Below are positions 1-64,000 of a DNA stretch of 64,000 nucleotides, in pieces. The notes under the pieces are model-generated. The model was not told where the DNA came from. It was given only the letters and a program-made list of their open reading frames with translations, and made no database searches. Numbering within the stretch: the stretch's first letter is position 1; every line of letters starts with the position of its first letter. The DNA comes from Candidatus Marsarchaeota G2 archaeon ECH_B_1 (lineage in GTDB: Archaea; Thermoproteota; Thermoprotei_A; Marsarchaeales; Marsarchaeaceae): contig NEXG01000001.1 of the NCBI GenBank assembly GCA_003019535.1, forward strand, positions 106,153-170,152, written 5' to 3'. The position numbers and the translations under genes were made by a program.

Positions 1-421
1 GCACCCTCTTTATCGCATCAGGCTTTGTTTTAGCTACCTCCTCAATGTTCACCCCTCCTTCAGAGCTCGCGATAACCACGGGGCTCCTCTCACTCCTATC
101 CCACGTGACCCCAAGGTAGAGCTCGCGGGATATATCCAGTTTGGGCTCAATGAGTACGGCACCCACCCTTTCACCCTTAATCTCCGAGCCGAGAAGTGTC
201 TTCGCGGCGCTCTCAACCTCTTCAACGCTTGATGCGAACTTTATGCCACCCGCCTTACCCCTGCCCCCCACGAGTACCTGGGCTTTAACCACAACACTCC
301 GCTGCGCTAGCCTTGCATAAGCCCGCTTAGCCTCCTCCACACTGGTTACAACCTCTCCTAGGGGTGTGGGTATACCTATGTCCCTAAAAATCTTTTTGGC
401 TTCATGCTCATACAGCTTCAT
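1..421 (-). CDS. sucC: Succinyl-CoA ligase (ADP-forming) beta subunit, N-terminal part, cut by window edge
   Basis: Reading the minus strand from the ATG at 421 gives about 140 residues starting MKLYEHEAKKIF and continuing through VVKAQVLVGGRGKAGG, the typical start and glycine-rich ATP-grasp segment of SucC. The enzyme couples succinyl-CoA hydrolysis to ATP formation in the citric acid cycle together with SucD. The reading frame is open to base 1, so the CoA- and phosphate-site domains lie outside the window. The start is only 7 nt after the EF-2 stop, so it is probably co-transcribed with EF-2. The sucD gene would be expected just outside the window, which cannot be checked here. Confidence 0.9.
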   Translation of the reverse strand, partial: MKLYEHEAKKIFRDIGIPTPLGEVVTSVEEAKRAYARLAQRSVVVKAQVLVGGRGKAGGIKFASSVEEVESAAKTLLGSEIKGERVGAVLIEPKLDISRELYLGVTWDRSERSPVVIASSEGGVNIEEVAKTKPDAIKRV

Positions 422-428
422 GTGTGGA

Positions 429-2627
429 TCACTCGAGAAGCTCCTCTGGTCGGGGTATCTCCTTGGGTAGACCCTTCCTCTCCCTGATCTTTTGAACAGT
501 GGCCAAGAGAAGTGACTGTGGAACAGGAGCCCACCTTGAGAATTCGAGACCCCAGAAAGCCTTCCCAGCAGTAGCGCTTCTAAGCTCTGTTGATAGGTTG
601 AATGTCTCACTCACAGGCATCTCCACAAGCATACGCATCTGGCCGCCGCTCTGGTTTATTTCAAGAACCCTACCCCGCTTCTGAGCAGCGATCCTGTTTA
701 TGGCGCTCACGTACTCCGCTGGTATCCTTATGTCGAGCTTGAGGGTGGGCTCAAGCAGTGTTGGCTGCGCCATCAAGAAAGCCGCGTGTATGGCGTTCTT
801 GGTGGCGGGCATCACCTGAGCTGGACCCCTGTGCGCTGGGTCCTCGTGAATCATGGCGTCCACCAATAAGACCTTTAACCCACGTATCGGCTCCTGGGCA
901 AGCGGCCCAGCCTCCGTAGCCCACTTGAACCCCTGTATTAGGGTATCCTGAATTTCCTGAAGGTGCTGGATACCCTTCGTGGCATCTATGAATACGTTAA
1001 GCCGCTCATCCACACTCCAAATATTCCTCGCCTGGTCAGTGTCCCAACCAGCCTTCTCACGCAGTATCTTCGCCCTCTCCCGGAAGTCCTGCTCATCATA
1101 AACTTCACCCGACTGTAGGAGGGCCACCGTGGCCTCGTTGAGTGGTTCAACAACAACCCTAAACCTGTTGTGCTTATTGGGTGATTTACCTTCAACGGGT
1201 CCAGCTACACCCTGAATGGTCTCACGATACACCACTATGGGTGGCGTCGTCACCACTTCGAACCCTTTCTCCTGCAACTCATAGAGCACTATATCGAGGT
1301 GGAGCTGACCCATACCTGAGATAAGGTACTCACCCGTCTCCTCATCTATTTTGAGCTTAAGATTCGGGTCCTCGATACTCATCTTTCTTAATGCATCCAC
1401 GAAGCGTGGGAGGTCCCTACTATTCTTTGGTTCAACCGCGATTGTCACCACTGGCTCAGACACATACTTCAACCTCTCGAAACCCACCTGTTCGGCTTTA
1501 ATACTCGGGTCAACTATGGTTTCACCAGCCCTAGCCTGGTCGAGGCCTAACACGGCAACTATGTTACCAGCGGGAATATGCTCGGCTACCTCCCTACTCT
1601 GACCCATAAACAAGCCAACCTGGAGTATCCTAGCTGTTTGGTTGGCCGAGACCAAGAAAACCTCCTGACCTGTTCGAACACTGCCACTGAATATTCGGCC
1701 TGTGGCCACGAGCCCAGCGTGCGGGTCCACTACAACGTTGTTAACCGCCATGATAAGGGGTCCGTTAGGGTCGCAATCCATCATGGGCTTAAGTAAAGGC
1801 GAGTCCGGCGCACCCTTCCAGAGTTTGGGTATCCTGTACTTCTGCGCTTCGAGGGGGTTGGGTACGTGCTCAACAACCATGTCCAGTATCGCTTCATGAA
1901 GAGGGAAGTTCTCGACGAGTTTGGAGATGTCGTTGTTGTTATAGGCATTAACAATATCGGCAAACTTGAGGCCCTTAGCGGTGGCTATGGGTATCGTAAA
2001 CCCCCACTTATCCTTAGCCGCCCCGAAGGCGATCTGCCCACGGGTGAGGTTAACCTTCCACTTCTCCCTGAACTCTTCCTCCGCGTAATTCTCAATAAGG
2101 GAATTAAAATCCCTCGCGATGCTGACCAGCTTCTCCTGGATTTCCTGGGGTGAAAGCCTGAGCTCCTTTATCAGTCTATCTATCTTATTCACATAGAGAA
2201 GCGGTCTCACACGTTCCTCCAAGGCCTGCTTGGTCACGGTCTCCGTCTGGGTCATGACGCCCTCAACACTATCCACCACAACCACCGCGCCATCCATCAC
2301 CCTAAGCGAGCGGGTCACCTTACCAGTGAAGTCCACGTGACCCGGAGTGTCAATCATGTTCACAACATACTGCTCACCCTTATACTCGTGTAGGAGGCTG
2401 ACGTTAGCGGCCTTAACAGTCATCTGCCTCTTCTGCTCAATCTCTAGGTAATCCATAGCCAACGCCGTACCAGCCACTTTGGGGGATATTATCCCAGCTG
2501 CAAGGAGCAGGTTGTCGGACAGTGTAGTCTTACCGTGGTCAACGTGTGCTATGACACCCATGTTCCTAATGTTGGATGTTCGACTCATCAACCTCAATAT
2601 TTCATCTGTTTGTTTGTACTTCGGCAT
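429..2627 (-). CDS. fusA: Translation elongation factor 2 (aEF-2)
   Basis: Full-length archaeal EF-2, the GTPase that drives ribosomal translocation. From the ATG at 2627 the P-loop AHVDHGKT lies at residues 27-34, DTPGHVDFTGKV and NKIDR follow, then domains II-V. The loop DPAHRGPAQ near the C-terminal third carries the histidine (about residue 599) that is modified to diphthamide; a dph2 gene is present at 53.2-54.2 kb, so the modification is expected. The frame extends nine codons upstream to a GTG at 2654, but homologues typically begin near MPKYKQTDEIL, so the ATG is preferred. sucC follows 7 nt after the stop. The 180 bases upstream, to the ECF genes, hold no gene. Confidence 0.96.
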   Translation of the reverse strand: MPKYKQTDEILRLMSRTSNIRNMGVIAHVDHGKTTLSDNLLLAAGIISPKVAGTALAMDYLEIEQKRQMTVKAANVSLLHEYKGEQYVVNMIDTPGHVDFTGKVTRSLRVMDGAVVVVDSVEGVMTQTETVTKQALEERVRPLLYVNKIDRLIKELRLSPQEIQEKLVSIARDFNSLIENYAEEEFREKWKVNLTRGQIAFGAAKDKWGFTIPIATAKGLKFADIVNAYNNNDISKLVENFPLHEAILDMVVEHVPNPLEAQKYRIPKLWKGAPDSPLLKPMMDCDPNGPLIMAVNNVVVDPHAGLVATGRIFSGSVRTGQEVFLVSANQTARILQVGLFMGQSREVAEHIPAGNIVAVLGLDQARAGETIVDPSIKAEQVGFERLKYVSEPVVTIAVEPKNSRDLPRFVDALRKMSIEDPNLKLKIDEETGEYLISGMGQLHLDIVLYELQEKGFEVVTTPPIVVYRETIQGVAGPVEGKSPNKHNRFRVVVEPLNEATVALLQSGEVYDEQDFRERAKILREKAGWDTDQARNIWSVDERLNVFIDATKGIQHLQEIQDTLIQGFKWATEAGPLAQEPIRGLKVLLVDAMIHEDPAHRGPAQVMPATKNAIHAAFLMAQPTLLEPTLKLDIRIPAEYVSAINRIAAQKRGRVLEINQSGGQMRMLVEMPVSETFNLSTELRSATAGKAFWGLEFSRWAPVPQSLLLATVQKIRERKGLPKEIPRPEELLE

Positions 2628-2806
2628 CCAAACAATCGCCTTATCTCTTCTCACAACGCATCGTGCTTAAGTCTTACGCAAACAGCGTGAACCAAACAGG
2701 TGCGAACAATCTAAAACCAAGCCTCCACGCTAGATTTAAAAATTTACACCCAATACACCACCCTACTCAAGATTAAATTTTAATGCACAAATTAAGGTTG
2801 GATGGT

Positions 2807-3556
2807 TCAAAGGAAGGTTAGTGCGGAGTGGGTCAGTGCGTAGTGGTATGACAAAGCTGCAAGCGCGGCTGCACTCAGCACGACTGTTAACCAGTCGGCC
2901 AAACCAAACTTCAGATCCCTTATTCTAGTAGGTCTAGTTGTGGCTCCGAAGCACTTTGATTCCATGGCTTCAGCAACCTGTTCAGCTCTTATAATGGTGT
3001 TGACTAGGAGGGGGATCAGGATGGGAACATACTTTTTAATCCTCGCCACAAACCCTCCTTTATCTAGCTCCAGACCCCTCGACTTCTGACTGTCCTCTAT
3101 TGATCTGAGCTCATTGGCCACCGTTGGGAGAAACCGTAGAGACATTGTGAACGCCAGCACGAACGTGTATGGGAGACCCAACTTGAGTAGGGCTGAGCCC
3201 AAGTCTTCGGGTGATGTTGTAAGGGAGATCACCGAGAATATCTCCACGAAGAGTACCAGTCTTTCAACAACTAGAGCGGAGACAACGAGGCTGCGCGTCG
3301 CCCAGAGATTCACTGCGAAGAGAATGACTGAGAGTATAGCGTAGGAGCGAATAGAAGCGTATACCTGTCTGCCTAAGCCGCTCGCGTATATCACGAGGAG
3401 AAGGATTCCGATTATTATTAGGTAGACCGCAACACCACTTACAAGTAAACCTAGACTGACTGCGGCTGAGATGGCCATCACACCCTTCGACCTAGGGTCA
3501 AGCCTATGTAGAAGAGTGTTACCCTTAGTGTATATGAATGCGTTGAGATAACTCAT
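2807..3556 (-). CDS. ecfT: ECF transporter transmembrane subunit EcfT (CbiQ family)
   Basis: About 249 residues with five or more hydrophobic helices. The cytoplasmic coupling motifs expected of the family are visible: SRGLEL near residue 140 and AMESKCFGA near residue 195, matching the two Ala-Arg-Gly-type motifs that contact the ATPases. It joins two ATPases to a membrane S subunit to import a vitamin or metal ion. The ATG at 3556 overlaps the stop of the upstream ATPase gene as ATGA and sits 8 nt after AGGAGG, so it is chosen over a TTG two codons upstream. No S subunit gene is adjacent, so the substrate cannot be named; the module may be a shared (group II) energy unit. Confidence 0.92.
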   Translation of the reverse strand: MSYLNAFIYTKGNTLLHRLDPRSKGVMAISAAVSLGLLVSGVAVYLIIIGILLLVIYASGLGRQVYASIRSYAILSVILFAVNLWATRSLVVSALVVERLVLFVEIFSVISLTTSPEDLGSALLKLGLPYTFVLAFTMSLRFLPTVANELRSIEDSQKSRGLELDKGGFVARIKKYVPILIPLLVNTIIRAEQVAEAMESKCFGATTRPTRIRDLKFGLADWLTVVLSAAALAALSYHYALTHSALTFL

Positions 3557-4368
3557 CCGCAAATCCTCCTAGCTATATGCTCGGCGAGCGCGCCTGGCTC
3601 ATACACACCCTTGAACTCCACTATCCTCATTAGCTCCTTAAGAAACATGGCCTCAGTGGGGACGAGTCTTGAGCCGTGCATAAATGAGCCGTCCAGACCA
3701 AACTCGGAGACCCCTAAATCCGCCCTAACCATGCCCTCACTTAGAACAACGACCCTCTCAAAGTAGTTTAGCGCGAAGTCGATGTCATGCGTCATACTCA
3801 CAACACACTTACCACTACTCACGAACTCGCTTACTATCCCCCCAATAATCGCTTTATTACGGTAGTCTTGGCCCACCGTTGGTTCATCGAACACTAAGAT
3901 ATCCGGTTCATAGACTATCACAGAGGCTATCGTGAGCCTCTTCTTCTCACCCGAGCTGAGCATAAACGGTGAGCTATCAGCGTACCTTGAAAGACCCAGC
4001 CGCTCCAAAGCACTGGACACCCGGCACCCAACCTCATCCTCTGGGAAACCGAAGTTCTTCAGCGCGAAGGCGACCTCCTCTCTAACACTACCAGCGAATA
4101 TCTGATGGTTGGGGTTCTGAAACACGACCCCCACCCTCCGCGCCAGCTCTGCAACACTCTTCTTTGCGGTGTCAACACCGCAAAGCAGCACCCTCCCGCT
4201 TGACGGTCGAAGCAAGCCGTTCATCAGGCGCACAAGGGTGGACTTACCAGCCCCATTTGGGCCAACTATAGCGGTCGAAGACTTGGGGGTGAACTTCAAA
4301 GACACATTACTCAAAGCTTCCCGGTCGGAGCCAGGGTACCGGTAACTCACTGCTTCAAGCTCCAACAC
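3553..4368 (-). CDS. ecfA2: ECF transporter ATPase subunit (second)
   Basis: ABC ATPase of 271 residues with Walker A GPNGAGKST, Q-loop VFQNPNHQIF, signature LSSGEKKRL, Walker B ILVFDEPTVG and H-loop MTHDIDF. The order and the NPNHQIF Q-loop are typical of CbiO/EcfA proteins. The signature has Ser-Ser-Gly instead of Ser-Gly-Gly. The chosen start is the GTG at 4368, 7 nt after GGAG; it overlaps the preceding ATPase by 14 nt. Its stop overlaps the ecfT start. It presumably forms a heterodimer with the upstream ATPase, since the two differ clearly in sequence. Confidence 0.93.
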   Translation of the reverse strand: MLELEAVSYRYPGSDREALSNVSLKFTPKSSTAIVGPNGAGKSTLVRLMNGLLRPSSGRVLLCGVDTAKKSVAELARRVGVVFQNPNHQIFAGSVREEVAFALKNFGFPEDEVGCRVSSALERLGLSRYADSSPFMLSSGEKKRLTIASVIVYEPDILVFDEPTVGQDYRNKAIIGGIVSEFVSSGKCVVSMTHDIDFALNYFERVVVLSEGMVRADLGVSEFGLDGSFMHGSRLVPTEAMFLKELMRIVEFKGVYEPGALAEHIARRICG

Positions 4369-5209
4369 ATTTGATCTCCTTTTTTTGAACGGCCGATAAC
4401 AACTCCTCAATCGTGCTTATACCATCCACCTTTAACCCATTCCTTCGAAGTCTCTCCCTAAGGGGGTAGAACTCAGGTCTCTCAACCCCTATATCGATAG
4501 GTATCTGAGAGGTAAAAGCAACATAGGGATCAGCGTCCAAAACGATTTTACCATTATCCATCAGCAAAACCCTGCTAGAGTACTTGGAAACCATACTCAA
4601 CCTGTGCTCAGCCACCACAATGGTTGTACCACTCCTATTGAGTTCGCCAAGCAAATCTATAAGCGACTTAGCTGAAAGGGGGTCGAGGTTGGCTGTGGGT
4701 TCATCCAACACCAGTATACTGGGTTTCAACGCTAGGATTGAAGCTATGGCGACCTTCTGCTGCTCCCCCCCACTAAGCTTAAACACCTGGGCGTGGCGCA
4801 GCTTCTCCACGCCCACCTTCCTCAGAGACCAGTCGACCCTTTCCAATACGTCTCGCTTGGGTAAGCCCAGGTTACCTGGTCCGAAAGCCACATCATCCTC
4901 AACCTCTAACGCTATAAGCTGCGATTCTGGGTCGGGAAAAACCAAACCCACCATCTGGGCTAGCTGGTGCACACTACTCAACTTCGTATCAACCCCCTTC
5001 ACACGCACTGAACCCCTGAACTCTCCCCCATGAAAGTGCGGAATCAACCCATTCATACACCTAAGAAGAGTAGATTTACCGCACCCACTCGGCCCGGTGA
5101 TAACCACGAATTCCCCACTATTAATACTAAGGCTAACCCCCTTAAGAGAGGGTTCAGTGTTCCCAAGATACGTGAACCAAACATTCTCGAATCTAACGAG
5201 CTCATCCAT
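4355..5209 (-). CDS. ecfA1: ECF transporter ATPase subunit (first)
   Basis: ABC ATPase of about 284 residues, first gene of the ecfA1-ecfA2-ecfT operon. Walker A GPSGCGKST, the Q-loop region VFPDPESQLI, signature LSGGEQQKV, Walker B ILVLDEPTANLD and H-loop VAEHRLSM are all present. A C-terminal stretch of about 60 residues follows the nucleotide-binding domain, as is usual in EcfA. The ATG at 5209 lies about 28 nt downstream of a TATA-like ATCTTAAAAG (5232-5241), consistent with leaderless transcription; a GTG five codons upstream is the alternative. Powers substrate uptake by the ECF complex at the membrane. Confidence 0.92.
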   Translation of the reverse strand: MDELVRFENVWFTYLGNTEPSLKGVSLSINSGEFVVITGPSGCGKSTLLRCMNGLIPHFHGGEFRGSVRVKGVDTKLSSVHQLAQMVGLVFPDPESQLIALEVEDDVAFGPGNLGLPKRDVLERVDWSLRKVGVEKLRHAQVFKLSGGEQQKVAIASILALKPSILVLDEPTANLDPLSAKSLIDLLGELNRSGTTIVVAEHRLSMVSKYSSRVLLMDNGKIVLDADPYVAFTSQIPIDIGVERPEFYPLRERLRRNGLKVDGISTIEELLSAVQKKEIKCVGA

Positions 5210-5597
5210 CAATTCTTCAACCACAAACTTCTTTTAAGATTTTACCAAAAAAATATGGATGCCCTACTACACCAACAAACAAGATTCCCACCCGAACTAC
5301 GTGCATATGGGGTTGAATAGAAACCGAGCGCGCCACCCGCCCTTTACGACACACCAAAATTAATCCTTTACCTGTTGGTGAACCCAGCACAAGTTTTGAT
5401 GCGCCCTTAAAGAGTGAGAGTGGCGCACTCCAAACCACCATACTTGAATAACACTATGCACCTAGGGTACATTAATAGGTGCCCATATGTCGGGATTCCC
5501 CTCAAGCACCATACACGGTGATAACCCTATTGACTGGGATCACGGCTCTAGTTTTCAGATTTAAAGCATCACTTTAAATTGCTCATAAGTTAGCCCT
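5210..5597. other. Gene-free interval with a 7-bp inverted repeat
   Basis: About 390 bases between prefoldin beta and the ECF operon, both on the minus strand. I see no convincing gene. An inverted repeat, GCACCTA at 5458-5464 and TAGGTGC at 5476-5482, could form a small hairpin. It lies more than 200 nt from the ecfA1 start, so it could act as a terminator for the prefoldin operon or as a regulatory leader element; the sequence does not decide. A TATA-like box for ecfA1 lies at 5232-5241. Confidence 0.4.
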
Positions 5598-5939
5598 TTA
5601 GGCTTCGTCTGTTTCTGGTTTTGAGCTTACTACAACAGACCTTCTAATCCGCTCGACTTCTGCTTTAAGAGCTGACTCTTGGCTCTGGTAGACTACCACC
5701 CTCTCCTGCAACTCTTCTTTGTACTTATCGAGGCCGCTCAATACCTCCTGTATCGTTGTCTTGTAGAGGACGGGGCCAGTGGATTTATAGACCTCCGTTT
5801 CAGGTGGAAGACCCTGCACCTCAGCTTTTATCCTCTCCGCTTCTTTTATCTCTAATTCAAGCCTTTGTCGCTCGGCTATAAGAGCCTTTAATTGTTCTTG
5901 TATTCTGGCTATTTGCGCGGATTTATCCTGTGTACTCAA
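5598..5939 (-). CDS. pfdB: Prefoldin beta subunit
   Basis: Small 113-residue protein with two long heptad-rich helices (about residues 6-45 and 68-104) joined by the turn ETEVYKSTGPVLYKT, which is the conserved beta-hairpin linker of prefoldin beta. Prefoldin holds unfolded proteins with its coiled-coil arms and passes them to the thermosome. The start is a TTG that overlaps the pcc1 stop as TTGA, a common coupling in this operon. It is the last gene of the psmA-to-prefoldin operon. Archaeal pfdB is often placed directly after pcc1, as here. Confidence 0.92.
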   Translation of the reverse strand: MSTQDKSAQIARIQEQLKALIAERQRLELEIKEAERIKAEVQGLPPETEVYKSTGPVLYKTTIQEVLSGLDKYKEELQERVVVYQSQESALKAEVERIRRSVVVSSKPETDEA

Positions 5940-6205
5940 GCAACCTCACCTAGAAGGGTTGCGGCCACGTGGAGCCATGAGCCCACGCTGTTCAGGGCAG
6001 CCCTCATATCAGATATTCTAGTGGCATGTATATAAGCACATACTGTGCTACCGGAGAGAGTTAGTCTAACATTCGTCGCACCCCGTGGCCAAGTTTCCAC
6101 CTCTGGGAGTACAGCCCAATAGACGCTTTCAGCCTGCGCTGGTGAAACCATGTGGACACAGAGTTCAGCATCGACTTCAGTTATCCCTAAAGTAGAAGTT
6201 GACAC
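5936..6205 (-). CDS. pcc1: KEOPS complex subunit Pcc1-like
   Basis: With a GTG start at 6205 the protein has 89 residues, close to the usual size of Pcc1. The pattern AVLPEVETWPRGAT, a beta strand pair, then ATRISDMRAALNSVGSWL is the recognisable core of the family, in which a Pro-Glu turn precedes the final helix carrying the Arg-Ala-x-Leu-Asn motif. Pcc1 dimerises and bridges Kae1 in the KEOPS complex that makes t6A at position 37 of tRNAs. The reading frame is open to 6262, but the start at 6205 gives a 29-nt overlap with the Brix gene and the expected length. Placement between Brix and prefoldin beta supports the call. Confidence 0.8.
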   Translation of the reverse strand: MSTSTLGITEVDAELCVHMVSPAQAESVYWAVLPEVETWPRGATNVRLTLSGSTVCAYIHATRISDMRAALNSVGSWLHVAATLLGEVA

Positions 6206-6677
6206 ACTGCACACCTCTGAGGGTGAGGACCACAACCTCCTTACCATTCTTTTCGAATACATCGATGTTAGTTATGAGTTTCCCCTGCGCTGGCGGAAGG
6301 CTCGTCAAGAATTCTTTTAGCCTGAGCGCCATCTCGGATCTGGGGGTCTTAGAGGAGCCCACCACTCTTGCAACACCAGCCTTATCCACCAACTGTTTCA
6401 GTCCGCGGGAAACACTGAAGCCGCTGAAAGCCAGTGTCTGGGTGGGTTGTCCCCTAACATATAGTGTTAGGCCGGCTGGGTTGCCGAACCTCTCGAAAAC
6501 CACTGCTATCATCGAGTCAGCTCCACACTCGCTTAGGAGTGTGTGCAGACTTTTTTTGCCTCTTATTATCTTGCGTGCGGGTGTTATCAGCGCTAGCGCG
6601 TTGACAAGCGTCCTTGACCTTGGTGAAGGTGAACGTGATGTGGTGATGTACACTGCGGGGGGATTCAAACACACCAC
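6177..6677 (-). CDS. Brix domain ribosome biogenesis protein (archaeal Imp4-like)
   Basis: About 166 residues. The N-terminus VYITTSRSPSPRSR followed by IIRGKKSLHTLL is the hallmark of archaeal single-domain Brix proteins, which bind rRNA during ribosome assembly and are related to eukaryotic Imp4. The start is ambiguous: tandem GTG codons at 6677 and 6674 lie just after the rpl37ae stop, and a TTG at 6668 is also possible. The longer open frame, to 6743, would overlap rpl37ae heavily and its extra residues are not family-like. In many archaea the rpoP gene sits between rpl37ae and Brix; it is absent from this spot. Confidence 0.85.
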   Translation of the reverse strand: MVCLNPPAVYITTSRSPSPRSRTLVNALALITPARKIIRGKKSLHTLLSECGADSMIAVVFERFGNPAGLTLYVRGQPTQTLAFSGFSVSRGLKQLVDKAGVARVVGSSKTPRSEMALRLKEFLTSLPPAQGKLITNIDVFEKNGKEVVVLTLRGVQCVNFYFRDN

Positions 6678-6678
6678 T

Positions 6679-6900
6679 CTAGGCCTTGGCGACGTGTGCG
6701 GGTCCGGCGTATGTATAGGCGCATGAGGGGCACGTCCAAACACCCACGGAGAGCCTCTTCATCAGCACGAGCTTACCGCACCGCGGACAGGCCACCTTTT
6801 CATGCCTCTTCTTCAGGATCTTTAGCGCCCTTCTCCTCACAGTCATACCGTACCTTGCGCCATAGCTGCCCGTTTCACCAACAACTTTTGTTTTACCCAT
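6679..6900 (-). CDS. rpl37ae: Ribosomal protein L37Ae (eL43)
   Basis: A 73-residue large-subunit protein with a C2C2 zinc ribbon: CPRC at about residues 38-41 and CPSC at about 57-60. The basic N-terminal part, GKTKVVGETGSYGARYG, is typical of eL43. The ATG at 6900 gives the usual MGKTK start; three codons of open frame upstream are ignored. It is followed 1 nt later by the Brix gene and preceded by rrp42, an arrangement common in archaea in which ribosomal and RNA-decay genes share a transcript. Confidence 0.95.
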   Translation of the reverse strand: MGKTKVVGETGSYGARYGMTVRRRALKILKKRHEKVACPRCGKLVLMKRLSVGVWTCPSCAYTYAGPAHVAKA

Positions 6901-6905
6901 ACAAA

Positions 6906-7721
6906 TCACCCAAGCTTAGCTAGTAGAGACCTTATCTCCTTACCCTTCTCATATGCCAGATCGTATATTTTAAGCACATCGGGCTCCTCAAGCGTCCCGG
7001 AACCACTCTTCTGGATCGATGAAACAATGCCCGACTCAAGCGTGGTCATCGTCACCCTCACATCGGCCACATTCTCTTCGGAAAGTGAAGGGTCAACCAC
7101 CAGATAATCGCCTATCTTTGCCACCGTGACGGGGACAGGTCTCTCAACCATTGGGATGCCCTTAGTCGACTCGAGTAGGACAACGTCCTCCCCCTCAACC
7201 TTAACCTCAGGTATCTTAGCGGTGAGCAGAGCGGCCAGAGCCGCGATACCCGAGGCGTCAACTATGTTACCATCATGGTCCATAGCGTAGATGTCAACGT
7301 AGATAACCCACACCTTTTTACCCGGCAACACGCAGAGCTCAGACGTCTTAATCGCCTTGGACTCCCTCAAGCCGCGGTCAACTATCCTAGACATCTCAAC
7401 CGCGTTCTCATCCGGTGGACCCGGCTCAAAGCTGGGTGAAGCGTGTGGTAATAGCTCCAAACTAACCGTTAGAACCCCCTCGTTAGGTGTATCGGGGAAG
7501 GGTTCACCGAGTTCAGCCTTCACACCCGCGACAGCCACGGTGTTACCTATCTTAACCATGGCCGAGCCATTAGCCTTCTCATAGATGGATGTCTGAATCT
7601 CCACCTTCCTGTACTCATCAAATTTTCTCCCATCCTCCCTTACACCCGTCGAGAGTAGCGCTAGAAGCTCCTTTTGCTGGATGGGCACAAACTCCTCCAC
7701 GGTTGAAAGGTCAGCCAACAA
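6906..7721 (-). CDS. rrp42: Exosome complex subunit Rrp42
   Basis: RNase PH-fold protein of 271 residues, the non-catalytic partner of Rrp41 in the hexameric exosome ring. Recognisable parts include REDGRKFDEYR near residue 28, VAVAGVKAELGEPFPDTPNEG and YAMDHDGNIVDASGIAALAA. It lacks the Asp pair of the phosphorolytic site but helps bind RNA. Start codons TTG at 7721 and 7718 are both possible; GGAGGTG just upstream, overlapping the rrp41 stop, favours one of these. It follows rrp41 directly with no gap. Confidence 0.95.
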   Translation of the reverse strand: MLADLSTVEEFVPIQQKELLALLSTGVREDGRKFDEYRKVEIQTSIYEKANGSAMVKIGNTVAVAGVKAELGEPFPDTPNEGVLTVSLELLPHASPSFEPGPPDENAVEMSRIVDRGLRESKAIKTSELCVLPGKKVWVIYVDIYAMDHDGNIVDASGIAALAALLTAKIPEVKVEGEDVVLLESTKGIPMVERPVPVTVAKIGDYLVVDPSLSEENVADVRVTMTTLESGIVSSIQKSGSGTLEEPDVLKIYDLAYEKGKEIRSLLAKLG

Positions 7722-8456
7722 TCACACCTCCACCTGCGCACCGCTGAACCTAGCCCTTAGGGCTTGCTTCTGAAGCGAATAAAGCTCTTTGATTCCTTTC
7801 TTCACCAGGTTTACACCTTCCTCTAACTCCTGTCTCGTGAGTCTACCGTTCAGTTGTAGGAGGGTTATCTTGTTAAGGCTGGGCATCATGGCTATAGGCA
7901 TATCCGCCTCACCATGCTCATCCTCTGCCTCGTTGAGGTCGAGCACCACCTTGCCTCCAACTTTGCCAACCGCCACCGCGGTGACCAAGTCCCTCATAGG
8001 TATACCCGCCTCGGCGAGTGCAATCGAAGCTGCTGTTATACCGGCGCTACGGGTTCCAGCATCAGCCTGCAAAACCTCTATAAATACATCTATCACAGTC
8101 TTAGGATACTCTTCAAGGAAGAGCGCTGGCTCAAGCGCCTCCCGTATCACCTTACTAAGCTCCACTTCACGTCTAGAGGGTGCGGGTGACTTCCTCTCAT
8201 CGGTTGAGAAAGGCGCCATGTGATAACGCGTCCGAAGAATAGCCCTCCCAGGCAGCGCTATGTGTTTTGGGTGAGCCTCCCGAGGACCCTGAACCGCCAC
8301 CAAGATCTTCGTTTTACCCTGCTCGATATAAGCCGAACCAGAACAATTCTTTAGTACGCCCACCTGCATCTTGACGGGTCTTAACTCATCGATTCTCCGA
8401 CCGTCAAGCCTAACACCATCCTGTGTTATTAGAACTACACTCTCACTCAAACACAA
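7722..8456 (-). CDS. rrp41: Exosome complex phosphorolytic subunit Rrp41
   Basis: RNase PH-fold protein of about 244 residues and the catalytic subunit of the archaeal exosome, which degrades or tails RNA 3' ends using phosphate or NDPs. [14 protein letters not shown], the phosphate-binding region with [14 protein letters not shown], and the active-site segment [14 protein letters not shown] with the conserved acidic residues are all present. The start is a TTG at 8456 or another two codons later, 8 nt after the rrp4 stop. It sits between rrp4 and rrp42, the standard archaeal order. Confidence 0.95.
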
Positions 8457-8464
8457 ACGCCTCG

Positions 8465-9214
8465 CTAAACGCCTCCACTATTACCTTCTTCTCCACTAAC
8501 ACTAGGTTGTACGCCGGGACTCTTAAGTGTTTTCAGCATCTCCTCAACCCTAGAAGTCAGACCCTGGGTGTGCGCTTCGGCCTCAATCATCTTAACAATA
8601 CGCACAGCCCTATTAATAGCTGTGCTATCATTCCCCCTAACCCACACATACCCATTCTGGGCGACAACAATATTCGCATTCAGCTCCTTATTCAGGAGCT
8701 TAATCATAGAGCCATTCCTACCTATAACCCGTGGGACCCGCGTTGGCTCTATGGCTACAACCACACCCTGCTTGATCGGGCCGAACTCCCTGCTCGCCGT
8801 AGCGTCCAGAACAGGCGCCCGGAACCTATCGAACTCCGCTATCTCAGCGTACACGTAATCTCCAACCTTGAGGTACTTACGTATATCATCTAGAACTGGG
8901 TTTATCCTAACCGGGAACCTCCCCGCGGGTAGCGTTGCTTCATAAGGCGAGCGTATATCCACAGACCAGCTACCCATCGATATGTCTACGACCATACCAA
9001 TAACCCTGTCACCCTTGCGAGGCATGTATGGGCCTCGTAGAGCCCTAACGCTTAGCACTCCGTTCTGAAGCTCGAATGACCCCAGAACAGTAGCATAGTA
9101 GCTGTCCTCACCAACCTTAACCACGTTGGCTCCAACCCTGAATCTACCCCGAGCGAGCAGGTCACCCGGTGTCACAATATCCCTGTGCTTAAAGTAGACT
9201 GTCAATTCACTCAC
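8465..9214 (-). CDS. rrp4: Exosome RNA-binding subunit Rrp4
   Basis: A 249-residue cap protein with three parts: an N-terminal beta domain including [15 protein letters not shown], an S1 domain at about residues 60-140 ([10 protein letters not shown]), and a C-terminal KH domain with [12 protein letters not shown] at about 165. Rrp4 trimers sit on the Rrp41/Rrp42 ring and recruit substrate. The start is a GTG overlapping the SBDS stop as GTGA. A second cap protein, Csl4, is encoded at 52.6-53.2 kb, so both cap types are available in this organism. Confidence 0.95.
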
Positions 9215-9903
9215 CTAGTCGTCGACTCCTTAACACTTGCTTGACCATGCGTAAAGTTATTAATCTTGCTTATAACGTCCAGCTTCATGCCGCCAGGAAC
9301 CTCTAGCACCACGGTAAAGGAGCCGTCCTCCTCCCATCTGGTTGACTTGGCGTTACCAAGCTGAGATATCTGATTATAGTACTTCCTAAACGCCGCGGGG
9401 ACGCGCACCTCGAGCTCCGCTATGGATGTCTTAAGCGGCAGAACAGTTCGGAGCGCCTTTATCGCCTCCAAAGCCTGCTCTTCGACTGGTTTAAGCGGAT
9501 TCACTGCAAATCTAACCTGGCTTAAGGCGAGCTCTATCCTCGTGGGGGGATGCGGGAGGTTGGTCTTAGGGTCAACACAGTTTCTAGCGATATAATTCAC
9601 GATCTGCTTGCGGGTGTTCTCCACCATCTGTTGCCTCTGCTGCGCCGTGAGCTGGAGCTCTCCTTTCAAAACTATTTGCTGGGCCACGCTTATTGGGTCG
9701 GTTGTACCGAACACCTCCTTGAGAGCGGATTCGGGAGCCCTCAAACCCTTGTTGGCGTCCTTATATATTTCCTCACTCACAAGGACGTCTTCGATCTTCT
9801 TGGATTTACCGTTCTTAAACTCCCACGCCTCTTCGGGCTTAACTAGAACCTCAAACCTGTGGCCACCAGCCTCCAACCTAGCTATAACATACTTGGAGCT
9901 CAA
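9211..9903 (-). CDS. sbds: Ribosome maturation protein SBDS homologue
   Basis: A 230-residue protein with the three SBDS domains. The N-terminal part YVIARLEAGGHRFEVLVKPEEA and FKNGKSKKIEDVL match the family start; the central part TNLPHPPTRIELAL and FAVNPLKPVEEQA match the middle domain; the C-terminal ferredoxin-like domain follows. In eukaryotes SBDS, with an EF-2-like GTPase, releases eIF6 from the 60S subunit; in archaea a similar role is assumed. Start is a TTG overlapping the psmA stop as TTGA. It sits between psmA and rrp4 as in many archaea. Confidence 0.95.
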   Translation of the reverse strand: MSSKYVIARLEAGGHRFEVLVKPEEAWEFKNGKSKKIEDVLVSEEIYKDANKGLRAPESALKEVFGTTDPISVAQQIVLKGELQLTAQQRQQMVENTRKQIVNYIARNCVDPKTNLPHPPTRIELALSQVRFAVNPLKPVEEQALEAIKALRTVLPLKTSIAELEVRVPAAFRKYYNQISQLGNAKSTRWEEDGSFTVVLEVPGGMKLDVISKINNFTHGQASVKESTTR

Positions 9904-10652
9904 CTTAAGCCAGACCCCTCTAGCTTGTCTATAATGGAGGAAACCTCCGCTTGTGTGAGCTTAACGAACAGTCCAGTGCTCCTCCTAGCCACCCCTGCCT
10001 CAATCTTCTCGGGGTCGAAGGCCACGCTCGTCTGAAGCGCTTCCTGCTTGGCTTTACGCAAGGCCTGAAGTGCTGTGAGAACAGCCTGCTCAATGCTCAT
10101 ACTCGGCGTGTACTGATCCTTAAAGAAGTCTGTTATCGCTTGGTCATACATACCTATGGTGACCGCCTTATAACTCGTGTACGCGCCACTCACATCGGTC
10201 ATAAAGAGCTTCGGCACACCCCTACTTATACCCGCCGTGATAAACGCGACACCGAACGGTCGTGTACCCCCGTGCTGGGTATAGGCCTGCATCACGTCAC
10301 CCATCCTCTTGGTTAAAGCCTCCACATCTATATCCTCATCATACATGATGCGATGAGTCTGAGCGTAAACGCGGGCATCTTCTATAAGAACACGAGCATC
10401 GGAGGATAGACCAGCGTACCCCACCCCTATATGCCTGTCAACTAAGAGAACCTTCTCGGGCGCCGAGACGTCCACAAGCGGTGAAGGTTTAATCCTCTCG
10501 GCAACAATTGCAACACCTTCGTCCACCTTTATACCCATGGTGGTCGAACCCTTCTTTACAGGCTCCATAGCATACTCTAACTGGTAGATTCGACCATCGG
10601 GTGAAAACATTGTTATGGCCCTATCGTAGCCCGCAAAATACATTCCAGACAT
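9900..10652 (-). CDS. psmA: Proteasome subunit alpha
   Basis: A 250-residue 20S proteasome alpha subunit. The N-terminal gate segment YDRAITMFSPDGRIYQLEYA is characteristic. The frame is open five codons upstream to a TTG, but the ATG at 10652 is preferred because a TATA box lies at 10681-10690, leaving almost no leader; an ATG at 10643 is also possible. Alpha rings gate entry to the beta-ring protease and dock PAN or Cdc48-type ATPases; a Cdc48 is encoded at the right edge of the window. It is the first gene of the long operon that ends with prefoldin beta. Confidence 0.96.
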   Translation of the reverse strand: MSGMYFAGYDRAITMFSPDGRIYQLEYAMEPVKKGSTTMGIKVDEGVAIVAERIKPSPLVDVSAPEKVLLVDRHIGVGYAGLSSDARVLIEDARVYAQTHRIMYDEDIDVEALTKRMGDVMQAYTQHGGTRPFGVAFITAGISRGVPKLFMTDVSGAYTSYKAVTIGMYDQAITDFFKDQYTPSMSIEQAVLTALQALRKAKQEALQTSVAFDPEKIEAGVARRSTGLFVKLTQAEVSSIIDKLEGSGLS

Positions 10653-10680
10653 TTTGTTTATAAACAATCAAAACCAAACA

Positions 10681-10690
10681 GATATATAAA
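10681..10690 (-). promoter_or_regulatory. TATA box of the psmA-exosome operon
   Basis: On the minus strand the sequence reads TTTATATATC, ending 29 nt before the psmA ATG at 10652. This spacing fits archaeal TBP/TFB promoters with a very short leader. It is the best promoter candidate for the nine-gene operon that follows. Confidence 0.65.
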
Positions 10691-10726
10691 TGAAACCTAC
10701 CCATCCACCATGGACAGACAAATACA

Positions 10727-11212
10727 TTACGAGTCTTGGGTGAGCTTTTGATAAGTTGACTCAAGAAGCTCCGGCATAACTTTCGTTGAGGCCACGATCG
10801 GCATAAAGTCGGTGTCACCCCTCCATCGGGGCACAACGTGGATGTGAAGGTGCTGGGGGAGACCTGCGCCCCCTGCAACCCCGATATTCACACCCACATT
10901 AAGTCCGTCTGGTTTAAGCCTAGACTTGACCTGACCTATCCACTTCAACAGAGTCCTATACAACCCCACCGACTCCTCTTCTCCAAGCAGGGAGAAGTCA
11001 TCCACGTGACGCACAGGAGCCACAAGTAGGTGTCCAGGGTTGTAGGGGTAGAGGTTAAGTATAGCAAGCGCATGGGGGTTCCTCTCCAAAACAAGCTTCT
11101 CCCTAGAGGGATTCCCCGCCGCATCGCACAGAAAACACCCATTGGGAGACTCGCTCCAGGACTCGACGTAAACCATCCTCCACGGCGCCCAAAGGTTTTT
11201 CAACGATACCAC
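10727..11212 (-). CDS. HIT family hydrolase (histidine triad; dinucleoside polyphosphate-type)
   Basis: A 161-residue HIT protein with the triad HLHIHVVPRW at about residues 121-130 and the N-terminal signature LWAPWR seen in FHIT/Ap4A-hydrolase-like members. FLCDA near residue 27 may belong to a small zinc site with the triad region, as in some homologues. Such enzymes cleave nucleotide-phosphate bonds in AMP conjugates or diadenosine polyphosphates; the true substrate is unknown. Start is GTG at 11212, shortly after GAGGTG. It stands alone between psmA and a zinc-ribbon protein gene, all on the minus strand. Confidence 0.88.
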   Translation of the reverse strand: MVSLKNLWAPWRMVYVESWSESPNGCFLCDAAGNPSREKLVLERNPHALAILNLYPYNPGHLLVAPVRHVDDFSLLGEEESVGLYRTLLKWIGQVKSRLKPDGLNVGVNIGVAGGAGLPQHLHIHVVPRWRGDTDFMPIVASTKVMPELLESTYQKLTQDS

Positions 11213-11268
11213 TGAACACCTCAGGAGTAGGATACTTATTTTTGCAGCGGGGAACCCATTAAGCCGTT

Positions 11269-11613
11269 CTAGGCGGTTTTGAGCTCCCTTATCCTCTTTA
11301 GCACCTCTAGCATCTGGTTCAAGCGTTCAAATCCCTCCAAGCCGCCCCCATTCGGCGAGTTCATCCTGTCAACCTCTCTGTGGATCATGTTGACCATCAG
11401 CTCTTCGAGTTCTGCGAGCACAGATGGGAGCGAGAGCTTCTCCACTATCTCCTCATCTTTTGAGACTATAACAACTCTCTTCTGACAGTTCACACAGTAA
11501 ACTTCACCCGACTTCTCCTGGACGAGTGGGGTCGAGCACACGGGGCATGATTCCGCGAGTAGCTTTCCACCCTCCATCAAAACCTTAGCTATCTTTTTAC
11601 TTGCCTGAGACAC
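11269..11613 (-). CDS. Sjogren/scleroderma autoantigen 1-like zinc-ribbon protein
   Basis: A small protein of about 114 residues beginning with SQASKKIAKVLMEGGKLL, followed by the zinc ribbon CPVC...CVNC (about residues 24-43) and a helical C-terminal half. This layout matches the archaeal UPF0148/Auto_anti-p27 family, whose function is not known; it is often encoded near transcription or RNA genes. The GTG at 11613 gives the family-like start and lies about 25 nt from the shared TATA element at 11634-11641; a TTG six codons upstream is less likely. Divergent from the UPF0147 gene. Confidence 0.75.
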   Translation of the reverse strand: MSQASKKIAKVLMEGGKLLAESCPVCSTPLVQEKSGEVYCVNCQKRVVIVSKDEEIVEKLSLPSVLAELEELMVNMIHREVDRMNSPNGGGLEGFERLNQMLEVLKRIRELKTA

Positions 11614-11633
11614 ACATGAAAACACACACAAAA

Positions 11634-11641
11634 CTATATAT
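11634..11641. promoter_or_regulatory. Shared TATA element between two divergent small genes
   Basis: The sequence CTATATAT lies 35 nt upstream of the plus-strand UPF0147 ATG and about 21-28 nt upstream of the minus-strand GTG at 11613. It could serve one or both directions. On the plus strand GGTGA at 11662-11666 provides a ribosome site for the UPF0147 gene. Confidence 0.45.
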
Positions 11642-11675
11642 CTCTATCTCCCATCAATGGTTTGGTGAATGAAAA

Positions 11676-11945
11676 ATGGCTCTGAGAATCAGTAACGACG
11701 AAAAAATTAAGCAGGCGTCGGTTTTACTCCAACAGATATCAGATGACAACACTATACCACGAAACATACGGAGAACCGCTCAGGAAGCGTTAAAAACACT
11801 TCAAACCAAGAATCTCACCCCGGGCGTTAGGGCTGCGAACGCTATAAGCATAATAGACCAGATATCCCAAGACCCCAACATGCCCCCGCATACACGTGTA
11901 CAGCTATGGCAAATAGTGAGCACCCTAGAGACCGTGAAAGATTAG
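11676..11945 (+). CDS. UPF0147 family protein
   Basis: An 89-residue all-helical protein. Phrases such as ISDDNTIPRNIRR and LTPGVRAANAISIIDQISQDPNMP are diagnostic of UPF0147, a small family found across archaea with no assigned role. The ATG follows a GGTGA ribosome site at 11662-11666. It is divergent from the zinc-ribbon gene and convergent with mrp; a strong hairpin (11961-11990) separates it from mrp. Confidence 0.88.
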   Translation: MALRISNDEKIKQASVLLQQISDDNTIPRNIRRTAQEALKTLQTKNLTPGVRAANAISIIDQISQDPNMPPHTRVQLWQIVSTLETVKD

Positions 11946-11960
11946 GTGAAGCGAGATTTC

Positions 11961-11990
11961 GGCGCCAACCCAGACTCTAGGGGAGGCGCC
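11961..11990. terminator. Hairpin between convergent UPF0147 and mrp genes
   Basis: GGCGCC at 11961-11966 and again at 11985-11990 form a 6-bp GC stem; inside it CCC (11969-11971) can pair with GGG (11980-11983). The element sits between two convergent genes and could act on both strands. It lacks a following T-run on the plus strand, so it may be a processing or pausing hairpin rather than a classical terminator. Confidence 0.4.
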
Positions 11991-12012
11991 GCAAACCAAT
12001 AATTCGACTAGT

Positions 12013-13152
12013 CTACTGATTACTTGGTGCTGCTGCCTTAAGGTTAAGTATGTTCACACGCACTTCACCCATCCTGTTTATTATGCTAGCCGCCTCCCCA
12101 GATACATATTCCTCTATCCGACCCTCGTCACATATTTTGGGTAGCTGTGGGTCTATGGGTAGGCTACCCAACACTCTCAGGCCGAAGCGCTCGGCGAGCT
12201 GATTCCTAGCCTCTCCATAGATATACACACGCTCCCCGCAGTGTGGACACACCATGTAAACCATGTTCTCAACCAACCCAAACACTGGCACACCCATCTT
12301 TTTGGCCATGTTAACAGCCTTACCCACAATAACCTGTGCAAGCTCCTGGGGTGAAGTAACAACGATGAAACCGTCAAGGGGAAGCGACTGGAACACTGTA
12401 AGAGGCGCATCGCTCGTACCAGGCGGCAGGTCAACCAGCATATAGTCCAACTCGCCCCAATCAACATCAGTGTATAGCTGCCTTATCACACCGTTTATTA
12501 TGGGTCCACGCCAAATGGTCGCATCCGACTCGCTCGGAAGAATAAGGTTCACTGAGACAACCCTGATACCGCTTGCTGTAGTCGCTGGGAATATCTTTTT
12601 CCCGTCGGTTTCAAGCTTCGTTTTAAGCCCGAATAGCCTCGGTATACTCGGGCCGGTTACATCGGCGTCTAGTATGCCAACCCTGAAGCCCCTTCTCGCC
12701 AACTCGACCGCTAGGATGGCTGTAACTGTGCTTTTACCCACACCACCCTTACCCGAGCCCACTGCTACAATGTTGTGTATGAGGCCCTTGCCCAGCCTGC
12801 TTATGGGGCCAACCCCCATCACACCCTGAGGCTGCCCCCCGGCTTGACTATGCATCCTTGTGCGCCTGATCTCCTGAACCCTCTGTATCAACTCGCTCCT
12901 CTCAGACTCACTCATCGAAGTGAACCTAATATTCACACTGGACGCGCCCAACCCTTTGAGCGCCGAATTAACATCCTTTCTGATAGTAGCTGTAAGTGGG
13001 CATTCGGGAACAGTTAGCGCTATCTCTACTTCCACGCCGCCCCCAACGCTAACATTGACCCCCCGCACCATGTTGAGGTCAACAATGTTTTCACCGATTT
13101 CGGGGTCACGTATCCCCTTCAATACTTCGAGTATTTTTTCCTTTGTGAGCAT
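12013..13152 (-). CDS. mrp: Mrp/Nbp35-family Fe-S cluster carrier ATPase with MIP18 domain
   Basis: A 379-residue protein with an N-terminal MIP18/DUF59 domain (about residues 3-85) and a P-loop ATPase domain beginning near residue 130, where GSGKGGVGKST is the deviant Walker A motif. CPHCGE near residue 305 is the CxxC that holds a bridging 4Fe-4S cluster between two subunits. Such proteins deliver Fe-S clusters to apo-enzymes; clients in this window could include the radical SAM enzyme, Dph2 and the XPD-like helicase. Start is ATG at 13152. Monocistronic and convergent with UPF0147. Confidence 0.92.
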   Translation of the reverse strand: MLTKEKILEVLKGIRDPEIGENIVDLNMVRGVNVSVGGGVEVEIALTVPECPLTATIRKDVNSALKGLGASSVNIRFTSMSESERSELIQRVQEIRRTRMHSQAGGQPQGVMGVGPISRLGKGLIHNIVAVGSGKGGVGKSTVTAILAVELARRGFRVGILDADVTGPSIPRLFGLKTKLETDGKKIFPATTASGIRVVSVNLILPSESDATIWRGPIINGVIRQLYTDVDWGELDYMLVDLPPGTSDAPLTVFQSLPLDGFIVVTSPQELAQVIVGKAVNMAKKMGVPVFGLVENMVYMVCPHCGERVYIYGEARNQLAERFGLRVLGSLPIDPQLPKICDEGRIEEYVSGEAASIINRMGEVRVNILNLKAAAPSNQ

Positions 13153-13250
13153 TCTACACTAAACACTATAGCATCAACCCATAATAAAAGGCCTAGTTCT
13201 AAAGATAACATCACAACTTTATCTTCATAGTGTACCTGACTTTCAGTATA

Positions 13251-13258
13251 GTATATAT
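13251..13258 (+). promoter_or_regulatory. TATA box upstream of the first pilus platform gene
   Basis: The sequence GTATATAT lies 24-31 nt upstream of the ATG at 13282, the position expected for leaderless archaeal transcription. It is the only promoter needed for the two plus-strand genes of this block. Confidence 0.6.
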
Positions 13259-13281
13259 GTATGTGAGTAATAATCTGTTTA

Positions 13282-15048
13282 ATGGTGTTCAAGCTACCAA
13301 AAAAGAAATCGAAAACCGACAAGACGGCTGAGGCTGTACCTCACTACACCTTCACTGAGAGTATGGCTACATTCGCCTTCCGGCACTTCGGGAAAATATC
13401 CCAGAGGATGCTCACATTCATGCCAGACTCACAATCGCTCTTCCTCAAGAGTGGGCTGAACTATACTCCCGAAGTGTTCTATTCACTAGTAATACTCTCC
13501 TCACTACTAACACTACCCATATCAGCAATAACCATATTCCTAATAATACTAAACCACAGGCTACTAGTACTCTTCCCACTTATACTCCTACCTCTCATCG
13601 TTTTCGGCTTCGGCCTACTCTACCCCAGATCGGCTGCGTCGAGTAGGGCGGGTGCACTTGATAACGAGCTACCCTTCGTAGTGGGCTATGTGGCTGTTCT
13701 CGCAAGCGGGGGTATCTCACCCATAATGACACTCAAAAGGCTCGCGAACGTGAAGCTTTACCCCAAGGCAGCCATCGAAGCGAAACGCATACTCATGGAT
13801 GTAGAAGTATTTGCCCTCGACCCCATAAGCGCACTGGAGAAGGCGGCGCGCTACAATCCAAACAAGGCGTTCGCAGACTTCTTCGGGGGATACACGAGCG
13901 TGCTCAAAACGGGTGGTGATGTTGTGGACTACATGCAGAACAAGATACGCGATATCTTCGCCTACAGGGCACTCAAGGTGAGGACAGCCGCGGACACAAT
14001 AGGCACATTCGCCGAATCCTATATCTCTATAGCTGTCATACTGGGTATAGGCCTCTTCGTACTATTCGCCGTGCAAACCATCCTCGGTTCAGCCGCTGGA
14101 GGCGGGGGAGGTGGGGGTGTGCAGAAGATCATACTCCTCACAACGGTGTTCAACCCCCTAGTGGCCGCCGCCTTTATATTCATCACACATAGCACCCAAC
14201 CTAAAGAGCCATTCAATTACTACAAGCCCTACATATTCTTCGGCATAGGCCTAGTAATGGTGCCCATAATACTACTCGTCCCGCCCATACTGCACCTCAG
14301 TATCCCATTTGTGTATAGGCTTGCCGCCGCGCTCACGGTTTGCACCATTCCAGGTGCTGCTGTGAGCATAGTTGATAGTCGCGCTAGGCGCAGCGTTGAG
14401 CGGCTTCTACCAAGCTTCATAAGGGATATCGCAGAGGTGAGGAAGACCGGTCTCGCACCAGAGAAGTCCATAGAGGAGTTATCCAGCAGAAACTACGGTG
14501 GACTCACACCTGTGGTGAAGAGTATGGCCTCCCAGATAAGCTGGGGAGTACCCCTAAGACAGGTGATGGCCAATATAATCGAGCAGACTAGGAGCTGGAT
14601 AACCCAGACCACAATGTTCCTCCTCTCAGAGGTTATAGATGTGGGCGGAGGCACACCCGAGACGCTTGGAAACCTCGCCGACTTCGTCGAGAAGATATTC
14701 CAAATAGAACAGGACAAAAGAAACCAGCTTCGACCATACATATTCATACCATACTTCGGCGCAATAATGATAGTTGTTACAACTGTACTCATGGTGTACT
14801 TCCTAACATCACCCATTGTGAGTGGCGGAGGATTCAACCCATTCGCTTCAAGCCTCTCAAACATATCAAGCGTGACAAACACTATGCTCGCTGGCGCAAT
14901 ATTTACGAGTTGGATAATGGGCTTCGTTTCGGGTAAAATGGGTGAGGGAAGTGTTGCAGCGGGCCTTAAACACGCATCACTACTCGCAGCCGTAAGCGGA
15001 ATAGTAATCTATGTTGCCACAATATTCTTCCACATAGCGGGTGTATAA
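13282..15048 (+). CDS. Type IV pilus/TadC-FlaJ-like membrane platform protein
   Basis: A 588-residue polytopic protein with two type II secretion F domains, the organisation of archaeal FlaJ/TadC platform proteins. The first domain (about residues 130-260) contains VLASGGISPIMTLKRLA and ends before a membrane segment and a run of seven glycines near residue 275; the second (about 370-480) contains EVRKTGLAPEKSIEEL and VGGGTPETLG. Hydrophobic segments lie at about 58-115, 245-275, 290-305, 315-360 and in the C-terminal 100 residues. It should anchor pilus assembly in the membrane. No ATPase is adjacent; the only one in the window is at 27.9-29.6 kb. Starts at an ATG with a TATA box 25-30 nt upstream. 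Confidence 0.87.
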   Translation: MVFKLPKKKSKTDKTAEAVPHYTFTESMATFAFRHFGKISQRMLTFMPDSQSLFLKSGLNYTPEVFYSLVILSSLLTLPISAITIFLIILNHRLLVLFPLILLPLIVFGFGLLYPRSAASSRAGALDNELPFVVGYVAVLASGGISPIMTLKRLANVKLYPKAAIEAKRILMDVEVFALDPISALEKAARYNPNKAFADFFGGYTSVLKTGGDVVDYMQNKIRDIFAYRALKVRTAADTIGTFAESYISIAVILGIGLFVLFAVQTILGSAAGGGGGGGVQKIILLTTVFNPLVAAAFIFITHSTQPKEPFNYYKPYIFFGIGLVMVPIILLVPPILHLSIPFVYRLAAALTVCTIPGAAVSIVDSRARRSVERLLPSFIRDIAEVRKTGLAPEKSIEELSSRNYGGLTPVVKSMASQISWGVPLRQVMANIIEQTRSWITQTTMFLLSEVIDVGGGTPETLGNLADFVEKIFQIEQDKRNQLRPYIFIPYFGAIMIVVTTVLMVYFLTSPIVSGGGFNPFASSLSNISSVTNTMLAGAIFTSWIMGFVSGKMGEGSVAAGLKHASLLAAVSGIVIYVATIFFHIAGV

Positions 15049-15086
15049 AGAAAAGAATATATCGCCCCAGCAAATATAAGCTCGCA

Positions 15087-15566
15087 ATGCAGCGAACAAT
15101 TGCATCCGCCCTACTACTCATACAAGCTCAGATAGTGTACTACTTTACGATTATCGGTGTAGGGATGGGATACTCCAAACCCCTCCTACTAGCATTCATA
15201 CTCACAGAGTGGGTGGCAACACTAAAACTACTCGACAAACTCGCAAGCAAAACCCTCATAAGAGGGCTAGCAATATGGCTCACCTTCTCACCACTCTTCC
15301 TACTACCATCAGCCATCTCTATGTGGAGACTATACCTCTACGGGGCAGACCTCACCCATCCAATCCTAACCACAGCCATTATGATCCCCCTCCTCCTCAT
15401 ATATAGAAGAACGGGGCTCAATAGCATTACAAGCGGTCTAACTGCCGCCATACTCTTCATGATTGGCGCCATCTCAAATATGGGTATACCTCTCTACGCC
15501 TCAGCAATCCTATCCATAATCACCGGAATATCATTGAGCCTAAACCCCATCAAGTTTCAACGCTAA
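15087..15566 (+). CDS. Small polytopic membrane protein of unknown function, pilus locus
   Basis: A 159-residue, strongly hydrophobic protein with about five predicted membrane helices and few charged residues. I do not recognise the family and see no catalytic motif; in particular no aspartate pair typical of a prepilin peptidase is evident. It starts 38 nt after the platform gene and is probably co-transcribed, so it may be an accessory membrane component. Its last 17 nt overlap the 3' end of the convergent exported-protein gene. Confidence 0.6.
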   Translation: MQRTIASALLLIQAQIVYYFTIIGVGMGYSKPLLLAFILTEWVATLKLLDKLASKTLIRGLAIWLTFSPLFLLPSAISMWRLYLYGADLTHPILTTAIMIPLLLIYRRTGLNSITSGLTAAILFMIGAISNMGIPLYASAILSIITGISLSLNPIKFQR

Positions 15567-17601
15567 CAGTGGGCGGATTTTCAACTAACTGGCTTACTAG
15601 GTATGCATCCATACTTGAATGGTAACCAAACCACAACGCACCCCACCAAGAAATCGTATAGCTGCCATCAAACCCTATCCCCTGGGAACAAGTCGGTGCC
15701 AACACAGGATCAATCTCCAAAACATTAGTAGTGGAGGACGCGGATGCTAAAACACCACCACCGCATTGCCCTACAGAGTTTGTGAAGCCATAGAGCGATT
15801 GTAACTGTGATTGAGCCATGATAAATCCCACAGTAAAACCTTTACTAGGAGAACAAGGGTCAGAACTTTGTTGTTGCGGTGAAGCCAGCGCGGAACAAAT
15901 CATGCCCCAAAGATGGTATTGACCACCCACAATAGCTTGTTTCTTATTTTGAGTGGTCTGGTTATATTGGTCGAATACTTGAGTTCCTAACTGAACCTCA
16001 GACCATTGCTGGGAGGCACTGTTTGGGGAGTTTTGTATAAAGATCGAGCCACCGTTTACCTGAATACTGTTCAGCATTAGATCGTTAACATTTCTTTGTG
16101 TATTAGAGGGAACATTCACGAAGAAGGCTCTTTGAAACACCTCTATATAATTTGTATCCGCCGGAATAAGTAGTACCAGCTGAAAGTATACACTATAGGC
16201 ATTGTTGAAACCAGCAAAATTTTCTGGCTCAACCTGAATTATATCACGCACAACGCCTGGAACCAACGTATATGAAATGCCCCCATTGTTCATTGAGGTT
16301 TGACCATCAGCGCGTACAAAACTTACTGTGAAGGTTTTGCCACCAACGCTCACCAAGAGCTGCACCTGATTGCCTTGGAGTTTTGATGTGTCAATTGAGA
16401 GAGCCCCATTCATAATTGTGGAGCCACTGGTGCAGCTTTGTTTTGCCGTGAAATACTGCCTTGATTGCTGTGTACAAGGTATGGCGTACGGTGTCTGATT
16501 CCAGGAATCAAGGCCCTCCCAATAGACTGTGAGGCTTTTGGTTTTTGAGGGAGCTACGAGCGCGGCGACCATTTGAAAGCTTGAAAAGAGTGTTTCGTTG
16601 CCAGCTAACCCAAGCGGAACCGTGTAGTCTGACGCCCAATCCTCAACCTGAAACGGCACCTGGAACGGTTTGGTTACCCCACCATTACTGCTTGTAGTGT
16701 TTGTCTCGTTAACCAAGATATCTTTTACTGGAACTGGGGGAATGGGGTACTGTTGTTGGGTTAGAAGCTGACCCAACATTGATAGGGTGCCGTTATTATA
16801 GACCTGAACAACGAAAGGTTGGGTTATCGGAGGATTATATGTGGGCCAGTTAAACGTGTATGTTATGGATGAGTAGCTTGAAGCTATGGCTAGAATCCCG
16901 CGCTGGTCGACTACACCCAATATATACGCGTTTTGAAACCCACTATAAGATAGCGAGTACGTCCCATTACCATAGTTGGTGAACTCTGTTGGGTATTGTT
17001 TAACCCATTCATTCAATCTGTTATTATACGATTCGAAGTAAAAGTTGTTTGCTTCCAGGTTTGTGAGGGGTGAGTTACCCTGTGCTTCGACCTCTACTAT
17101 TGCAGCATCGCCTTTGGGGGGGCAGTTGGGTGGGCAGACGATGCGTACTAATAATTCTTGTGTGGCGTTACTGTTTAGCCCAGTGAAACCCAGGGATGTC
17201 AGATTGAAGTGGACGGTTGACCTCGCATATGTATAACTTATAGGGGAGTACCAGTATGCTGAGAACACTGGCTGCGTCACAGAGTACGTGAAGCCATAGT
17301 ATGAGTATAGATTATAAAGTGTATTGAATCCTGCAAAAGTGAGTGTTGTTGCCTGCTGCCTCGCATAGGTATAGTTGCCCGTGACATTTAGTATTGTGGA
17401 GTAGTAGGAGGCGCTCGCCGCTAAAACCTTATCCGCTGCCTGTTCTACCGAGTTAACCGCGCCCAGAACGTTCTGGGCTACTATTTGATTCGTGGGGATA
17501 TTGGTATACAGAAATGTTACCACTGAGACCATGATTATAAGTATGAGTGCGGCTGCAAGTATGATGAACTGCCCACCTTTAGAGCGTTTATGGATCATCA
17601 T
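15550..17601 (-). CDS. Large exported protein with pilin-like N-terminal helix
   Basis: A 683-residue protein. After a short basic start (HKRSKGG) comes one hydrophobic helix at about residues 11-33, then about 650 residues rich in Asn, Gln, Ser, Thr and Tyr with many N-x-S/T sequons, as expected of an extracellular, glycosylated beta-rich domain. Several cysteines (CPPNCPP near residue 165, later CTQQ, CTSG, CSPS and C-terminal CGGG) could form disulfides. KGG before the helix resembles a class III prepilin cleavage site but lacks the usual downstream pattern. The ATG overlaps the upstream stop as ATGA. It is the last gene of a five-gene operon and may be a tip or major surface subunit. Function inferred only from context. 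Confidence 0.75.
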   Translation of the reverse strand: MMIHKRSKGGQFIILAAALILIIMVSVVTFLYTNIPTNQIVAQNVLGAVNSVEQAADKVLAASASYYSTILNVTGNYTYARQQATTLTFAGFNTLYNLYSYYGFTYSVTQPVFSAYWYSPISYTYARSTVHFNLTSLGFTGLNSNATQELLVRIVCPPNCPPKGDAAIVEVEAQGNSPLTNLEANNFYFESYNNRLNEWVKQYPTEFTNYGNGTYSLSYSGFQNAYILGVVDQRGILAIASSYSSITYTFNWPTYNPPITQPFVVQVYNNGTLSMLGQLLTQQQYPIPPVPVKDILVNETNTTSSNGGVTKPFQVPFQVEDWASDYTVPLGLAGNETLFSSFQMVAALVAPSKTKSLTVYWEGLDSWNQTPYAIPCTQQSRQYFTAKQSCTSGSTIMNGALSIDTSKLQGNQVQLLVSVGGKTFTVSFVRADGQTSMNNGGISYTLVPGVVRDIIQVEPENFAGFNNAYSVYFQLVLLIPADTNYIEVFQRAFFVNVPSNTQRNVNDLMLNSIQVNGGSIFIQNSPNSASQQWSEVQLGTQVFDQYNQTTQNKKQAIVGGQYHLWGMICSALASPQQQSSDPCSPSKGFTVGFIMAQSQLQSLYGFTNSVGQCGGGVLASASSTTNVLEIDPVLAPTCSQGIGFDGSYTISWWGALWFGYHSSMDAYLVSQLVENPPTVSVET

Positions 17602-18917
17602 AGTTCACCTAGTTGCAAGACTACTAGACGTGTATAGCCTGATGCCGCGAAATTGGTTGACGGGATCACCTGTGGGTGGAAGAACTCGAGTAACGCCAAA
17701 GCGGTGATTCTTATGTCCGGTATACGCACCAAGCCAATATCAATTAAGTAGCCTCTATGGTCGCTGTTAGTGTAGACTTCGGCTGGATAATATGTTGTAC
17801 CGCCAGAGGTGAAGTTGTTAAACACAGCCTTGATTGGTTGAAGACCACAACTATTGGGGAACTTTAGTGGCCGTGAAGAAGACTGATAGGGGTTCACATA
17901 TATGCCGTAATAATTCTCTGTGGCAAGTAGGCTGGGGGAAGCATTAACAACTGTAGTTCCACCTGCACCCACATTGATACTGCAGGATCCAACATTGGTG
18001 AATCCTTCTGTAAAGCTATTTAACCCCGGTGGACCGAGGCCGCAGATCCCCACTATACCGAAATAGGGGTAGCCATCGCCACAACTGTAGTTTGTTGTTG
18101 GGGAAGTGAAGAATTGTGTATTGTTAATTTCATAGAATGGGTAGCCCACCACTTGAACCCAAGTAATATTATACACCACGACCTGTTGGCCAAGCCACTG
18201 GTCATACTCAGTGCCACCACCAGATATTTTCTGCTGTGGTATGGGTGCTGATTCGCCGAACACGTTTATTATGATCGAGTTATTGGCGCTATAGCTAGTT
18301 TGATCTACTTGTAGTTCACCGTTGTTTAAAAGTGTGTATAGTTGGTTCGTGTTGTTTATTGTTATTACTTTTTGGAAGTATGTTCGCTGTGTTAGTAGTT
18401 GTTTGAGGTTTACTGCGAGTGATGAAGCTGTGTAGCCTGTTATCCACCACCCCAGTGCGTCGCTGCAGTTGAGTATGAATACGGTGGAGGGATATGGTTT
18501 GGTTTTGAGTATGAATGTGAGGTTTGGTGAGGGCACCACGAAGCTTATTGTGACGGTGAACTTGGGTTTACTTCCACCCAAGTTTGAAATGTAGCCGATT
18601 GGGGCGTACTGTGTTGTGTTCACGCCGTCAACAGTATTGGTGGTAACATTATAGTATGTAAGGTTGTACACTACGTTTGCTGGTAGTATCGCTTGTAGTG
18701 CTGACTGTAGCTCTCCTTGGTAGAGCGGGTTGTCTGGGTTGAATGCGGCCGCCTGTAGAACACCTGACGCCGTGAGCTCTTGAAGGGCTGAGTAACCCAA
18801 ATTATAGAGCTGATTCGAGTAAACCGAGCTGGGTGGAGGTAGTTGGAGGTATGCGGTGAGACCAGCCACGCCGCCCACCAGTATGGCTACGGCGATCATG
18901 GCCTCAACTGTGCGCAT
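17598..18917 (-). CDS. Exported protein with N-terminal anchor helix, pilus locus
   Basis: About 439 residues starting MRTVEAMIAVAILVGGVAG, a short charged N-terminus followed at once by a single membrane helix, as in minor pilins or TadE-like proteins. The glutamate at position 5 of the processed-type segment recalls the conserved Glu of type IV pilins, although no upstream signal is present. The rest is extracellular in style, rich in Asn, Tyr, Ser and sequons, with scattered cysteines. Start ATG at 18917 is 5 nt after the upstream stop; a longer open frame to 18959 is ignored. Operon member between two similar exported proteins. Confidence 0.75.
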   Translation of the reverse strand: MRTVEAMIAVAILVGGVAGLTAYLQLPPPSSVYSNQLYNLGYSALQELTASGVLQAAAFNPDNPLYQGELQSALQAILPANVVYNLTYYNVTTNTVDGVNTTQYAPIGYISNLGGSKPKFTVTISFVVPSPNLTFILKTKPYPSTVFILNCSDALGWWITGYTASSLAVNLKQLLTQRTYFQKVITINNTNQLYTLLNNGELQVDQTSYSANNSIIINVFGESAPIPQQKISGGGTEYDQWLGQQVVVYNITWVQVVGYPFYEINNTQFFTSPTTNYSCGDGYPYFGIVGICGLGPPGLNSFTEGFTNVGSCSINVGAGGTTVVNASPSLLATENYYGIYVNPYQSSSRPLKFPNSCGLQPIKAVFNNFTSGGTTYYPAEVYTNSDHRGYLIDIGLVRIPDIRITALALLEFFHPQVIPSTNFAASGYTRLVVLQLGEL

Positions 18918-18922
18918 CACGG

Positions 18923-20152
18923 CTAGTAGCCTCCGAATACTGGGCCGACATCCGGCCAATACGCGAACTGCGCCACATAGCTTATCCCACTTATCTCTAC
19001 GATTCGCGTAAGCGTCACAGCTGAGGAGGAGCCATGGGGACTATACCCATAAGTGAGCTTTAGGTTGAAGAGGGGAGGCGATATTGGGACGAGCAAGAGC
19101 TGTAGCGGACTACTAGCACCCCTTTTCGATATAGCAACCGCTATGTAACCATCATAGAAGCTTCCCGGACACGACGCCGTACTATGGGTGTTCCCTGAGC
19201 CCTGACCAGCGTTTAGACACGTTCCTTGGCCTTGGGTGGATGATGGGCAAGCGCAAACTTGGAATAGACTATAGCTGTTTCCAGACGGGATTAATAACGT
19301 AACATTATAATTGTCCACCCCACACGGCGGGGTGATGCTGTTTACACAGTGTTGTGTAAGGTTCACATAGTTACTTCCTGGGTAGACTGAGATGTTTGCC
19401 AAGGCGTAGCCTATCTGGTTATTAGTATAGTAACCTGCTCCATAGATACCTGCGGCTGATACTTGGACGAGTAGGTAATAGGTTGACGATGGCTGTGTTG
19501 GGAAACTGATCACTGCCTGTCCGGTTGTGTTGGTAGTAGCACTGCTGGTTTGCACCCCAACGCTGATATCTTTTGAGCCTCCACCATCATTTATAGCGTA
19601 GACGTACTGTGCTGTTACTTGGGCGTCTGGCATCGGTGCCCCCCCATACCCAGTTGCTGTGATGAGGAACTCTTGCTCTCCAGTCTGTGTGGTAGAGAGT
19701 GGCCTGACGGTTATGTTTAGGGCTGGGGTGAGTGTTAGTTGGAATTCGTAGCTCCCACTTATTCCCAGAAGCTGTTTGGCGTAGGTGTAGTTTACGTAGT
19801 AGTTAGGTGGCTCTATAAGGGTGACGCCACCTAGATTCATATAGTAGTAAGTCCTGCTACCCACCTGTAATGGCTGCATCGGCATGAGCCTTAGCACTGC
19901 TCCTGGGCTCAGCGTGTACTGTGGTGCTCCAGGTTGGGCTAGGCCGAAAGCTGTGGGCTGGTTTGAAGTGTAGCCCCAATTAAAGGGTGAACCAGTGCTG
20001 AGTAGGACGTAGTCAAACAGGTTCTGTGCGTTGAGCGCGTAATTCCTCTGTGTCGAGTAGGCCACCCCGTTTGTAATCATGCCACTGAAGAAGAATAGTG
20101 CGGCTATGAATATGATGACCATGCCGAGCGCTGCGCCCATGTAGTCAATCAT
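18923..20152 (-). CDS. Exported protein with N-terminal anchor helix and Ig-like domain
   Basis: About 409 residues. MIDYMGAALGMVIIFIAAL forms an N-terminal membrane helix, and the remainder should be outside the cell. Around residues 155-230 the pattern GGAPMPDAQVTAQYVY then TNTTGQAVISFPTQPSSTYYL resembles bacterial/archaeal Ig-like (Big-type) repeats found in adhesins. A cysteine-rich part follows (CVNS, CGVD, CACPS, CLNAG). Start ATG at 20152 comes just after the upstream stop. This domain content suggests a structural or adhesive subunit of the surface system, which is inference. Confidence 0.75.
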   Translation of the reverse strand: MIDYMGAALGMVIIFIAALFFFSGMITNGVAYSTQRNYALNAQNLFDYVLLSTGSPFNWGYTSNQPTAFGLAQPGAPQYTLSPGAVLRLMPMQPLQVGSRTYYYMNLGGVTLIEPPNYYVNYTYAKQLLGISGSYEFQLTLTPALNITVRPLSTTQTGEQEFLITATGYGGAPMPDAQVTAQYVYAINDGGGSKDISVGVQTSSATTNTTGQAVISFPTQPSSTYYLLVQVSAAGIYGAGYYTNNQIGYALANISVYPGSNYVNLTQHCVNSITPPCGVDNYNVTLLIPSGNSYSLFQVCACPSSTQGQGTCLNAGQGSGNTHSTASCPGSFYDGYIAVAISKRGASSPLQLLLVPISPPLFNLKLTYGYSPHGSSSAVTLTRIVEISGISYVAQFAYWPDVGPVFGGY

Positions 20153-20156
20153 TTCG

Positions 20157-20702
20157 TTAACCAGCGTAGATCCCCCCTTCAAGTTGGAGGACAACCTCAC
20201 CAGCGGGTTGACCTGTGCACGCTGATCCTTGAGCCGTCTGACCTCCTATGCTGCCGGCGCATTTGTAGAGTTGGGCTGATATGGTTGTTGCCCCTAGTGT
20301 TGTGGATGGGTTCTTCGCCAGCGCAAAGTTTTTGCCCAAGAGCACCGTTGAAGAGGCTTGGCCGTAGGTTGCTGTGAGGGTGAGTTTAACAGTGATGCTG
20401 ACTAGGCCGGTAGTGGTTTGGGTCGTGCTCAGGGTGAGGGTGTAGGGGTAGCCGTCAAGCTGGTTTGGTAGGCCTAGGCTTTTGAGCACGTAGTTCGTGT
20501 TGCTTGGTATCTGCGTGGTGTTGACTATGAGGTACACTTGCTGTATTAATTGGGCTACCTGGGTTGCTTGATTCTGCAGCAGGCTTTGCCTAACTCTGAT
20601 TGTGTATATCGTCGCAAGTCCCGATGCTGAAGCCACAAATAGGAGTAGGGCCACCACGAGTGTTGCCGTGAGTATGACGTTTCCGATCACAACGTCCGCC
20701 AC
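20157..20702 (-). CDS. Small exported protein with N-terminal anchor helix (minor pilin-like)
   Basis: A 181-residue protein with one hydrophobic helix at about residues 6-30, then a region (IRVRQSLLQNQATQVAQLIQQV) that continues as an amphipathic helix, a feature of pilins whose N-terminal helix extends into the globular domain. The remainder is Thr/Ser rich and ends in a cysteine-containing loop (KCAG, ACTGQ). The start is GTG at 20702. It lies between the class III pilin and the Ig-containing protein; function inferred from context. Confidence 0.72.
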   Translation of the reverse strand: MADVVIGNVILTATLVVALLLFVASASGLATIYTIRVRQSLLQNQATQVAQLIQQVYLIVNTTQIPSNTNYVLKSLGLPNQLDGYPYTLTLSTTQTTTGLVSITVKLTLTATYGQASSTVLLGKNFALAKNPSTTLGATTISAQLYKCAGSIGGQTAQGSACTGQPAGEVVLQLEGGIYAG

Positions 20703-20747
20703 GTCAGTCTACCCTCCCCAGAAAGTGTGAGTGTTCTTTAACCGTGG

Positions 20748-21647
20748 TTATCCGCCTCCTAGTTCCACTGATCCCACGTAGAGTTGGAGCTGCCACTCTC
20801 CGCCCTGCGAAGGGGGATGTATTGTTTCTTGTAGTGAGGGGAAGATGAAAAAGGATGTTGGGTAGAGCTGACTTGCTGAAGAGGCTGATACGGTGATTGA
20901 TTCAACGTTCGCAATTGTGCATGAGGCGTAGCCGGCTCCCTGCGTAGATATGTATCCCGTGGTTACATTATATGTTACAACACCTATTTTTGGCGGCGTG
21001 ATCTGCGTGCAGCTTTGTGGTGGTTGCTCTTGCTGGTTTCCGGGTACGAGCTGTGCTAAGTAGATCTTCGTCACGTACTGGGTTTTCTGCGTTGAGCCCG
21101 CCTGTAAGGTGATGGTGTTGTTTATCGCAAGAGGTATGGGTGCTATGACCGTGTAAATATATGGTTGGCCTGAGGTGAAATATTCTTTTGAGTAGGCTAG
21201 TGAGTAAGAGCCAGCTCCGCCCAAAGATACTAGTCTAGTGTACTTTTGTGGGTAGATGGTTTGTTCGTAGTTTTGACCAAGGCTGTAGAAGTGTGCCGAG
21301 ATGGCCACGAGGAGTATACCGGTGTAGATCTGAAATGTATAGGTATTGTCAGCCGCAGTCACCGTAATAGTGTACACGAGAACGTTAGGTATATAGGCGA
21401 TCGTGGCATACTTGAAGCCATAACCTATGCTTAAGCTGCGGCCAAAGGTAAACGCAACCGAGTTGACTGCTTGGGCCAGGTTTGACGCGAAGCTTTGCGC
21501 CTGATTCAGGTCAGACTGGGCATAATATGATGTGAGCTCAGTCTGGGTGAATCCCAGCGCGGCTGAAACGACCGCTATAAATATGGCGATAAGTATGATC
21601 GTAGCTACGACCGGTGACACACCGGCTCTTGGTCTTAATTTTCTCAT
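20748..21647 (-). CDS. Archaeal type IV pilin-like protein with class III signal peptide
   Basis: A 299-residue protein beginning with a basic stretch, RPRAG, then VSPVVATIILIAIFIAVVS. This matches the archaeal type IV pilin N-terminal domain: a short positive leader, a small-residue cleavage site before Val-Ser-Pro, and a hydrophobic helix that polymerises into the fibre core. Prepilin peptidase would cut near residue 9. The globular part has about 260 residues, long for a major pilin. It is the first gene of the five-gene minus-strand operon and has its own TATA box at 21675-21685. Confidence 0.85.
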   Translation of the reverse strand: MRKLRPRAGVSPVVATIILIAIFIAVVSAALGFTQTELTSYYAQSDLNQAQSFASNLAQAVNSVAFTFGRSLSIGYGFKYATIAYIPNVLVYTITVTAADNTYTFQIYTGILLVAISAHFYSLGQNYEQTIYPQKYTRLVSLGGAGSYSLAYSKEYFTSGQPYIYTVIAPIPLAINNTITLQAGSTQKTQYVTKIYLAQLVPGNQQEQPPQSCTQITPPKIGVVTYNVTTGYISTQGAGYASCTIANVESITVSASSASQLYPTSFFIFPSLQETIHPPSQGGEWQLQLYVGSVELGGG

Positions 21648-21674
21648 CGATTCGTATCTCTCCTTAACGCAGGG

Positions 21675-21685
21675 CTTTAATAAAG
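21675..21685 (-). promoter_or_regulatory. TATA box of pilin operon A
   Basis: On the minus strand the element reads CTTTATTAAAG, 28-38 nt upstream of the pilin ATG at 21647. The bases between, including AAGGAGAG, could also supply a ribosome site. This promoter would drive all five exported-protein genes down to 15550. Confidence 0.6.
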
Positions 21686-22032
21686 ATTACTAATAATGTT
21701 CGTATATAATCAAGAATATTATTATGATTCTATAATACTGAGTAATCAGATAAACCATTACTTAATATACCTCTATATTTATTTCGTAAAAATTATCATA
21801 ATGGTCTTCAGCGGAAAACTGCACTCCAAAGTGAACAGCATTGTAAACCTCCAACCACACTTACCAAGCGTTACGCACTATGAATCAAACGTGGATCTAT
21901 CCTACCTAGCCTTCGCTGTGAAACCTGCTTAGTTTCTACGAATTTATGTCGCACCCAATTGGAATTGGCTTATACACTCTGATAATGATGCGAAATCACG
22001 TGAAATGAGTATTTGTAAAAATTATGATCCAG
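21686..22032. other. AT-rich gene-free interval
   Basis: About 350 bases between the pilin operon promoter and tRNA-Leu(CAG). The first 150 bases are very AT-rich. An open frame on the plus strand here (21696-21932) has low-complexity Tyr/Ile composition and no ribosome site, and I do not believe it is a gene. No clear repeat or RNA motif was seen. Confidence 0.4.
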
Positions 22033-22116
22033 TGCGGGGTGTGGGATTTGAACCCACGCAGCTCTACGCGACGGAGCCTGAATCCGTCTCCTTTGACCAA
22101 GCTCGGACAACCCCGC
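22033..22116 (-). tRNA. tRNA-Leu (anticodon CAG)
   Basis: The minus strand folds as a class II tRNA: acceptor GCGGGGT pairs with ACCCCGC, discriminator A, T arm GTGGGTTCAAATCCCAC, a long variable arm, and an anticodon loop TTCAGGC giving CAG (reads CUG codons). No intron is present and CCA is not encoded. A TATA-like CCTTTTAGTAG lies about 30 nt upstream (around 22143-22153). Confidence 0.95.
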
Positions 22117-22293
22117 CTGTAAATGAATCGGTGTTGGCCTACTAAAAGGTTACTTTCATACACGCATCATAATACGCCCTTGGCAATGGGGTAAGAGAGT
22201 TAAAGCCCAAGAAGAGCTTACAATAATGTGTATCCGTGAGATAGCATCATAATCCGTGGACCAACATATGACCAAAAATGTTGCAACATGGTT

Positions 22294-22382
22294 TTATTGG
22301 TCACGGGAAGTAGATACTTATCAGCCGTTACCTTGTCCTTACCCAGCACGTCGTTAATTGGTTATGGCAAGCAGATACTTAC
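22294..22382 (+). repeat. Imperfect 28-bp direct repeat pair
   Basis: Two copies, at 22294-22321 and 22355-22382, match at 22 of 28 positions and share the core AGATACTTA. They are 61 bases apart, in an otherwise empty 350-base interval between tRNA-Leu and a small winged-helix-like gene. The second copy ends about 50 nt before that gene's TATA box, so the pair could be a regulator-binding region. No coding frame is evident in the interval. Confidence 0.45.
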
Positions 22383-22435
22383 TATATATTACGATAGAGG
22401 TTTTTAAAATTCTTTTTTCCCTGTTGACCCTAAAA

Positions 22436-22444
22436 TTTATATAT
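22436..22444 (+). promoter_or_regulatory. TATA box of the small winged-helix-like gene
   Basis: TTTATATAT lies 21-29 nt upstream of the GTG at 22465, consistent with a leaderless transcript. Confidence 0.55.
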
Positions 22445-22464
22445 CTTTAGTCTATTTAGTATTT

Positions 22465-22704
22465 GTGGATAGCGCGGAAGACACAATCGAGGAGGTTATC
22501 TATAAGTACGTTTACATTTCCGGCGAAGTGACCTTCAGGAGACTGCTGTCGTTTTTGGCGCAACACTCGTCGCTAACCCTTAGAAGGGATAGGGTAGCGC
22601 TCGTTTTGGGGTCGATGGCTTCTGATGGTAGGATAAATGTGAAAAAGGTTGGAGCCGAATGGAGAATTAGCCCTAAAATAAAGAAATCAGTTAGACAACT
22701 TTGA
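22465..22704 (+). CDS. Small predicted winged-helix protein, family not recognised
   Basis: A 79-residue, basic protein starting at a GTG. The pattern of helices (EEVIYKYVYISGEVTFRRL, then RRDRVALVLGSMASDG) followed by a strand pair (RINVKKVGAEWRIS) fits a winged-helix fold, in which a wing follows the recognition helix. It could be a DNA-binding regulator, but no specific family is recognised. It has a good TATA box and overlaps the 3' end of the convergent coiled-coil gene by 14 nt. It lies between the two pilus blocks. Confidence 0.6.
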   Translation: MDSAEDTIEEVIYKYVYISGEVTFRRLLSFLAQHSSLTLRRDRVALVLGSMASDGRINVKKVGAEWRISPKIKKSVRQL

Positions 22705-23125
22705 GCATTAGTCTCGTCGGTATATTATCGCTCATCACGGCCGTTATGGCTGTCCCACCTTCATCTAGGGTAGAGAGTGGCTCCAAAGCCTTTCTGACCC
22801 TTTGGAGCACGTTGAGTTTGTCCTGAAGCGTCCTCACAGACTCCTCGAGAACCTCTGCCTCTTCATCTGGCGAGACGTTTATTATAACTTTGAGACCCAT
22901 TAGATCTATCGTCTGGGAAGTTGTGGGCTTCACGGGCGTCTGTCCTCTGCCGCCTGTGAGCTTGGCTATGGCCTCTTGAGCCTTCTTGATTTTCTCAACA
23001 CGCGCCCTCGACTCATCAAGCCTGCGAAGATATTCGCCTAGAACAGTCTTAATACGGTTTACCTCATCGTCCAATTCTTTTATTAGGTCGCCTACGGACT
23101 TGTATGTTTTTAGCTCCATCGACAA
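22691..23125 (-). CDS. Coiled-coil protein of unknown function
   Basis: A 144-residue protein with heptad-rich helices at about residues 10-55 and 90-120, separated by a Gly/Pro/Thr-rich linker (about 58-70) and a short strand segment GLKVIINVSPDEE. I recognise no family. It resembles prefoldin-like or small scaffold proteins only in general style. It ends on the convergent small winged-helix gene and starts at ATG 23125, or one residue later at ATG 23119. Context between pilus blocks does not fix its role. Confidence 0.55.
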   Translation of the reverse strand: MSMELKTYKSVGDLIKELDDEVNRIKTVLGEYLRRLDESRARVEKIKKAQEAIAKLTGGRGQTPVKPTTSQTIDLMGLKVIINVSPDEEAEVLEESVRTLQDKLNVLQRVRKALEPLSTLDEGGTAITAVMSDNIPTRLMLKVV

Positions 23126-23311
23126 AGTGTCTTCAAATAGGTTATGAAACGTGATTATTTAACTTTTTCGAAATCAGCGAAGCCCTTGTAGATCAAACAA
23201 TCTCTAAACAATCGATCACAGCCGTATACAGTGGGACACATGTGTTATGGGGTGGGATTAGCAATGTTAACACGGACCTCTCCAGATCTTGGCTTCCCGC
23301 TTAGATCAGGT

Positions 23312-24538
23312 TTACTCGGTTTGCCTGTTCAATAGTTCAACAATTTTTTCGGCGAGGTTTGGATCTAGGATCTTCACGGCGAAACACTTGGGGGATGATA
23401 GGGCCTCGTCGTCGAGTGGCGCAAAGACGATAAGGCGTTTGTCTATGACCATTAGGGGTTCTAGGACTGAGTGCGTCAACCTCAGCTTTAGCTTTTGGTT
23501 GGGCTGCCTGAGTGAGCTGGGTATGCTTTCGAGCTTCTCTGTGTAAACCAGGGTTGCCTCTAGGGGTGGCGTTGTTTCAAGCGCTGACAGGAGTGCTTCA
23601 ACGAGTTGGGTTGAGCGCATGTTAACTGCGTGGAAGCCGGTTTGGGCTCTTCTTATCGCGGCCATCAGCAGTTGTTTTAAATTGTACGTTGAACTATTAA
23701 CAAGTATTCCATTCGACTCGAAGCTCTGATCTACACTTCCAGCCGCCATGTACTCATAGTGAGCTATCGCGTATACTGCTGTATGCTTTAAGTCTCCCAG
23801 GGAGCCGTCCTCCTTCAGCTTGGATTGGACGTAGCGCAGACCCCTCTTTACTCTCTCACCCGCCACAAGGGTGTTTATCATTGTTAGCAGACGAACAGCG
23901 TATATGGTATCCATGAGGTCGCCCCCCCACCCCCCATCCTCCCCCTGTCTTATGAAGAGGTTGTTTATTACCGAGTTACACGCTTGCTCACCGATCAGCT
24001 CTGCCTGCACCAGGGATTTGACGTAAGGGTAGAGCTGTATGGGCGTGTAGGCGTCCAGATTCCTCAGAACCTTCTGTTCGAATAGCTTCGAAGTGTGCTT
24101 CAGAGCCAGCTGAGCCATTGGATCCTTACTGTTTAGGGCGTAGAACGTATAGGCCAACTCGACGTGCTCACCGATTATGGAGCCATCCTGAAGCTGGAGC
24201 TTCCTTATGTCCTCCACCACAGTAGTGCGAAGCTCCTTTGCGAAATCGGGGTCAAACTCGAGAGATAAACCGTATAGGTCTAGGAAGGCCTCTGGATCCT
24301 TCCTTGGCAGGTCGACCAGAACACCGATCTTGAGAGTTAGATCCTGTTTCACACGCTCTATCAGTGCTCTAGAGTGCGCTTCAATGTCGCGTGAGCCGAG
24401 CTTTAGGGCTTGCAACGCGTATATGTGGGCTTCAAACGGTAGCTTCTCGGGGTTCAGGCTGAGCTGAGTCTCCAGCCACTTCAGCGTCTTGTCTAAGAGA
24501 GGCTGCATTCCCAGTGTCTCGGTGGGCTGCTTCTCCAA
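23312..24538 (-). CDS. Prenyltransferase/squalene-oxidase-repeat-like alpha-helical protein
   Basis: A 408-residue soluble protein made of helical repeats. The segment RQGEDGGWGGDLMDTIYAVRLL (about residues 193-214) matches the Q-x-x-DGGW-x-G...D-T repeat of the prenyltransferase and squalene-oxidase superfamily (alpha/alpha toroid); QLQDGSI and LKEDGSL are weaker repeats. The DxDD motif of squalene-hopene cyclases is not visible, and there is no signal peptide. The fold is also used by non-enzymatic proteins, so a terpenoid role is not claimed. The last 100 residues look different, with beta strands. It lies alone between the coiled-coil gene and pilus block B. Confidence 0.65.
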   Translation of the reverse strand: MEKQPTETLGMQPLLDKTLKWLETQLSLNPEKLPFEAHIYALQALKLGSRDIEAHSRALIERVKQDLTLKIGVLVDLPRKDPEAFLDLYGLSLEFDPDFAKELRTTVVEDIRKLQLQDGSIIGEHVELAYTFYALNSKDPMAQLALKHTSKLFEQKVLRNLDAYTPIQLYPYVKSLVQAELIGEQACNSVINNLFIRQGEDGGWGGDLMDTIYAVRLLTMINTLVAGERVKRGLRYVQSKLKEDGSLGDLKHTAVYAIAHYEYMAAGSVDQSFESNGILVNSSTYNLKQLLMAAIRRAQTGFHAVNMRSTQLVEALLSALETTPPLEATLVYTEKLESIPSSLRQPNQKLKLRLTHSVLEPLMVIDKRLIVFAPLDDEALSSPKCFAVKILDPNLAEKIVELLNRQTE

Positions 24539-24611
24539 GAAAGGTCTGAACTAGTAAGACGCATGAACTTAAAAATCCTTGCAAAAAGCGAAAGGAGGAA
24601 AGAGAGAGGGG

Positions 24612-25016
24612 CTAGGCGCAGCCGACTTGTAGTGTGCGGTTCAGCGGATAGTATTCGACGACTAGGTTGCAGGGTGTTGGCGCAGTAGTTTCACTTATGT
24701 TTAAACTGTACACCACGCGGTTTGCCCCGTATGACTTGATTATTTTGTTGGGGTCTGATATTGCTGGGTATGGTGCGTTGCAACCCGTATAGCTGACGGT
24801 GTTGTTATTAGCCGTGATGGTAAGGGTGGCGTTTATGGGTACGCTGATGCGTGAGTAGGGTTGGGTGTATGCGGCTTGGATGGCGTTGTTGATTTGAGTG
24901 AGGGGGTTAAAGCTTATCGCGCATGTGGGTTGCTTCCACACGTAGCTGAAGCCGAGTAGTATGAGGGGAACCATTGTTGCTAGTAGTAGGAGGGCTTCGA
25001 GGGTTACAGAAGGCAT
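24612..25016 (-). CDS. Minor pilin-like exported protein (block B, last gene)
   Basis: A 134-residue protein starting MPSVTLEALLLLATMVPLI, a membrane helix directly at the N-terminus with a Glu at position 7, as in pseudopilins. The rest is extracellular in character with sequons and four cysteines (CAIS, GCNA, PCNL, GCA) that could form two disulfides. The ATG at 25016 overlaps the upstream gene by 13 nt. The same frame is open to 25334, but that extension is antisense-like sequence inside the upstream gene. It closes the nine-gene block B operon. Confidence 0.7.
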   Translation of the reverse strand: MPSVTLEALLLLATMVPLILLGFSYVWKQPTCAISFNPLTQINNAIQAAYTQPYSRISVPINATLTITANNNTVSYTGCNAPYPAISDPNKIIKSYGANRVVYSLNISETTAPTPCNLVVEYYPLNRTLQVGCA

Positions 25017-25621
25017 TGAAGAGTCAACCCCCAGGGCGTCGTTACTGTGATCTTGAACGTGGTTGCTGTGTGTGTTACTATTAATATCTGGTCTCCACTC
25101 CAAGTTATGCTGGACTGTGTTGAGGTGTATGCGGCTGCTCCGTAGATTGGTAGGCTTTGCCCGTCCACTGTGTATCTCAAAATAAGCGTGTATTCTCCCT
25201 GCGCTTTGTTTTCCCCTACGAGTGTTAGGCTGGTGTTCACATAGTAGGGTCCAAGAGCAGCCATGGCCGTGGCGCTGCACTCCACGCATAGATTCTGGCT
25301 GTATCCGTAGTATTGGAAGTTGGGTTGTCCCCATACTTGTATGTTTAGTTTTAGTGTCGTGTTTTGCTGAGTTGTTTGGTATATGTATTGGTTGAAGAGT
25401 TGGACTGCATAGGTTATGTTCTGTGTTCGGGATGCGCCTGCGAGGGCTTGATTCAGCGCCTCTGTGTATAGCTCTGCTTGTATCGGTTGTGTTGTTGTTT
25501 GGGTGTAGTTGAGCGTGATGGCGTATATAGAGTATATTGCTGCCGCCACTATTAGGGCTCCTAGGATTAGGGCTTGAGCGCTGTGTGTTTTTTGTATACT
25601 CACCGTGTACCCCCCACTCAT
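25004..25621 (-). CDS. Minor pilin-like exported protein
   Basis: A 205-residue protein with a short polar leader (about 14 residues ending KTHSAQA) and one membrane helix LILGALIVAAAIYSIYAI. The remainder is Thr/Gln/Tyr rich with NxT sequons and a CVEC motif near residue 117. The ATG at 25621 overlaps the upstream stop as ATGA. The overlap chain with its neighbours shows one operon of small single-helix proteins. Function inferred from location and topology. Confidence 0.7.
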   Translation of the reverse strand: MSGGYTVSIQKTHSAQALILGALIVAAAIYSIYAITLNYTQTTTQPIQAELYTEALNQALAGASRTQNITYAVQLFNQYIYQTTQQNTTLKLNIQVWGQPNFQYYGYSQNLCVECSATAMAALGPYYVNTSLTLVGENKAQGEYTLILRYTVDGQSLPIYGAAAYTSTQSSITWSGDQILIVTHTATTFKITVTTPWGLTLQCLL

Positions 25622-25995
25622 CCTACTTGAAGTATGGCGTAGATGCAGGTTGGCGCGAAGATGAAGGCTATGGCGGATGTGGCTTGCACTATTTGGCCGT
25701 TTTGGGCTTCTAGGATGAGCGTATTACCCGAGCAACTATAGACTTGCAGTGTCCAGGGATTGTTTGTGGTTATGGTGTCCAAGGTTTGGGCTAGCTGTGC
25801 TTGGTGGTTTAGCCCATACTGCAGTACGCCTGTGTACACTATATAGTCGAGTATTGTTTGGGCTGAGTTTGACGGCTGGTCGGGCTGGATGGGGGATGGT
25901 TTCGGTGTGAGTAGGGCTACCGATATTATTGTGAGCGCAAGCAGTGCTTCGAACACTCTTATCTGGGCTCGGCTGCTCCTTTTCAGCCTAGGCAT
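25618..25995 (-). CDS. Small exported protein with N-terminal helix
   Basis: About 125 residues from the ATG at 25995, which is 6 nt after GAGGTGA. A basic leader (MPRLKRSSRAQIR) precedes a helix FEALLALTIISVALL, again with Glu near the start of the hydrophobic stretch as in pilins. The exported part has two cysteines (SCSGN and PTCIY). The start overlaps the upstream gene by 13 nt. No family recognised. Confidence 0.68.
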   Translation of the reverse strand: MPRLKRSSRAQIRVFEALLALTIISVALLTPKPSPIQPDQPSNSAQTILDYIVYTGVLQYGLNHQAQLAQTLDTITTNNPWTLQVYSCSGNTLILEAQNGQIVQATSAIAFIFAPTCIYAILQVG

Positions 25996-26408
25996 GATGT
26001 CACCTCTAGGAGGGTTTGGTTGGGTGTGAATGTGTACGCCGTGTAGCATGAATCATACTCGGGGTTCCCCCCGATTATTGTGTTGATGCACCACTGTGTT
26101 GTGTTGAGGTCTATGACGCATAGGTCTATTTGGCCTGTTATCTGAGTTGGTGGTTGAAGTGTGATTGTTGCGTTGTTGAGTTTGATTAGTGTTGTGTTTG
26201 GTGTGTACTCAAGTTGGGGTTGGGCTGCTAGTGTTTTCTCCCATTTGGGGTTGTGGTTTACCGCGGCCATTATTTGCTGGGCGATTTGCTCTTCGTAGCC
26301 GTTGAGTGTTGGCTGGGGTTGGTGCTGGGTTATGGTTACCTGTAGGGCGTAGGCGGTTATGACTAGGAATATTGTTGTGGCTAGGAGTGCGTCGAATGCG
26401 TCGTCCAC
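25983..26408 (-). CDS. Small exported protein with N-terminal helix
   Basis: A 141-residue protein starting at GTG 26408, within AAAGGTG. It starts VDDAFDALLATTIFLVITAYALQ (first codon read as Met), a membrane helix almost at the N-terminus, followed by a region rich in Gln, Asn and Thr with paired cysteines (CVID, WCIN, SCYT, SCLG). It lies directly after the second platform gene (1-3 nt gap). Pseudopilin-like by topology; no family recognised. Confidence 0.68.
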   Translation of the reverse strand: MDDAFDALLATTIFLVITAYALQVTITQHQPQPTLNGYEEQIAQQIMAAVNHNPKWEKTLAAQPQLEYTPNTTLIKLNNATITLQPPTQITGQIDLCVIDLNTTQWCINTIIGGNPEYDSCYTAYTFTPNQTLLEVTSCLG

Positions 26409-26411
26409 CTT

Positions 26412-27929
26412 TTAGATGACGCCTCCAATGATGAGTATCACTGTAGCGATTGTTGTGGTTACCACTGAGTCGAGTAGGCCTAGTGGGAATGAGCCTGTGT
26501 GAGCTTTGCCTGCGAGTAGGCCGAGTAGGTAGCTGTTTACGATTATCGCGATGTCTACGTACATCTGTAGGTTTGGGGTGATGTGTGGGAGTAGGCCTGC
26601 TGTAAACATGGGTGTGTAGTCCAGAGGCGTGCTGAGTTTCTTTATGGTTGTGGTGATTGCGACTGAGGCTGCGGCCAGTATTCCTGCGCTCGCGTAGGCT
26701 GTTAGTTTGAAGAAGGAGGATTTGGATCGGTAGGAGGAGTGTGTGTTGGCTATGGCGTTAAAGGTTTCTGCAACGAGTTCTAGCTCTTCGCTGCTCGCAC
26801 CCAGTTTCTCGGATTCTGTGAGCATGTCCATATAGGCTTGGGCTACGTATGGTCTTGGTCGCCTCCTGTCGTATAAGGATATTAGAAGGTTTTTTGGATA
26901 TTTCAAGGAGGCTATGAGTTTGCGCATGGCGGCTGTGGGAGGTGAGCCCTTCTTCGCCTCTTCGGCTATGTCTCTTGAAAGCTGTGGTAGTGTGCTTATG
27001 AGCTTAGAGTGCTCTCTTGCAGCTGACGTATAGTAGATCGCAATAGGGAGTGTGAATGCGTTAAAACCCGCCGCCACGCTGAACGGTAGGGGTAGGGGTC
27101 TCAGCGCTTCGAAGGCTCCTAGAAAGGCTGCAACGCATCCTATGAGTAGTAGTGGGGGTGGTTTAGACGTGTGGGGTTTTAGGGTTTGGGGGTAGGCTTG
27201 TTCGATTAGGAAGTTTACAAGGATGAGGGAGGGGATGGTAGTTGTATAGCTGAGGGTTAGAAGCGAGGGCTGGTTTGTTATGAGGGAGAACACCGTTAGG
27301 GTTAGTGGTAGTACGGCGAACATCATTAGAACCGTGGAGGATGCGACGCCGAGTTTCTCTGAGGCGATCTCTGTTTGGTGGTGTGCACTTTCTAGCTCTG
27401 CTCTGGCTATGTCGCTTAGGGAGGAGTGTGGGTCACCCACTCCCCGTTCTGCGGCTGATATTGCTCTTAGGAATGTTTGGAAGCGTGTTGAAGGATGGTT
27501 TTCGGCGAGCTTGTTGGCGGCTTGTGCGGGTGTGGTGTGGTATAGGTGTGAGTATTTTAGTATGTTGAGGTATTCTCTCGATGTCCTCTTTAGTGAGGGT
27601 ATGTGTAGTGTGTTGGCTAGGGTGGCTGTAGGGGTAGAGTGGTTTGCGGCCATAGTTATGAGTGTTGCCGTAAACGGGAGCTCTGTTTCAATCTCCTGCC
27701 TCCTCTGGTAGGCGGCTCCCGACAGTTTGATTATGTCGTAGAAGGTGTAGAGCAGTGTAGCTGCTGCGATAGTGATGAGTATGGGCAGTTGGTGTGTGAG
27801 CCTGTATGAAATGAATCCTAGAAGGATTGCTGGGGGGGCTGTCAAAAGCGCTTTCCTTTTGATTGATTTAAGGAGCTCTTGGGGTGGTTTTCCGAGGTCT
27901 GCTTGGACGATGAGCTCGTACAGCCTCAT
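26412..27929 (-). CDS. Second TadC/FlaJ-like membrane platform protein
   Basis: About 505 residues with two type II secretion F-like domains separated by membrane helices. First domain around residues 80-185 (ITMAANHSTPTATLANTL, then HPSTRFQTFLRAISAAERG), second around 320-410 (LSRDIAEEAKKGSPPTAAM). Membrane segments at about 45-65, 195-240, 260-305 and in the C-terminal 90 residues. The ATG at 27929 overlaps the ATPase stop as ATGA, so ATPase and platform are translationally coupled, the usual pairing of pilus motors. It is distinct in sequence from the 588-residue platform at 13.3 kb. Confidence 0.87.
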   Translation of the reverse strand: MRLYELIVQADLGKPPQELLKSIKRKALLTAPPAILLGFISYRLTHQLPILITIAAATLLYTFYDIIKLSGAAYQRRQEIETELPFTATLITMAANHSTPTATLANTLHIPSLKRTSREYLNILKYSHLYHTTPAQAANKLAENHPSTRFQTFLRAISAAERGVGDPHSSLSDIARAELESAHHQTEIASEKLGVASSTVLMMFAVLPLTLTVFSLITNQPSLLTLSYTTTIPSLILVNFLIEQAYPQTLKPHTSKPPPLLLIGCVAAFLGAFEALRPLPLPFSVAAGFNAFTLPIAIYYTSAAREHSKLISTLPQLSRDIAEEAKKGSPPTAAMRKLIASLKYPKNLLISLYDRRRPRPYVAQAYMDMLTESEKLGASSEELELVAETFNAIANTHSSYRSKSSFFKLTAYASAGILAAASVAITTTIKKLSTPLDYTPMFTAGLLPHITPNLQMYVDIAIIVNSYLLGLLAGKAHTGSFPLGLLDSVVTTTIATVILIIGGVI

Positions 27930-29551
27930 GTTTCTATCGCCTTCTCTAACTCTTCGGCCTCCCCACACATGGGGCAGGAGCCGTCGCTTCTTAGCGGGGC
28001 TGAGCAGTTGTGGCAGAGGGGCCTCAGCACTCTGAGTAATTCGTTTGGCTTCGCTCTTAGCTCGGGGTTTGCCTGGTAAGCCCAGCTTATTTTGGATACG
28101 GAGTCGTGTGTTAGGAGTTCGGGGTCGACTTGTGATGCGCTGCTCACCACTTCTAGTAACTCCCTCCTCATTCTGAGTTCCTCAAGTAGCTCATTTTGTG
28201 TGTAGATGCCTTGCTCGATTAGTAGTCTTGATGTTGGTAGGTCGAGGATTTCCTCATCTTTAAGCATCGCGCTTGATGGGTGCCCTGCTTGGTAGACCCG
28301 CTTGAAAACTGGGCTTTGTGGTTGGTATTCGTAGTCGAGCACGCTTGAAATGTAGCGCTTTGAGCCTGCCGCCCTAACTTCGACCACGGCGTGAAGCGCG
28401 GAGAGGCTTTGAGGCTCGACGCTTATAGGTGGAGACACCAGTCTCTGCGTGGCCAGCTCGGGGGTCTCGCTGTGTATTGAGGTTAATCCCCCGTGGCCTG
28501 TGAGTATGCTCTGAGCCCAGCTAGCGCCCTCCTCTCCCCGCACTTCACCCACTATGATGTAGTCGGCCGACATTCTAAGGGCGTGCTTTACGAGCTGGTC
28601 AAGACTTATCTCGGCGTACTTATTTTGGGTGTATGAGTAGCGCGCGATTAGAGGCGTCCAGTAGGGGTGGCTGAGTTTGAATTCGCCCGTGTCCTCGACT
28701 GTGACGATCCTAGCGTTACTAGGTATAAAGCAAGTTAGAGCATTTATGAGGCTCGTCTTACCGACGCCGCTTGTTCCACACACTAATAGTGCCTTGCGGT
28801 TCTCAATAAGGATCCAAAGCCAAGCGAGCAAGTCTGGTACCACGCTTCCTAGTTGCATTAGCTGTGTTATACTCCATGGGTTTGCTGGGAACTTTCTGAG
28901 CGCTATCGACGTGCCTCTATGGCTTACCTCCAATCCATAGTTTAGGGTCAGCCTGTTACCGTCTGGTAGACGCATGCTTAGAAGTGGGTTATAGGTGCTC
29001 ACAGGTTTACCCGCCATGGCCGCTAGCCTCTGCGCTAACTCGTTTAGTTCTACTTCGCTAAAGGAGATGTTCGTTTTGAGTGTGCGACCCCGATACTTTA
29101 CTGATACTGGTGTGTTGGGTGCTGCTATCACTATGTCCTCGACGCCTGGATCGTCGATTAGGGGTTGGAGTACGGAGTACCCTTTGAGTTCGCGTCGGAC
29201 ATAGTAGAGGAGTGTTTGAGCACCGGTCTGCGTTGAGCCTATTGCTTCGACTAGTTTTTGGTCGTCGTAGAAGAGTTCTGGTGGAAGCCATCTTAGCTTC
29301 CTATCCAAGGTCTCCCTGTAGACTCTTATAGCCTCTTCGGATAGGTTTGGGTCCTCGACGTAGTATGTTTCTTCGTCCACGTAGATGTCGGCTTCTCCCA
29401 CCTTGTAGGGCGGCGTTTTGGGTGTGTATTCCGGTGGTAGACGGTTTACCCTGAAGAGCGGCGGTTGGTCTTGTCGCACTTCCTCGGCAGGATTTCGTTT
29501 TGATCTTAGTTTTATTATTTTGGCGAGAAAGAGTTTGAGCGGTGGCTTCAT
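27926..29551 (-). CDS. Type IV pilus/secretion ATPase (GspE/VirB11-TadA type) with C-terminal zinc ribbon
   Basis: A 541-residue assembly ATPase. Walker A CGTSGVGKTS at about residue 258, a following VTVEDTGEFKL acidic box, Walker B YIIVGEVRGEE and the His-box TGHGGLTSIHSE are in the expected order; an N-terminal domain of about 220 residues precedes them. It powers polymerisation of pilins through the platform protein. Unusual: the last 30 residues contain CHNCSAPLRSDGSCPMC, a four-cysteine zinc ribbon after an extra helical region, which I do not know as a usual part of this family. It follows the pilin by about 10 nt and is coupled to the platform gene. Confidence 0.92.
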   Translation of the reverse strand: MKPPLKLFLAKIIKLRSKRNPAEEVRQDQPPLFRVNRLPPEYTPKTPPYKVGEADIYVDEETYYVEDPNLSEEAIRVYRETLDRKLRWLPPELFYDDQKLVEAIGSTQTGAQTLLYYVRRELKGYSVLQPLIDDPGVEDIVIAAPNTPVSVKYRGRTLKTNISFSEVELNELAQRLAAMAGKPVSTYNPLLSMRLPDGNRLTLNYGLEVSHRGTSIALRKFPANPWSITQLMQLGSVVPDLLAWLWILIENRKALLVCGTSGVGKTSLINALTCFIPSNARIVTVEDTGEFKLSHPYWTPLIARYSYTQNKYAEISLDQLVKHALRMSADYIIVGEVRGEEGASWAQSILTGHGGLTSIHSETPELATQRLVSPPISVEPQSLSALHAVVEVRAAGSKRYISSVLDYEYQPQSPVFKRVYQAGHPSSAMLKDEEILDLPTSRLLIEQGIYTQNELLEELRMRRELLEVVSSASQVDPELLTHDSVSKISWAYQANPELRAKPNELLRVLRPLCHNCSAPLRSDGSCPMCGEAEELEKAIET

Positions 29552-29561
29552 CGTACACTTC

Positions 29562-29990
29562 TCAGCTCTGCACGAGTGCTATTGTTGAGAGAGTGGTTTG
29601 ACCAGCATTGACCACGACGCTCACCGTTGAGCCAACCTGCAGGGTTCCCAGTGAGCCTCCGAGGGGGACGATTAGGGTTGCAGCCTGCCCGGGTTGGAGG
29701 ATGAATTTGGAGGTGAGGTTGAACAGCTGGTTGTTCACATATACCGAGCTTATGGTTGCCGCGGAGCCGCCTGAGTTCTTGATTGATATGTATAGTTGTG
29801 GATTCGAAGTTGAGGCACCCTGAATCACTGGTGTGCTCATTGTTGTAAGTATTGGTGTGCTGATTGTTCTACCGAAAACCCCGAAGGCCCAGCCAGCATA
29901 CACCGCGACCACAGAGAGGGCCACCACTATTAGGATGATTGCCTCTAAACTCTGCGATACACCTTTTTTGTTTAAGGTCTTTCTAAACAT
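29562..29990 (-). CDS. Type IV pilin-like protein with class III signal peptide
   Basis: About 142 residues from the ATG at 29990. The leader MFRKTLNKKG followed by VSQSLEAIILIVVALSV is a classic class III prepilin signal: Lys-Lys-Gly before the cut, and a Glu five or six residues into the hydrophobic helix. The small beta-rich remainder (strands around SSVYVNNQLFNLTS and GSTVSVVVNAGQ) is the size of a major pilin. It stands just upstream of the ATPase gene and has its own TATA box, so it is the best candidate for the main fibre subunit of block B. Confidence 0.87.
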   Translation of the reverse strand: MFRKTLNKKGVSQSLEAIILIVVALSVVAVYAGWAFGVFGRTISTPILTTMSTPVIQGASTSNPQLYISIKNSGGSAATISSVYVNNQLFNLTSKFILQPGQAATLIVPLGGSLGTLQVGSTVSVVVNAGQTTLSTIALVQS

Positions 29991-30014
29991 GGTTATCACT
30001 GGGAATTTCTTTTG

Positions 30015-30024
30015 GGTTTAAATC
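30015..30024 (-). promoter_or_regulatory. TATA box of the block B pilin-ATPase-platform genes
   Basis: On the minus strand the element reads GATTTAAACC, 25-34 nt upstream of the pilin ATG at 29990. It lies in a 44-nt gap after the preceding gene, so transcription can restart here independently of the upstream pair. Confidence 0.55.
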
Positions 30025-30034
30025 AATGCCTGAC

Positions 30035-31141
30035 TTAGGCTGGCTGCACGGAGACGACGCATTTTTGCTGGCAGCCGACTAGAGTGATTATCCAAGCACT
30101 AGATACGCCTCCACCCATTAGCTCGGCGTTCAACCTTATTGTTGCATTTACGCCAGCATATTTTACCGTGAGTGTGTTGTTCGATGTTACAACTTGGACT
30201 GGCGCGTTTAGTGTTAGGAGTGTTTGTGGTGGCTGTTGGCTGTTGGGGTCTACATAGAATACTACTTCTTCTCCAGCTTGCAGAAGAGAGCTCGTCTCCG
30301 CGACTAGTACGCGGTTATAGAACACTCTTAATTGGCCATCTATTTGGCTGCTTTTAATGTTGAATACCGCTATTGAACCACTCTTTACCCCATACTGCTG
30401 GCTTCCAGATGATAATGTCACGCTGTAATTAGCGGTTGGGAGAATAACTTTAATTGTGTTCTGAGTGTTCAGTTTGAATGTGAAGCCGTAAGATATACGC
30501 ATAGCGTAGCTGGGCAGGCTTTCGAGTAGCACCGCCAAGGTGGAGCCACCCGGTACAGTGAGACCCGGGAAGGTTCCACTTCTCGTACCTCCTAGAAATT
30601 CACTGCTCCAATAGAAGGGAGCGGACTCCACAACGTCGAAAGGCACCTTTCCAACCCCCGTGGCATCCCCCTTAATTATGAATGCCCCCAACCACACCCA
30701 GCCAACTGGGTCGGGTGATCTTAGCCACCAGTTGAACGTCAAGTTGAGCTGCTGCGTTCCCTGTGGGAGGTAGACCATGGTCGCATAGTAGTCCCAAAAA
30801 CTAGTTGTAAAGCTCCTAGTTAAACTATTATTGGTTACCACCATGTCTGTGCAGGGTGCCGAGTAGACGCCATATCTTGTGCCCACCAAGTCTCTGCACG
30901 TCCAACCTTCAAGTGTGTCCTGAGGTGGGATGAACCAGAACACCGATTTGTTTACCGAGTCGATGTAGAGCTCCGATGCGGAAGCGTAGAAGAGTGAGGC
31001 CGAGTCCTGAGTGAAGAGTTGGGCTTCAGCTTTTGCTTGCGGGGTGTTTGGTTCAACATATCTCAAGTAGAGAAGTGTCGCGGCGGAGGCTAACGAGAGC
31101 ATTACCATCAGAATGACGGCCTGTGCAACAACCTTATCCAT
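30035..31141 (-). CDS. Exported protein with N-terminal anchor helix (block B)
   Basis: About 368 residues from the ATG at 31141, which follows GAGGTG. MDKVVAQAVILMVMLSLASAATLLYLRY is a membrane helix with a short charged start. The exterior part is beta-rich with sequons; around residues 130-160 TFNWWLRSPDPVGWVW and later NWW-like aromatic clusters suggest a jelly-roll or carbohydrate-binding style fold, but I cannot name it. Cysteine pairs include TCRD, PCTD and VGCQQKC. Second gene of the upstream pair in block B. Confidence 0.72.
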   Translation of the reverse strand: MDKVVAQAVILMVMLSLASAATLLYLRYVEPNTPQAKAEAQLFTQDSASLFYASASELYIDSVNKSVFWFIPPQDTLEGWTCRDLVGTRYGVYSAPCTDMVVTNNSLTRSFTTSFWDYYATMVYLPQGTQQLNLTFNWWLRSPDPVGWVWLGAFIIKGDATGVGKVPFDVVESAPFYWSSEFLGGTRSGTFPGLTVPGGSTLAVLLESLPSYAMRISYGFTFKLNTQNTIKVILPTANYSVTLSSGSQQYGVKSGSIAVFNIKSSQIDGQLRVFYNRVLVAETSSLLQAGEEVVFYVDPNSQQPPQTLLTLNAPVQVVTSNNTLTVKYAGVNATIRLNAELMGGGVSSAWIITLVGCQQKCVVSVQPA

Positions 31142-31146
31142 AATAT

Positions 31147-31728
31147 TTACACCTCGGAAAGATAGAAATAGCTGGTTTGGATTAACCGCACGAGTATGCA
31201 TGTATTGGAGGCTGTGTGGAAAACAATGGTGTTATTAACGTAGAGCGATGGCTGATTTGCACAGTAGTATCCAAGGATATAGGGTTGTGAGTAAACCTCA
31301 TTGTAGTAGCCGTCTAGGATGTGTGTAACATTAAAAACAGGGTCATAGAACGTGAAAATCGCGGTTTGAGAGTCGGCTGTCTCAACTAAGCTCTGAGTGT
31401 AACATGGACCTATAAACAGTTGGCCCTGATGTTGCACATACAAACAAGAACCTAAGTCCGTAGTTGAACCTGTGCCTAAAGCTATTACGGATTGGATTCT
31501 TAAATTAAGGGTATGAATAGAGCCCGCTACCACTCGAATTATGACCAGTGACTCGGTAACGTTTAACGGGTCGCCCGTGTAAACTTGTACGCCTATTCTG
31601 GGTGGTAGCAGAGCGCTAATGTCTAGTGTGGAAGGGGGTGTTGGGTTGTCCAAGTATGCATAAGATACTGCGTAGACTGCTAGCGTTATGCAGACAGCAA
31701 CAACAAGTAGTCTTTCAAGTGTTCTCAA
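31147..31728 (-). CDS. Small exported protein with N-terminal anchor helix (block B, first gene)
   Basis: A 193-residue protein starting at TTG 31728 with RTLERLLVVAVCITLAVYAVSYAYL, a single membrane helix. The rest has beta character, five or more cysteines (CLYV, PCYT, YCANQ, TCIL) and sequons. The TTG start lies about 25-30 nt from a TATA element at 31751-31760, so it may be leaderless. It is the first gene of block B. No family recognised; role inferred from context. Confidence 0.7.
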   Translation of the reverse strand: MRTLERLLVVAVCITLAVYAVSYAYLDNPTPPSTLDISALLPPRIGVQVYTGDPLNVTESLVIIRVVAGSIHTLNLRIQSVIALGTGSTTDLGSCLYVQHQGQLFIGPCYTQSLVETADSQTAIFTFYDPVFNVTHILDGYYNEVYSQPYILGYYCANQPSLYVNNTIVFHTASNTCILVRLIQTSYFYLSEV

Positions 31729-31750
31729 AACCCATCTGAAGATGGGTGCT

Positions 31751-31760
31751 TTTAAAAATA
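31751..31760 (-). promoter_or_regulatory. TATA box at the head of pilus block B
   Basis: The minus strand reads TATTTTTAAA, 23-32 nt upstream of the TTG at 31728, with no other gene between. The 3' end of the tetraether synthase gene lies 30 nt farther upstream. Confidence 0.5.
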
Positions 31761-31790
31761 AAAGATTAGGTTAGGTTAAAAATTGCTGGA

Positions 31791-33455
31791 CTATTGTTTG
31801 ACTTGGAGTTCAACCACTTTGTGATCCTGTTTTTCTCCTGTGAGTGCGCCCACCGCGCAGCCGGCCACGGCGGCTTTCTTACCACGCCTCAATGTGCCGC
31901 GGTACAGGCCCTGTTCCAGTGTGCGACCCGTCTTCTTCTCCCATTCCTCGATGGGTGTACCATACTTTGCTTGGATTGCATCCCTGTACCACTCTGGGAA
32001 AACGTTGAAGGCGCAGAAGGGTATAATCCTGTTGTCTGGTGTTAGATAGTGTATGTCGCAGCGCCTTAGCCTCTCCTCGTCGTGGTTATACTTATCTTGG
32101 AAGTGCATCATACCCAAGAATAGTGTGCGTTTGTGGAGCTCGCCTAAGGCGGAGTAGTTGTGTCTTACCAGCGCATTGAAGAGGAGTTTAGCGAAGTTTA
32201 TCCCTTCAGGCTGATTATCTTTGTCGATGAATGTGGGCAGCCTGCTGAGGATCTTTGCGGCAACCACATATTTGTTTCCTCCAGCTTCGAGCTCTTCTGT
32301 CTTTTCTTGGAGGTACTCTAGGAGGCCTTCGACGTCAACAAAGTTTGTTATAGGCACCAGTTTACCCTTGTTTTCAAACACATATGTACCCGCGCCGCAA
32401 GCAAAGTGTATTGAGAGTTCATACTGAGGTTTCTTGGTTATGGCTTCAACGAAGTGGGTTATCGGCACACAACTCGGTACCGGGAACCATGCTTCCTTAG
32501 GTATCATGCCTCCCGTCTGATCTTCTATGCGTTGAATACAATCTGGAATCGTTATCCTGTACTTCTCCCTTTCGCTCTTGGTCATCCTACCTGTAAGTGA
32601 TACAGGCTGGAAGTTAACGGCGCGTATTACATCCATGTTGCTCTGGGCGAACCTAATGATGTCGCCTAACTCATGGTCGTTGACGGATTTGATAACTGTC
32701 GGCACAAGCACTATGCCTAGGCCAGCCTTTCTACACGCCTCGATTGTGTGCGGGGCCTCCCAGTGGTTCTTCGGGTTTGTTTTCGGCGTCACGCCGTCAA
32801 AGCTCATATAGAGGGTGTTGACACCCGCTTCGCGGTATATTTTAGCTAATTCGGGTTTTAAAGCTATGTTTATACCGTTCGTGTTCAACTGTATGTGGTC
32901 CACACCAGTAGACTTGATTATCCTGATTATTTCAGGCAAATCCTCTCGTATTGTTGGCTCACCACCAGTTATTTGAACAGCGTTACCAGGGACTGGTCTC
33001 TCGGCCCTGAGTTGCTCCGCCATCTCCTTTATATCCTGCAGGGACGGCTCATATACATAGGCTCCCTCAACACCCTTCTTAGCGTAGAAGAAGCAATACC
33101 AGCAGGTAAGGTCACACCTATTAGTGACAACCAAGTTCGCAAGCCCAGTATGACTTAGATGGCTTTCACATAGACCGCAGTTGTTCGGACAATCACAGCC
33201 CACCTTTCTAACATTTGGGTTCTCAGTGCCCTTCCCGTTATGCAGATAGCGGCTGAACTTGACGTACATATCATACGATCCAAAGTAAAGCTCTTCCGTA
33301 CGGCCGTGCTCTGGGCAAACTTTATCCATGTACACTCGGCCGTCCCTTTCATAGACGGTCGCTGGTAAAACTAGGTTACATTCTGGGCAAACACTTTTTG
33401 TTTCTGTTATGACATGACGGCTTATAGTATCAACAGGTATTACTTCGGTCGCCAT
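31791..33455 (-). CDS. tes: Tetraether lipid synthase-like radical SAM enzyme (Tes family)
   Basis: A 554-residue radical SAM protein. The SAM cluster CDLTCWYC is at residues 114-121. An N-terminal part has CPEC (23-26) and CPEH (47-50), fitting a mononuclear rubredoxin-like iron site, and CDCPNNCGLC (87-96) supplies another Fe-S cluster; C-terminal cysteines (SCVP, HFACGAG, RRCDIHY, PFCAFN) fit auxiliary clusters. This cysteine layout matches the MJ0619/Tes family, which joins two archaeol phytanyl tails to make GDGT tetraether lipids. TGGEPTIREDLPE is the radical SAM GGEP motif. Single gene; a TATA-like CTTAAATATC lies at 33485-33494. CarS, another lipid gene, is at 45.7 kb. Confidence 0.88.
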   Translation of the reverse strand: MATEVIPVDTISRHVITETKSVCPECNLVLPATVYERDGRVYMDKVCPEHGRTEELYFGSYDMYVKFSRYLHNGKGTENPNVRKVGCDCPNNCGLCESHLSHTGLANLVVTNRCDLTCWYCFFYAKKGVEGAYVYEPSLQDIKEMAEQLRAERPVPGNAVQITGGEPTIREDLPEIIRIIKSTGVDHIQLNTNGINIALKPELAKIYREAGVNTLYMSFDGVTPKTNPKNHWEAPHTIEACRKAGLGIVLVPTVIKSVNDHELGDIIRFAQSNMDVIRAVNFQPVSLTGRMTKSEREKYRITIPDCIQRIEDQTGGMIPKEAWFPVPSCVPITHFVEAITKKPQYELSIHFACGAGTYVFENKGKLVPITNFVDVEGLLEYLQEKTEELEAGGNKYVVAAKILSRLPTFIDKDNQPEGINFAKLLFNALVRHNYSALGELHKRTLFLGMMHFQDKYNHDEERLRRCDIHYLTPDNRIIPFCAFNVFPEWYRDAIQAKYGTPIEEWEKKTGRTLEQGLYRGTLRRGKKAAVAGCAVGALTGEKQDHKVVELQVKQ

Positions 33456-33809
33456 TTTGATCAGTCATTTAAGCCACCTGTGATATTTAAGTAATTCCCA
33501 CCTTTTAACCGTAGGAAACATCTATTCCGACCTCTTCCCGCCTTAAACGTTAGATCAGAATTTGTCCTCCGCTTTGGCCGCACACTATATGCGCAGATTT
33601 CTTGGTTTACCGTAAAGCGCAGAACTTACAAGCTCTTTATCAATTTTATCAATCGAAAACACAATACGCACCTAACCTTACGGAGAACAACTCCTATAGC
33701 GTCTTAACAGATTTTTAGCAGACTCACACCACTAACACTATCTGTACAATTAGGACAGGGTATGTATGTGACACATTTTTAGAACGCCTCCAGCCACGTA
33801 GTTAAATAA
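33456..33809. other. Gene-free interval upstream of tes
   Basis: About 350 bases between the tes start and tRNA-Leu(GAG). Besides the tes TATA box (33485-33494) I find no convincing gene, repeat or structured RNA. Confidence 0.35.
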
Positions 33810-33893
33810 TGCGGGGAGTGGGATTCGAACCCACGCAGCTCTACGCATTGGCGCCTCAGGCCAACCCCTTTGACCAAGCTCGGGCATCCCCGC
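33810..33893 (-). tRNA. tRNA-Leu (anticodon GAG)
   Basis: Class II tRNA on the minus strand: acceptor GCGGGGA with TCCCCGC, discriminator A, T arm GTGGGTTCGAATCCCAC, long variable arm, anticodon stem TTGGC/GCCAA and loop CTGAGGC giving GAG (reads CUC and CUU). No intron, no encoded CCA. A TATA-like CCTTTAATACC lies about 30 nt upstream (around 33924-33934). Confidence 0.95.
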
Positions 33894-34163
33894 CTGTTTA
33901 TTTTTTAATTCATCAACGGTATTAAAGGCTTATCAAAGATTCCTACGTCTTTAACATCCGAAGAACGCTCAGCCTTAGCCCATGTTCTCCTCGTCGAGAT
34001 TTTGGAAAATACGAGCTTTATTTCATTTCTCTGGGACTACGCATAGCTATTAACACCATACTGCATGGGGGGCGTTGTTGTTTAGTCGGCTAAACATTTT
34101 ACGAGCAAATGAAGATGGTGTCCGGATTAGAGAGTGGTATGCGTGGCATCATAGTTGTGGAAA

Positions 34164-34272
34164 GCGTTATCCAAGCATGTGTTATGAGCCCCGTGAACCC
34201 ACTTGGTGGTCTACCCACCGTGAGCTTCAGTTGAACCTTGAGTTCAATCATTTATAATGCGTTATCCAAGCA
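34164..34272 (+). repeat. 14-bp exact direct repeat in a 670-base gene-free interval
   Basis: GCGTTATCCAAGCA occurs at 34164-34177 and again at 34259-34272. Between them GGTGG (34205-34209) and CCACC (34215-34219) can form a hairpin. The interval 33894-34565 holds no gene I trust; a 60-residue open frame at 34075-34257 has an unusual Trp/Cys-rich composition and might be the remnant of a gene. The repeat could bound a small structured RNA or be debris of an excised element. Confidence 0.35.
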
Positions 34273-34565
34273 CCACCCGAATACGTGCGCTGTTAAGGTA
34301 ATGAGCTAAGCGATTTTTCATGGTGTGGGAAATCCCGTTACGCAGACACTGCCCGACTAAGGATTTGAAGAGACAAATATGTACTTATTCAAGCATTAAT
34401 TCAAACCACAAGACTGCTAAAAGAACTTCGCTTTAAGTTTTCACTCCGTTGTTCACCAAGTATATTTGGGATATATAGGAGCCTAAGTGATCAGCTGTAA
34501 TGTATTATAGGATTCAAAACACTGCTTATATGTGACCGCAGGTATATTGTGATCGGTAGAGGCTT

Positions 34566-34961
34566 TTGAACCATTTCTATGAGAAAGCCGGGCTAGTGGT
34601 TTTCGGTGAAAAAGAGAAAAGATTACTTACGGCCAAGGACGTACGTGAACTCATTTATGAAATGTTCATGATGTATTCTGAAGGCTGTGTGCTTACACAG
34701 GAAGCAAAGCTCTTTTTCAAGAGGAAGGGGTACAGGAGCGACCAAGCTAAGGCAATACTTCTATTCGGTGAGGAAATGGGCTTTCTAATACATGGCTGCG
34801 ATAATCTCGAGAACTATGTCAATAGGCTCAAACGGATAGGTGAATACAAAAATCATCTAAGATGGCTTGCATCACTGGGGTACACTGAAGAAGATGGATT
34901 TGTAGAGGTCTACGCAAGACCCAAGAACACTCAAGAAATAGCTCAGGATTCTGAATACTAA
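34566..34961 (+). CDS. Hypothetical protein, 131 residues
   Basis: A soluble, helix-rich, charged protein from a TTG at 34566 (GGTAGAGGC just upstream). I recognise no family. Two helical stretches (TAKDVRELIYEMFMMYSEG and SDQAKAILLFGEEMGFL) might form a small DNA- or protein-binding domain. A TATA-like GCTTATATG lies about 32-41 nt upstream. It stands alone in an AT-rich stretch, flanked by 670 and 270 bases without other genes, which suggests an orphan or transferred gene. Confidence 0.5.
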   Translation: MNHFYEKAGLVVFGEKEKRLLTAKDVRELIYEMFMMYSEGCVLTQEAKLFFKRKGYRSDQAKAILLFGEEMGFLIHGCDNLENYVNRLKRIGEYKNHLRWLASLGYTEEDGFVEVYARPKNTQEIAQDSEY

Positions 34962-35233
34962 CCCGTTAAGCCAAATCAAAGCATTTCGGCGTAAACAATA
35001 CTTTTCGATATTGGTACGGATAAGACCTCCTTTAATGTGGGATTTCATTTATTTTTAGTAAAAAACCAAGTGATTTTAAATACACTAATTATTTTCTATT
35101 ATCTTAGTGATACCTGCTTTCTAAGCGAATACTACTTTATAATAACATAAAACATTGGGTGCAGTTATCTTCTTTAATCGGTAGAAATTCTTATGAATGA
35201 ATAGCCATATTAGGGTTATATTATGGCTAATAG

Positions 35234-36442
35234 GTGAGCGTGTTGAGCAAGAAAAAGGAATGGGGTTTTAACACTAAGGCTATACACTTAGGCCGAACAG
35301 TTGATAAAAGGTTCGGCTCAATATTCACTCCCATCTTTATGGAGGATGCCTTTTTGAACCCCAATAAAACCGAAGGTGTCGTCGTTGACCCTCTCTCCAA
35401 CGAAGAGTACATTTACACAAGGTATGGAAACCCCACAATTACAGCGTGTGAGAAAACAATAGCGGGCCTAGAAGGTGGGCAAGCCGCCTTAGTCTTCTCT
35501 TCTGGCATGGCAGCGATCTCAGCCACACTATACTCACTATTAAAAAAGGGTGACCATATCATATCGCTACGGGATCTTTACGGGCAAACATACTCACTGC
35601 TCAAAAACGAGTTGCCACGTTTCGGCGTTGATGTAAGCTTTGTCTCGGCAAATAACATTGAAAGCGTACCGAGCCTAATCAAACCAAACACTAAGGCCAT
35701 ATATGTTGAGTCAATAACGAACCCCATCCTCCGCGTGGTCGACGTAGAGTATCTAGGGAGAATAGCTACACAGCACTCAATAAAACTCATAGTCGACTCA
35801 ACGTTTGCGACACCATATAATCAGAACCCACTCAAACTTGGGGCACATATAGTAATACATAGTGCTACAAAGTACCTGAATGGATACAATGATCTTATGG
35901 CTGGTGCTGTTGTTTCGGATAGGGATACGATTTTGGGGATAAGGGATCAGAGGATAAAGACCGGGGGGAGCATCGACCCAATTGGTGCCTATCTCCTTAT
36001 GAGGGGGATTAAAACCCTGGGGTTAAGAGTTGAAAGACAGAACGCAACTGCTACTAAGCTTGCGGCGTGGCTTGAGGAGAATCCCTATGTTAAACGCGTA
36101 TATTATCCAGGGTTAAAAAGCCACCCAGATCACCACATCGCCAAACGAGTGTTAAGGGGATATGGGGGTGTTGTTAGCTTCGAAATTCAAGGGGGAGATG
36201 ATGTTGCCAATAAGTTCGTGGACTCCCTCGAACTAGGCATAAAGGCGCCAAGCCTAGGAGGTGTGCAGACGCTTGTCACAGTTCCAAGGGAGACTTCACA
36301 CCACCCCAGAACAGGGGTAACAGAGGAGGAACTTCACACACTAGGCATAAACCCCGGACTAATACGCGTTGCCGTAGGTATAGAAGACCTCGAAGACCTA
36401 ATACACGACTTTGACGACGCCTTTAAAACCACGTTTAGATAA
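35234..36442 (+). CDS. PLP-dependent cystathionine gamma-synthase/lyase family enzyme
   Basis: A 402-residue Cys/Met-metabolism PLP enzyme. The phosphate-binding segment YTRYGNPT is at residues 61-68, SSGMAA at 89-94, DSTFATPYNQNPL at 188-200, and the Schiff-base lysine is K213 in SATKYLNGYNDLMAG. GVQTLVTVPRETSHH near the C-terminus is typical. Candidates are cystathionine gamma-synthase, O-acetylhomoserine sulfhydrylase, or methionine gamma-lyase; the family is too similar to separate by eye. The start is a GTG; an ATG 11 nt upstream is out of frame and blocked by a stop. No sulfur operon is adjacent; tRNA-Ala follows immediately on the other strand. Confidence 0.9.
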   Translation: MSVLSKKKEWGFNTKAIHLGRTVDKRFGSIFTPIFMEDAFLNPNKTEGVVVDPLSNEEYIYTRYGNPTITACEKTIAGLEGGQAALVFSSGMAAISATLYSLLKKGDHIISLRDLYGQTYSLLKNELPRFGVDVSFVSANNIESVPSLIKPNTKAIYVESITNPILRVVDVEYLGRIATQHSIKLIVDSTFATPYNQNPLKLGAHIVIHSATKYLNGYNDLMAGAVVSDRDTILGIRDQRIKTGGSIDPIGAYLLMRGIKTLGLRVERQNATATKLAAWLEENPYVKRVYYPGLKSHPDHHIAKRVLRGYGGVVSFEIQGGDDVANKFVDSLELGIKAPSLGGVQTLVTVPRETSHHPRTGVTEEELHTLGINPGLIRVAVGIEDLEDLIHDFDDAFKTTFR

Positions 36443-36444
36443 TG

Positions 36445-36517
36445 TGGACTGGGCGGGATTTGAACCCGCGGCCTCCCGCGTGCGAGGCGGGCGCTCTGCC
36501 AACTGAGCTACCAGCCC
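36445..36517 (-). tRNA. tRNA-Ala (anticodon CGC)
   Basis: Minus-strand tRNA with acceptor GGGCTGG paired to CCAGTCC, containing the G3-U70 pair that identifies tRNA-Ala, discriminator A, D arm TAGCTCAGTTGGCAGAGC, anticodon stem CCCGC/GCGGG and loop CTCGCAC giving CGC (reads GCG). No intron or encoded CCA. A TATA-like CATTAAATAG lies about 28 nt upstream (around 36540-36549). Confidence 0.95.
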
Positions 36518-36719
36518 CCTGATTAATTTACCGACCCTGACTATTTAATGCTTCTATCGGTGGACCGAGCTCCCGCTATATGGTTGCTTCAGTCTACTTC
36601 ACTAGGTTTTGGTGGCGCCGCCTCTGCAATGGGTCATCATGGCTCACGCTCAGACCGCCCGTCTCCGCGGCGCTTTCACCGAATATACTTATAATGGTGC
36701 AAAAAGGATGATATTAGTT

Positions 36720-38210
36720 ATGAGTGTTATAACGATAGCTGACCCCAGCTTCGAAGTTGTGGGAACCACTATAAGTGTGGATAAGTCAAAATTTATTCCT
36801 CCAGAGTTACGCTTGAAAGACTTGTTTCATGAAAACCTAGAAATCGGACCGCAAGTGTTCGATGCGCTTTGCGCCGCCGGCACGCATTCAGAGAAGGACG
36901 TTTTTGAACTGATGAAACACAAGCTTCGACAGTTCGAGAACGGGATTAACATGAGCCAGGATTATCACAACTTGGGTGAAAGTGTTAAGGATTATGTTTC
37001 AAATTATACTTTAAAAGTGTTCCGGAACACGCTTGCTCGTGGACATATTGATGTGGCGGACATGGGTACTTATCTGGTTGTGGGGCGAAACGTGCCACGC
37101 TTAGTAACACTCTTCCTTTGTTCACCCCACTATCTCTCGCACGAACAGCAATCGTTACGCTATACTAAGGCCAACAGTTTTCACATACCTAACGCACTTA
37201 GGGGGAGACCTCTAGAGGAAAAGGCTCGAGCACTTATCACCCAAGCCTACTCGCTATATTCGAGAATGGTGGAGAGAGGCATCCCACTAGAAGATGCGAG
37301 GTCGATTTTACCTCTCGCAGTCAACAGCAACATAACATCCACGGGTGGCGGCAGAGAGTACACCTACTTGGGTATCCTTTCAAGGTCACCCCACATTGTT
37401 CTACCACAGGTGGTCAAAGATTCAGTGGACCAGATTTTGAGAAGTGTTTCAAGAATCGCACCACAAGTTTTTTTGGATTACGGTCCAAACTATGATATAA
37501 GAAGGTACTATCCATCCCCACAATTCTTTGCAAAAACCAATCACTTCGTGAATAAACTTATCGCGCAAAACAAAGGCGAGAGGGTTGTCCTACTCGGTTT
37601 CCACGATAATGGATTAAAACTCTCAAAGCAAGAGGTGGAGGAAGGCGTGAGAAGCGGTGACCCAGCGTTTTTCACTAACCTTCTTCATATAAGAGCTGTG
37701 TTCTTGGTTAAACTCTCCCTCGAGGCCGCTCATCAAGCTATACGTCATAGAACTTGGAACCATGATTTCGAATCGCTATATGATGCGGCTGAACGGTTTG
37801 AATATATGGTCCCACCGAGCATTCAATCTTCCGATTTCCTAGCTGAATACCATGCTATGCAGTCAGAGATGCGTGAATTATACATGAAAGTAAGAGATGA
37901 AGTATCTAGAAGCGAATCACTTCTATTTCTTACTAACGCCCATTATGTATATGACGTGATGGAAATTGATGGATGGAACATGATAGGAAACCTACCGCTC
38001 CGTACATGCGAAAAAGCACAGTGGGAGATACGTGGGATAGCTAAATTAATGACGAGTAGACTTGCATGGGGCTCCGCGCAGAGTGGTTTCACCGGCGACA
38101 AAACACTAAGCTTCTATACGTTGCCCACGTGTCAGACGTTCGGGGTGTGCTATGAAGATAATTCTAAAGATGTGTGCCCAATATACAGGCACAAATTCCT
38201 TAAGGCCTAG
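36720..38210 (+). CDS. Double-domain ThyX-like protein (FAD-dependent thymidylate synthase superfamily)
   Basis: About 496 residues from the ATG at 36720; the frame is open to a TTG at 36609 with another ATG at 36708. A TATA-like stretch at 36683-36694 supports the downstream starts. The protein looks like two ThyX units in tandem. In the first half SPHYLSHEQQSLRYT (136-149) has the S-x-(N/E)E-x-x-S-x-RY side of the ThyX signature but no RHR; DARSILPLAVNS follows as in ThyX. In the second half RHRTWNHDFESLYDA (342-356) has RHRT but a weak remainder. Together they could form one active site, or the protein may have another role. It would make dTMP from dUMP; thymidylate kinase lies 3 kb away. 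Ends 4 nt inside the convergent gene. Confidence 0.72.
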   Translation: MSVITIADPSFEVVGTTISVDKSKFIPPELRLKDLFHENLEIGPQVFDALCAAGTHSEKDVFELMKHKLRQFENGINMSQDYHNLGESVKDYVSNYTLKVFRNTLARGHIDVADMGTYLVVGRNVPRLVTLFLCSPHYLSHEQQSLRYTKANSFHIPNALRGRPLEEKARALITQAYSLYSRMVERGIPLEDARSILPLAVNSNITSTGGGREYTYLGILSRSPHIVLPQVVKDSVDQILRSVSRIAPQVFLDYGPNYDIRRYYPSPQFFAKTNHFVNKLIAQNKGERVVLLGFHDNGLKLSKQEVEEGVRSGDPAFFTNLLHIRAVFLVKLSLEAAHQAIRHRTWNHDFESLYDAAERFEYMVPPSIQSSDFLAEYHAMQSEMRELYMKVRDEVSRSESLLFLTNAHYVYDVMEIDGWNMIGNLPLRTCEKAQWEIRGIAKLMTSRLAWGSAQSGFTGDKTLSFYTLPTCQTFGVCYEDNSKDVCPIYRHKFLKA

Positions 38211-39052
38211 CGCACATTTAGCGCGTAAACATTACATGGTTCTTCAAACGCAAGTGTCAAGTGGTACTCACCCCATCCACCGTCCACCACACTATAAAGT
38301 CTAGGGGTGTCCAATTTGATAAATGATCTCTCTCCCTTTTTTATCACATCATCACCCATAAGATGGGAGCGCAGAGGATGCTTGTTAAGTCTAACCTCGA
38401 TGAGTTCAGAGTGTTGCAGCGGCTCAATGAATGCGTAGAGTCTACGTCCCCTATACTTGAAGTCGATACTACCCCTATTGACATGCACCGAGTAGTCGTT
38501 TAGAACATATTCCCCGCTAACACTAAACGAACGCCAAGGTTTTTGTGCAGCCCACCAATCTGAACAAAACGGGCCCAATGAATTGGCTCTTTCAATATCT
38601 TCTAGTTGCTTGACAACGCTATCGGAAGAAGGCGAAGACCGAGCACCTAGTATATCACGTAGCGCGGTCTCAAACCAATAGTAGCCACCTCCCCCAGACT
38701 GTGAGTAAAGCACTCTCCCTTCTTGGTCTACAATGACAAGTGTGTGGCAGCTCTTCACCGATAACCATTCGAAAAAGAAACTCTCGACTGTGGCAACCCT
38801 GTACTTTATGGCGTACCTCGATACACTATCCATAATCATCGCCCTATCGTAACTAAATATGGGATTTGGAACAACCACGCCCACGAGCTCTGCAAACCTT
38901 TTGAGCCATCCATGGATTGATTTAAGATACGTTATATCGGTTATACACTCAACGCACGTGGGCCTCCAAAAATGAAGCACGATCGTCTTAGAAGAAATGT
39001 CCGAGTTAGAGTGAGTGTAGAAATCGGTCAAACAATTAATGACCGCATGCAT
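38207..39052 (-). CDS. Thioredoxin-fold protein with C-terminal beta domain (TlpA/DipZ-like)
   Basis: A 281-residue protein. VLHFWRPTCVECITD (about residues 26-40) contains the thioredoxin-like CVEC redox site, followed by the region with RVATVESFFFEW and VIVDQEGRVLYSQSGGG, typical of TlpA/AhpC-TSA folds. From about residue 180 a beta-rich domain (SGEYVLNDYSVHV, FIEPLQHSELIEVRLN, WGEYHLTLAFEEPCNVYAL) resembles the carbohydrate-binding-like domain found at the end of DipZ-type thioredoxins. No signal peptide is visible, so it is probably cytoplasmic. Substrate unknown. Convergent with the ThyX-like gene, tRNA-Gln upstream. Confidence 0.72.
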   Translation of the reverse strand: MHAVINCLTDFYTHSNSDISSKTIVLHFWRPTCVECITDITYLKSIHGWLKRFAELVGVVVPNPIFSYDRAMIMDSVSRYAIKYRVATVESFFFEWLSVKSCHTLVIVDQEGRVLYSQSGGGGYYWFETALRDILGARSSPSSDSVVKQLEDIERANSLGPFCSDWWAAQKPWRSFSVSGEYVLNDYSVHVNRGSIDFKYRGRRLYAFIEPLQHSELIEVRLNKHPLRSHLMGDDVIKKGERSFIKLDTPRLYSVVDGGWGEYHLTLAFEEPCNVYALNVR

Positions 39053-39062
39053 AAAGACACCA

Positions 39063-39135
39063 TAGCCCCGGCCGGATTCGAACCGGCGTCAGGGGATCCA
39101 AAGTCCCCGATCCTTGGCCGCTAGACGACGGGGCT
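39063..39135 (-). tRNA. tRNA-Gln (anticodon TTG)
   Basis: Minus-strand tRNA with acceptor AGCCCCG/CGGGGCT, discriminator A, T arm GCCGGTTCGAATCCGGC, anticodon stem GGGGA/TCCCC and loop CTTTGGA giving TTG (reads CAA). No intron or encoded CCA. A TATA-like GTTAAATC lies about 27 nt upstream (around 39159-39166). Confidence 0.94.
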
Positions 39136-39166
39136 AATACATGTAGGAAGCTATTAGATTTAACTG

Positions 39167-41356
39167 TTACGTCGACTGCTCGTGCTTGTATTCTTCGTCT
39201 AATATGCGCCTTATCTTCTCAGCGGTCTTTCTACCTATACCTTCAACCGACTCTAACTCCTCTATAGTGGCGGTGAACACGTGTAACACGCTTCCAAAGT
39301 GTCTTAACAAACTCCTCGCCCGAACCGCATCAACACCTGGGAGGGAGGCCACTATGAATTCCTTGATTTGCTCGTCGTTCACCGGTTTCCTAGAATCACG
39401 TATTATTGGCCTTGAACCAGCCTCTCTCTGCTCCCTTGCCGCCATCCTTGCGATTAGATGGGCGGTCTCTTTTGCGGAGCGTGACCACAGTATTGGTATG
39501 CTGTAGTCAACTGCAAGGCTAATGAGAGCGCCGCGGATGGACTCTGGGTTAAGCCTAGACGAGTAGATATTTTCACCCTCCACAATAAGTATGGGCTTCC
39601 TATACGTCCTCCTCATGTTCAGCGCTTGGTCGAAAAGCCTACCGTCCACAATCGAAGCAGTGAAGTCATCCACAGTCTTACGCTCAACACAGATATCATC
39701 TGAAACAACGTAGTCGGAGACGTTTAATTTGGTTAATTTTAGTTTGATTCCAAGGTTTGAAAGGTAAACAGCGACTTCGGAGTTCGTTTCCCTTACATCA
39801 GCCGCTACCTCTATACCCGTGTACATTGTTTCCTGCGTGGTTCTTAATGAAATAGGAGTAGGCGGATTGTTAACATCGCTTTTAATAGCGCTTACAACGT
39901 GCTTACGCCGCCTCTTAGCAATATAGTGATATACTTCATCTCTAGTGTGCTTTGTAACCAAATAGACTATTCGGCCAGCTGATATTCTCCCCGTTCTCCC
40001 AATGCGTTGGATGAGTCTAAGAGGGCTTGGCACATTATCGTACATGACAACAAAATCGCACTCCGCTATGTCTAGGCCTTCTTCAGCGACTTGGGTGGCC
40101 ACCAACACGTTGTACTCTCCATCTCTAAACTTCCTTAATATTTCAATCTGATCTTTTTGAGTTAGACCACGGTCACCGACCCTGTCGGCTTGCCCAACAA
40201 ATCTTGCAGGTCTTATTAGACCCTCTCCCAGTAGCGTTTGAACGATTAGCTTCGCCGTGTCCCTGTAGTTAGTAAACACTAACGCTCTTTGACCACCAGA
40301 CTCAAAGTGTTCCTTCAATAGTTCTCTAAGCCTTAAAAGTTTGGGATGCTCCAATCCCATCTGACTCAGTGACTCCAATTGTATGCGTGCGGTGAGCCAG
40401 AAAGGATCCCTCACCAGCATCCTGAGTGAGCTATTCATACGCCGTCCAGCAGCCTCCTCAACCCTGCGAATATACATGAGGGTTGAGGTTACACCCTGGG
40501 TTTCAAGGAGGGCAATAGCGTGAGAAACCCTTATAGCGTTTGTGACTAGTATGGTGTAATTGATATATTCAGCGCTCAACCCCTCCTTAGCGACTCTTTG
40601 AGAGAGTGTTTTTTGCAAATCAATCAATTTTTTTAAGGATAATGTTCGAGTATCTTTGTAGCTAATTAAGGACGCCTCCTTCAGGGGTTTTACAAATTTC
40701 TCGAGGAGTATGTCAAAATACTTGACTACAGATGTAAACTCGACAGGAGGTTCTATCATCAACGTTTCTTCGTTAACCCTTTGAACATACCTTCTCACCT
40801 CAGGGTCATCTCTATCCTTAAAGTGAACAAGCGTGACGCCGAGATTCGCGCGGAGTTCACGTATTTGCTCATCTGAGTAACCGGGACTAGCTGTCAGCCC
40901 AATTATATGACCGTTCGGGTTTTCCTCTAAATACTTTTTAGCTATGTAAACATAAGGGTAATCACCAGTTGCACGGTGTGCCTCATCGAATACTATGAGG
41001 CAAACTTCTTTCAAAGAATACCTGGAGGCTAAGATGTCGTTTTTTATTACTTGAGGAGTAGACACAATTATACGTGAGCTTCTCCAAATCTCAACACGTT
41101 TTTCTGGGGGGTCATCTCCGGTAAGACTTGCAATTAACCCCTTCTCCAGCTGTATGGAGTGTTTGAAGCTATTTAGAAGCTGATTTACGAGAGGCTTAGT
41201 AGGCGCCATAGCAACAATCTTACATAAAGCGCTTTCCTCGAGCTTATGGGCTGCGACCAGCACGGCGATCAGAGTTTTTCCAAGGCCGGTTGGTAGCACA
41301 ATTAGCGAATTCCCTTTGAGTGATTCTTTGTACAACCCGACCTGATAGTCACGCAC
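39167..41356 (-). CDS. hef: Hef-type helicase-nuclease (FANCM/XPF-like)
   Basis: A 729-residue fork-processing enzyme with both halves intact. Superfamily 2 helicase motifs: LPTGLGKT (21-28), DEAH (124-127), TASP (155-158) and QRIGRTGR (450-457). XPF-type nuclease: ERKTVDDF (558-565) and VEGENIY. Two helix-hairpin-helix motifs follow (LPGVDAVRARSLL at 672, VEGIGRKTAEKI at 704). Hef unwinds and cuts stalled or branched DNA. The start is a GTG at 41356; the helicase core begins very close to it, so a few residues may lie upstream. It follows thymidylate kinase on the same strand (34-nt gap). Full-length Hef is best known from Euryarchaeota, with nuclease-only XPF in Crenarchaeota. Confidence 0.94.
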   Translation of the reverse strand: MRDYQVGLYKESLKGNSLIVLPTGLGKTLIAVLVAAHKLEESALCKIVAMAPTKPLVNQLLNSFKHSIQLEKGLIASLTGDDPPEKRVEIWRSSRIIVSTPQVIKNDILASRYSLKEVCLIVFDEAHRATGDYPYVYIAKKYLEENPNGHIIGLTASPGYSDEQIRELRANLGVTLVHFKDRDDPEVRRYVQRVNEETLMIEPPVEFTSVVKYFDILLEKFVKPLKEASLISYKDTRTLSLKKLIDLQKTLSQRVAKEGLSAEYINYTILVTNAIRVSHAIALLETQGVTSTLMYIRRVEEAAGRRMNSSLRMLVRDPFWLTARIQLESLSQMGLEHPKLLRLRELLKEHFESGGQRALVFTNYRDTAKLIVQTLLGEGLIRPARFVGQADRVGDRGLTQKDQIEILRKFRDGEYNVLVATQVAEEGLDIAECDFVVMYDNVPSPLRLIQRIGRTGRISAGRIVYLVTKHTRDEVYHYIAKRRRKHVVSAIKSDVNNPPTPISLRTTQETMYTGIEVAADVRETNSEVAVYLSNLGIKLKLTKLNVSDYVVSDDICVERKTVDDFTASIVDGRLFDQALNMRRTYRKPILIVEGENIYSSRLNPESIRGALISLAVDYSIPILWSRSAKETAHLIARMAAREQREAGSRPIIRDSRKPVNDEQIKEFIVASLPGVDAVRARSLLRHFGSVLHVFTATIEELESVEGIGRKTAEKIRRILDEEYKHEQST

Positions 41357-41390
41357 CTCTATGTTTTCAACGTTTATATTACTTGGTAAG

Positions 41391-41972
41391 TCATCTGCCT
41401 TTAGCGACAGACCTAGTCTCCTCCACGATCCCCATTATTTTATTTGAGATTTCTTCAACGCTCTTGGTAGCATCAATAACAAACATACCGTACTGTTTAG
41501 CAAGGTTCAAATAGATCTCTCTGACCTTTATGAGTGTTTCAATATTCTCGAAGCGGTCAAAACGATTTAATCGTTTTAAGCCTAGTGTGGGATCTATATC
41601 CATTAGGAACACTAAGTCGGGTTTCGGCGCGAAGGAATTTACCCTTAATATATAATCAATAGGGACGCCGAGTGCCCCCTGATATGCAACAGATGAGTAG
41701 TAAAATCTATCGAATATGTTAATCACATCATCTGAAAAAACAACGCTGTTTAAATGGGTTGACCTATCAGCTGCGTAGAGTAGTACTACTGCGCGTGGGT
41801 CGGTTATTTGCCCATTAGCGAGTACTTCTTGCCTTATAAACCTACCAATAACACCCTCTGTAGGCTCCTTAGAGTAGCTCGCCTTTAAGCCCTGATTATT
41901 CAAACGTCTTGCAAGGATCTTAGCCTGAGTGGTCTTTCCAGACCCATCAATACCTTCAAAAACAATCAACAC
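41391..41972 (-). CDS. tmk: Thymidylate kinase
   Basis: A 193-residue P-loop kinase converting dTMP to dTDP. Walker A EGIDGSGKTTQAK (residues 6-18), DRFYYSSVAYQGALG (about 88-102) with the DR(Y/F) motif, and the LID-region LGLKRLNRFDRFE identify it. The start is GTG at 41972. It is divergent from an HD-domain dNTP hydrolase-like gene and upstream of hef, so genes for nucleotide supply and DNA repair sit together. The ThyX-like protein that may make its substrate is about 3 kb away. Confidence 0.94.
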   Translation of the reverse strand: MLIVFEGIDGSGKTTQAKILARRLNNQGLKASYSKEPTEGVIGRFIRQEVLANGQITDPRAVVLLYAADRSTHLNSVVFSDDVINIFDRFYYSSVAYQGALGVPIDYILRVNSFAPKPDLVFLMDIDPTLGLKRLNRFDRFENIETLIKVREIYLNLAKQYGMFVIDATKSVEEISNKIMGIVEETRSVAKGR

Positions 41973-42030
41973 AACCCAACACCCACTAATTTTTTGTATG
42001 ACTTAAACCATGATAATCTGGGTTGTGAAT

Positions 42031-43314
42031 ATGCTTTTCTATAGTGAGATCATGGATCCAATCCACGGTTATATTCCTTTTACTGACAGTGAAAAAGCGG
42101 TGATAGACACCGAGCCGTTTCAACGCCTGCATAGGCTAAGACAGCTTGGTATGGGTTTCTATGTTTACCCCTCAGCTACACACACCAGGTATACACATTC
42201 TGTTGGCGCAATGCATCTAGCCGGTCTTGCTGGAGAAAGATTGCTAAACCTAGGATTGATAGATGGCGACACACAGCAGATTTTAAGGATGGCAGCTCTG
42301 CTACATGATTTGGGTCACGGCCCCTTTTCACACTCTTCAGAGAGTGTCTTACAGCAAACAACGGGTTTCACCCACGAGGACATGACTATTAAGCTAGTCA
42401 ACGAGAGTGTTTTGGGTGATGTGTTAGAGTCGTTAGGCTTTAACAAAAAGTCTTTATCGGAGTTTGCGGTGGGTAGGAAGCCATATAGTGGTGGCCAAGA
42501 GTATTTGACCAAAATAATCGCTGGGCAGGTGGATGTTGATAAGATGGATTTTTTGAACCGTGACTCATACTTCACAGGTGTCCCATACGGAAAAGTCGAC
42601 CATAGAAGACTAATCGAGGGGTTATTGGTTAAGTCGGACGGTGTGGCCATAAATATGAATGCACTTTACGCCCTAGAGCAATTCATTATTGCGCGCTACG
42701 AGATGTTCAAAGCAGTCTATTATCACAGGACTGTAAGGGCCGCTGAAATAATGTTCGATAGAATCCTAAGGCACACCGCCGTCGACCTTGGGATTCACCA
42801 GGGTATGAGCGTGGATGAATATCTTAAACTCGATGATGGTTATGTGTGGTCCAAGCTTCAGGAGCTAGTAAGAAGCGAGAAATTGAATAAAAACGCACTT
42901 GGCTTGTTTAAGATGTTAAACAGCAGACAGCTACTCAAATCGTGTTATGAGGTTGTAAGACACGAAATTGATCCCCAAAGCAGAATATTCAACAATGAAA
43001 AAGTACTTTACGCGCTGGTGGATTCCATCGCCGAGAAGGCAAAGGTAGACCCAGAAACAGTCTTTATAGATACACCAACCCTCCCCACAATACCTTTAAA
43101 CAACATAGTCAAAGACGGTTTCGGTCTACTTGTTTATGATGAAAAAACCAAGAGTGAATACGACGCTTCTCACATTTCTCCTCTTACAAATGCATTAAGT
43201 CAGTACATGGTGGTATTAAGAGTCTATACTTTTGCGAACCAAAGAGAGACTGTTGCAACGGCCGCAAAGTCAATCTTTACTTCAGAACTGATATCCGAGA
43301 AAGTGTCATATTAA
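42031..43314 (+). CDS. HD-domain phosphohydrolase, SAMHD1/dGTPase-like
   Basis: About 427 residues from the ATG at 42031, which lies 23-33 nt after a TATA-like TGACTTAAACC; the frame is open seven codons upstream. The metal-binding set is clear: TRYTHSVG with H56, LLHDLGHGPFSH with H92 and D93, and VDVDKMDFLNRDSYFTGV with the final Asp. This RDSYxTG segment is typical of SAMHD1-like dNTP triphosphohydrolases and their archaeal relatives. It may adjust dNTP pools or act on other nucleotides; the substrate is not shown by sequence. Divergent from tmk and followed 23 nt later by the XPD-like helicase. Confidence 0.88.
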   Translation: MLFYSEIMDPIHGYIPFTDSEKAVIDTEPFQRLHRLRQLGMGFYVYPSATHTRYTHSVGAMHLAGLAGERLLNLGLIDGDTQQILRMAALLHDLGHGPFSHSSESVLQQTTGFTHEDMTIKLVNESVLGDVLESLGFNKKSLSEFAVGRKPYSGGQEYLTKIIAGQVDVDKMDFLNRDSYFTGVPYGKVDHRRLIEGLLVKSDGVAINMNALYALEQFIIARYEMFKAVYYHRTVRAAEIMFDRILRHTAVDLGIHQGMSVDEYLKLDDGYVWSKLQELVRSEKLNKNALGLFKMLNSRQLLKSCYEVVRHEIDPQSRIFNNEKVLYALVDSIAEKAKVDPETVFIDTPTLPTIPLNNIVKDGFGLLVYDEKTKSEYDASHISPLTNALSQYMVVLRVYTFANQRETVATAAKSIFTSELISEKVSY

Positions 43315-43337
43315 ACCCATATGAAATCTAATTCGAA

Positions 43338-44987
43338 TTGGAAATAGAGCAGGTTTATACGCGTCTACCGTATACCCCAACAAAAACCCAGATAAGGATA
43401 CTAGATGTAATATTTAGAACACATGAACGATGTATATATTCGCTTATTGAGGCTGCAAATGGTGTTGGGAAGACTACGTGTCTAGCAACTGCTGCGGCTC
43501 TTTTGGCTAAGCAAGGTGTGAGAACGACCATCTTCTGTATGACATATAAGCAGATTTCAAGGGTTATAAATGAGCTCAAAAAGATTGATGCGGATATAAA
43601 AGCAGTGGTTATAGGAAGCCATAACGCACTGTGCTGCTCTGATAATTCTGCTACCCCTAGAACCATATGTCGTATAAAGAGTCTTAGATTTTCTTGTGCC
43701 TATAGCAGGCCTAGTGCAGATTACTTACCATGGTTGTTCGATGCTGATGAGCTGGTGAGAGAATCACGTGCTAAAGGGGTGTGCGCATATGAGGCGGCTT
43801 GGCAGAGTGTTAATAACGCTCAGATAATACTCGCAACACAAGCGTACTTACTCTACGACAATAGCTGGAAGAAAATTTCTAGATTTGTTGATAACACTTT
43901 TTTGCTTGTTGATGAATGTCACAACCTCATACACAGTGGCGTAAGCGTGTTTAGTTTTACGTTAGACTTCGAATCTCCAATATGCAAAAGAGTCCTTCAA
44001 AAAGTGATGAGCAGAACAAGGTGGTCTAAGAGAAAACTTTTAGAGAAATTAGGAGACGAGGAAAGCTTTCTTAAAAACACAGAACAAGAAATAACGGCAC
44101 TGATTGATTCGAAAAATAATTATTTATTATGGAAAATTATAAATGAGTATAGTCAGATAAAACTCCTATGGGAGGCAAATTATGAGAGACTGTTTATACG
44201 CCAAAAACAATGCGAAGGATACCTCGGATACCCAGAAGAATATCTGAATCAGAGGTTTAGGGCATTCCGCGGTGGTGTCTTGGTTTCCGCAACACCGGGA
44301 TCAATCGAAACATATAAAAGGATAGTTCATGACACACCGCTATACGTCGAAAAACTACCAGCACCTTATACCAAAGACCAGCTAAAAGTATTCATATTGA
44401 ACGATTTCAGCACAAGATACAAGGAGAGGACACCCCAAAACTACATAAAGGTGTGTGAACGAATATTCAGACTGCTAGGCAAAACTGGAAACCTAGGCGT
44501 GTACTTCCCTTCCTATGAATACTTAAATAAAATAGCTGCAACTATCGCTGAAAGATATCCAACTATTCCTTTTATAGCGCATTCAGCTAGTCTCGTTGAG
44601 CTTAACCATTACGGAAATAGAGTAATGCTAAGTGTTCAAGGAGGGCGGGAGGGGGAGGGATCCGAAATACCAGGTGGGCTAGATATGGTGCTCGTAGTTG
44701 GTTTAGCTCTACCATTTCCAAAATCACTGCTTATGGCACGTGAAAAAATGTATAGGGGACTGGGCATCTCAAACCCCGAAGAGCCAGCCTATATAAGTTG
44801 GGCAACGCAAAAGGCTGTTCAAGCGATAGGAAGGGTGATAAGGGGACCGAATGATAAAGGCATTGGAATACTAATGGATCGCAGATTCGAATACCGTCAC
44901 GTTTTAAAAAGTCTGCCGTCTTGGTTCCAAAGCTATATATGGCGCTCAGCAGATTTTGAACAGTTGATGAGACTATTGGAGGTATGA
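43338..44987 (+). CDS. XPD/Rad3-family DNA helicase, divergent, with predicted Fe-S cluster
   Basis: A 549-residue superfamily 2 helicase, the size of archaeal XPD. Walker A is AANGVGKTT (39-47), motif II is DECH (192-195) rather than DEAH, and QAIGRVIRGPNDKG is motif VI. Between motifs Ia and II cysteines at 99/100, 111, 120 and 149 occupy the place of the XPD 4Fe-4S domain; CAYEAA replaces the usual CPYE. The Arg of the XPD RTH motif is missing (CMTYKQ). It may be this organism's XPD or a DinG-like paralogue. Starts at a TTG; the gene for a RecA-fold ATPase begins 9 nt after its stop. A helicase opening 5'-3' in repair is expected for the family. Confidence 0.85.
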   Translation: MEIEQVYTRLPYTPTKTQIRILDVIFRTHERCIYSLIEAANGVGKTTCLATAAALLAKQGVRTTIFCMTYKQISRVINELKKIDADIKAVVIGSHNALCCSDNSATPRTICRIKSLRFSCAYSRPSADYLPWLFDADELVRESRAKGVCAYEAAWQSVNNAQIILATQAYLLYDNSWKKISRFVDNTFLLVDECHNLIHSGVSVFSFTLDFESPICKRVLQKVMSRTRWSKRKLLEKLGDEESFLKNTEQEITALIDSKNNYLLWKIINEYSQIKLLWEANYERLFIRQKQCEGYLGYPEEYLNQRFRAFRGGVLVSATPGSIETYKRIVHDTPLYVEKLPAPYTKDQLKVFILNDFSTRYKERTPQNYIKVCERIFRLLGKTGNLGVYFPSYEYLNKIAATIAERYPTIPFIAHSASLVELNHYGNRVMLSVQGGREGEGSEIPGGLDMVLVVGLALPFPKSLLMAREKMYRGLGISNPEEPAYISWATQKAVQAIGRVIRGPNDKGIGILMDRRFEYRHVLKSLPSWFQSYIWRSADFEQLMRLLEV

Positions 44988-44996
44988 AAGCACCAC

Positions 44997-45659
44997 ATGA
45001 TTCATGGAACACTTGACCCCATGAGCCAGTTAAACTTCGGGAGGCTTGAAAAAAATACAACCTATCTAATAGTAGGTCCAAGAGGAACGGGTAAAACACT
45101 CTTCTGCATGCTAGCCGCGATGAGCTTCGCGTTGAAGGATTGGAGGAGTTTATACCTGACAACACAGAGTGATTTATCGTTTAAACTCGCCGAGAACCTA
45201 ATTGAAAACCATAGGTTACCAATAAAAATATTAGATAACGTTATCTTTGTCAGACCAACAAATAGAAACGTTGAGCCCAGAATACCTAAACTAATCGAAG
45301 CAACCAGACCATCAATCTTTATCTTTGATGAAGTAATTTGGGGCTATGGGAGCTATGTTATGGAAAACATAGAACTTGCGGTTTACAGAAGTAGGTTGCT
45401 TTCAAACATGCTCGCAGAAATTCATAGTCTGCGTGAGAATGTCGGTTTCACAACTATATATACGGCGGACACTCAGCAAGGCGGAAGAGTTCTAGCAAGC
45501 AAGGTGCTTGACTATTTTTCCGATATAGTGGTCGAATTTATCAAGCAAAGAGGCTATCAAGGCTCCTATAGAGCGGTGTTACGGAGTAATAAGTTAAGAC
45601 CCAAAAGCTACTCTTATACAATAGATAAACTTGGTTTTCACATCGGTGAGAACAACTGA
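44997..45659 (+). CDS. RecA-superfamily ATPase (RadB/KaiC-like), partner of XPD-like helicase
   Basis: A 220-residue single-domain ATPase. Walker A GPRGTGKT is at residues 27-34, preceded by the strand TTYLIV as in KaiC/RadB proteins, and Walker B is SIFIFDEV near residue 114 with a Glu after the Asp. There is no N-terminal helix-hairpin-helix and no FxxA-type polymerisation motif evident, so it is not RadA. It starts 9 nt after the XPD-like helicase and its stop overlaps carS. Tight coupling suggests the two ATPases act together, perhaps in repair; this is inference. Alternative: a KaiC-like regulator. Confidence 0.72.
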   Translation: MIHGTLDPMSQLNFGRLEKNTTYLIVGPRGTGKTLFCMLAAMSFALKDWRSLYLTTQSDLSFKLAENLIENHRLPIKILDNVIFVRPTNRNVEPRIPKLIEATRPSIFIFDEVIWGYGSYVMENIELAVYRSRLLSNMLAEIHSLRENVGFTTIYTADTQQGGRVLASKVLDYFSDIVVEFIKQRGYQGSYRAVLRSNKLRPKSYSYTIDKLGFHIGENN

Positions 45660-46204
45660 ATATTCTGATAATTATTCTAAATACCATATACTATCTACTG
45701 CCAGCCATGGTTGCAAATGCTGCACCAGTGCTCATAAGGAGGGGTCATCCGATAGACCACGGTTTAAACCTATACGATGGGAAGAGGATATTTGGTGATG
45801 GTAAAACCATCGAGGGCTTTTTGTTCGGCGTCTTTGGAGGAACACTGATAAGCTTCGGTGAATACGCGTTTAGTTCCACTCTAAGCCAGCTGCTAATAGG
45901 CATCTCGCTTTCTGTAGGTGCACTGGCAGGCGACTTAGTCGGCGCCTTCATTAAGAGAAGACTCGGTCTACCAAGGGGTTATCCAGCGCCATTATTAGAC
46001 CAACTCGACTTTGTGTTAGGCGCATATTTTGTTTCAGGAGTTTTTAACTACGTGGCTCAACACGATTTCACGGTTTTCGGTGACCTCGTACCACCCACAT
46101 TACAACTACAAATGGTTCTCACTTCCTTGTACATTATACCACTCCTCCACTTAGCTACCAACATAGGCGCATACTTTCTACATCTTAAACAGACACCTTG
46201 GTAG
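45656..46204 (+). CDS. carS: CDP-archaeol synthase CarS, apparent CTG start
   Basis: The protein has the DUF46/CarS features PAMVANAAPVL, HPIDHGLNLYDGKRIFGDGKTIEG and GDLVGAFIKRRLGLPRG, and about five membrane helices. It activates unsaturated archaeol phosphate with CTP, a step in archaeal membrane lipid synthesis. The first ATG (45707) falls inside the conserved segment and would remove the first helix. In the same frame, upstream, ILIIILNTIYYLL supplies that helix. No ATG, GTG or TTG is available between the in-frame stop at 45647 and 45707; a CTG at 45656 overlaps the upstream stop as CTGA and lies 5 nt after GGTGAG. I therefore call CTG as the start, with the ATG at 45707 as alternative. 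Confidence 0.85.
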   Translation: MNILIIILNTIYYLLPAMVANAAPVLIRRGHPIDHGLNLYDGKRIFGDGKTIEGFLFGVFGGTLISFGEYAFSSTLSQLLIGISLSVGALAGDLVGAFIKRRLGLPRGYPAPLLDQLDFVLGAYFVSGVFNYVAQHDFTVFGDLVPPTLQLQMVLTSLYIIPLLHLATNIGAYFLHLKQTPW

Positions 46205-46299
46205 ACTCGGCCCGATGCGTTGCCGAATCTACACCGACTTTAAACACTAAAAATTCAGCCTGGCATACACTTATTTTTTAGTTGAATCTATAGTATGAT

Positions 46300-47088
46300 G
46301 TGTCAGTCACACTTGGATCGGAGTGGCCGTCTCAGGACGAATTAGTTATAGCAGTAGTGACAGAAATACTTGACCATGGAGCGTATGTCAAACTTGAAAG
46401 CCATGGTGGCAAAAAAGGCTACTTACCCATATCCGAAATAAGCCAAGGATGGGTTACAGATATTAGAAGATTCATAAATCCGGGACAAAGAGTTGTGCTG
46501 AGAGCTATACGGGTCAATCCGCAAAAGGGGCAGATAGACCTATCACTAAAAAGGGTGACACCTTCAGAGAGAAATGCTATGCTAAAGGCGTGGAAAAGGA
46601 GGCGTAAGTTCTCCAAGATAATGGAAGAATTTTCCAATGAGCTTAAACTACAAAGCGAAGAAAGAAACAAGATTTTAAGCATTCTTATGTCTAACCCAGA
46701 CCCGCTAGGTGTATTAGAAAGAGCCGCCTCCGAAGGACCGAACGCTTTAGAAAGCTTAGGTATGGATAGCTCTATCGCCCAAAAACTAGCAGAATATACC
46801 AAACGCATAGTTAAGGTTAAAGAATATTCTGGTAAGCTTGAATTCCAGCTCCAAACCTCGAAGAAAGGTGGCGCCAACCTGATCATGGATGCATTAATAG
46901 AGCTAGAAAACTTCCTTAACTCTAAAAATGTTAGAAACAGGGTGTACGTCGTTGCTGCCCCTAGATACGCCTGTGAGATAGTCTCTGAAAAACCTAAATC
47001 TATCAATACTCTACTTAAGGAAATACCTGCAAAACTAAAAGATATCGCCGCAAGGTTGGGTCTCAAGCTCACACTAGACTCCACCTAA
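46300..47088 (+). CDS. eif2a: Translation initiation factor aIF2 alpha subunit
   Basis: A 262-residue protein with an N-terminal S1 domain (about residues 12-85) showing VTEILDHGAYVKLES, GYLPISEISQGWV and GQIDLSLKRVTPSER, then a helical domain and a C-terminal alpha-beta domain. It forms part of the aIF2 heterotrimer that brings initiator tRNA to the ribosome. The start is GTG at 46300; an ATG three nt upstream is in another frame. A TATA-like element around 46268-46276 fits a leaderless start. Unlike many archaea, where aIF2 alpha follows S27e in one operon, here it is on the opposite strand. Confidence 0.95.
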   Translation: MSVTLGSEWPSQDELVIAVVTEILDHGAYVKLESHGGKKGYLPISEISQGWVTDIRRFINPGQRVVLRAIRVNPQKGQIDLSLKRVTPSERNAMLKAWKRRRKFSKIMEEFSNELKLQSEERNKILSILMSNPDPLGVLERAASEGPNALESLGMDSSIAQKLAEYTKRIVKVKEYSGKLEFQLQTSKKGGANLIMDALIELENFLNSKNVRNRVYVVAAPRYACEIVSEKPKSINTLLKEIPAKLKDIAARLGLKLTLDST

Positions 47089-47221
47089 CTGTGTACTAAC
47101 AGCTAAACGATACTACTCACCACTAAAAATCCCTGAACATTTTCCGGTTTAAGTGTCAAAATAATTATATAAATATGGCTTCCCAATAAGCCTAAAATAG
47201 TATTAGATATTAATCACACAT

Positions 47222-47404
47222 ATGAAGTCGATGCTAAGAAAGTGTGACGTATGCGGTATTTATACTTTGAGAAACAAATGTCCCAAGTGTTCGCAGAGCA
47301 CAAAACCAGCACATCCACCGAAGTTTTCACCAGATGACAAATACCTAAAACTAAAACTAAAAACAGCATATGATAAATGGTTGAACAAATCTGACAAAAC
47401 TTAA
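47222..47404 (+). CDS. nop10: H/ACA ribonucleoprotein subunit Nop10
   Basis: A 60-residue zinc-binding protein: MLRKCDVCGIYTL and CPKC form the ribbon, and the motif AHPPKFSPDDKYLK is diagnostic of Nop10. It is a core part of the H/ACA particle with Cbf5, L7Ae and Gar1, directing pseudouridine formation in rRNA. The ATG at 47222 is used; GCCTAAAATAG lies 22-32 nt upstream. It follows aIF2 alpha on the same strand, as in most archaea. Confidence 0.94.
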   Translation: MKSMLRKCDVCGIYTLRNKCPKCSQSTKPAHPPKFSPDDKYLKLKLKTAYDKWLNKSDKT

Positions 47405-47678
47405 GAATACTACCCCCCACTATTACCACTTACGAGAATAAGTTGTATCCTTAGATAGGAGAGATATTCCTCATATCAGGATATTGAGTTTGTTTGATTT
47501 TGCTAATTATAAAAACAACGGTAGTGCCAGCCGATTTGTTCATAGTAAGAAACGGATACTATCCCTATTTCACGGTTAAGTATACGTTAAACCTGTTCAT
47601 GGTCCATGGCTGTATATCCTTCCCTAAGCCAGAGGTAAGCTTAAATTTAAGAATAAACTCTAAAAATCGATTAACGAA

Positions 47679-48059
47679 ATGAGCTTTTTAAAAAAGATCT
47701 CCGATTTTTACGATAAAGCGGGTCAAATACTATCATCGATTTTTGAGTACTTGGTTGTAATCTTTATCATCGCCCTTCTAGGTGGAGCCCTTTTCGACAT
47801 GGTTCAGAAGGTACCCCCAGAAGGAGGTAGCCCAAACGGTGGAATCATTGTTGTGGCACCCACACCAAGTTATCAGTTCCAAGCTGAAACCTACATAATG
47901 GGAGCTTTACTCGTGTTTGGGACAGTGGGTTTTATAGCCTTGTTTCGTGCCGCAAACACGATCGGAGAGAAGCGTTACGCAGCTGCCCTTGCAACGCTCG
48001 GAATAATATCGCTCTTAATCACAATCATCGGCACAATTTACTTTGCGTCACTAAAGTAA
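47679..48059 (+). CDS. Small membrane protein with three predicted helices
   Basis: A 126-residue protein with membrane helices at about 23-42, 72-92 and 100-122, an amphipathic start (FLKKISDFYDKAGQILSSI), and a Pro/Gly-rich loop (VPPEGGSPNGG) between the first two helices. I do not recognise the family. It has its own TATA-like CTTAAATTTAAG (47640-47651), 28-39 nt upstream. It lies convergent to S27e in an otherwise information-processing neighbourhood; a role in secretion or oligosaccharide transfer is possible but not shown. Confidence 0.68.
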   Translation: MSFLKKISDFYDKAGQILSSIFEYLVVIFIIALLGGALFDMVQKVPPEGGSPNGGIIVVAPTPSYQFQAETYIMGALLVFGTVGFIALFRAANTIGEKRYAAALATLGIISLLITIIGTIYFASLK

Positions 48060-48068
48060 GGCAATGAC

Positions 48069-48260
48069 CTAGTGCTCTGATATTATTTCAGCTATAATTT
48101 CGGCTTTTCCACCAGTAGGCTTGGCCAGTACAGCGCCGCATATCAGACACTTTACCTCCATCGCAGCATGTGAGAAAATCGTCTGAGTATTACCACACTC
48201 TTTGCACTTCACATCGTAAAACCGAGAATGGGGTTTGGGAACAAGGTCTTTATGAGGCAT
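48069..48260 (-). CDS. rps27e: Ribosomal protein S27e (eS27)
   Basis: A 63-residue small-subunit protein with a zinc ribbon KCKECGN...KCLICGAVL and the typical PKPHSRFYDVKC start. It follows L44e by 6 nt, the usual archaeal pair, and is the last gene of the operon priS-GINS-L44e-S27e. Confidence 0.95.
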   Translation of the reverse strand: MPHKDLVPKPHSRFYDVKCKECGNTQTIFSHAAMEVKCLICGAVLAKPTGGKAEIIAEIISEH

Positions 48261-48266
48261 CTTTAA

Positions 48267-48545
48267 TCACTGTGTAATTTCAGCCTTCTTTAGTCTTATA
48301 CCTTTTCGGTGGAGGGTATAGCCGCATTTCTCACATCTAAGTTTAATAGTGACCCTCTTAGTAACCTTAGCAAGCCTTCGCTGAATAGGTTTTTTCGAGC
48401 CTCCGTACCCCCTATTCTCCATAGCGTGACGCTGTTCTCCCCAAGCCAATGCTCTCCTTCTGCCCGCTTTGTACAAGCTCACTTGATGAACGGTGTGAGT
48501 TCTACACCTCGGACAGAAGGTATTAATCGATTTCGGTATCTTCAA
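48267..48545 (-). CDS. rpl44e: Ribosomal protein L44e (eL42)
   Basis: A 92-residue large-subunit protein near the tRNA exit site. The start MKIPKSINTFCPRCRTHTVHQVSLYK and the end KLRCEKCGYTLHRKGIRLKK hold the two CxxC pairs of its zinc site. It is basic, with the internal GYGGSKKPIQRRLAK segment typical of eL42. It lies between GINS and S27e with short gaps. Confidence 0.96.
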   Translation of the reverse strand: MKIPKSINTFCPRCRTHTVHQVSLYKAGRRRALAWGEQRHAMENRGYGGSKKPIQRRLAKVTKRVTIKLRCEKCGYTLHRKGIRLKKAEITQ

Positions 48546-48549
48546 ACTG

Positions 48550-49047
48550 TCACTCCCCTAATAACACATCAACTATTCCGTACCTTGACAACACTAATGC
48601 GTCTTCCTCCGGTATATAAGCCATATCACTCTTTTCAAAGGGGCCCAGTGAGTTCAACTCTGAATCCACAAAAGGCTCCAATTGGGTGTTGAATAAAACC
48701 AGCATTTTGCTAGAACCTCTTTCACTAGCATATGGTTGTCGCAGAGTAGCAACGAGCATTTTCAGGGCTCTTCTAAACTCGTCGTATTTATGGAAAACGT
48801 ATCTTTCCTTCTTAGTCGCAAGCTTACTTTCTGCCCCGTTAATAACTTTGGTAAGCCTTATAGCGAAAAGCAGGACCAGTTGCTCAGAGAGGAGATTCAA
48901 AAAATATTTAGCCAATTCGTCATTATTATCAATAACTATGCTGAACACATTATTATAAAACTCATCATCGAGTTTTTGAAGAGTCTCCGTTTCGAACTCC
49001 GACTTCACTATATTTGATATGTATTCGAATACCTCATACGGCTTCAT
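48550..49047 (-). CDS. gins: GINS complex subunit (Gins51-like)
   Basis: A 165-residue protein with a helical N-terminal domain (about residues 1-105) and a small beta domain at the C-terminus (FVDSELNSLGPFEKSDMAYIPEEDALVLSRYGIVDVL). The LGPF-x(3)-D and P-x(3)-A-x-x-L patterns are typical of the GINS B-domain; its C-terminal position indicates the Gins51 (Sld5/Psf1) type. GINS joins MCM and Cdc45/RecJ-like proteins at replication forks. Its start overlaps the priS stop by 14 nt; priS-GINS-L44e-S27e is a widespread archaeal arrangement. Confidence 0.83.
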   Translation of the reverse strand: MKPYEVFEYISNIVKSEFETETLQKLDDEFYNNVFSIVIDNNDELAKYFLNLLSEQLVLLFAIRLTKVINGAESKLATKKERYVFHKYDEFRRALKMLVATLRQPYASERGSSKMLVLFNTQLEPFVDSELNSLGPFEKSDMAYIPEEDALVLSRYGIVDVLLGE

Positions 49048-50158
49048 CTACAAAATCTCCTCCTCCACGTACAACAACATAATACGCAAGAGCACTATTT
49101 AATTCAACCTCTTTGCCATTTAGCTCAGGTGACACGGACTCGTCGTTAATAACCACTTCAAAAGGTACCCTCTTGACGTGGACCCTTTTCCTCGAAACAT
49201 TCTCCATTGAAGCATGCCTAAAAGGATCAAAGCCCTCCAAGTCATTCTTTGTGATTGCTTTACACACAAGCCCAGACCCACCATGAACAGTACCTGGGGC
49301 TCTCAGAAGCCTATTTATGTCCACAGTGACCCTTTCATCTACAGCAACAGTATAACTTCCCAAAACAAAATCGAGTAACTTTTGCATAGAAGTAAACTCA
49401 GACCTATTTAAGCGCACACTAGAAGGATTTTTAGCTTTTCTAAACGCGGATATCACCCTTTTCGCTGTCAGGTCAGACGATAAGCCAAGCTCTTCGAGCT
49501 GGGACTGCCCCATAACTCTTATATACTCAAACAATTTCCTATTCCATCCATAATCATGTGGGAAGGGTTGAAAGACGTTTGCTTTGATAGGTTCACTCGG
49601 CTTATACCCTATTGACACATACTCTACGATCTGCCTCCTCAGTTTCTGATCAAGGTTGATGTATGGTTCAACCAAAACTCTAATATGGTAACCCCTGCCG
49701 CCTGAAAAGACAAGCATATAGTCCTTTTCGTCAAGCCCAAAATCTGCTTCAATAAAATCTTCTAACAAATATAGGAATCGCTGCTTTATTTGCTCATATA
49801 CACTCTGAGATATCCACCCAGATTTTATCAACTCATCGCTTGTCTTCAATAATTGCTCGGCATCCAAATCGAATGGTAGTTCCGCGTTAACCCACCCTTT
49901 TTCATTCATAGGGCGTGTGGGTTCTAGGTAGGTGGCTATACTATAATAGACATCTTTTGGCACCATGCGTTGTATATAGTTTACGTATTCTTCAAAAACT
50001 TTGAAGCCAATGTGCCTCTTGAAAGACCCCCCGAAGAAATTAAACCCAAATTCTCGGCCGTCTATGCTGTTTGGTTTATATATTTTTGAGTAATTATATC
50101 TATAATATTCACTCAAAATCGATTTTAACGTTTCCTCACGACACATATCCGTAACCAT
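49034..50158 (-). CDS. priS: DNA primase catalytic (small) subunit PriS
   Basis: About 374 residues from the ATG at 50158, placed 7 nt after GGTGAG; the frame is open to 50212. Motifs: EFGFNFFGGSFKRHIGF near the N-terminus, FDLDAE with the catalytic acidic pair, and LVFSGGRGYHIRV for NTP binding. Near the C-terminus RAPGTVHGGSGLV is also conserved. With PriL it synthesises primers for replication. It is the first gene of the priS-GINS-L44e-S27e operon. It is followed at the 3' end by the overlapping GINS gene. Confidence 0.94.
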   Translation of the reverse strand: MVTDMCREETLKSILSEYYRYNYSKIYKPNSIDGREFGFNFFGGSFKRHIGFKVFEEYVNYIQRMVPKDVYYSIATYLEPTRPMNEKGWVNAELPFDLDAEQLLKTSDELIKSGWISQSVYEQIKQRFLYLLEDFIEADFGLDEKDYMLVFSGGRGYHIRVLVEPYINLDQKLRRQIVEYVSIGYKPSEPIKANVFQPFPHDYGWNRKLFEYIRVMGQSQLEELGLSSDLTAKRVISAFRKAKNPSSVRLNRSEFTSMQKLLDFVLGSYTVAVDERVTVDINRLLRAPGTVHGGSGLVCKAITKNDLEGFDPFRHASMENVSRKRVHVKRVPFEVVINDESVSPELNGKEVELNSALAYYVVVRGGGDFVDEAV

Positions 50159-50789
50159 CACCACACTCACCAGTCTCGATAATAACATGTAAAGATGCCT
50201 TTGACGATGCACCTTAACCGTAAAAAATTAGAACTGTCGAACCACGGCATAGGTTTACAAGAGAAGACAATCAAGACCATTAGGAAATCACACGTCGATT
50301 TATTTAATCCGGCTTGCACTGTAATAACTTTAGTGTAAGGCTGTTTTAAAGGTTAATACGTAAAACCTCGGTTCTGTTTGGATAAGCACTGATCGTGTTC
50401 GGGGACGCCTCTAATTAGTCTTATGTGAGTATTGTGTTAGGAGGCAAAGTTTACGGTTAGTAAGCTGGGAGTCGTGGGGAGCGTTGTCGCAACTCGCTGG
50501 ACTCATAAACCGCTCAATTTGCATCCAAACACTGCTCTAAAACCTGGCGCACAAGATATCAAAGCTATAACGCCTGCCGGCTTTCGCTCTCACTGTTAAC
50601 AAACATTATTTTAGCGCCTAAATACATAATATGTATTTAGTGTTTTTGTGAGCTACCCCACCCTAAACGGTAGGTCCAAATTCGCTCTTTATTATGACTC
50701 GAACACGAATGTAGGGTCTACAGTAAAGGGCGATTTTTTGGAAATTTTATAAAAAATTAAGTTTTATGCAGACAATGTATATAAAAATT
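50159..50789. other. 630-base interval without a recognised gene
   Basis: This gap separates priS from PCNA, both on the minus strand. I find no open frame worth calling. The stretch 50350-50600 has higher GC and less AT bias than other gaps here, as a stable RNA gene might, but I could not fit it to tRNA, SRP RNA or RNase P RNA by eye. A near-perfect palindrome lies at 50618-50640. Confidence 0.4.
50618..50640. repeat. Palindrome with 11-bp arms, downstream of PCNA
   Basis: CTAAATACATA (50618-50628) and TATGTATTTAG (50630-50640) are perfect inverted repeats with a single base between. With such a short spacer it is more likely a dimeric protein-binding site than an RNA hairpin. It is 150 nt from the PCNA stop and about 460 nt from the priS start. 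Confidence 0.6.
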
Positions 50790-51548
50790 TCATTCATCGT
50801 CGGCACGAGGCGCTAATAAGAACGATAGCTTTATGTCGCCTGGAATTTGATATTCCAGCTTTAATGGGGCACTATTTGAAAAGCTTATCGACACCGAAAC
50901 CGCTTCGTCGACACTAGTTATGTACTCCAAGTATTTGATGCCATAAGAGGCACGAATTTTCTTTTTATCTGATTTAACCTGATAATCAAGCAAGTATCCA
51001 CTCTCTTTTGTAAACTCTAATGACACGCTACCACGACTGCTTTTTGATTTTATATATAAAGCGTTTGGTTCGGCTTCAAATGTGGCAAAGTCGCTAACAA
51101 CACCCACATCCTTTACAGCCTCCTTCAGGGCGGTTGGGTCTGCTATTGCAGTCACCTCGTATGAAAGGTTTGGCATAGGTGGCGTATTGGAGCCTAACTC
51201 TATTAAATTAACAACAAATTCACGCTTTATTTGACTTATAAAAGCTAGTACCAAACTGTTTTCGCTGGGATCAAATGAAAGCCTGAGCTTATCATTCTTT
51301 GTTGCTCGCTTTAAAACACTATTTAAGTCATCAAGTTTAATGCCCAAATTGGCTTCTTCTATAACGGTATACGTTTCAAAGGCATTCTTCGGTATATAGA
51401 AATCTACCATTGAGAGGTGTGCATTATCCATTGCCCTTGCTGACACGCCTTCCTTCTTGAATGAGACAGATATCTCATCGACAATCTTTGAAACACTGGA
51501 GAAAAGAGCTCCCCATTCTTTCGCTTGCGGAAAGACTGCTTCTATCAA
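50790..51548 (-). CDS. pcn: DNA sliding clamp PCNA
   Basis: A 252-residue clamp protein. The opening segment AVFPQAKEWGALFSSVSKIVDEI, AMDNAHLSMVDFYIP (about residues 40-54), the interdomain connector region IELGSNTPPMPNLSYE, and the acidic C-terminal end (LLAPRADDE) match archaeal PCNA. It tethers polymerases, FEN1 and ligase to DNA; a FEN1 with a PIP box is encoded at 61.6 kb. The start is TTG at 51548. Only one PCNA gene is seen, which does not exclude others outside the window. Confidence 0.95.
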   Translation of the reverse strand: MIEAVFPQAKEWGALFSSVSKIVDEISVSFKKEGVSARAMDNAHLSMVDFYIPKNAFETYTVIEEANLGIKLDDLNSVLKRATKNDKLRLSFDPSENSLVLAFISQIKREFVVNLIELGSNTPPMPNLSYEVTAIADPTALKEAVKDVGVVSDFATFEAEPNALYIKSKSSRGSVSLEFTKESGYLLDYQVKSDKKKIRASYGIKYLEYITSVDEAVSVSISFSNSAPLKLEYQIPGDIKLSFLLAPRADDE

Positions 51549-51666
51549 TACAATCCCTAAACAAGTTGAACCAACTGATATATAGACTTTTTTGGTGAAA
51601 AGTCGTCCAAAAACCCTAAACTCAACATGTTTGGTGAATTAGTCCTTTAAAAGCGTTGTCTACAGA

Positions 51667-52002
51667 TTAATCATATTCCCGCCATACGTGGCCACACTTG
51701 GTGCATCTAAAGAACCTAGTGGTTGCCTCATCAGCGGACCTAGTTTGCTGCATCCACCAATATGCTTCATTATTCCCACACTTTGGACAAACGACTTTTG
51801 TCTTTGGCAACGACGTCGAGTTTGCACCTTCATGCTCAACTATCATTGGCTGATCCATCTTCGTCTTTTCTGTCCTCCGAGATGAACTCATATTCCTTTT
51901 TCCTACAGACTCTTGGTAGCCACATTTCGGACACAATTGCACTAAGGAATCCGCCTTTCTCTGAGTTCTCAATACGCCGCCACAATGTGGACAAAATTTC
52001 AA
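51667..52002 (-). CDS. tfs: Transcription factor S (TFS/RPB9-like)
   Basis: A 111-residue protein with two zinc ribbons: CPHCG...CPKCG at the N-terminus (Rpb9-like) and CPKCGNNEAYWWMQQTRSADEATTRFFRCTKCG at the C-terminus. The latter has the TFIIS-type QTRSADE, whose Asp-Glu pair stimulates cleavage of backtracked RNA by RNA polymerase. The start is TTG at 52002. It follows the RNase III-like gene by 7 nt and ends about 120 nt before PCNA. Confidence 0.95.
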   Translation of the reverse strand: MKFCPHCGGVLRTQRKADSLVQLCPKCGYQESVGKRNMSSSRRTEKTKMDQPMIVEHEGANSTSLPKTKVVCPKCGNNEAYWWMQQTRSADEATTRFFRCTKCGHVWREYD

Positions 52003-52009
52003 AGTGATA

Positions 52010-52369
52010 CTACACCTTCCTTTTTACTTCTTCGAAAAGCGTTTTTAAAAACTCAGTGTACACTTCCTCTTCCTTATGTCCATTTTTTATCTGCTCAAGT
52101 AAGTTGCTTGTTAAACTCTCAAATGATATCCCTAGATCCAAATAGGCGAAGCCTACCAAACCCTCATACATTTCAGCCAATACATGGGAATCATGATGGG
52201 GTGGCTTAGCTATGTCTAATCGTTTAAAGGCTTGCGAAAGAACCCTGTTCTTAACTCTTATACTTTTTGGATGCCCCACCGCAACGGTACTAAGAGTGGC
52301 CGCAGCGTTGAGCACCGCATCACCGACCACGGTATATTTTTTATCTAGGAATATGGGTTTAGCCGACAT
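52010..52369 (-). CDS. Small RNase III-fold-like protein
   Basis: A 119-residue helical protein. VVGDAVLNAAATLSTVAVGHPKSIRVKNRVLSQAF resembles the LGDA-x-x-N signature and the following helix of a small archaeal RNase III-like family (Ribonucleas_3_2). Acidic catalytic residues of true RNase III are only partly present (GD at residue 16-17, E67/E70), so activity is uncertain and no dsRNA-binding domain is attached. The gene overlaps rpoL by 11 nt and precedes tfs, so it belongs to the L10e-to-PCNA transcription and RNA cluster. Confidence 0.7.
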   Translation of the reverse strand: MSAKPIFLDKKYTVVGDAVLNAAATLSTVAVGHPKSIRVKNRVLSQAFKRLDIAKPPHHDSHVLAEMYEGLVGFAYLDLGISFESLTSNLLEQIKNGHKEEEVYTEFLKTLFEEVKRKV

Positions 52370-52646
52370 GAGTGTTAACCAAGTTCATAAGTTCTGACAA
52401 CGCACCAACCAACTTATCTGACGCCACCTTAACAGCTTGCTTGGGACTAATAGAGCCATCTGTCTGCACGTACACTACGACCTCATTACTTAGGGGGTGC
52501 GGAATTCTATAGCCACTATGCAGCACACCTTGCACCTTCCTTAATTCAGAGCAAAGGATGTTGGCAAGAGTGTGATCCTCGCCTTTAAAAACAAACTCAG
52601 AGGAATTCTGGTTAAGAATCTTTTCTATTATTTCCAAAGCTTTCAC
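52359..52646 (-). CDS. rpoL: DNA-directed RNA polymerase subunit L
   Basis: A 95-residue Rpb11-like assembly subunit. SEFVFKGEDHTLANILCSELRKV is the diagnostic core that pairs with subunit D. The start is GTG at 52646, inside the end of csl4 (35-nt overlap). The order csl4-rpoL is shared with other TACK archaea. Confidence 0.95.
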   Translation of the reverse strand: MKALEIIEKILNQNSSEFVFKGEDHTLANILCSELRKVQGVLHSGYRIPHPLSNEVVVYVQTDGSISPKQAVKVASDKLVGALSELMNLVNTHVG

Positions 52647-53214
52647 CGCTTTTACTTACTCCACCATGTCTCTTTAAAATATAATTTGAGCTTAACTTTC
52701 TTCTATCCTTAGCCCCACAGTTGGGACAGATGAGTATCTTGGTATCGCTCTCGAGCATGCTACCACAATTTCTACACCTGGCGAGTATGACCCCAAATTC
52801 GGACCCCTTGGTTGAGAGTATGAATGGAGAACTTGTACTTTCGACTTTGGCGATCACTATGTCCGATTCAGTATATAGCGAATCAGCTGACTCTACACGT
52901 TCTGTGCTTATCATCGAGATTGGCAAAAGAGCCGTAAAAGGAGGTTGGAAGACCTTTTTATCCATAGAAACAATGTCCACTACCACCATTTTGGGTTTGG
53001 CGTCGCTCACAACCCCATAGACAACATCTCCCTTGGTTGGGACATTGGGTGTCCGACCGCTTCTCACGACCTTTAGTAGATGTTTTGAAGTATCGCGATG
53101 CACAAAGCCCACTGTAGCCGCCCTTAACACGCCGTTATGCTCATAAACAAACCCTTCGCCAAGATATTCCTCAACAACTCCTACCGCATCACCTGGTAAA
53201 ACGATCTCGCTCAC
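52612..53214 (-). CDS. csl4: Exosome RNA-binding subunit Csl4
   Basis: A 200-residue protein with an N-terminal domain (GDAVGVVEEYLGEGFVYEHNG), an S1 domain (about residues 60-130, TKGDVVYGVVSDAKPKMVVVDIV) and a C-terminal zinc ribbon CRNCG...CPNCG (about 147-168). Csl4 is the alternative cap of the exosome ring and in archaea recruits DnaG. With Rrp4, Rrp41 and Rrp42 at 6.9-9.2 kb the full core exosome set is present in the window. It overlaps dph2 by 4 nt and rpoL by 35 nt. Confidence 0.94.
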   Translation of the reverse strand: MSEIVLPGDAVGVVEEYLGEGFVYEHNGVLRAATVGFVHRDTSKHLLKVVRSGRTPNVPTKGDVVYGVVSDAKPKMVVVDIVSMDKKVFQPPFTALLPISMISTERVESADSLYTESDIVIAKVESTSSPFILSTKGSEFGVILARCRNCGSMLESDTKILICPNCGAKDRRKLSSNYILKRHGGVSKSGESFGNNRKDS

Positions 53215-54242
53215 TGTAAGATAAACACTCCCTTATCCACGTTTAAACCTTTCAAATAAAGTCCGTAGACCTCCCTGGCCTCAAATATGGGTATTGGTGA
53301 TCTATCAAAATCGTCGGTAGCAAACCTTGTGCAACCAGCCGTAACAACAACTTCATATCCAAGTTCCTTCAATCCCAGTAAGAATTGGTCGTTCAGCAAC
53401 TCTGTAGTAAAAGAATTTACTTGCGAGGTGGGTTTCACACGTTTTAAGAAGACTTCGAGTTTTTCTATTAATGAGGAGGTATGTTGGCCAGGTAAGCTGA
53501 TATCCACCAATGCCACTTTTTTCGCCGATTGCAAAGTTAACGCTGCGAAACCCCGAATCCTATTAACCCTATCAACCTTCGATTTGGAAACCCATTCTAC
53601 ACTTCCAGCATATGGCTCGACATGTAGAACGGGTTTAAATACGGAAAGAGCCAAACCGATAGCGTGGAACTCTCCACCCGCAATTATTAGATGACAATCC
53701 ACTTTTGAGTCAATTCTAATCGCCGATAAATAGTCGCACCCCACCACTTGCCCTGGATACAAACACCGTTTACCTGGTTGACCCATAAAGGGTTTTTTAC
53801 CGTTCCTAGCCAAGTATTCATACAGTGTTGGGAGGGTATTGACGTGTTGCACAGACGCTGACAATCCTACTTTTTCCATATTTGACAAAGCGTCTAGTAT
53901 TTTATGGAACAATTTTGTGGCGTCAATCTTAGAGAATGCGGGGATATAAAGGATCGGATAGCTGGTATTGATGAAGCCTGTATGCCCAAAGTGGACAACA
54001 GCTTCAAAACCAGTCAGATTAGTATACACGTCGCAGGCACCGAACCTCCCCCTGCCGTCCACTACCGTATCCGCACTAGTCATCTGCTTAATGTAACAAC
54101 CTATCTCAGGTAAATACCGTATCAGGCCTGGAGCCGACTGAAGTAAAACCTTCTTAAAATTATTCTGCCTAACCCAATCGATTACCCTATCCAATTCAAA
54201 GTCGTAAGGGCTTTCAGCTAGATTCACTTGCATGCACGCCAT
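53211..54242 (-). CDS. dph2: Diphthamide biosynthesis enzyme Dph2
   Basis: About 343 residues. Three conserved cysteines of the non-canonical radical SAM cluster are visible: GRFGACDVY (first), LYPGQVVGCDYL (second) and TAGCTRFATDDF (third). The enzyme transfers the aminocarboxypropyl group of SAM to the EF-2 histidine, here His599 of the EF-2 at the left end of the window. Start choice is uncertain: ATG at 54242 (AAGGTT upstream), ATG at 54233 or GTG at 54227; all overlap the L10e gene. Its stop overlaps the csl4 start. Confidence 0.93.
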   Translation of the reverse strand: MACMQVNLAESPYDFELDRVIDWVRQNNFKKVLLQSAPGLIRYLPEIGCYIKQMTSADTVVDGRGRFGACDVYTNLTGFEAVVHFGHTGFINTSYPILYIPAFSKIDATKLFHKILDALSNMEKVGLSASVQHVNTLPTLYEYLARNGKKPFMGQPGKRCLYPGQVVGCDYLSAIRIDSKVDCHLIIAGGEFHAIGLALSVFKPVLHVEPYAGSVEWVSKSKVDRVNRIRGFAALTLQSAKKVALVDISLPGQHTSSLIEKLEVFLKRVKPTSQVNSFTTELLNDQFLLGLKELGYEVVVTAGCTRFATDDFDRSPIPIFEAREVYGLYLKGLNVDKGVFILQ

Positions 54243-54744
54243 CTTTAACCTTTGAAACGAGTACAACAGTTTCTAACGGCAGCTTTGCTTGAGCAATCCT
54301 GAAGGCTTCCTTGACCTGTGGAAGGAACTTTTCATCAACATTGACGGTGAATAATACATCCCCCTTTTTTACCCGAACAGCCAAACCAATAGGTTTTCCA
54401 AAGGATAGCCGCATACCCTGCTGCATTCTATCTGCACCCGCGAAAGCCATCATCTTGTTCTCTCTGATCACCTGGTGAGGGTACTTTCTAACTTTAAAGT
54501 AGTAATTTTCTTCACCCAAAGATGAAAGTATCTTGTGTACAGCCATTCTCGTCGACTCCAACGCATTATGTCTAATCTGGCCTAGATGTGTTACCACCAG
54601 GTCGAGCCTGTATTCAAAGGTGTTTTTCGACGTGCCAAAATCAAATTTGGTTATCTTCGAGTTAGGAACACCGGGTATATACTCTTTCCTTGTATACGGA
54701 GGGGTATCAATCCTCCTATAGCATCTTCCTGGGCGTAAGGGCAT
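54214..54744 (-). CDS. rpl10e: Ribosomal protein L10e (uL16)
   Basis: A 176-residue large-subunit protein. RPGRCYRRIDTPPYTRKEYIPGVPNSKI and the internal HKILSSLGEENYYFKVRKYPHQVIRENKM are typical of archaeal L10e, which helps shape the A-site. It starts at ATG 54744 and leads the run L10e-dph2-csl4-rpoL-RNase III-like-tfs. Confidence 0.96.
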   Translation of the reverse strand: MPLRPGRCYRRIDTPPYTRKEYIPGVPNSKITKFDFGTSKNTFEYRLDLVVTHLGQIRHNALESTRMAVHKILSSLGEENYYFKVRKYPHQVIRENKMMAFAGADRMQQGMRLSFGKPIGLAVRVKKGDVLFTVNVDEKFLPQVKEAFRIAQAKLPLETVVLVSKVKDGVHASESS

Positions 54745-54786
54745 AACTAATCTTATTCTAATTGACGCACAGACATTTAGGGATTT

Positions 54787-55953
54787 CTAGGGAGAAGACT
54801 TACTTGCAACGTTGATCAACCTCTGAATTATGTTATCTGACTTGCTCCATCTTATTGGTAAAGCGGTGTTGCCTATATATTTGTTTAGCTTAAGCCCACT
54901 TTTTTCAAGGATTTCTTCTACTCTTAATTCATACAGACCACCAGTTTTTAGCCTCCAAGAAGGAAGGGTAAAAACCACTATACCACTGTTTTTTAGTACC
55001 TTTGAAAGACTGTAAAAAACTGATGAGTAGAGGTCTCTGAGGTCGTCTGCTATTGCCTGCGCTTCGCTAAGACTCACGGTCTCCTTGAGGGGTGGACCGA
55101 AGGGGGGTTCTGTTACAGCCACGTCGAAGTAGCATTCAGGAAAGTGTTCTGTTAGACGGCGTGAATCAGCCAAGACAACATGCGAATCAGCTGTCTTCCC
55201 TTTTTTGGCTTGAAACCAATTCAGGTTTTCCCTAGCGCCATTAACATTAGAAGGATCCAAATCAACCCCATAGGCATCTAACCCACTATCGACCGCCTCT
55301 ATAAGAATCGTGCCTGTACCACAGAAGGGATCCAAGAGTTTTCTACCTGGGGACGGTGAAGCTAGGTTAATCATAACCCTAGCAAGCCAAGGAGGCATGC
55401 TAATTAAAGGGTTTTTATATGGCCTGCTGAGGTCTCTTTCCTTGAAGCCTCTAAGATCTAAATACTTAATTGTCCTCCACACTGCAAGCTCAGTACCCCA
55501 ACGAGCAAGTATGAACTCGTAGCCATCAGTCGCCAGCCTCTTCCGTATAGCCTTAGTCAGGGTTACTCCTCCCTTCTCTGAAAAAACAGACGTCGAACTA
55601 ACGTAGATGGATTTTTTATTAGACTGCTTTATCAGGGACTCTATTTTATGTCTTAATTTCTCAGCCACCGCAATATTATCATCAAGAACATAAACGCTCC
55701 AAGGTATACTTTTCTCAGTGTAAGAGAGGTCTTCGCTAAGTAGGTCCGTGAGACCCTCAATGCTAGAATAGTATTCAGCCACACGTAGAATGGATCCAAA
55801 ATACGGGTCAACAGTTCTTGACGACTCAAAAATCAAATAGTTAAAACCCTCATACACAACTTTTAAGGCTTCAGCGTTAACGAAGGCATAGGCCTCGGCC
55901 TTCGATAGCTGCTTAAAGTCCCCAAACTGTAATAGATAAACACGCTTAGTCAT
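54787..55953 (-). CDS. THUMP-containing tRNA guanine-N2 methyltransferase (TrmG10-like)
   Basis: About 388 residues from an ATG that overlaps the Nob1 stop as ATGA. The N-terminal half has a THUMP-like RNA-binding region (about 60-160). The C-terminal half is a class I methyltransferase: LLDPFCGTGTILIEA (SAM motif I), YGVDLDPSNV, and TEPPFGPPL at the position of the catalytic (D/N)PPY motif, where Glu-Pro-Pro-Phe replaces the usual residues. The family methylates G10 of tRNA to m2G/m22G; the changed motif leaves exact specificity open. Confidence 0.87.
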   Translation of the reverse strand: MTKRVYLLQFGDFKQLSKAEAYAFVNAEALKVVYEGFNYLIFESSRTVDPYFGSILRVAEYYSSIEGLTDLLSEDLSYTEKSIPWSVYVLDDNIAVAEKLRHKIESLIKQSNKKSIYVSSTSVFSEKGGVTLTKAIRKRLATDGYEFILARWGTELAVWRTIKYLDLRGFKERDLSRPYKNPLISMPPWLARVMINLASPSPGRKLLDPFCGTGTILIEAVDSGLDAYGVDLDPSNVNGARENLNWFQAKKGKTADSHVVLADSRRLTEHFPECYFDVAVTEPPFGPPLKETVSLSEAQAIADDLRDLYSSVFYSLSKVLKNSGIVVFTLPSWRLKTGGLYELRVEEILEKSGLKLNKYIGNTALPIRWSKSDNIIQRLINVASKSSP

Positions 55954-56456
55954 CTTGGTTTGCGCTTGAGCTTTGTTCCGCAATCTGGACACACTCTTCT
56001 CCCGTTAAAATAAACACGATGACAACTCGGGCAAAACCATATCCACTTAATTACATTAAACCCTTCCTTACGCAAACCGACGAACGAGTGCTTTAAACCA
56101 AGAAATCTAGCCACATTGGTAAGCGCATAGTCATCCGTAAACAACTCAACAGGCCTCCCATCAGTCTTCCGCAGCTGGAGCGCCAAACCTATCAGAGATA
56201 AATCTATTTCTGAGAGCAAAACAGAATCACCCGTCTTTGAAGCGGCCATAGTAGCGCAAGCAATATACTCTTCACTTGGTTCCATTACTGTTACAAACGG
56301 CGAAAAAGGTGCCAGCTCAAAATCTACCCCAAACTTTTCCAGTTCACGTAAAACACCGTTAACTGTATAGTTGTCATTAGTGGGGCTGGTGCAACCCGAT
56401 AGAATGGCTGCCGTATCCAAAACAACAACTGACTTAGCTGATTGGCGGCCACTCAT
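55950..56456 (-). CDS. nob1: rRNA endonuclease Nob1
   Basis: A 168-residue protein: a PIN domain (VVLDTAAILSG with the first catalytic Asp; later acidic residues in SEIDLSLIGLALQL and FTDDYALTNVARFL) followed by a zinc ribbon CPSC...CPDCG near the C-terminus. Nob1 cuts the 3' end of small-subunit rRNA in late maturation. It is the first gene of a pair with the methyltransferase (4-nt overlap) and divergent from DUF504. Confidence 0.92.
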   Translation of the reverse strand: MSGRQSAKSVVVLDTAAILSGCTSPTNDNYTVNGVLRELEKFGVDFELAPFSPFVTVMEPSEEYIACATMAASKTGDSVLLSEIDLSLIGLALQLRKTDGRPVELFTDDYALTNVARFLGLKHSFVGLRKEGFNVIKWIWFCPSCHRVYFNGRRVCPDCGTKLKRKPR

Positions 56457-56602
56457 AAAATACTCTATTCGACTAAGCTCGCACCAAACATATTAGTTTC
56501 ACACAAATCAGGATATTACTAATCCTGGCACAACTTTAATATTTACACCTTGGCATTTTAAGATTGACGTATAAGATGTTTTATATTGTTAGGTCTTAAG
56601 AC

Positions 56603-56613
56603 TTTTATTATAT
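56603..56613 (+). promoter_or_regulatory. TATA box of the DUF504-Nog1-like operon
   Basis: TTTTATTATAT lies 20-30 nt upstream of the GTG at 56633, consistent with a leaderless transcript. A 176-nt gap separates it from the divergent nob1 start. Confidence 0.5.
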
Positions 56614-56632
56614 TTCTAAATATAATTTATTT

Positions 56633-56893
56633 GTGGTTTCAGAAATAAGGAATACTATTAATAGGCTACTATGGGGTGATCCGAGGAGCGGTGAAATCGT
56701 GTTTGTAAACAGGACGCATTCTGGCTTAACCATAGAAACAGTATTAGCCTCAGAGGTTACAGGCACAGCAAAAGACTATTTCAAGGTGGGATTAGGTATT
56801 AATGCGAAGTATATTCCTTACCATAGGGTTGTCGAGATAAGGTATCATGGCGGTCTGTTATGGAAGTCAAGAAGATGGAAGATTCCCGAATGA
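56633..56893 (+). CDS. DUF504/UPF0248 family protein
   Basis: An 86-residue protein. The ending IPYHRVVEIRYHGGLLWKSRRWKIPE is the family signature (IPxHRI...W). DUF504 proteins are small archaeal and eukaryotic domains found beside RNA-processing enzymes, with no assigned activity. The start is GTG at 56633; the stop overlaps the next start as ATGA, so it is coupled to the GTPase. Confidence 0.87.
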   Translation: MVSEIRNTINRLLWGDPRSGEIVFVNRTHSGLTIETVLASEVTGTAKDYFKVGLGINAKYIPYHRVVEIRYHGGLLWKSRRWKIPE

Positions 56894-57894
56894 TTGTTCG
56901 AAACCCTTTTAGCGGCCTAAGGGAAGCACCAGATTTAGACGCTCTAGAAGATTCAATCTTTAGAAGGGTTGCGAAGATAAATTTACCTAAGCACAGTGAT
57001 CCATTGAGCATTTCGAAAACCAAGATAACGGTTTTTACGCAACTTTATGAAAATAAGCTAAGGAGATTCACCATACTATACAGGCAGGTTAAGTCGGCTC
57101 ATGCATTCCATATCTCACTGTGCGATTCAATCTACGAGGGAGGATATAATCAGCTGCTTCGTGACCTAGAGAGCGTCCTCAATTCAATGGCTTTACTCAA
57201 GAAACTCAAACACGAATATGAAATAAAGCTTAAAACAAATCCATTAAGCACCAATCAGCTAAGAAGGGAGTTCCTCGGTAGAGCCGGATCCATAATAAAG
57301 AGCTTGAAACCAGTTTTTGCAAGAATAAAGACACATTCCACACTACTCAGCAATTTACCAAACATAGACTTAACTGTTTTTAAAGTCGTAGTTGTGGGAA
57401 CGCCTCACGTGGGTAAATCTTCGCTTGTATCAAACTTAACGTCTCGGAAAATCAAAATAGGCTCATATCCCTTCACGACCAAAGAGATAAACGCTGGAGA
57501 ACTAAGAGAGGGTTCAACCCACGCAATTATCTATGATACACCAGGCTTACTCGATCGTCCTCTAGAAGAGAGAAATAACGTTGAAATCAGAGCTATTATG
57601 GCGTTAAAGCACCTAGCAAATCTAGCTATTTTCCTTGTTGACCCCACAGAAAGAGCAGGGTACCCAGTTACCTATCAGAAAACCGTCCTCAGTTCACTAA
57701 AACAAGTGTTAGGCGATTTAGAGTTTATCGAAGTCTATACCCACGCAGATGAGTTGATGACAATACCTTCTGAACACATTATATGTGTGTCAAACATAAC
57801 GCTGCAAGGGATAACCTTCCTGAAAAACTATATACTAAAAAAGGCTCAAAGCTGGTATCTTTCGCAGCAAGGCATCCTTAAAAGAGGCTCTTAA
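56890..57894 (+). CDS. Nog1-like GTPase (Obg/TRAFAC class)
   Basis: A 334-residue GTPase with a helical N-terminal domain (about residues 1-150), as in Nog1, and a GTPase domain: G1 VVGTPHVGKSS (about 173), G2 SYPFTTKEI, G3 DTPGLLD. The expected G4 motif (N/T)KxD is THAD, with Lys replaced by His, which is unusual. Nog1 binds the large ribosomal subunit during assembly. The ATG overlaps the DUF504 stop as ATGA. A C-terminal extension like that of eukaryotic Nog1 is absent, as usual in archaea. Confidence 0.88.
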   Translation: MIVRNPFSGLREAPDLDALEDSIFRRVAKINLPKHSDPLSISKTKITVFTQLYENKLRRFTILYRQVKSAHAFHISLCDSIYEGGYNQLLRDLESVLNSMALLKKLKHEYEIKLKTNPLSTNQLRREFLGRAGSIIKSLKPVFARIKTHSTLLSNLPNIDLTVFKVVVVGTPHVGKSSLVSNLTSRKIKIGSYPFTTKEINAGELREGSTHAIIYDTPGLLDRPLEERNNVEIRAIMALKHLANLAIFLVDPTERAGYPVTYQKTVLSSLKQVLGDLEFIEVYTHADELMTIPSEHIICVSNITLQGITFLKNYILKKAQSWYLSQQGILKRGS

Positions 57895-57910
57895 TAAAGG
57901 CTAAAATCTT

Positions 57911-58078
57911 CTATATTGGTATGTGGCTTGCGAGGATGATCAAAACGGTGAATACGACTGATATCCCTATAATATAGGCAGGTTTGAGTTTGAGGCCTAT
58001 ATTTGATTCTTCGTAAAATCTAACTAGACCAGCACTTGACATAGGTGCACCCTGCTTTTTCTTCTTCTTTGAACTCAT
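57911..58078 (-). CDS. secG: Preprotein translocase subunit Sec61 beta
   Basis: A 55-residue tail-anchored protein from the ATG at 58078: MSSKKKKKQGAPMSSAGLVRFYEE is the conserved cytoplasmic part, and IIGISVVFTVLIILAS is the single membrane helix. It belongs to the SecYE-beta translocon. The frame is open 18 codons upstream but those residues are not family-like. It lies 54 nt downstream of the AspRS stop and is probably co-transcribed with it. Confidence 0.92.
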   Translation of the reverse strand: MSSKKKKKQGAPMSSAGLVRFYEESNIGLKLKPAYIIGISVVFTVLIILASHIPI

Positions 58079-58132
58079 TCTAGTACCTCTACTAGATGAC
58101 TCTCTATAGAAAGATATAAAGTTTTGTAGCAA

Positions 58133-59428
58133 TCACGGCACGAGACGCTCGGGTGTTCGTGGCAAAAGAACAGCTTCTCTTACGTTTTTCAAATCTAACA
58201 GCTGCATTACTATCCTCTCTATACCTAGAGCGCCTCCCCCGTGTGGTGGAACTCCATATCTGAAGAAGTTAAGATAGAATTCGAAATCCTTCGGGTTTAA
58301 TCCCTTTTCCCTTGCTTGAGACAACAACACATCATATCTGTGTTCCCTTTGGGCCAGCGTGCATATCTCAAGGCCTTTGAAAAGAAGGTCTGCACGATTA
58401 GTCCACTCTGGCTCTTCGCTCTTACGCATGTGGTAGAACTGAGCTACCCGCCACGGGAACTCGGTAAGGAACACAAAATCATGCCCAAACTTCTCCTTTA
58501 CTGCCAAACCCAATTCTTTCTCGCCAGTCGGATCCAAATCTGACCCATACTCAACGTTTATTCCTCGCTCAGATAGAATCGAGTAAGCTTCACGCATGGT
58601 CACACGTGGGAAGGGTCGACTCGGCGTTTTTATCTCTTTCTGCAACAAATCTAGTTCCTCTTGAGCCTCTCGTCTTAAATAGTCAAGCGAGTAAACCATA
58701 AGCTCCTCCACCACGTCGATTACATCTAGGTGATTCTTTATGTAACCCATTTCTAGGTCAATGCTCGTATACTCACATAAGTGTCTAGGAGTATGATGTG
58801 GTTCCGCCCGGAAAACAGGCCCAATCTCCCACACCTTTTCGAAGCCAGCGGCAATCATCATCTGCTTGTAAAACTGTGGGCTTTGCGCCAAATACGCTGT
58901 TCTCTTAAAATAGAATATGGGGAACACGTTGGCGCCACCCTCAGTAGCCTGGGAAACAATTTTACTAGTGTGTATTTCATAAAATCCCTTTTTATCGAAA
59001 AACTCGCGTATAGCCTTGCCAAGCTTACTCTGAATCTTAAAAACAGCCGCAACCTCAGGCCGTCTAAGGTCTAAGAAGCGCCAGTCGAGACGTGTGTCGA
59101 GATTGGTTTCTGTTTTTCCTGCTACATCAATCGGAAGGGGGGTCTCAGCTTTGGATAACACCTCAAAACTCTCTGGTTCTATTTCGAACCCTAGTGGAGC
59201 TCTAGCGTCTTTCTTTACTCTCCCCACTACCCTCACAACAGACTCCCTACTTGTGGAGTCAATTAAACCCAATAATTCTTGTGCGGCGGTTTTCTTATTG
59301 AAGACAACTTGCACTCTCCCTTTAATGTCCCTTAAGATCACGAATTTTAGGCCGCCGAGGTCTCTTATTTCTTCTAAATGACCTTGAACAGTCACCCTTT
59401 GACCTTCTTCAAATATTCCTTCGCGCAT
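58133..59428 (-). CDS. aspS: Aspartyl-tRNA synthetase, archaeal type
   Basis: A 431-residue class II synthetase. N-terminal OB fold (VTVQGHLEEIRDLGGLKFVILRD, about residues 12-95), then motif 2 FRAEPHHTPRHLCEYTSIDLEMGY and motif 3 GGGALGIERIVMQLL near the C-terminus. The length and the absence of a GAD insertion mark it as archaeal type. It charges tRNA-Asp and perhaps, in the non-discriminating form, tRNA-Asn; this cannot be decided by eye. Start ATG at 59428, divergent from trm5 with a 63-nt gap. Confidence 0.95.
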   Translation of the reverse strand: MREGIFEEGQRVTVQGHLEEIRDLGGLKFVILRDIKGRVQVVFNKKTAAQELLGLIDSTSRESVVRVVGRVKKDARAPLGFEIEPESFEVLSKAETPLPIDVAGKTETNLDTRLDWRFLDLRRPEVAAVFKIQSKLGKAIREFFDKKGFYEIHTSKIVSQATEGGANVFPIFYFKRTAYLAQSPQFYKQMMIAAGFEKVWEIGPVFRAEPHHTPRHLCEYTSIDLEMGYIKNHLDVIDVVEELMVYSLDYLRREAQEELDLLQKEIKTPSRPFPRVTMREAYSILSERGINVEYGSDLDPTGEKELGLAVKEKFGHDFVFLTEFPWRVAQFYHMRKSEEPEWTNRADLLFKGLEICTLAQREHRYDVLLSQAREKGLNPKDFEFYLNFFRYGVPPHGGGALGIERIVMQLLDLKNVREAVLLPRTPERLVP

Positions 59429-59491
59429 AGGCTAAGAGTGTTTCGTTTAGTAGTTTTTAAGGCTTAGTTGCAAAGAGATGTATTTAGGAAG

Positions 59492-60454
59492 ATGGTTTAC
59501 GCCGTGCGGATTCCAAAACGAGAAGCCGAGACATTACGGTCTTGGCTTAAAGAAAACGGGTTCTATGCGGGCGAATTCCAGCCCAAAATAACCGAACAAG
59601 GAGAGGTACTCCTACCCGTTAAACGAGATTTCGCGGTTTCAAACCCTTTGGGTTTAGAGGTGGTGGAGGTAAAGTTGCTTAGAAACCTTGTTAAACCACA
59701 ACCCAAACTACCATTCGACGTAATCGGAAATATCTGTATTTTTAAACAGGGGAAAAGAGGAGTTAGATACGTTGATGAAATCCGCAGGCTCAAATCAATT
59801 TATAATTTCCTAGAAGCCTTTTATCTTAAGGTGGGTATACTCGAAGGAGTGGAGCGGGTGCCCCCACTCAAACTACTCGCTGGACCCGATAGAGCTTTAA
59901 CAATCCACATAGAAAATGGATTAAAATTTTATGTGGATGTGAAAAGAACATATTTTAATCCGAGGCTGGCTACTGAGAGAAGGCGGGTATCCGAGTTGGT
60001 TAAAAACGGCGAACAAGTTTTAGATATGTTTGCCGGTGTTGGCCCATTTAGTATAACCATCGCCAAGTATACGGGGGCAGTGGTTGACGCGGTGGATATA
60101 AACCCATACTCCATCATGCTCCTCAAAAAGAACATCGAGATAAATGGGGTGAAAAGATTGATCAATGCGTACAATAGTGATGCATCAAACTTTTCACCCG
60201 AAAAGAGATATGATAGGGTTTTGATGAATCTCCCATTTAACGCTCTAACATACCTTAAAAAGGCAATAACACTATGTAAGAGAAACTCTGTACTACACAT
60301 CTATCTTGCCCAACGCAGAGATAAGAAAGATTATACACAAGATATACTTGCAACCCTAAGAGGGCTACAGAGGGAAGGTAACGTGACCAAGACAAGGGTG
60401 CTGGAATATGCCCCCAGACTCCTTATAGAGCGATACGACACACAACTTGACTAG
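59492..60454 (+). CDS. trm5: tRNA (guanine37-N1)-methyltransferase Trm5
   Basis: About 320 residues from the ATG at 59492; an in-frame TTG at 59468 is the alternative. An N-terminal domain containing FDVIGNICIF precedes the catalytic domain with VLDMFAGVGPFSITIAK (SAM motif I), DAVDINPYSI and the NLPFNALTYL motif typical of Trm5. It makes m1G37 next to the anticodon, preventing frameshifts. Related TYW2 enzymes share the fold, but the NLP motif favours Trm5. Divergent from AspRS, convergent with DUF371. Confidence 0.92.
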   Translation: MVYAVRIPKREAETLRSWLKENGFYAGEFQPKITEQGEVLLPVKRDFAVSNPLGLEVVEVKLLRNLVKPQPKLPFDVIGNICIFKQGKRGVRYVDEIRRLKSIYNFLEAFYLKVGILEGVERVPPLKLLAGPDRALTIHIENGLKFYVDVKRTYFNPRLATERRRVSELVKNGEQVLDMFAGVGPFSITIAKYTGAVVDAVDINPYSIMLLKKNIEINGVKRLINAYNSDASNFSPEKRYDRVLMNLPFNALTYLKKAITLCKRNSVLHIYLAQRRDKKDYTQDILATLRGLQREGNVTKTRVLEYAPRLLIERYDTQLD

Positions 60455-60460
60455 CCAGAC

Positions 60461-60880
60461 TCAAATTATGAGCAGCTCAACTTTGGCTCTTTCACCTTGG
60501 CTAAGCCTTTTCACCAACTCTCTATCTATATCAATCGCTGACTTATTCGCACGTATGGCGACCGTGCGAGGAGACGTATAAGTGCTCTTCCTAATGACCA
60601 TGCTTCTGCTATCAGACAGGCTGAGATTTGGGTCTCCGAAGCCCACTACTTCATCGACTAGTTCACCCAGTCGTATAGTGAACTTTACTTGGGTGTAAGC
60701 ACTCCGAATTGCGGCTTTAACATTTTCTGGTAGGTCCGCGGCTGCAAGGCTACATTCAACTAGAAGTATGCAGTTCCCACGAGTAGTGAGCCAAGTTTCC
60801 TTGGTGAATTCGAGCGTTGTTCGATGAGTAGCAACTATGTTTTTGTGGCCCCTCCCATAGAATACTAGGGAATAACGCAT
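60461..60880 (-). CDS. DUF371 family protein
   Basis: A 139-residue protein. FYGRGHKNIVATHRTTLEFTKE and TTRGNCILLVECS match the archaeal DUF371 family, which has no known role. The first base of its ATG (60880) is also the first base of an open plus-strand frame for Pcm. A TATA-like CTTAAATAGG at 60901-60910 on the minus strand lies 21-30 nt upstream, so the promoter sits inside the region before pcm. Confidence 0.85.
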   Translation of the reverse strand: MRYSLVFYGRGHKNIVATHRTTLEFTKETWLTTRGNCILLVECSLAAADLPENVKAAIRSAYTQVKFTIRLGELVDEVVGFGDPNLSLSDSRSMVIRKSTYTSPRTVAIRANKSAIDIDRELVKRLSQGERAKVELLII

Positions 60881-60918
60881 TGTTTAAACCCACAGACCCC
60901 ACCTATTTAAGGCTGAAA

Positions 60919-61554
60919 ATGGTTGAGCGGCTTACAAAAAAAGGTTATATTAGAAGCGATCACGTCAAAAAGGCTCTGCTTGCAGTTCCGCGTGAGAAGT
61001 TCGTAAACCAAGCAGCATCAAGGGCGTATTCAGACAAACCACTTCCAATAGGTTTCGGTCAGACTGTATCCGCACCCCACATGGTTGCAGTCATACTTGA
61101 AGAGCTAGAGCTAAGAGGGGGAGCTAAAGTGTTGGAAGTTGGTACAGGGTCTGGTTACCACGCCGCGGTGACATGTAAAGCCCTCGAAATACTTGGCGGA
61201 GGAGAAGTGTACACGATCGAAATAGATGAACGACTGTACAGGATTGCGCAGAGAAACTTTGTAAGGATAGGGTTAACCTCAATACACGCCTATTTAGGTG
61301 ATGGGTTTAACGGTCTTCCAGATTTATCACCGTTCGATAGAATATACGTTACTGCAGCGACGCCTGAAAAACCCGAGCCACTTTACGCCCAGCTAGCGCC
61401 AGGAGGCATACTCATTTTCCCCTTTGGTCCGCAAAATCAGATACAACAGCTCATCAAGGTTAAGAAAACCGATGATAAATTCATTGAGGAACGCCTTCTG
61501 GAGGTTGCGTTTGTGCCTTTAAAGAGAAAGGGGGAGAGAGGACAACCGCTTTAG
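60919..61554 (+). CDS. pcm: Protein-L-isoaspartate O-methyltransferase
   Basis: About 211 residues from the ATG at 60919. QTVSAPHMVAVILEEL and VLEVGTGSGYHAAV (SAM motif I) are the classic Pcm signatures; VAFVPLKRKGE matches the family end. The enzyme repairs isoaspartyl sites in aged proteins. The frame is open to a TTG at 60880; the ATG is favoured because the promoter elements of the divergent DUF371 gene occupy the intervening bases. Its stop overlaps the convergent FEN1 gene by 4 nt. Confidence 0.93.
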   Translation: MVERLTKKGYIRSDHVKKALLAVPREKFVNQAASRAYSDKPLPIGFGQTVSAPHMVAVILEELELRGGAKVLEVGTGSGYHAAVTCKALEILGGGEVYTIEIDERLYRIAQRNFVRIGLTSIHAYLGDGFNGLPDLSPFDRIYVTAATPEKPEPLYAQLAPGGILIFPFGPQNQIQQLIKVKKTDDKFIEERLLEVAFVPLKRKGERGQPL

Positions 61555-62585
61555 GCGGCGGAAAACCAGCTATCCAACGATTTTTGTTCCGGTTTATCCA
61601 AGGCGCTTATATATCGTTGGAGAGCTGCATCCACTCTTTCTTGGGAAAAATCGTGCTCCTGGCAGAGAAAACTGCGCACACCGTCGGCATCTACATCGCC
61701 CCACTTTATTTCATATGTTTGGCTTACACGGGGTTGTAGAAACTCGTTAATTAGAGCTTCCACATCAAACTCAGCCTCAAGCCCCCTTTCCTTTAAGGCT
61801 TCATAAATTGAAGAGTGCTTCTTTATTAGCTGTAACGCTGTCTTTGGACCTATACCAGGAAAACCTTCAGGGTTATAATCCGTACCTATGAGTATACCTA
61901 CCTCCACCAATTGACGACGAGTAAGGCCCGTGTCTTTTAGAACCTCATCCAAATAGATAAGCTCAGGCTTCACCTCGACATACTGGTTTCTACCAGGAAG
62001 CTTTCTTTTACCACTAATGGTTAAGTTCCTGATCAATCTTGGAGCACCGAATAATAATGCGTCATAATCTTGACTCGCACAAGCATAAGCTTGGCCATCA
62101 ATCACTAGTTTGGCTGCCTGAGCCTCGCCCTCGTATGGAGCCTGCACAAAAGGTATGCCCATATATGTAAGTAGTTGTTTTGCCTGAGCCACCATTTCCT
62201 TTGTAAGCGATGCAGCCTGCATTGATTTGCGGTAAGCCACATCATAGTGTCCCTCCTGCAGGGCTTGAGAAGCTTCGATTTTAGCCTTTTCCTTCCTCTG
62301 AACCCTCTGCTCAATCTCTCTCTTCTTTAACGGAAGAACCTCCCCGTCGAAAACATAAATCGGTTTTAAACCGAGCTCTACCAAATTTATCGTCCTGTAA
62401 AACAATCCCTGTAGATGGCTTGTTATACGACCGTGTGAATCGAGAAGTGGAGTACCATCAGGCTGCCTTATTATGGTTAAAAACTGGTAGAGCGCGTTGT
62501 AGGCGTCCACTGCCACCTTAGATTTAGGCAACTGTGTTAGATCCACCACTTTGCGGGGTACTATCTCCCCTAAGTCAACCCCCAT
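61551..62585 (-). CDS. fen: Flap endonuclease 1 (FEN1)
   Basis: A 344-residue flap nuclease. N-terminal block GVDLGEIVPRKVVDLTQL with VAVDAYNALYQFLT, internal block QAPYEGEAQAAKLV with CASQDYDALLFGA, and a helix-hairpin-helix region GFPGIGPKTALQLIKKH. The C-terminus QKSLDSWF is a PIP box for the PCNA encoded at 50.8 kb. It removes 5' flaps in Okazaki fragment processing and repair. It lies 10 nt downstream of a small winged-helix-like gene in a probable operon with cdc48. Confidence 0.95.
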   Translation of the reverse strand: MGVDLGEIVPRKVVDLTQLPKSKVAVDAYNALYQFLTIIRQPDGTPLLDSHGRITSHLQGLFYRTINLVELGLKPIYVFDGEVLPLKKREIEQRVQRKEKAKIEASQALQEGHYDVAYRKSMQAASLTKEMVAQAKQLLTYMGIPFVQAPYEGEAQAAKLVIDGQAYACASQDYDALLFGAPRLIRNLTISGKRKLPGRNQYVEVKPELIYLDEVLKDTGLTRRQLVEVGILIGTDYNPEGFPGIGPKTALQLIKKHSSIYEALKERGLEAEFDVEALINEFLQPRVSQTYEIKWGDVDADGVRSFLCQEHDFSQERVDAALQRYISALDKPEQKSLDSWFSAA

Positions 62586-62595
62586 AAGTCATCCT

Positions 62596-62826
62596 TTACT
62601 CCTTTGGTACAAGCACTAGCTCGCCTTCTTTCCGTTCATAAGTCGTAATTAACCCAAAAAGTTCAAGTCTCATAACGGCGTGCCTTAATCTCTGCTCAGT
62701 CATCTTAGGGTCGTCACGCAGAATCTGATCGTAGAGCTCCGAAAAAGAAATAGGCTTCTTCTTCTCATACAAATAGTCACATATTAGCCTTTCAGGCTTA
62801 TCTGTTTCAAGTATCTGTGGCGCCAT
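62596..62826 (-). CDS. Small winged-helix-like protein between cdc48 and fen
   Basis: A 76-residue protein with a likely winged-helix fold: helix KPERLICDYLYEKKKPISFSELYDQI, then TEQRLRHAVMRLELFGL as recognition helix and a wing with ERKEGELVLVP. No family recognised. It is 9 nt downstream of cdc48 and 10 nt upstream of fen, so the three are probably co-transcribed; it could be a regulator or an adaptor of either partner. Confidence 0.72.
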   Translation of the reverse strand: MAPQILETDKPERLICDYLYEKKKPISFSELYDQILRDDPKMTEQRLRHAVMRLELFGLITTYERKEGELVLVPKE

Positions 62827-62835
62827 CTGAACACC

Positions 62836-64000
62836 TTAAGCGTAGTTCATCAGAACCTGTTCCCTTGTCTTAAGCTGCCTAGCTTTTTCACCCCAGTTAA
62901 CATAGTACTTCACCATATCTTCTGTTATAGAAGCCCTAACAAGTTTCAACGCTTCTTCGAAATGACGCCAACGCACAGTCACAGAGTTGATATCCTCCCT
63001 TAGCGCGCTCAGCGCGGCTTCTCTACAAAGCAGTTCGAGGTCTGCACCACTGTAGCCTTCAGTTATGCTCGCCAACCTGGACAAGTCTACATCATCTGCA
63101 AGTGGCATCTTCTTAGTGTATATCTTGAGTATTTCAAACCTAGCCTGAGCATTAGGGGGAGCAACATACACCAGTCGGTCAAACCTTCCGGGCCTTAACA
63201 GCGCTGGGTCGAGGATATCGGGCCTGTTTGTAGCGCCTATAACCACTACGTTCTCAAGCTTCTCTATACCATCGAGCTCTGTTAGAAGCTGTGTAACAAC
63301 CCTTTCGGATGCACCAGAATCTTCATAACCAGCACCCCTCATGGGGGCTATAGCATCCAACTCATCTAGGAAAACTATGCACGGCGCAGATTGCCTAGCC
63401 CTCCTAAACGCCTCCCTTATCGCTTTTTCAGACTCACCCAACCATTTACTGAATATCTCTGGTCCTTTAATGGTTATAAAATTCGCTTCGCTCTCCGTTG
63501 CTACAGCCTTCGCGAGAAGAGTCTTACCAGTACCCGGAGGACCATAAAGCAGGACTCCTTTAGTTGGTTTTATACCGAACTTTTCGAAGACGTCTGGATA
63601 TTTGAGAGGCCACTCAACTGTTTCTTTAAGTAGCTCTCGAACATCGGTTAGACCACCGATCTGGTCCCAATGGATCTCCGGTGTCTCAATATAGACTTCC
63701 CTGAGAGTAGTCGGTACAACCTCTTTATATGCGGACAGAAAGTCATTCATATTAACAGTCATTTTTTCTAGGATTTCCGGCGGTATACTTTCTTGTTCAA
63801 TGTTTATGTTAGGAAGATATCTTCTCAGAGCCTTCATAGCGGCCTCCCTAGCCAACGCAGCAAGATCAGCGCCAGTGTACCCGTGGGTCATGTCGGCGAG
63901 ACGCTTAAGGTCGACATCCTTCTCTAAAGGCATGTTTCTAGTATGTATCTGAAGAATTTCTAGCCTTCCCTGTTTATCTGGTAGCGTTATTTCTATCTCC
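62836..64000 (-). CDS. cdc48: Cdc48/VCP AAA ATPase, C-terminal part, cut by window edge
   Basis: About 388 residues of the C-terminal part; the frame is open through base 64000. The end of the first AAA domain ([30 protein letters not shown]) is followed by the linker and the second AAA domain with [19 protein letters not shown], Walker A GPPGTGKT, Walker [13 protein letters not shown], and [13 protein letters not shown]. Cdc48 unfolds or extracts proteins for the proteasome or other fates. The D2 domain is complete, with a normal Asp-Glu Walker B. The N domain and most of D1 lie outside the window. Confidence 0.95.

Follow-up and report, generated by a model that had tools for sequence, protein, structure and literature searches.

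CTG as the probable initiation codon of carS, conserved across genera of a Marsarchaeota-related archaeal family

The gene carS encodes CDP-archaeol synthase, an enzyme of the core lipid pathway. In the stretch of DNA that was analysed here (64,000 nucleotides of contig NEXG01000001.1 of Candidatus Marsarchaeota G2 archaeon ECH_B_1, referred to below as the window) the conserved N-terminus of this enzyme is encoded upstream of the first ATG in its frame, which raises the question of where translation begins. The initial annotation had pointed to a CTG at position 45656. Comparison with related genomes leads us to put the probability that carS is translated from this CTG at about 0.88. Six genomes of the family are compared, namely that of the window (G000), archaeon isolate B26 (G001), Candidatus Marsarchaeota G1 archaeon BE_D (G002), Candidatus Marsarchaeota FK_Sedi_B_Bin.208 (G003), YP4.bin50 (G004) and FK5.bin12 (G005).

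The carS frame and its junction with the upstream gene

The layout of the junction is given in Table 1. Direct reading agrees with the earlier statement that the carS frame holds no ATG, GTG or TTG from the TGA at 45647 to the ATG at 45707, with two codons, GAA and CAA, standing between that TGA and the CTG. The proposed CTGA overlap with the preceding stop is confirmed by the TGA of the ATPase gene, and the GGTGAG noted just before the CTG is there, read here as GGTGA at a spacing of 6 nt. This geometry had been likened to that of other NTGA junctions, which is borne out by counts over 448 kb of G000 that include the window (331 called genes), where in-frame NTG-A junctions comprise 11 ATG, 7 GTG, 5 TTG and 2 CTG; GTGA and TTGA were located inside the window itself and ATGA was counted over the 448 kb only. 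A canonical start lies 10 codons upstream in the second CTGA gene, which leaves carS alone among the CTGA junctions of the 448 kb in having none. Elsewhere in the window, at 15045 on the plus strand, a 173-codon frame opens at an ATAA overlap after GGGTGT, its first canonical start lying 14 codons on, and from its sequence an ATA start is possible there.

Table 1. Features at the carS junction (window coordinates)
Feature	Position	Strand	Remark
CTG, inferred initiation codon of carS	45656..45658	+	CTG-AAT in 5/6 family genomes, ATG-AAC in the sixth
Shine-Dalgarno-like GGTGA	45645..45649	+	6 nt before the CTG (= GGTG + 7 nt)
In-frame TGA closing the carS frame upstream	45647..45649	+	read directly in the sequence
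RecA/KaiC-like ATPase gene upstream of carS	44997..45659	+	TGA (45657-45659) overlaps the CTG by 4 nt
carS, CDP-archaeol synthase	45656..46204 (stop codon included)	+	182 aa counted from the CTG
First predicted helix of CarS	45662..45733	+	residues 3-26, the greater part ahead of the first ATG
PAMVAN = PAxxAN motif of CarS	45701..45718	+	P and A upstream of the ATG
First in-frame ATG of carS	45707..45709	+	rejected as start

The identity of the gene as CarS, with its activity predicted, is given by Pfam, an NCBIfam equivalog, a sequence match to a solved enzyme and the predicted fold. When counted from the CTG, the protein matches PF01864 over residues 4-182 (E 2.4e-39, 135.6 bits, cut-off 22) and the equivalog NF003114 from residue 3 (184.3 bits, cut-off 148). 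It also matches by sequence the solved enzyme 5GUF of Aeropyrum pernix, and a Foldseek search with its AlphaFold model, which has five predicted membrane helices, gave 5guf as the sole match at E <= 0.001 (E 3.4e-07). The pLDDT of the model is 86-92 over residues 1-20, P16 is invariant in a nine-row CarS alignment, and both P16 and A17 are invariant in a five-row alignment of the family. The claim that the conserved N-terminus precedes the first ATG holds in that most of helix 1, together with the proline and alanine of PAxxAN, lies upstream of it.

Translation from the ATG at 45707 would give an enzyme 17 residues shorter, and this is the first canonical start and the one that a gene finder limited to ATG, GTG and TTG would call, but it is very unlikely to be the one used. 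Starting at residue 18 leaves nine residues of helix 1 and loses P16 and A17; most of the helix would be lost because in the AlphaFold model it spans residues 3-26. The methionine at this column is not conserved, being leucine in G003, whilst the stretch that precedes it is conserved, with 11 of 19 residues identical between G000 and G002. Among 127 reciprocal-best pairs drawn from G000 (448 kb) and G002 (399 kb), none has a longer conserved stretch than carS ahead of the first canonical start of both members, the stretch in carS being these same 19 residues. More widely, CarS was found in 59 of 60 related genomes, with DNA taken for the best 30 and for the best 80 of 204 further loci, and of the resulting 110 loci (103 distinct) a canonical start precedes the proline of PAxxAN in 100 of the 103, the remaining three being G000, G001 and G002.

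The putative start codon in related genomes

Whether close relatives carry a canonical codon at the same place was the check proposed earlier, and its outcome supports initiation at CTG: of the five relatives, G003 has ATG AAC at the codon aligned with 45656 and the other four have CTG AAT, as does G000, so that the CTG is common to three genera. An ATPase-like gene of 220-230 codons precedes carS in all six genomes. Its stop overlaps the carS start by 4 nt in G000, G001, G004 and G005 as CTGA and in G003 as ATGA, the ATG of G003 sitting in the same overlap with the same upstream gene as the CTG of G000. In G002 the overlap is 8 nt (CTGAATGA); the upstream stop has moved, so that no overlapping TGA dictates the CTG there, which has been kept all the same. 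In G004 and G005 a GTG is available two codons downstream, for which reason their CTG is consistent with a start there rather than forced. In G000, G002 and G004 the distance from GGTG to the CTG is exactly 7 nt, and G005 also has GGTG + 7 nt.

It should be kept in mind that the bin G003, the genome with ATG, has low coverage and a broken rpoB frame. In this bin the ATPase gene just upstream of carS (C19:15046) has a CTG after GGAGGTG + 7 nt, and it may be that the ATPase gene itself starts with CTG in the sole family genome where carS has ATG.

Another near-cognate codon might instead serve as the start, for example the ATT at 45662 or an ATA or ATT downstream of it, there being several such codons within the first helix of the G000 protein. 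This is less probable again than the ATG at 45707, as the first of these codons are not matched in G002, where the same columns read GAA, CTT and GTT, and CTG alone is both common to five genomes and placed 7 nt after GGTG. It is also conceivable, given that the two genes overlap, that ribosomes shift frame out of the ATPase gene and make CarS as a fusion, although this would be extremely unlikely: the frame relation varies, with a 4-nt overlap in five genomes and an 8-nt overlap in G002, therefore opposite frameshifts would be needed, and the ATG of G003 carS makes a fusion there unnecessary. Stop readthrough was likewise considered and rejected, since the in-frame TGA is preceded by another stop seven codons further up and the frame relation differs among genomes. 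That the CTG is a sequencing or assembly error for TTG, ATG or GTG, as might be suspected of metagenome bins, was disfavoured because the codon is the same in five assemblies, which span three genera and differ from one another at other bases nearby, and is excluded for practical purposes because G001 is a separate assembly that differs from G000 by 12 other substitutions inside carS and keeps the CTG, and G002 and G004/G005 belong to other genera.

The conservation of CTG at this position can be set against codon usage. CTG makes up 12.2% of leucine codons in G000, 5.1% in G002 and 21.7% in G004, and the carS start is the only one of 14 leucine columns conserved in these three genera at which the codon is identical; over conserved residues other than Met and Trp the codon is identical in the three genera at 13 of 87. 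Where the overlapping TGA dictates the TG (G000, G001, G004 and G005) only the C of the CTG is informative. This C is the third base of AAC (G000/G001) or CGC (G004/G005) in the ATPase gene, so that a change from C to T would be silent in that gene and would yield TTG; the C has nonetheless been retained. In a tree of rpoB, G002 is the first to branch and G003 comes later, inside the family, so that CTG is the most parsimonious state for the family ancestor. Judged from these sequences, CTG most likely replaced ATG a single time, on the family's stem, and ATG was then regained in the genus of G003. A single origin is likely rather than certain because the G003 row of the rpoB alignment is 47% filled and a CarS tree gave no resolved branching order.

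Candidate near-cognate starts and an interrupted frame elsewhere in the family

The carS CTG is probably not an isolated case in the family, to judge from start regions compared across four of its genomes (495 groups, 1,210 gene N-termini). In these genomes GGTG at a distance of 6-8 nt is the start signal, and canonical starts are enriched there. In the start zones of genes that have no canonical start, 10 of 15 such GGTG sites precede a near-cognate codon. For non-canonical sites in other genes the proportion is 18 of 165 (Fisher p 3.1e-6), and for sites in the interior of the genes without a canonical start it is 76 of 543 (p 7.3e-6); when the spacing is 7 nt exactly the counts are 9/11 and 3/22. 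When all genes are taken together there is no excess of near-cognate codons after GGTG (9/123 at 6 nt, 18/128 at 7 nt and 2/75 at 8 nt, with a baseline of about 12-13% inside genes); the signal is confined to genes that lack a canonical start. This class holds 114 of the 1,210 genes and is mostly noise (antisense frames, frameshifts, weak alignments). Ten genes carry the signal, two of which (G002 C4:2894 and G000 C2:105058) are doubtful calls. Opposite a partner's canonical start the codon is one base from ATG in 15 of 39 aligned pairs and not in the other 24, a mapping that is gapless and that misplaced the codon for carS (GAG, GAA, ATT) and for Rrp4 (AAA).

A number of individual genes were noted in the course of this comparison. 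In a nusA-like gene (L258-L263) a single aligned codon is TTG in G000 and G001, ATA in G002, ATT in G003 and ACG in G004 and G005, with no in-frame canonical start upstream of it in the last four genomes. The exosome gene Rrp4 of G002 (L228) has CTG after GGTG + 7 nt, the spacing found at carS, where its relatives have TTG or ATG. L30e has ATC in G003, set against ATG. A galT-like gene of G000 (C4:9825-9852, minus strand) has ACG after GAGGTG + 7 nt, the 28 bases of this region being identical in G001, and ATG in G003. The gene for cysteine--tRNA ligase (L248-L253) has ATG in G000 and G001 and ACG at the aligned codon in G002, G004 and G005; no Shine-Dalgarno sequence precedes the ACG of G002. 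The NusA-like protein, Rrp4, cysteine--tRNA ligase, L30e and aIF5B each score above a family cut-off and the galT-like protein falls below its cut-offs, whilst HD hydrolase, AOR and SRP54 are names that we presume from motifs. An ATT start for SRP54 of G004 was dropped as G005 has ACT, a candidate CTG start at G000 C4:92346 had no match in G001, and an extension of gene starts by coding statistics over the 448 kb of G000 was too noisy to be of use.

On these sequences, it is about an even chance that the family uses near-cognate starts (CTG, ACG, ATA, ATT, ATC) guided by Shine-Dalgarno sequences in a few core genes, of which carS may be the best-conserved case. The odds are put no higher because there is no excess over all genes, because base errors are possible in the bins and because all four genomes compared are of the family itself; several of the near-cognate codons seen in a single genome may be such errors. 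The case for carS stands independently of this wider reading.

The list of reciprocal-best pairs described above also placed the gene for aIF5B (archaeal IF-2) high, and this turned out to be an interrupted frame. A short insert lies between the GTP-binding N-terminus and TQHIGA (L233:1661-1710, at about 213,440 of G000 C1 on the minus strand, outside the window; also L232, L234, L236 and L240-L245). It is present in all ten genomes of the order (G000-G009), with in-frame stops in several, and the gene is uninterrupted at this place in all four genomes from outside the order (G012, G013, G016, G018). The insert can be folded as a bulge-helix-bulge with a 6-bp outer helix, a 4-bp middle helix, 3-nt bulges and a variable inner stem; over 8 distinct sequences 99.1% of cells are paired and 5 pairs have changed on both sides, with about 30% when the fold is slid. 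Excision of 15-26 nt would restore the aIF5B frame, and from its predicted fold the insert fits a bulge-helix-bulge intron. A precedent for such an intron in a protein gene is that of cbf5, as given in the excerpted text of PMC2738675; no report of an aIF5B intron was found in the open-access literature. In the aIF5B genes of G016, G018 and G012 (L237, L238, L239) HN stands in the frame ahead of TTLLD of the P-loop and resembles the end of an intein.

Proposed initiation at CTG and comparison with known systems

The place of the CTG, its conservation, its distance from the Shine-Dalgarno sequence and its overlap with the stop are features read from the DNA. A ribosome that finishes the ATPase gene, or a 30S subunit positioned by GGTGA, would put the CTG in the P site, where it could be read by the initiator Met-tRNA (Met-tRNAi) as a near-cognate of AUG. 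The protein would then probably begin with Met followed by NILIIIL, with a predicted N-terminal peptide of (M)NILIIILNTIYYLLPAM. Reinitiation after the ATPase stop, decoding by Met-tRNAi and a rate of initiation that is low or regulated are all parts of this scheme that we infer. In other systems CTG starts are far weaker than ATG, and one would be unexpected for a gene that is presumed essential. It is possible that a weak codon at a coupled junction ties the output of CarS to translation of the upstream gene, and the CTG may have been retained because it keeps expression low or linked to that gene.

Near-cognate starts in archaea are usually dismissed as rare or erroneous. The carS gene of the core lipid pathway keeps its CTG across genera at a constant distance from the Shine-Dalgarno sequence and has ATG in a sister genus; it offers a clean natural test case for the tolerance of archaea for non-AUG codons. 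A standard gene finder would trim most of helix 1 of CarS and the PA of PAxxAN, and if the family-wide reading is true then gene finders limited to ATG, GTG and TTG would systematically clip or miss the N-termini of other core genes. No earlier report of a conserved archaeal CTG start, nor of the start codons of this lineage, was found in the open-access literature; since non-AUG initiation is already known, a conserved archaeal CTG would not be a new category.

Compared with other CarS proteins (PF01864, NF003114, 5GUF), that of the window has the same whole-length family match, the five predicted helices and the fold match, and is set apart by its probable CTG start, a canonical start upstream of the motif being available in all but 3 of the 103 distinct loci. 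According to the excerpted text of PMC6237735 and PMC8211752, aIF1 acts against non-canonical start codons in vitro. A gene of the SUI1/aIF1 family is present in G000, G002, G004 and G005, thus loss of aIF1 is not the reason for the CTG start; no SUI1-family protein was found in G001 and G003, which are both incomplete bins. What carS shares with the systems policed by aIF1, as the same excerpts describe them, is the use as starts of codons that are one base from AUG, whereas here CTG has been retained through divergence at the level of a family. As for short-overlap termination-reinitiation pairs of archaea and bacteria, the excerpted text of PMC10666635 describes tight coupling at 4-nt overlaps, gives 8 nt as the shortest possible overlap in the other phase, and allows that odd overlaps may on rare occasions be due to non-canonical codons. 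In all six genomes the overlap of carS and the ATPase gene is of a length (1, 4 or 8 nt) expected of such a pair, and the 4-nt overlap of stop and start, with 8 nt in G002, is the likeness to those systems; the pairs in that text have NTG overlaps with canonical codons, whereas at carS it is a CTG that is conserved at the overlap.
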